Positions 1-21,824 of a stretch of 21,824 nt of DNA are shown here, piece after piece (within the stretch, counting starts at the first letter, position 1; the number at the start of each line of letters is the position of its first letter). The stretch spans positions 1 through 21,824 of the forward strand of contig LSSK01000175.1 of the NCBI GenBank assembly GCA_001969505.1, given 5' to 3'. Source of the stretch: Zancudomyces culisetae (Eukaryota > Kickxellomycota > Harpellomycetes > Harpellales > Legeriomycetaceae). The notes under the pieces were generated by a model that did not search any database, was not told the DNA's origin, and was given only the letters and a program-made list of their open reading frames with translations. The translations under genes were made by a program, and so were the position numbers.

Positions 1-2
1 CC

Positions 3-815
3 TGGGACCGCCGTGATGCCCGCCCGTCCAAGCCGTACTTCCGCGATCGAGCATATGCATACGCCAATTCTTCTTACTCCAACCCTGCTTACAGACGTTC
101 TCTCTATCCTCATTCGCGTGAATCTGATAAGGACTATCTTGATAGACGACTTCCTTATGACAGAGATAGAGAACGGGAACGGGAAAGGGAAAGAGAAAGG
201 GATCGTGATAGAGACGAAAGAGGTTTAGGAAGAGACAGAGATCGTGATAGAGACCGTGATAGAGAGCGGGATCGTTATTGGGATCGCGACCATTCGTTTT
301 CCCGTGACCGTTTCACTCCCTTTTCTTCAACTTCTAGACCTTACTCCTCCTCCAAATTCGGCTTACATTCTACCGATTCTAGCTCTACTCCTCCTTCTAT
401 TCCTCCCCCACCACCACCGCCTCCTCCCCCTCCTCCTCCACCTTCTCTTTCTTCTTCTGCATCGACTGCAACTACCAATGCTACACCACCAACAACAACA
501 ACACCAAATACTATCAATAACTCCAACACCGAATCTATATCTACTCCTCCAATCTCTACAAATTCAAATCTACCTCCAAACTCAACTACATCCTCCCTAT
601 CTCCTGCCCGTGATTGGCGTTCTACCTCCCCTGTATCACGTGTGCCAAAACTTGTTGATCGAGAACCCATTCATAACGAAAAATTCAAGAATAGAGAAAC
701 TTTACATTCTTCTCCAAAGTCTGAGTCTGGTGTACTGCTATCTTCTAATTTTGATCTTGTTCACTCTACCAATTCAAATGTATCTAATTTTTCCAAATCC
801 AACTATACTCCATAA
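3..815 (+). CDS. C-terminal part of an RD/RE-repeat, polyproline protein (5' end outside window)
   Basis: The frame beginning at base 3 is open from the window edge to TAA at 813-815 and encodes 270 residues with no start needed inside the window. The product is low-complexity and eukaryotic in style. A basic and aromatic stretch ([13 protein letters not shown]) is followed by about 45 residues of alternating Arg with Asp or Glu (residues about 55-105). An S/T/Y-rich linker and a run of 14 prolines (about residues 138-151) come next, then an S/T/N-rich tail. RD/RE and polyproline tracts are common in nuclear RNA-processing and transcription co-regulator proteins, so a nuclear role is an inference and no family is assigned. 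Oddity: just past the stop, the +1 frame continues the same S/T/N-rich style for about 12 codons (to about 850), which could mark a frame change near the natural C-terminus. AATAAA follows at 938. Codon choice is richer in C than the flanking DNA. Confidence 0.75.
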
Positions 816-937
816 TTCAAATCTTTCAACTACATCAACAACATTGACAATGATACGCAAAAAAAAAATAAAAAAGGCTTTTGTATTTTGATTTTATTTA
901 TCTACTTTTTTTATATTTATATTTTGTATTTGCAGAA

Positions 938-943
938 AATAAA
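938..943 (+). terminator. AATAAA poly(A)-type signal for the first gene
   Basis: AATAAA lies 123 nt after the stop of the RD/RE protein, in a T-rich and then A-rich tract typical of fungal 3' ends. Assignment is by position only. Confidence 0.4.
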
Positions 944-1250
944 GTATATAATGTTATTTAATTAATATGTAAAAAAAGAAAAGAAGATAAATAGTGGTTA
1001 GTAAAAAGAGGAAAACTGGGAGGAGGGGGGGATGGTGGGGATGGTGGGGGGAGGACAGGGTGATAAAATACGTAACTGTAACATGTGGTATATGCTTTCC
1101 CCTTTCCTCCACCCCATTCTTTTATCATCTCTTTCCTTTATTAATTCCACTTTGGTATCAATAGGTTTATAAAATATAACCCAACTTTTTTTTTTAACCA
1201 TTCTTGTGCTCTTTTGTATGCTAAATTTTCTAAAAATACAACTTTTTTAT

Positions 1251-1282
1251 CTATTTATTTATTTATTTATTTATTCATTTAT
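1251..1282. repeat. TTTA microsatellite
   Basis: About seven tandem TTTA/TTCA units in the intergenic region upstream of the aminopeptidase gene. Confidence 0.7.
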
Positions 1283-1817
1283 TTTCCATTCATTCCATTC
1301 CCAGGCTTTTTATTTTAGTTTTTTTGTTTTGTTACTTTAATAACAAAAACCCATTAATATTCACAAACCTTAATTAAACACCCCCCCCTCCCCCAACCCC
1401 ATTGTTCATTTACTTAAATTCACTCTGTATTTAATAAACAACGGTATTTGTTTCTCTCTTTTTGTTTTATAACCTTTTCTTTTAGTTCTTTTTATATATT
1501 ATATATATTATACCTACATACATACGTATATTGCTACGGAAAGAGTCAAAGGAAATAGAGATCAGAAAGAAAAGAAAAGAAAAGCAAGACGATCAAAAAA
1601 TATTATACACACAAGGGATTCCTTTTTACATCCCACAACAACACTTCTTCTTAAGCCTCTCTTTAAATAAATATTTAACAAAGGCGATAGCAACAAGAAT
1701 ATCGTTTTTGTTAAATCTTTTAAATTCATTCATACAATTACAGACTTTTGTACATTGTATATGCACAAAAATATCCTTTTTTTTCAAAATAAAAATAAAA
1801 AAGGCTAGTATATTAAA

Positions 1818-4800
1818 ATGAAGAGACGATCAACCTCTAGAAGCTCACGATTTGACGAATACCCTTTTCAAGAAATCGGAACTAGTAAGTCACTTTTTTC
1901 TTTTTCTTGTTTGGTTTGTCGAGTTATACATATATATATATATATACATTTGGATGTCTTTTTTTTATAAAAAGAAAAACCAACAACAATGAATAAAAAC
2001 ACCTGTTATAAATATAATGACAGTACTGTTATTTTTACCTTGTCATTTTTTTTTCGGGTTGCTTTGTATATATTCGATTTTAGTTCCCTTTTAAAATATA
2101 TGAAGAAAGAAAAAGGAAGAGTGATAGTGAGAGTTAGAGTGAGAGTGAGAGTAACAAGAACAAAAAAATCGAACGATGATACTTTAAATTGAATATGCTT
2201 AAAAAAAATTAAAAAAAGATTTTGTTGGTATATTTTTCAAAGTATACTTGCTCATTTTGACAAGGAATTACATGGGCGAGGTGCTTTTTTTTTAAACACT
2301 TTTTTTGTACGTGAGTGTATGTGTCAATGTGTCAATGTGTGGATGTGTGGATGTGTGGATGTGTGGATGTGTGTGATTATCCATTGATTTTTTTCTGGGA
2401 ATTACTGGTTTAAAGAATGGATTAACTTGCGAAATAATCAATATGCTTGGTATTTCTAAATCCCCAAGAGTTAAAAAAGTACATCAAACCAAAAAAAACA
2501 AAAAAACATCCTTTAAAACCCCAAGTTGTCCTTGAGAAATGACAGGAGAGTGTGAGTGTGAGTGTGAGTGTGAGAGAGTGAGAAAAAGAGACAAAAAGTT
2601 GATTGAGTTTGTGTGTGGATCCATGAAAACCGAGTGTTTTGGTATTGCAGGTTTAATTAATTTAGAGATGAAAATTGGTATTGACACGTCCTTTGCTTTT
2701 TTATTTTTATATTCATTTTTGGATAATTTGGTGGTTATTGGTAAACTCAGTTATTCCAAAAACCTATACCGTATCTATAAAAAAAACATAAAAAAAATCC
2801 CCCCGCTAATTAAAAAGAGTGATAATCACGGATAAAAGTTTTGAAACTCAATTTTGTTAGTTTTAAAAGTTTGGAATTACGTTAAATTTCGTAATACCAA
2901 TTGAAAATACGAGTTTTATAGCGTCTAATCCCGCCTTTATAAACTAAAACAAAAACAAAAACAAAAGCTAAAACGAAAACGTAAACGTAAACATAGTATA
3001 AAAGTGGAAATAAAAAGTAAAATAATAATAATAATAATAATATATAGGTTTGGAGTTTGAAGAGGATATAATTAGTCAAGTAATTGAAAAAAAGAAAAAG
3101 TCAAATCGGTTGAAATATATTGTAGGCCTATTGGTGGTAATTCTGGTACTAGGAGTATTTATAAACACAACAAACAAACAAAAGATGACTAGCCACAAAA
3201 GTCAAACTGCAAGCAGAGTTGAGGAGGTAGAGGACAGAGAAATCCTTCCAGCATCTGTCAAGCCCGTTCATTATGATTTGAGTTTGACGCCAGATCTTGA
3301 AAAACTGGAATTTGAGGGACAAGTAGCCATTGACCTTGAGGTTAAGGAAGCCACCGACAAAATAGTGTTGAATTCCAATGAGTTGACAATCAAACAGGTC
3401 GTAGTGGAATCAAGCAGTGAAGGACAACAGACCAAAACACAGGAAGTAGCAAAGGGTAAGTACGATGTGGATCCCGAAATGGAAAGACTCACCATCCAGC
3501 TCGATGAAAAGTTGCAAGTAGGAAGCAAAACCGTGTTGAAACTCAAGTTTTCAGGTGTACTAAACGACTTGATGGTCGGGTTCTACCGAAGCAAGTATAC
3601 CGATGGCCAGGGTAATGAAAAAAACATGGCAACAACACAGTTTGAACCAACTGATGCACGACGAGCATTCCCATGTTGGGACGAGCCAGCTTTAAAGGCC
3701 ACATTTACAGTGACACTGCATGTGCCAAAGGGACTCACTGCCTTATCAAACATGGAGGTGGAAAGTGATCAGGAAGGTAGTAACGGATTGCGAGAAGTTC
3801 GGTTCGAAAAGACACCAATAATGTCAACCTATTTGCTAGCATTTGTGGTAGGAGAATTGGAATATATCGAGGCATATACCAGTGGAAAATTCAACGAGAA
3901 ACCAATCCGATGCCGAATTTACACACCGCCAGGACAGAGTGAGCGAGGACAGTTTGCATTGGATGTAACAGTTAAAGTATTGGAGTACTTTGCAGAGATC
4001 TTTGGAATAGCATACCCACTTCCCAAGATGGACCAGGTAGCAGTACCAGATTTTGAAGCCGGTGCCATGGAGAACTGGGGATTGGTGACATACCGCACAA
4101 TAGCGCTATTGGTAGACGAGAAAAACAGTGGATCACGAGCCAAACAGCAAGTAGCAGCAACAGTTAGTCACGAGTTGGCACATCAGTGGTTTGGAAACCT
4201 GGTAACTATGGAGTGGTGGAGCGAGCTGTGGCTTAACGAAGGGTTTGCAACATGGGTTGGAAACTTGGCTGTGGATTATGTATTCCCAGAGTGGCAAACA
4301 TGGACTCAATTCTTGGTTGATGATTACTCGCGTGCACTGACTATGGATTCGATGCGATCTTCGCATGCCATCCAAGTGCCTGTCAAACGACCAGCCGACA
4401 TTAGTCAGATTTTTGATATTATCTCGTACTCCAAGGGTGCCAGTACAATTCGTATGTTGAGTGCGTATTTGGGACTGGATACGTTTTTGCAAGGTATTCG
4501 CTTATATTTAAGCAGACACAAGTATGATAATGCCTCAACTGATGATTTGTGGGCTGCACTTTCAGAGACTTCAGGCCGTGATGTCGCCAAGTTTATGAAA
4601 TTGTGGACTAAAACAGTTGGATATCCTCTGCTGACTGTCTCAGCTTCAGAAAACAGCACCACCAACAACAACAGCATTACAGTTACACAATCTCGGTTCC
4701 TTTCTAGTGGCCATGCCACCCCAGAAGAAGATACTACTGTCTGGTGGGTTCCATTGTTGATGAGCACTGGTGTTGATGGAAGTAGTGGTGGCCAAATTGC

Positions 4801-5890
4801 AGACGCTGTTTTGTCTACCCGTTCCGCCGAAATCCCACTTCCTGCAAACTTTACAAACGAATGGTACAAACTAAACACAGGAACCGTCAGTTTGGTGCGA
4901 GTCAAATACCCTGATGCCGCAATCAGCCGACTATCTGCAGCCATTGAACAAGGCAAATTGGCATTGAACGACCGTATTGGTCTAGTGGCAGATGCTGGTG
5001 CTCTAGCTTATTCAGGCCATAGCAAGACCAGCCATTTCCTGACCCTGTTGCTATCATTTAAGGATGAAGACAATCTAGTTGTATGGCAAGAAATCGCTAT
5101 TCGTCTCGAAGCACTCATGAGCGCTTGGAATGAAGAACCCGATTCCACCATCGACAAACTCAAGAATCTGCAACGTTCGTTGTTTGCTGGTCTAGTTGCC
5201 CGTGTCGGCTGGGAACCAACTCCTGGCGAAGACTCGCTGACTTCTCGACTTCGATCGCTAGCTATCCGCGCTGCTGGAATGGCTGGCGACCAAGCCATCA
5301 TTGACGAAGCAAAACGCCGCTTCAACCGATTCTTGGTTGACGACGACTCCTCAGCTTTGCATTCCGATCTGCGTGCCCCTGTCTTTGCTCTAGCTATTTA
5401 TTACGGCGGACTTGACCAATACAACCTGGTCAAAAACTACTACCTCAACACTTCTTTGCCAATGGACCAACGCATCATTGCTCTCAACAGTCTGGGCTCT
5501 ACCAACAACCCCGACATTGCCAAACTTACCCTTGACTTTGTCTTGTCTGACCATGTCCGCAGCCAAGATCTGTACAACGGTCTTCTCTATCTTTCTACCC
5601 ACAAAAATACCCGCTCCCTACTATGGAACTGGTATACTTCCAATTACGAAATGTTGCTTGATCGTTACCGCGCATCCATGGCCAGCTTGGGTATTATGGT
5701 CAAAATCTGTGCTGGTGAGTTCAGCTCAACTGCCCAAGCCGATCTTGTCTCTGCTTTCTTTGACGACAAAGATACTTCCAAGTTCTCTAGAGCTTTGGAT
5801 CAGACTCTAGAACGCATTAGAGCTAAAGCTGCTTGGGTATCTCGTGATCGTTCTGATGTTGACTCTTGGTTGGCCTCCCATAACTATTAA
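1818..5890 (+). CDS. Membrane-anchored M1-family zinc aminopeptidase, two exons
   Basis: Removes N-terminal residues from peptides using one zinc ion. Model: exon 1 is 1818-1884, with ATG and 22 codons plus one base; the intron is 1885-3047, with donor GTAAGT and acceptor TATATAG; exon 2 is 3048-5890. Phases match and give 969 aa. The uninterrupted frame in exon 2 has no upstream ATG, so exon 1 is needed for the anchor. Visible features: a short basic cytosolic tail, KKKK then one membrane segment at about residues 46-62 (type II topology), the M1 N-terminal domain from about 95, GAMEN at 361-365, zinc motif HELAH at 397-401 with third ligand E420 in NEGF, probable catalytic Tyr483 (SYSKGAS), and an ERAP1-C-like helical domain after about 600. 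Yeast Ape2/Aap1 and aminopeptidase N belong to this family. Length and motifs are intact. An in-frame ATG at 3185 (residue 69) could give a soluble 901-aa form. The gene is convergent with the next one. Confidence 0.93.
2318..2376. repeat. GTGTCAAT/GTGTGGAT minisatellite inside the intron
   Basis: Octamer repeats: two GTGTCAAT-type units followed by four or five GTGTGGAT units, within the aminopeptidase intron. Confidence 0.8.
2547..2580 (+). repeat. Tandem GTGAGT hexamers inside the intron
   Basis: Several consecutive GTGAGT units, each a perfect 5' splice-site consensus, followed by GAGAGTGAGA. A related GAGAGT/GTGAGA tract lies at about 2121-2156. Confidence 0.75.
2997..3004 (+). promoter_or_regulatory. 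TATA box near the 3' end of the aminopeptidase intron
   Basis: TATAAAAG, 44 nt before the acceptor and about 180 nt before the in-frame ATG at 3185. It could drive a short transcript for a soluble enzyme lacking the membrane anchor. Evidence is motif and spacing only. Confidence 0.3.
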
Positions 5891-5924
5891 TTTACTTTAT
5901 TTTTTCTCTCTTTGATTCTATTTT

Positions 5925-5975
5925 ATTTTATTCTATTCTACTCTATTCTATTCTATCATATCCTATCCTATCCTA
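5925..5975. repeat. CTATT/CTATC pentamer repeat in the aminopeptidase 3' UTR
   Basis: About ten imperfect pentamers (TTCTA, then TCCTA) directly after the stop codon. Confidence 0.75.
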
Positions 5976-5992
5976 ATTTACCCCTTTTTAAA

Positions 5993-5998
5993 AATAAA
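5993..5998 (+). terminator. AATAAA poly(A)-type signal of the aminopeptidase gene
   Basis: AATAAA lies 103 nt after the TAA at 5888-5890, in the short convergent intergenic space before the next gene's stop at 6097. Confidence 0.45.
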
Positions 5999-6096
5999 TA
6001 TTCTCAAAATCCCTCTCGTTTCTCCTTTCTCTCTCTTTCCCTCACAATCTCCTCCTTTCGCTTTTATTTTCGCTTTTATTTTTAAATTTTATTTTT

Positions 6097-6456
6097 TTAT
6101 TGTTCGTTTTCTTTTCCTTTTTGCTCTCCACTACCATGTTGCTGGTAATAGTATCCTGCTGGAACCTTTAAATCCAATTCTTTAACCTTTTGTCTTCCTG
6201 CGCCTCCACCGATACCACTGTTTCCATCTGTAGGAAGAACTTGTTGTAGATAGTCACTGAATTTCAATCCGCCATATCCAATTCCCATCATTACCAATCC
6301 AAGCATAATCCGATATTTGGGTTGAACCGCCTTGTATGTTTTCCAAAATCCAATTCCTCCTTCGCTTACATTTACCTTACTCTCCCCGGGAATCGGTTTG
6401 GATTTTATATTTTCGTTTTGGTATTTGCCATTACCTTTTGCCTTGTATTGTTTCAT
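6097..6456 (-). CDS. Small conserved-type fungal single-pass membrane protein
   Basis: 119 aa. A basic, polar N-terminus of about 35 residues is followed by FWKTYKAVQPKYR, one membrane segment at about residues 50-65 (IMLGLVMMGIGYGGLKF), then SDYLQ, a Gly-rich linker and a charged tail ending in KGKENEQ. The pattern of a short KxxxPKxR lead, a hydrophobic helix and an (L/F)SD-type end resembles small uncharacterised fungal proteins often predicted to be mitochondrial. That resemblance is from memory of the family and is not tested. ATG at 6456 is the first in frame. The stop is 207 nt from the convergent aminopeptidase stop. TTTATT tracts at 6061-6100 can serve as its 3' signals. Upstream lies (TTTATG)n at 6468-6486. 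Function unknown. Confidence 0.7.
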   Translation of the reverse strand: MKQYKAKGNGKYQNENIKSKPIPGESKVNVSEGGIGFWKTYKAVQPKYRIMLGLVMMGIGYGGLKFSDYLQQVLPTDGNSGIGGGAGRQKVKELDLKVPAGYYYQQHGSGEQKGKENEQ

Positions 6457-6719
6457 TTTTCTTGTATGTTTATGTTTATGTTTATATTTTTCACTTTTTC
6501 ACTTTAAAACTGATTTGTATTAGAGATTTTATTTATAAATACAATCAAGTTGACAAGTAAAAAAAAAATATTTTAATATCACAAGATTCTAATTATCTAA
6601 ATCTATTAATTATCTACTACCCAGATTAAAATATTTTCTCTCCCGATTTCTCACCCTACATTACCTTGCTCAAAAAATCGTTAAACATTAAACAAGAAAT
6701 AACAGATATTAGCCTTTAT
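6457..6719. other. Promoter-side intergenic region of the 6097-6456 gene
   Basis: AT-rich, with a TTTATG repeat at 6468-6486 and no gene seen. It ends where similarity to the downstream duplicate begins. Confidence 0.4.
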
Positions 6720-7140
6720 AAGGTTTCAAGTTCTCTTTATTATTTTGATTTTGATTTTTTAAAAGATCTACTTTAGATATAATTCAACTCATTGATATTG
6801 ACTTGAAATTATTTGCTTAGTTTTATGGCAATAAGGCAATTCATATAAACTATTATTTAAGAAATGCTTTTGACTAAGAATTAATATTGGTCAAATGTTT
6901 GTATACGGATAAGCGGAGATGACAGTTTTATTAAATGGTAAAATGCATCATAAAATAAATACAAAAAACCCTAAAGAAAATACATCTCCAAAATAATGTA
7001 AACAGTTAAATCGTGTCTCCGATAGTACTTTACAGGCTGGGATTGCTCGTAAAATGTCTGTTCAATCCTTCGTTATGCAAACTATTGACTTTATTGTCCT
7101 TTAACTCCTTTTTCTCGAATTTTTCCTGGGGACGAGTATT

Positions 7141-7555
7141 TTAGTCGATAAATATACCTTGTTTCTCATTTTTCCAGTTCGTTAAACTTTGCTTATCGTA
7201 TTTGGCCCTTAGTTCGAGTAGCTTTAATTTCGACTCGATTCTGAGCTGTTTATTCATTCTCTCACTTCTCATTTTCTCAATAACGTAGTCTTTGTAAAAG
7301 GATACGAGGAACAGGAGTATCACAGGAACCTCGATTATTAATACTTCGCTATAAGTGAAAAAAAACTTGATAGTATTGAATAAAAAGTCAAATATATATA
7401 ATACACTAGGTCTTATAAATATTATAAAAAATATGATGTTTGTTAGCCTCTTTATCGTGGTTGACGATGATCTTTTTATACTTGAAGAGGTTGCCATATT
7501 CAGTACCGGTGAAGTTTTTATTCCAGTTGTAGATATATTCTATACTTGTTAATTT
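7141..7555 (-). CDS. Copy A: last two exons of a spliced membrane-protein gene of unknown function
   Basis: Model: exon 7407-7555, intron 7349-7406 (58 nt; donor GTGTAT, acceptor CACTTATAG), last exon 7141-7348. The joined frame contains NWNKNFTGTEY and FKYKK, then a hydrophobic segment (VLIIEVPVILLFLVSFY) and a Lys/Arg/Glu-rich helix with KLKLLELRAKYDK to the stop. The support is comparative. Copy B shows the same residues in the same frame upstream (silent changes TAC/TAT, ACT/ACA, AAC/AAT), and its own intron of different length and phase restores the same downstream frame. The simple ATG frame at 7497 reads the upstream exon in the wrong frame and is probably an artefact. The true start lies further upstream (candidate exons at 7700-7760, 8345-8605 and 8849-8995) and was not resolved. 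Family not recognised. Confidence 0.6.
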
Positions 7556-7752
7556 CTTTTAATAAACAGATCTGAAAGGTGTTTTATCAAATATAGTGGT
7601 CTTTATTATCATCTATACAAAGATTAACAATTTTTAAAAATGGATAGTGCGTTGAATGAGCAAATTTATTGGATTTGGTAAGAAATTATAAGATGGAAAT
7701 ACTTGTTAAATGTGATACTACAAAGGCAGTATAATTGTTTATATTGTTTTTT

Positions 7753-7806
7753 TTGTGGTGCTAGCATTGCAGTGAAAGTTTAGCATTAGTAAATTCTTCA
7801 TCAAAG
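7753..7806 (-). other. 54-nt block identical in both duplicate copies (copy A)
   Basis: Identical to 16641-16694 without a mismatch, although flanking DNA has diverged. On the minus strand it holds TTTACTAATGCTAAAC and then ATGCTAG, which reads as branchpoint plus 3' splice site for an exon starting at 7760 (CAC CAC ..., with in-frame similarity in both copies). Alternatively it ends a 43-codon frame (7761-7892) that is indel-free between copies. Confidence 0.55.
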
Positions 7807-8344
7807 TCAGTTTTATTTATTTTGCCAGTGTTGAAAAAAGGAATTGAAAGTAAAACAACTTGAAAACTAGCTATATTTTTCAAACAACGGTCTTACATTT
7901 GGTAGATTATTATTACAGTTTGATGTAATTTATCCTGAATGCCAAGTATTTTTATTTATAGTTTCTTTTTGTTGAAATGTAAATAAGTCTTTGGGTATAG
8001 TTTTAAATTAGTAATATGCTGTGGTTTTGATCTCTTGAAACCCAAACAAACAGTTTAGTTGTAAAAATAAAGAATATTGATGTTTAAATATTAACAAATA
8101 AATACCAAAAATACTAAATAATTGAGCTTCATTTTAAATACAAGACCTAAATCTGGTTTTAAGAGATAATAGATGGTTGTAACTCTACACACTGATTTTC
8201 TTGTACGAGTTTTTTTCACTTTTCTTTACAAGTGTTATTTAATAAAGATCATTTACTTTGTATATAAACAATATAATTTCTGTATCAAGATTCAGTTTTT
8301 TATGTCAGATATCTAAAAGAAAACACATAACCTAGTTATTGATC

Positions 8345-8605
8345 TTAGAGTTCATGTACAAACATCCAATTACCAATATGAGTAACTCTAAACCAAAACA
8401 TAATTGGATTTTTGGTTTTATAATAGAAGCTTAATTTATGCTTATACTCAGGTTCTGTTACACACTTTTTGCATCAATTTATTTATTATTAAATTCAACA
8501 AGGTTTAGCTCACTATATCAGTCATTTAAGCTCTACAAAAATTATAAACTCACCATCTAGTTCTTTGTTCGATATACTTTCTAGGAATTCTAAATATGTT
8601 GTTGA
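8345..8605 (-). CDS. Copy A: two candidate upstream exons of the duplicated gene
   Basis: Model: exon 8554-8605, intron 8455-8553 (99 nt; donor GTGAGT, GCTAAAC branch motif, acceptor AACAG), exon 8345-8454. The splice sites and the GAGCTAAACC motif are matched in copy B. The joined reading gives FLESISNKELD, EPEYKHKLSF and then MFWFRVTHIGNWMF. Copy B keeps the frame on both sides of the intron (LFESMVHRALD, EPEYQHKLS, MFWFRITIIGNWMF). The downstream limit at TAA 8345-8347 is the end of the open frame. A donor may lie earlier, for example GTAATT at about 8376. Probably the N-terminal half of the gene ending at 7141. Function unknown. Confidence 0.4.
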
Positions 8606-8848
8606 CTATAATGAATCTAATTATGGTATATATATTTACCGAATTTAAACCCCAAACACACTAGAATTTCGGTAGTCGTAATATCATTTTTTTTCTTTCT
8701 TTATATTTACCTTTTTCGTTAAATTCCCTCGTCCAACAAAACTCGATTTATCTTTTATAAGGTACCATTTCAACTAGGCCTTAACTTAAAAATTATATTT
8801 TTCGAAAATATCAGGAATTTGTCTAGAAACATTAATATCTTCCCACTA

Positions 8849-8995
8849 CAACATATTAATGTTGTTCTTGTCAGTATTTTTCATGGAAATTATCAAAAGT
8901 ATGTATTTGTTATCACCGAATGCATATTTACTTGCAACTATTACATTTGAGGACGGAAGGAGTAAGGTAGAGGAAACAATTATATCAACACTTTT
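8849..8995 (-). other. Candidate 5' exon of copy A
   Basis: A 49-codon frame on the minus strand between stops, with protein-like composition (SSTLLLPSSNVIVASKYAFGD) just upstream of the 8554-8605 exon. The matching place in copy B (17730-17942) also holds an open frame, with loose similarity around a D-x-x-Y pattern. No ATG at its head and no clear donor, so the assignment is weak. Confidence 0.25.
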
Positions 8996-9458
8996 TTATT
9001 TTCTTTATAGAAGGTCACTGTTAAATAACTGTATCTGACCTTGATATTTCATCTTGCAATTTATTATAGATGGTTTGTTTTTGAGTATTTATAACATCAG
9101 ACATATAAAATATTTAATTTTTTACAATAGTAAACGCCTAAATATACGAAACTATGAATATCTAAAAACAAATTAGCCGTGCGAGTCGTGCGAGTTTTGA
9201 TTATGTTAGCTGGTAAGTATGAAACTTTATGTCCAGCAATACACACATAAACTAAATTTTAAAGCTGCAATAACTAGACTATAAAAGTATTACTATTTAC
9301 TAATACAATACTACACTTATTATACATAGTACTCTGATAACATAAAAAAAGTATAAATACTTATAAATTCCTTGTAGAATTCTTTTTTCAAAGCTTCAAA
9401 AACCTTGAGAAAATTATCTTTGAGAAAAGGAAACGTTTCTTGAAATTATAAAATAGAA
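8996..9458. other. AT-rich spacer with one good donor site
   Basis: No gene can be supported. A GC-richer patch at 9178-9212 reads on the plus strand as a short hydrophobic frame (VRVVRVLIMLA) running into a GTAAGT donor at 9213. It could be a signal-peptide exon for the downstream secreted-type frames, with ATG at 9203 the only start. Confidence 0.25.
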
Positions 9459-9686
9459 AAAAAAAAGGTAGCAAGCGCACTCTGCGTTACTTCAAGATTT
9501 GCAGCCGGAACTGCGATTTCATACACTCAGATAACCGATGCAAAAGAAGAACCTGGCTACAGCACCAGTATCTGTTATAAAGGTCATCATCACGGACTTC
9601 AACTTAATGAGCTTCATCTTGAGAATCTCTACAAATATACTAGGAAATTCAAATATTTAAAACGAGTTTTTATAGAAATCAAATAA
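9459..9686 (+). pseudogene. Small secreted-protein-like exon or relic
   Basis: Open frame ending at TAA 9684-9686, with clearly non-AT-biased codons in 9468-9630. It begins with a signal-peptide-like hydrophobic stretch (VASALCVTSRFAAG) and later has STSICYKGHHHG, echoing the CY motif of the two neighbouring secreted proteins. It lacks an ATG. A 10-A run precedes it, and an acceptor AAAAG at 9467 is possible. The +1 frame reads FKICSRNCDF, resembling the CRxKNC motif of the family. Either it is an internal exon or the remnant of a broken gene. Confidence 0.3.
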
Positions 9687-9935
9687 AGAAAAAGTAACAA
9701 AACCAAATCGTTACTACAATTTACCAAGTATTTGTTTTGCGCGCCTTGATGGCACTAAGCCTGGTGCTGGTTCAGTCACGTTTTATGCTGTAATCAAATT
9801 TCTAGAAAAGGCTGTATACAAACGGAGAACTTTGCTCCCACAGCAAACGCGCAGTCTGAGCTAGATGAACAAGCAATGTCAGTATATTGGTTCAATTCAA
9901 GATTTCTTAGTTATTTAAAACTTACCAGCCTTTAA
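9676..9935 (+). pseudogene. Frame-disrupted small secreted cysteine protein gene
   Basis: The frame open from 9676 encodes LPSICFARLDGTKPGAG and SVTFY up to about 9786. The reading then continues sensibly only one base over, in the frame CCNQISRKGC, TENFAPTANAQ, and a C-terminal MSVYWFN before TAA at 9933-9935. Across the shift, the cysteine spacing and the tail match the family seen at 12726-12968 (CY, then C with six to eight residues to C, ENF, and a W/Y-rich end) and more loosely 10649-11080. The shift falls next to a TTTT run at 9781-9784, so a one-base loss or a sequencing error is equally possible. No start codon or signal peptide is attached. Confidence 0.4.
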
Positions 9936-10648
9936 CATGTTTCATATTTATTCTCATAGACAATATTATTTAATTAAATATGATTTGGTAGTATCTATGT
10001 TATTCTATTCATTAATACTGTGTACTTTTAGCCACTTTTATTAATATGGCTTTTTTTAAGTTTTTTATAGTATTTCATCAATCTAAATAAATAAACGAGA
10101 TCAATATACCTACTTTTGTAACCGAATGATATTGGGATGATTTATTATGAACGATTATACTTTCATGTATGACTAAGATACAACCAATGTAAACCAGTTG
10201 TGCTAAAATTATTGACAGTTCTTATTAAGCCTACCTTACCAAGGGTGAAACTAGTGTAACAGTTGATGTATTATTGAATATAAATGTTATAATTAAATCA
10301 TAGCAATCATAATATCTTATATACTTATATTAATTCATAGAATTGGAGATCTTATACAGAGTCTAGTTGTGTGCATAAAATTAAATAAGAAAAATCGATA
10401 TTTGTGCTGCTTGATTTATATAGAATAGAACTTTCACTAATGTGGTAATAGTAATCCAATGCTCAAATTTTTGTTACATCCAGGGCCAGAGATGTTTTTA
10501 CAACCATCTAATCAACCTACGAGTATGGCATGTTTGATTTTTACATTTTTTGATAACTTTATTCAAAGCAGTTTATTTAAAGATTCACTAAATATCTAAA
10601 TAAGCAAAATAAATTAAACTAATTGTTTCAATTTCTAGGATATGTTAG
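9936..10648. other. AT-rich intergenic region
   Basis: No coding frame, RNA gene or repeat could be supported in this stretch. It is the 3' side of both neighbouring genes. Confidence 0.4.
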
Positions 10649-11080
10649 TTAAACAATCCAAGCATAGGATTTTGAATAGCCTTTATTAACATACCACCAT
10701 ACATCATCAATCTGGATTCCTGGGTTTATAAAGGTATAACAGTCAGTTGAACAATTTTTATCTCTGCAAGCCATAAAGGCAACCCTTTTGACACCTGTTG
10801 CACTAATTCTTACTGATGTAAAATCGGGTGCTGCGTAACATCTATTTGGTTCGGGAGTGAAACTACCTTGATAGCCTCGATAGTAGCTGTAATGCCATAA
10901 GTTGATCTTCATACTACCATATTTGAATATCGCCGGGCTAGCACCAAGTCCTGGAAATCCTCTTTCACTTGTTGTGTCTAGGGTTTGGTTCTGTCCGCTC
11001 TGTGGCAAAGCCGAACTAACTACCAGAGTGGTGAAAATGCTGAAAATACTGAGGATGCTGAGAATTGTTGACTTGATCAT
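10649..11080 (-). CDS. Small secreted cysteine-containing protein, intact
   Basis: 143 aa from an uninterrupted frame. Residues 1-25 form a clear signal peptide (MIKSTILSI..., hydrophobic core, cleavage near VVSSA|LP). The mature part is about 118 residues with four cysteines: RCY at about 82 and CRDKNC plus DC at about 105-114, a spacing that allows two disulfides. It is rich in W/Y and has no second membrane segment, so it should be exported. The product resembles the deduced product of 12609-12968 (MxKST signal start, CY, CRxxNCxxxC, W-rich end). TATAAAAGG lies 93 nt upstream at 11173. Small secreted fungal proteins of this kind include effectors, killer-type and self-recognition proteins and beta/gamma-crystallin-like folds. 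None can be assigned here. Confidence 0.8.
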   Translation of the reverse strand: MIKSTILSILSIFSIFTTLVVSSALPQSGQNQTLDTTSERGFPGLGASPAIFKYGSMKINLWHYSYYRGYQGSFTPEPNRCYAAPDFTSVRISATGVKRVAFMACRDKNCSTDCYTFINPGIQIDDVWWYVNKGYSKSYAWIV

Positions 11081-11172
11081 TTTCGGTTTTTGTATTCCTT
11101 TTTCAATGAGGTTTGGATTGCTGAAATTCAGTTGAATGTGGTGTAATGTCTTTCAATATCGAAAAAATAGTT

Positions 11173-11181
11173 CCTTTTATA
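11173..11181 (-). promoter_or_regulatory. TATA box of the secreted-protein gene
   Basis: TATAAAAGG on the minus strand, 93 nt upstream of the ATG at 11080, in a suitable position for a fungal promoter. Confidence 0.55.
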
Positions 11182-11760
11182 CTTTTCACCTACAATGAAT
11201 ATGCCACTAACCATTTTAGTAGAAGTTAGGCTTAAATAATTGTATTGACATGTTATTATGTCCATCATCCTAAATATAATATGTGTGTATACTTCTCCCT
11301 TAGTTAATCTGATATTATTAATAGATACTTGACTTCATTGATTTACCCAATATAATGAAACTAGTATAGCTAACATCAGTATGACGAGTTTATATTTAGT
11401 AAACTTTTGTATAATAATCTGTGTAGCGATCGATAACTAATTATAGATTTTTATAAAAATATAGTAAACTAGGACTATCTGCGAGTAACATCAACATATG
11501 AATATCACATTGTGTGATATATTACACTTTGATTTGATAATGATTCTATTACAACTTTGCTTATTATACCAAAATGCTTTTGAATAATTCATTAGTGTAA
11601 GTGCTGCCTTCCTACAGGCTAGAAACTTAAATTTGCTACTCGTCTTTTACAATGCTCTTTGACCTTGTTAGTTAAGTGGTGTATTCTTAGGGGAGAGGTC
11701 TAAAAACGTAATTTTAGGTTAACAACAAATTTGTAATTATTACCAATCTAATTATTAAAC
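11182..11760. other. AT-rich intergenic region
   Basis: No supported gene or repeat. Confidence 0.35.
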
Positions 11761-11878
11761 TCAATGACTGCCTCTTGTCGGGAAGAATGGAAATAAGGAG
11801 TAATATTCCTTGAAATTGCAGGAGCCGATCACTTTGTCGGTTTTACAACGTTTCCAAGACACCTAATGGTATGTGGGT
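11761..11878. other. Coding-like island, strand undecided
   Basis: A GC-richer patch with two competing readings. Minus strand: after a CATTAG acceptor, a frame 11872-11761 reads SWKRCKTDKVIGSCNF and more to TGA, with a C-x8-C spacing like the neighbouring secreted family. Plus strand: an internal exon 11822-11878 bounded by TTGCAG and a canonical GTATGT donor. Both cannot be right, and no partner exons were found for either. Confidence 0.25.
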
Positions 11879-12608
11879 CTGTTTTCTCTTTTTAATTGGA
11901 AGTTTGTGGAATAGTGTTATTTTTAGACGAACTTAAAATGTCGCTCTAAATCAATCTTCTCAAGTAGTAAATCGATTTTGAATGTGATATTTATTTATTT
12001 TGATTACATAACCTTATTACTTGTTGGGGTTAAGTGCTTTTAAGGTTCATAGTTGAGAAATCAAATAATAAAAACAGAATGTAATATTATGTAATAATTA
12101 CAAATGAATTTGTATGTTAGTTTGATAAGATTATGTCAATTCAGAAAAAATTGCTTAACTATCTTATAAAGTACACTTGTTCTAGTAAACCACCACAATT
12201 TGTCTAAAAGACGTAAAAAAGTTGTCAAAGGTTAAAATTAGAAGCTATATATTACATACTTGCAAAAATATATCACATCCTAGTACATTGACTTTCAATT
12301 CGATACTCTTGATTGTCGAACTGCTCTTCACCTCTCTAAAATTAGAATGCTGTTACAAAGTAGTTAAAAATAACACAGTTAGATATCATTAATACAAGCT
12401 AAAGATAGTTATAGAAAAAAATTTATGATGAGGAAAAGTATGAAAGGTTCAAAGTATCACTGGAATAAAAAAATATCAACTTTGGTATTCCATCAAGCAT
12501 CACAATAAGACATACTCATACTATTATTCATCTTCATAGTCATCGTCATTTCCACACTGCATCAGTGCATTAGCCTCTCACAATTTTCTTTAAAGTCGAG
12601 TAACAAAT
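11879..12608. other. AT-rich intergenic region upstream of the second secreted-protein gene
   Basis: No gene supported. The last 100 nt (CATCAGTGCATTAGCCTC and a TCTTT tract) look like promoter and leader of the gene starting at 12609. Confidence 0.4.
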
Positions 12609-12968
12609 ATGGTAAAGTCAACGCTAGCACTTCTTGCGTCCGCAGTTGCCGCATTTCCAGTAAACGCCTCATTCCAAACCCTACACGCCATAATATTCTA
12701 AGACTATCGTTTTTCAGGTGCTGTCGTGAACGAATTCCAAATGGTAAAACACCAATGTTATAGCATTAACCAGGGTACCTCAGCACAATTTCTTGACCCC
12801 ACAGATGGATCAGGAGTAATGTTGTTATGTAGGCAAAGGAACTGTCAGGGTGTATGTACAGCTAACGAAAATTTTATAAGTACAGGTCTGTGGAATTTCC
12901 CAGAAGATCTCAAATCAGGCCCTCTCTCAATGAAATGGATAGCATTTGGTCAGGCTGCTAATGAATAA
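12609..12968 (+). CDS. Small secreted cysteine protein, signal-peptide exon plus main exon (junction unresolved)
   Basis: ATG at 12609 starts a textbook signal peptide (MVKSTLALLASAVAAFP). A likely intron 12660-12717 follows (donor GTAAAC, acceptor TTTTTCAG, 58 nt). The main exon to TAA at 12966-12968 encodes NEFQMVKHQCYS, then CRQRNCQGVC, ENFIST and a W-containing tail (MKWIAFGQ). It shares the MxKST signal start, the CY motif and the CRxxNCxxxC motif with the protein at 10649-11080. Oddity: joining at these sites leaves exon 2 one base out of frame, and every GT in exon 1 is in phase 0. Either a one-base change has broken the gene, the base call is wrong, or a non-standard site is used. Read without splicing, the signal peptide runs to a stop at 12699-12701. 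It may be a pseudogene. Confidence 0.5.
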
Positions 12969-13205
12969 GATTTCTAACTCTTTAAATTGAAATAATCTAT
13001 TACTTTAGAACCAAGTTTAGTTGGTAGTAAAATTGTTTTTATTTATCTAGAACTTGTGCTTGAATAAAGTGTCAATCACATCACCAAAGCTGGTAAACAT
13101 ATCCTGCTTTGAAATGATTATAACTGCGATCTACTCACACTAAGGTAAATATATTTTAGTTTGAACAAGAATGTTTTCATACTGCAACGAGTCTACTGAG
13201 CACCA
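12969..13205. other. AT-rich intergenic region between convergent genes
   Basis: No gene. It is the 3' side of the plus-strand secreted gene and of the minus-strand gene ending at 13206. Confidence 0.35.
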
Positions 13206-13694
13206 TTATGTCTGGTAGGTAAAGAATATCAAATAGTATATATCAAACCTATTCCTTTCTGCCCCATTAGATACTCCATACCCACAGGCTATTGGTTTGA
13301 AGAGTTTATTTCTGCTCTGAGTCAATCTAAGATAATAATCCTCGCTCGACAGACACCATTCTAAAATTTTACTGTGCTCTGCTTGACCAAGGATAGTATT
13401 TTGTCTTGTCTCTTGTTTATAGGTAGAGTAACCAGCCCTTGCGACTCCTCTCCAAGGATTCCACCCACAATAAATTATTCTACGCTTGTCTCCCCCTACT
13501 CTCATTACATTTCCCTTTTTCAGTTTTTTGATAACTTTGTGATGTATTGTTCCAAATACGCTTTCTTAACTGAAACTCATCTATTTCTGCCAAAAATTAT
13601 GATCTATTCGGTTTTCTTACACCAAAAAACGACCAAGTACTGATAGTTTACTTATTACTGGTGTAGTTGAGTATCTTTTTAGAGCTTCATCCAT
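13206..13694 (-). pseudogene. Two-exon gene of unknown function, disrupted by one frame change
   Basis: ATG at 13692-13694 opens exon 1 (13623-13694, 24 codons, MDEALKRYSTTPVISK). A 53-nt intron (13570-13622, donor GTGTAA, acceptor GAGTTTCAG) joins in phase to exon 2 at 13569, reading LRKRIWNNTSQSYQKTEKGK and CNESRG. This frame hits TAG at 13480-13482. A second frame, one base over, is open through the same exon and continues for about 100 residues to 13206 with strongly protein-like composition (IIYCGWNPWRGVARAGYS, and CGYGVSNGAERNRFD near the end). The natural changeover is at a GGGGG run (13494-13498), suggesting a one-base deletion or a homopolymer error. The protein is Tyr/Arg/Cys-rich with no membrane segment and was not recognised. 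The plus-strand frame over 13374-13643 is its shadow. Confidence 0.4.
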
Positions 13695-14272
13695 TTAGTC
13701 AAACACCCTGAATTTAATCTTAATTTACTCAACATTGATAATATTTACTAGTTTGTTATGATTTACGCTACCCTCAATTTTGATTTTCCCTCCCTTTATA
13801 TAATATACTGCAAATCTTATTCTCCTTTACAATCAAACATGTATCTCTCAACTAAAATAACAGTAATTTAAACCATTATCATCACGTACTCTCGCCTAAT
13901 CAAACCATATTAACTCAGTTCTCACTCCTATTCTGCGATTTTTTTTACTTTTTTTATTAAACAAAGACACTTAAATTAATATATTTTAGCAAACATATTA
14001 CATAACAATAATTTTTTAGGCACCAAGAATATTTATCCATGAGCAAGTGCCTAATTGTTTGTTTTCGTCTAATTCATTCCATATCTTTTCGTTATTTGTT
14101 TTTATATATTCTATCTCGTGTTAAATAATTTAAAACCCATCAAAAACTTATTAAATACATTCTATAAACGTGTAGCGAGCAAGTTTCGTATACTGCTGCG
14201 ATCAATATCTTTTGATTTTTTATGTATTCGTTCGTATCTGAGGAAAGTTAATTTTATTGAAAAAGAGTATGG
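13695..14272. other. AT-rich intergenic region with an isolated promoter-like start
   Basis: CCCTTTATATAA at about 13792, a pyrimidine-rich leader and ATG at 13840 look like a plus-strand promoter, but the frame ends after ten codons and no following exon was found. Confidence 0.3.
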
Positions 14273-14503
14273 TTATAGTCCAGATAACTGAACGGCTTTT
14301 TTAACTAAACTTAACGAAGGTAGCTGAATATCAATTAACAATTGTGTATTATCATTCAACGGTTGTAGCAATGAATGGTAGTTCAACCCCGTTCTTTTTA
14401 CAAAATCTAAAAAATGAATCCAAAATGCTATCTTATAACCAGTTCCTATAACTGGATTGATTATCCTTGTCTCACCCTTCAGATAGCATAAGGGCATTAA
14501 CAC
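14273..14503 (-). CDS. Short open frame of unknown function
   Basis: An uninterrupted frame of 76 codons. The first ATG in frame is at about 14497 (MPLCYLKGETRIINP). It then reads GTGYKIAFWIHFLDFVKRTG and a hydrophilic tail ending VKKAVQLSGL. Composition is protein-like, with W, G, C and charged residues in a very AT-rich setting. No family was recognised, and it has no signal peptide or certain membrane helix. It lies 109 nt downstream of, and on the same strand as, the small gene at 14612-14821 and could be a later exon of it. Confidence 0.3.
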   Translation of the reverse strand: MLMPLCYLKGETRIINPVIGTGYKIAFWIHFLDFVKRTGLNYHSLLQPLNDNTQLLIDIQLPSLSLVKKAVQLSGL

Positions 14504-14611
14504 CTTTTTTCTATTTTTGAGTTTTCGCTTTCTTCAATTTAAAATAAACAGCTAGTATTTTATATCTTATACTTACTATTTGAGGTTAGTCGGGTCTACT
14601 GAGAATCACTG

Positions 14612-14821
14612 TCAAATGGGGTTGGGCGTAACTCCATCTTCTGTCGGTTTCTTCATTTGTAAAATGATTTGATCCACAATGTCAGCAAATGAATCATGTG
14701 ATTTTTCGGAATCTACTTTCATAGAAGTTGCTCCCGAGCAATCACTATCAGATTAATATTAGTACTCACATTTAGCTGTCTGGGTCAATGCGGTTCTTAG
14801 TTTACCCATCAAGTCTGACAT
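14612..14821 (-). CDS. Small gene model with two coding blocks and an apparent 25-nt intron
   Basis: ATG at 14819-14821 in a good context (ACAAACATG) begins MSDLMGKLRTALTQTAK (exon 14770-14821). It runs into GTGAGT, a TACTAAT branch-like motif and ATAG within only 25 nt (14745-14769). The next block (14612-14744) reads DCSGATSMKVDSEKSHDSF, then ADIVDQIILQMKKPTEDG to TGA. Both blocks are soluble and acidic or charged. As with other genes in this island, the junction is out of phase by one base, and 25 nt is too short for an ordinary fungal intron, so a deletion within the intron or a pseudogene is likely. Product not recognised. Confidence 0.35.
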
Positions 14822-15359
14822 GTTTGTGTGAGATTTTAATAGTTTTCTTCTTTATCTTTACACTTGATATTTATTAATTAGTCGTAGCACTATTCCAAAT
14901 AAACTTCTTAATTATTCTAAACCTGGATTTCTGTTCACAATTGTTAGTTATTTATTTTCGTATTTTTCTGATCAAAACTATTAAAGAGCTAAGGAATCCT
15001 CATCGAGTCTTCCTTTGCTTATATATATACTATTTCATTAAACCCACTAAAAACTAATTTAATTAACCTATGTTTCATATTGTTGTACTGGGTTGTTGCC
15101 TGTGGTTTCGCTCTTATATTCGTTTTCGTATCATTATTGTTCATATATTTGAATGTTGATTTACTTTAATCTTTTTAATTGCATTTTTCATTTTCTAATT
15201 TTTTTTTATTATATAATTTTTTTTCAATTGATATAATTATCGTTGTATTTTCAGTGATCAACTTTTAATATAATTTTAGTTGATTGATTATGAGTAAATA
15301 AAATATTTATTTCAAATCGTTTAATCCCTAACTACATCGGGATACACACAACAGGACAT
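14822..15359. other. AT-rich intergenic region
   Basis: T-rich, with no gene or repeat supported. It ends where similarity to copy A of the duplicated locus starts. Confidence 0.35.
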
Positions 15360-15920
15360 TAGTTTATATAGTTGGATTTAATATTTAAAAAGATTTACTT
15401 TGAGATAATTTAACCCAATTTATGTAAACTTGAATTGTTTGACTAGTTTTATGGTAATGGTTTAATAAAGAAAATAATACTACATTTAGGAAAGACTATT
15501 TGATTGATAATGAATTCTGGTACACAAATTTTTGTACCTGGATTACTGATGATAGTTTTTATTAAAAGATGATTTGAGCTTTAAAACAATTACAAGAAAT
15601 CCTAAAGAAATTATATTTCCGAAATGTATACACTCTACGTTGTGCCTATTTTCTACTACCAAGCTTACAGAAGTGTAGTTGAACTAATTGCTAATATCAC
15701 GATTATTATTTTTGCTTTAGTACTAGGTTTATTTAAAAAAATAAATTCGTATTAATACTAAAATCTAAATAACGAAAAAGTAAAGTAAAAATTAACACCC
15801 GTTCCTTCTTCTCCGGTTCCTTACCCTCCTACATGTGTAAAACGTACATTATGATTGTTGTATAAAAACCACATAAGGTTGGCCGAAAATGGAAATTCAT
15901 GAAATCAAGGGGTCCTTAGC

Positions 15921-15943
15921 GAATGTGTAAAAATTACACATTC
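15921..15943. other. Perfect inverted repeat spanning the copy-B stop codon
   Basis: GAATGTGTAA and its reverse complement TTACACATTC are separated by three bases. The right arm includes the TAA stop (15934-15936) of the minus-strand gene, so its mRNA could form a 10-bp hairpin across the stop. Copy A lacks it. Confidence 0.6.
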
Positions 15944-16408
15944 AAATCGCCTTCGAGTTTCTCCATCTTTTGACCATCGGGATCGAGATTATCCAATAGG
16001 TTCCTTTCCAGAGCTAATGTTCTGGAATCGTTCTTATTATATTTAAGATGTAGTTCAATTAGCTTTAATTTGATCTCTTGTTTAATCCGGGATTGTTCTT
16101 GTTTACTCCGGGATAAATATCTTCGGTATTCTAAATAAAAATACCCCAACGAAATCATCACCAGTAAAATTGGATATTCTACCGCAATTAATCCTAGTAA
16201 AAATTTCATATCCATGTTTATTAATATAAAATTGAAGATAAAAATCAACTTTAGATTTAAAAATATTACTAGTGTAAAGTTTATTAGCCACTTTATCGTG
16301 GTTGAAGATGGCCTTTTTATACTTATGATGGTTGTCATATTCTGTACCGGTGAAGTTTTTATTCCAGTTATAGGTATATTCTATACTTGTTATTTTCAGT
16401 ATACTAAG
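15934..16408 (-). CDS. Copy B: last two exons of the duplicated membrane-protein gene
   Basis: Model: exon 16270-16408, intron 16194-16269 (76 nt; donor GTAATA, acceptor TTTTTACTAG), last exon 15934-16193. Splicing joins NWNKNFTGTEY, HHKYKK and FNHDK to a hydrophobic segment (AVEYPILLVMISLGYFYLEY). A basic and acidic helix follows, with KLKLIELHLKYNK and a 30-residue acidic extension absent from copy A. The intron sits at the same place as in copy A but splits the codon differently, and both introns restore the same downstream frame, which argues strongly for real splicing and retained coding. The ATG frame beginning at 16338 and the frame at 16103-16291 each represent only one exon read through the intron. 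The start lies upstream and is unresolved. Family not recognised; one membrane pass predicted. Confidence 0.6.
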
Positions 16409-16640
16409 CTGACTTTAAACAAACTTGAAGATAAATGCAAAATATAATGAACTTTATTGTTATATATCCAAAGTTCAATAATTTTATAAATGTATAAAGC
16501 ATTTATTCAATATAAATGAATATTTCAATGAACTCTTTGTGAACTGAATGAAGAAATGTATTGTATATGTAGAAAAAAAAGATGGAATTTATGATTCCAG
16601 TGATGTTCCAAACTTAGAATAGTTGTTTAGATTGATTTTA

Positions 16641-16694
16641 TTGTGGTGCTAGCATTGCAGTGAAAGTTTAGCATTAGTAAATTCTTCATCAAAG
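16641..16694 (-). other. 54-nt block identical in both duplicate copies (copy B)
   Basis: Matches 7753-7806 base for base and is followed after a diverged 20-nt spacer by a second identical block (16715-16743 versus 7827-7855). Its role is discussed under copy A. Confidence 0.55.
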
Positions 16695-17280
16695 ACAATT
16701 TCATCTTTTTTGCAAGTGTTGAAAAAAGGAATTGAAAGTAAAAGAATTTGGTAACCAACACTATTTTTTAAACAGTGGTCTTAATTTCATATACCAATAC
16801 TCAATTGTAAAATGTTTCTTTTTGTTAAAAGAAAATCATCATAGTAATTGACTATATCACTAAATTAATCAATAAATTGTGATTCTGTTTTCTTGAAAGC
16901 CAAAACAGTTTAGTTGTAAAATCCAGCGGATTGTTTATGTATTAAACAGCTATTAATAAATACCAAATAATGCTATGTGTTCAGCTCTATTGTAACTACA
17001 AATCCCAAAGCCTAGTTGAACAGTTACTACAGATGGTTATACCCCTAAAAGCATATTTGATCTTACGACTTTTTTTTGTTCCCCTTTACAATTGCTATTA
17101 TTTTGAAGAACCATTTACTTTGTATAAAAACAAATAGTTTATGTTTTGAAATACAGTTCTTTATGGTAAATACCCCCCAAAAAACATATAACCTAGTTAC
17201 TGCTCTAGAGTTAATGCAAACATCCAGTTACCGATAATAGTAATTCTAAACCAAAACATAATCGACTTTTCGGTATGATT

Positions 17281-17454
17281 CTATATGCTTAATTTATGCT
17301 GATACTCAGGTTCTGTCATGCTTTTTTTACAATACCAATTTATTCATTATTACATTCAACAGGGTTTAGCTCACTATAGAGATTGTTATTAAGCACTACT
17401 AGAAAGAGAAAACTCACCATCTAGCGCTCTATGTACCATCGATTCAAATAGTCT
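17281..17454 (-). pseudogene. Copy B: counterpart of the upstream exons, with an in-frame stop
   Basis: Exon 17418-17454, intron 17313-17417 (105 nt; GTGAGT, GAGCTAAACC, GACAG) and the following exon correspond one-to-one with copy A. The frame reads LFESMVHRALD then EPEYQHKLSI, and meets TAG at 17281-17283, where copy A reads TAT. Beyond it the similarity to copy A resumes (MFWFRITIIGNWMF). Either this copy is truncated here, or the exon ends before the stop in both copies. Confidence 0.4.
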
Positions 17455-17729
17455 TTAAAAAAAGTACTTTATGCTTCATTTGAAGATCACAAAAATTTCT
17501 ATACCTCTTTTCTAGGTTCAGATCTCGAAACTATTACTTCTCTTTTGATCCGAGTAGGACATAACTTTTCTTTATATCCCACTAATATTTAGCTGTTTAT
17601 TTTGTCAAGTTATTTTGTTGAACAAAATTAGATCGGCATTCTCAAATATAGTCATTCAATCAACTCTTATATACAAAATATTGATTTTCCGAAAATACTA
17701 GAAGTTGATCTAGTCAACATTATATTGAA

Positions 17730-17942
17730 TTATCGCGTTATATACTGTAGTTCTTGAGTAGTGATTTTGTTCCTGCAAAATTGGATGTGTGAATATTCAA
17801 CGTAACTTTCATCACTAACATATGAACAACTACAGTATTTAAGGATGGGAGAATGGAGTGGGATGATTTGAAGGAGATGGTCGTATATGAAGGCAGTTAT
17901 TTTTAAATTTGAACAGCGAATATCCCTATTAAATAGTTTCAT
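17730..17942 (-). CDS. Short open frame, candidate first exon of copy B
   Basis: ATG at 17940-17942 starts a 70-codon frame (MKLFNRDIRCSNLKITAF...), with five cysteines (CSCS near the middle) and balanced codons for this AT-rich region. It sits just upstream of the copy-B exons on the same strand and occupies the place of the 8849-8995 frame in copy A. The same frame is open further upstream to 18023, but that part is Lys-rich and has no better start. No family recognised. Confidence 0.3.
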   Translation of the reverse strand: MKLFNRDIRCSNLKITAFIYDHLLQIIPLHSPILKYCSCSYVSDESYVEYSHIQFCRNKITTQELQYITR

Positions 17943-18474
17943 AACTTTGTTAATAATCATTTTTTTCTTTCTTTTTCTTTTATGATGTATTTTTTCGGCT
18001 ACTGTTAAAAATAATCCCCCCAAAAATAATAAAGCTCACTTTACTTGGAAGCAATAAAACGGAAATATATCTACTCGTTAGTATTTGTATCAAATCCGAA
18101 ATAAGGAGCATCGTGTTAAAATGAAAATAACATACTTTTAATTATTAATTATTAACACTGGTGTTGTAGTTGGTGTTGGTATAGCAAATATTCAGATTTT
18201 TCGTATGCCTAAAATAAAACTAGTATTGTTTTAGCCATATTGAACAAATAGACGAAAATGCAATCACAAATAACATTAATACTGATGTTGCATAATGCCC
18301 ACCCGCTCTAAATCTCCAAATCACAACACTTCATAAATTATACTGATTGGAAAAAAGATAACAAAGTATAATTGCATCTAGGTGGCGAATCACTTTTCAT
18401 TTATTTCACAACACTCAACTCAGGCTTTAAATAAAAGTAAAGTAAAGTGATAAATTAATTGAAAAGTAGAAATA
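17943..18474. other. AT-rich intergenic region
   Basis: No gene supported. It is the 5' side of the copy-B locus and the 3' side of the PAP2 gene. A TAATTATTAATTATTAA run at about 18137 is simple sequence. Confidence 0.4.
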
Positions 18475-19863
18475 TCAAAAGCAATATGTTACTACAGTCG
18501 ACGATATCGCTAGTAGCACTATCCCCGCAACCGCATCCAAAATGTAATGGTTTCCAGTAATTACAATACAATACACTGTCGCAATAGGGTATAAATACAC
18601 TAGTGCAATAGCCACTATTCGGAGTCTAAGCATCCCACCGATAACTGTTGCCATATACTTACTGATACTACCGCCATTCCGATTAAAACCTAACATTCTA
18701 GTTGAAAAGGATTTAGATTGGGCGCGGAATATCGCATCCACTAGTGAATGACACACCATTGCTACCCATAAAGCTACCATGGTGTGTTGGCTGGGCATTG
18801 CTGCATAAGGATTGTTGAGTGCCTGCACTGTTTGATCCTTCCACGAAAAGAATCTGGATCCATATTTATCAATTGTATCTATAAACCCAAACATCGGAAC
18901 ATTCCCGGAAATCTCCATCATCCCCTCGCCGTCTCCAATGACCATTTTTCCTAATGTGTAGATACATCCACCCAGTCCAATCCCATCAAGATTCATTGCA
19001 TCACATTCCGACAATAGTCTTGGCGGCATTGTTGGAATCAATATGAATCCCAGCACTGAAAGAAATTCAGCCAGTACAAACACCGACACGTAGTAACGAT
19101 ATCTATTTAGGGCATTTTTGACACTAAACAACTTGCCAATCTCTATATCTTTGAAATTTTCCACTCGCTGATTCCTATTTCCATACAAAGACCCACGCTC
19201 CAACTCTGGTGATGTTGGTTCATCCAATTGTCGGTATCGATATGTATTTTGGTTGCCATTTAATATATTTATTCCATTGAAAAGCTGGCCTTCCTCTTTC
19301 TCCTGGTGGTCATCATAAAACTCTTCTTGCTCCAACAATTTGCTGTTTGTCATGCCGCTATCATTTCTGCGGCTTCTAGGGCTCTTAATCACAAAGGCAT
19401 CATTCCCTTCCTCAACCATTTCCATAACCTGAACATTGTCTACCTCCATCTCAATCCCAATCTGTGTTTCGATTCGGCCTTGCTCCCATATTTTCCGTCT
19501 AATCCGTTGTTGCTGTCGATAGTACGCCACTCCGAATGCAAATCCCAAAAATAATAATGTAGTAATGCAAACTGCGGGATGTGCAAATGCATAATAATCG
19601 TTCCAAAACTTGATTCGCGATGTTACTTTCTCCGGGTTCTCACCACTCAATGCCCACTGCTGGATGCTTTCCTCAACAAACATTCCTAGGGCCTTTTCGA
19701 TCTCTGTTATCCGTACTCCGTTTCGTATCGCCCTCGCCTTCATATTGGTAAACTCTGTTGTTTTTCCCAGCAGTATTGACGTTAGGAAGTTTGTCATAAA
19801 TGCTGCGGCTATCACCAATATGTTTAGTATTACCAGTATTATGCCTCTAGTTGTCATCTTCAT
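18475..19863 (-). CDS. PAP2-superfamily membrane protein, inositol-phosphorylceramide-synthase-like
   Basis: 462 aa, intact and without an intron. PAP2 enzymes transfer or hydrolyse phosphate-linked lipid head groups. The arrangement here resembles the Aur1/PAP2_3 branch that makes inositol phosphorylceramide-type lipids. Visible: membrane helices at about 7-33 and 88-113, a long charged cytosolic loop at about 115-250 (acidic, with SPRSRRND), a helix at about 256-280 running into IPTMPPRLL, the motif AAMPSQH with His360, helices around 365-380 and 410-430, and TGNHYILD at 437-443 with His439 and Asp443, then a last helix. The His-His-Asp triad expected for this family is present. Substrate is inferred, and a lipid phosphatase role is possible. 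ATG at 19863 is the first in frame, with a second ATG two codons later. It likely acts in the ER or Golgi membrane. Confidence 0.8.
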   Translation of the reverse strand: MKMTTRGIILVILNILVIAAAFMTNFLTSILLGKTTEFTNMKARAIRNGVRITEIEKALGMFVEESIQQWALSGENPEKVTSRIKFWNDYYAFAHPAVCITTLLFLGFAFGVAYYRQQQRIRRKIWEQGRIETQIGIEMEVDNVQVMEMVEEGNDAFVIKSPRSRRNDSGMTNSKLLEQEEFYDDHQEKEEGQLFNGINILNGNQNTYRYRQLDEPTSPELERGSLYGNRNQRVENFKDIEIGKLFSVKNALNRYRYYVSVFVLAEFLSVLGFILIPTMPPRLLSECDAMNLDGIGLGGCIYTLGKMVIGDGEGMMEISGNVPMFGFIDTIDKYGSRFFSWKDQTVQALNNPYAAMPSQHTMVALWVAMVCHSLVDAIFRAQSKSFSTRMLGFNRNGGSISKYMATVIGGMLRLRIVAIALVYLYPIATVYCIVITGNHYILDAVAGIVLLAISSTVVTYCF

Positions 19864-20460
19864 GTTGCTATTACTCTTATTTTGTTTTTCTTTTCTTTTT
19901 CTGTTTGCTTATGCAGCTTTTACCAGTAATAAATTATTAGAGCTCTTTCGCTTCACTCCTTCGTCTTGGTTTTATTATCATGTACAGGACTTCTGCTTTG
20001 TTTGTTTTCTTTCCTCTTTTTTCACTGATTATAAACCCCTAGCGCCCAGTTCCGCCCACAGATCCGCTACAATTACTATTTTTCCCGTTCAAAAGTGTCA
20101 AACAAAAGTTGACAAGTCGCCAAGATATATGACTCAACTAGAAGGGTGTATAAATATATGGCGAGAAAGGCTATCACAAAACTATGTTAAAACACACGGC
20201 TGCACCTATAACTACTATCCTTTTCTGAAGCAAGTAGTTCTTGTAATTTCTTTGCAATATGTTACTGTCTTCCAAATTAAATTTATATTACCAATACCAA
20301 TTATCCTTATCTTTTCTTTTTCACGAACCTGAATATATATGTTTTTATTATTCTAAACACAAATTATACCCAAAAATTTTTGAACATTTCTTGGTATTCA
20401 TGTTTACTACAAAAATTTTTATTAAGGGTTCCATAAAAAAAAAGATCACGGATTTATTTG
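19864..20460. other. Upstream region of the PAP2 gene
   Basis: The plus-strand frames here (up to 20332 and 20465) are mostly antisense to the PAP2 N-terminus or Phe/Leu-rich chance frames. A GC-richer patch (about 20038-20075: CCTAGCGCCCAGTTCCGCCC) 180-210 nt upstream of the PAP2 start, and a TATATTTATA on the minus strand at about 20145-20158, are plausible promoter elements. Confidence 0.35.
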
Positions 20461-21824
20461 CCTAGAAAAATAAGCATTTTATTCGCCTGATTATTGTTTT
20501 TTGTCTGTATTTTCCTAGCTTTTGTTGACATGATAGCAATATTTAAAACAATGTGCTTATTAATTAAAAAATTTAATGGCATAACTACTCTCGTTTTTTT
20601 TAGCTTTGTTTTTTATTGATAACTGTATCCAATTTATTATAAATATTTTGCCTCACTAGCCTATGGTTTATTGGATTAATTTTTTTACGTAAAATTACCG
20701 TTTCAATTACGCAGTTTATCGAGTATTTGCAAATCCATTTATCCCACCCTAAACTTATTACTATTGCTCTAACTTAAAGAGCAAACCGGAAAATTCTAAA
20801 TCAGAAAAACTTACTAAACACGATTTTAAAGGCGCAGCTTTTAGCGGACTAGCCTTTCTCTTATGACTCTCAATCCCGGGTATATACCTTGAGATATTAG
20901 ATCACCCACCCCACTCTGTCTTGTAAATATATTTTTATTTGTAATCTTTTTAAACTTCTAGTACAAGTTGCAAATTCATTTGCCGTACTTTCCGAGATCA
21001 CCCCCGTATTGATTCATGTTATTTCCTCACTTCTCAGCAAATTACACTCTTTTTGCTTGATTAATAATCCATTAATCGTCGCAATTGTGCTTGCTATTCT
21101 AATTTTTAAAATACCATGACCCTTCCATACAGTATTTTTCTAAATATTATCCCCTCCTGGTTTTGGACTATTCTGGAAAAGTCTTATTTTATCTTCAAAC
21201 TCTATTTTACCAACAGCAACTTGCATTCATAAACAATAACGTAAATAGGAACATTTCATAAGACTTTGTTTATTTAAAAATATACGCGTGGTATCTTATT
21301 ACCCCCACATCAACTTCCTTTGCCATCTTAGATTTGTACCAATTAATACCAATCTTGGTTTTTAATTTAAACAAAGTGTTTTTATTACTCTTTGAAGATG
21401 AAGGGAAGGATATGATTATGGTAACAGGAGAAGCAAAAGTCTAAATAACTGCCACCTGATTATCCACACCAATTACCTCCAACTCAACACTTGTTCTATT
21501 TTTTTTCATTTTGATTTATTTTTTATAACACAAATCTATTTTCCCTCCAACCCCACTCGCTAAAAGAGAATTGCTTTCCTATTGTGTTCTCCATATTTTT
21601 TTTTCCGTGTTGTGTTGCGTTAACAATGGTTTGAAATTGTGTTGAGTTGTCGTTTCCTTATCCACATCCATTCACAATTTATAGCCACCAATCCCTCACT
21701 TTCTATTCACTTTCACCAACTGTAACCATTATTACCTCATAACCACTAAAATAAATTAAACTGGCGAATAATCATGTGTCTATAATTGCAACCCAAATGT
21801 TTTAAATACTACAACACTTTGAAA
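20461..21824. other. AT-rich region without a supported gene
   Basis: Read on both strands. The longest plus frame between stops (about 21259-21443) has no usable start and no recognisable domain. C-rich and T-rich tracts near 21470-21760 could belong to a promoter of a gene beyond the window. Confidence 0.35.

Follow-up and report, generated by a model that had tools for sequence, protein, structure and literature searches.

In Pneumocystis, members of the major surface glycoprotein (MSG) family combine a conserved upstream sequence with a variable coding part, and recombination reshuffles them. The family has one expression site, and its silent copies are devoid of the upstream sequence. 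Another multi-copy system is provided by the wtf genes of fission yeast, which encode small, lineage-specific membrane proteins that evolve rapidly and undergo gene conversion. Fungi also possess expanded families of small secreted proteins, including orphan candidate effectors with a crystallin fold (PMC10462633). Here, we describe a locus of Zancudomyces culisetae, a fungus of mosquito guts described as an obligate symbiont in the gut of larval aquatic insects (PMC12611240), in which two related segments, A and B, are probably paralogous members of a dispersed module that was expanded by segmental duplication and ectopic recombination. This is a new family pair in a familiar kind of system.

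The window analysed corresponds to the entire contig C322 (21,824 nt, 0 N). Genome-wide searches were conducted on a Z. culisetae assembly that comprises 859 contigs totalling 23.1 Mb and is perhaps a subset of the genome, so that copy counts are lower bounds; the genome was described in 2018 as 28.70 Mb in 1,954 scaffolds (PMC5954228), and a HiFi assembly of the species has 26 contigs (PMC12611240). BLAST comparison of the window with itself (low-complexity filter on, E ≤ 1e-3) revealed only two non-trivial matches, both corresponding to the A/B pair. The longer one aligned positions 7438-8560 with 16279-17424 in the same direction, over 1195 columns and with 70.7% identity (538 bits, E 3e-154), and the shorter one, formed by the downstream segments (Table 1), was in the same direction and collinear with it. 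The top score in 50 dinucleotide-preserving shuffles was 34.6 bits. The two collinear stretches are thus far above chance beyond low-complexity sequence, as in a segmental (paralogous) duplication. Consistent with this result, a preliminary description of the stretch had proposed a direct, diverged duplication; the diagonal that it called for extends beyond low-complexity AT sequence, since both matches persist with the filter on. It had also reported at least seven collinear anchors, and seven ungapped ones (D1, D3, D4, D6, D8, D15, and D16), with spacings of 8631-8888, were recovered in the list of direct-repeat families, which covered 20 of 27. The same minus-strand gene does occur in both segments (frames at 7141-7539 and 15934-16380), and these bracket secreted-protein genes, here of the crystallin type (10649-11080 and 12702-12968). 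The term "spliced" found no support, as in each copy the ORF reads without a break from its conserved ATG to its stop codon, with no need for an intron. As A and B have diverged by about 30% and the window is free of N, the pair is not one copy assembled twice, an argument that says nothing on the chimeric copy of contig C320 discussed below.

Table 1. Features of the A and B segments and of the intervening region in contig C322.
Feature	Position	Strand	Remarks
Copy A downstream homologous segment	6736..6994		Pairs with 15363-15625; also present in C320 and C476
Copy A two-helix membrane-protein ORF	7141..7497	-	118 aa; ATG at 7497; open frame from 7539
Copy A shared non-coding upstream region	7498..8560	-	Block HMM match 7561-8180
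Copy A decayed remains of a crystallin-type secreted gene, divergent	9302..9783	+	9302-9428 weak DNA match; 9691-9783 protein match
Secreted beta-gamma-crystallin-like gene P0001	10649..11080	-	143 aa
Second crystallin-type secreted gene, C-terminal exon	12702..12968	+	Profile match E 5.9e-9
Dispersed degenerate repeat	13206..13565	-	32 further matches (E ≤ 0.01), all with two or more internal stops
Third dispersed repeat family	14462..15033	-	35 matching pieces, including the window's own
Copy B downstream homologous segment	15363..15625		70.6% to 6736-6994, E 1e-20
Copy B two-helix membrane-protein ORF	15934..16338	-	134 aa; ATG at 16338; open frame from 16380
Copy B shared non-coding upstream region	16339..17424	-	Block HMM match 16416-17042; C320 homology reaches 18015

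The membrane-protein ORF carries no gene annotation in either window copy, and the two products share 41% identity over the open frames (35% when counted from the ATG). Ten matches to this ORF were found in the genome, including the two of the window (weakest E 1.3e-6), and a profile search added a further, weaker one in C476 (E 3e-5). Once contigs with at least 99% identity over long stretches were collapsed (C857/C695, C25/C155, and C476/C471), eight distinct members remained: A, B, C320, C857, C25, C567, and two in C476. The family thus comprises at least eight members in the Z. culisetae assembly, and its earlier interpretation as a gene-family expansion was right. One of the two C476 members has stops inside the match, and its conserved N-terminus is not open. 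The seven rows of the alignment, in which C857 and C695 count separately, all have a conserved N-terminus followed by two hydrophobic regions and a charged tail, and they share an invariant start ATG. A search over 5.8 billion proteins, including the annotated models of Z. culisetae itself, returned 38 candidates and no relative at E ≤ 0.001; Pfam gave nothing above cut-off and PDB sequences no match up to E 1. The structure predicted from the two window sequences only was mostly one long helix (pTM 0.34) and was left out of later analysis. Pairwise dN/dS ranged from 0.29 to 0.84, with 18 of 21 mutually non-independent pairs falling between 0.46 and 0.64. The bootstrap interval (200 draws) was entirely below 1 in 16 pairs and reached 1 in the other five (B-C857, B-C695, A-C320, C857-C695, and C695-C567). 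When only alignment columns 1-35 were considered, several pairs had a dN/dS close to 1 or higher, and in the remaining columns synonymous sites were saturated in six pairs. Overall, the ORF looks to be under weak purifying selection.

Comparisons with the rest of the assembly revealed that A shares 84.8% identity with C320 over 7567-6659, and that B shares 85.3% with C320 over 17756-16796 and 77-78% with C857. Since over long stretches each of the two segments is more similar to copies elsewhere than to the other, they do not derive from a single duplication within the window; of the initial duplication reading, the expansion stands and the single within-window event does not. Much of the highest-identity portion is non-coding upstream DNA rather than the gene. 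A, B, C320, and C567 have in common roughly 1 kb of sequence preceding the ORF, and only the nearest ~700 bases of this region align well in C857 and C25. The ORF-proximal part, from about -700 up to the start codon, occurs in all six aligned copies, and a ~660-base profile of the block matches the A, B, C320, C567, C857/C695, C25/C155, C476/C471, C340, and C34 loci. The C340 and C34 contigs end within the block, and the C471 frame runs into N, a long open frame in this contig having turned out to be a run of N. The profile also matches C483 (E 2e-47) and C544 (3e-49), where the block runs directly into a crystallin-type secreted gene. An ATG within the block aligns with the start region of these two genes; the corresponding short frame of A and B, however, ends with no GT splice site. 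The block was also considered as coding exons of the gene on the minus strand, a reading rejected because stop codons and indels not divisible by three vary from copy to copy.

The upstream and coding parts of the copies exhibit discordant relationships. C320 and C567 are 92-100% identical across the twelve bins that span -1500 to -300 (only 40 columns in the first), with differences of 1-8% in eight of the twelve, and 36-41% identical in the coding part past about codon 33. Between C320 and A, identity is 96% over the first 100 coding bases, 67-75% further on, and 53-85% upstream, and between A and B one 100-base upstream bin reaches 92%, as opposed to only 40-51% in the coding part past about codon 33. 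Among informative four-taxon sites, those from -1200 to -400 favoured C320 with C567 by 20 to 4, with 1 for the third pattern, while those from -150 to +420 favoured C320 with A by 43 to 14, with 9 for the third. The contrast gave a Fisher p of 1.2e-6, the intervals having been picked after viewing the identity profile and the sites being treated as independent. This discordance would be explained most simply by gene conversion or ectopic recombination close to the gene start. The main alternative, for C320 itself, is that the chimera could be a misjoin of the draft assembly. The 1-8% difference from C567 in the eight upstream bins counts against a misjoin.

As in the Pneumocystis MSG family, a conserved upstream region is thus associated with a variable coding part, in an arrangement apparently reshuffled by recombination. 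Unlike in that family, each intact copy has its own upstream region, and the products are small membrane proteins, not surface glycoproteins. Silent copies devoid of the upstream sequence were not observed, the near-ORF block being present in the six aligned copies out of six, and no single expression site was seen. The likeness to the wtf genes is one of description: small, multi-copy, fast-evolving membrane proteins restricted to a single lineage and seemingly reshaped by gene conversion. The proteins described here differ in having two hydrophobic regions only, and the comparison implies no drive phenotype.

A second family is represented by the crystallin-type secreted genes. The gene at 12702-12968 probably has a signal-peptide-like first exon starting near 12612. 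The decayed remains in copy A were recognized at 9691-9783 by TBLASTN (E 2.7e-6, 45% over 31 aa versus the C476 gene) and at 9302-9428 by BLASTN (E 1e-3 versus C320). The family yielded 23 matches at E ≤ 1e-3, and a protein database search found none outside Z. culisetae, the entries there being named only hypothetical protein. Sequence searches were uninformative: PDB matches were at chance level only (best E 0.49), and Pfam revealed no crystallin family and no shared family for 14 members at E ≤ 0.1. It was fold comparison that resolved the identity of these proteins, the predicted structure displaying a double Greek-key beta domain that points to a beta-gamma-crystallin fold. The top Foldseek match of the predicted domain was PDB 4el6 (E 2.4e-3, probability 1.00), and a viral structure library gave no match at E 1e-3. 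This PDB entry is IPSE/alpha-1, a secreted crystallin of Schistosoma eggs that has a single crystallin domain, as predicted here; with 17% identity, the likeness is one of fold only and carries no sign of common function or ancestry. The calcium-binding motif of crystallins, (N/D)(N/D)xx(S/T)S, is absent from some of them, and it was found in none of the 14 members of A2 and none of the 10 members of A3. Like the fungal secreted families outlined in PMC10462633, the present one is short, secreted, and multi-copy, with low identity on a shared fold that is here predicted. Unlike the families presented there, it was confined to Z. culisetae in the database search, belongs to an early-diverging insect-gut fungus, and is partly paired with a membrane-protein gene. 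A divergent secreted-protein gene or its remnant lies ~2 kb from the membrane-protein gene in four of the eight members. The partner is full-length in one of these four (C476/C471), decayed in A, shortened in its frame in C320, and runs off the contig end in C567. No divergent crystallin gene was detected among unspliced frames of at least 25 aa in the stretches read around the other four members.

The surroundings of the A and B segments are those of an island with ordinary flanks, namely an M1 aminopeptidase (3041-5890) and a PAP2 protein (18475-19908), both recognized in a Pfam scan of eight window ORFs. The orphan genes, degenerate repeats, and decayed gene lying between them fit the accessory setting proposed in the preliminary description. 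That description had seen no transposon; while no mobility domain was indeed found in the eight window ORFs scanned, dispersed repeats occur at 13206-13565 and 14462-15033. The former looks like a transposon relic, and the latter shares 93.9% identity with C857:1-573, where it also adjoins and precedes a membrane-gene copy. No tRNA was detected in the window, and a test for a subtelomeric setting, with a few patterns of telomere-like repeats tried on a set of loci, was negative. P0002, named AX774_g5422 of Z. culisetae, matched two assembly loci at 100% and a third at 99.3%.

In the reading that we favour, a full module would consist of a two-helix membrane-protein gene and a secreted single-domain beta-gamma-crystallin-like gene, ~2 kb apart, facing in opposite directions, and separated by a long shared non-coding region. 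Segmental duplication would have spread copies that diverged afterwards, and ectopic recombination or gene conversion would have re-homogenised the upstream region between some of them as coding parts drifted apart, which would allow separate histories for the two. Copy A would then retain the membrane-protein gene with a decayed crystallin partner, and copy B the membrane-protein gene only. Constraint on a functional non-coding element, such as a long 5' leader, an intron, or a non-coding RNA, is the rival to which we give some weight, though we find it unlikely. A 100-base stretch identical in B, C320, and C567 would fit such an element; it ends with an ATG and an adjoining GTGAGT, potentially a start codon and a 5' splice site, and in C483 and C544 the block also precedes a crystallin-type gene. 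However, the ATG-GTGAGT is present in A, at 8556-8548 on the minus strand, as well as in B, C320, and C567, and absent in C340, C34, and C476, and the region has no convincing alignment in C857 or C155. The window gave no Rfam match at gathering scores, which speaks against a known structured RNA for the block, and constraint alone leaves the discordant site patterns unexplained.

The repeated unit might also be a transposable element or be carried by one, the copies, including the membrane ORF, being independent insertions. Its dispersed, multi-copy, lineage-specific, and AT-rich nature, the degenerate repeats nearby, and the two contigs (C340 and C34) ending inside the unit are in line with this proposal, which nevertheless appears improbable: copy ends vary between pairwise comparisons, no transposase or reverse-transcriptase domain was found by Pfam in the eight window ORFs scanned, and dN/dS of the ORF is below 1 across divergent copies. 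Furthermore, the repeats listed (20 of the 27 direct families, 25 of the 31 inverted pairs) include no terminal pair flanking A or B, although degenerate ends could escape detection. A simple local duplication confined to this contig, with neutral decay afterwards and no dynamics at the level of a larger family, would account for the same orientation and the 8.6-8.9 kb spacing, but it is already contradicted by the closer copies on other contigs and hardly agrees with ORFs that remain open with dN/dS mostly of 0.46-0.64; we regard it as very improbable. Little credence is likewise given to an expansion driven by a self/non-self module, in which a toxin-like secreted crystallin would be matched by a protective or exporting membrane protein. 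The pairing that suggests it may be a single ancestral event copied along, with a full-length partner in one of four cases and four members without any, and a crystallin fold says nothing on function.

Returning to the dispersed module, both genes may be expressed, the intergenic region may act as a two-way promoter, and the membrane protein could work with the product of its neighbour, the crystallins possibly acting at the gut or microbe interface. It would be surprising if the locus proved to be a new kind of paired system, in which a secreted crystallin and a fast-evolving membrane protein share a recombining two-way promoter, with a secretion-and-protection or drive-like role, and diversify in one gut-dwelling fungal species. 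The discordance between upstream and coding sequences provides a case in which the influence of ectopic recombination, or of draft assembly, on orphan families can be tested. The Harpellales of insect guts are a poorly understood group, and, if expressed in the gut, both families would be candidates for dealing with the larval host or with rivals.

In two other stretches of the assembly (L039 on contig C483 and L040 on C544), genes of the crystallin-type secreted-protein family lie directly behind the shared non-coding upstream block, which elsewhere precedes the membrane gene, and in both of them the open frame is out of register with the nearest ATG. A further copy of this block terminates contig C340, which carries an ankyrin-repeat ORF of 1165 residues; C25 contains a possible relative, judged by eye only. 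C25 and C155, like C857/C695 and C476/C471, share at least 99% identity across 5-10 kb, and these pairs may be either uncollapsed alleles or very recent duplications.

Coordinates of the features discussed
Feature	Location	Positions	Strand
ATG followed by GTGAGT	window	8548-8556	minus
Degenerate dispersed repeat	window	13206-13565	
Dispersed repeat family	window	14400-15100	
Ankyrin-repeat ORF	L046 (C340)	4757-8254	
Possible relative (by eye)	L050 (C25)	7950-8897	

The degenerate dispersed repeat has 32 matches elsewhere, several close to contig ends and every one with at least two internal stops; a Pfam search with it returned no match. The other repeat family comprises 35 matching pieces, the window's own included, many of them sharing a contig with crystallin-type genes, and looks like a short, decayed gene together with its upstream region. 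The ATG-GTGAGT site closes a stretch with 100 identical bases in copy B, C320, and C567, and here the ATG may be the start codon, and GTGAGT the 5' splice site, of a transcript not yet recognised.
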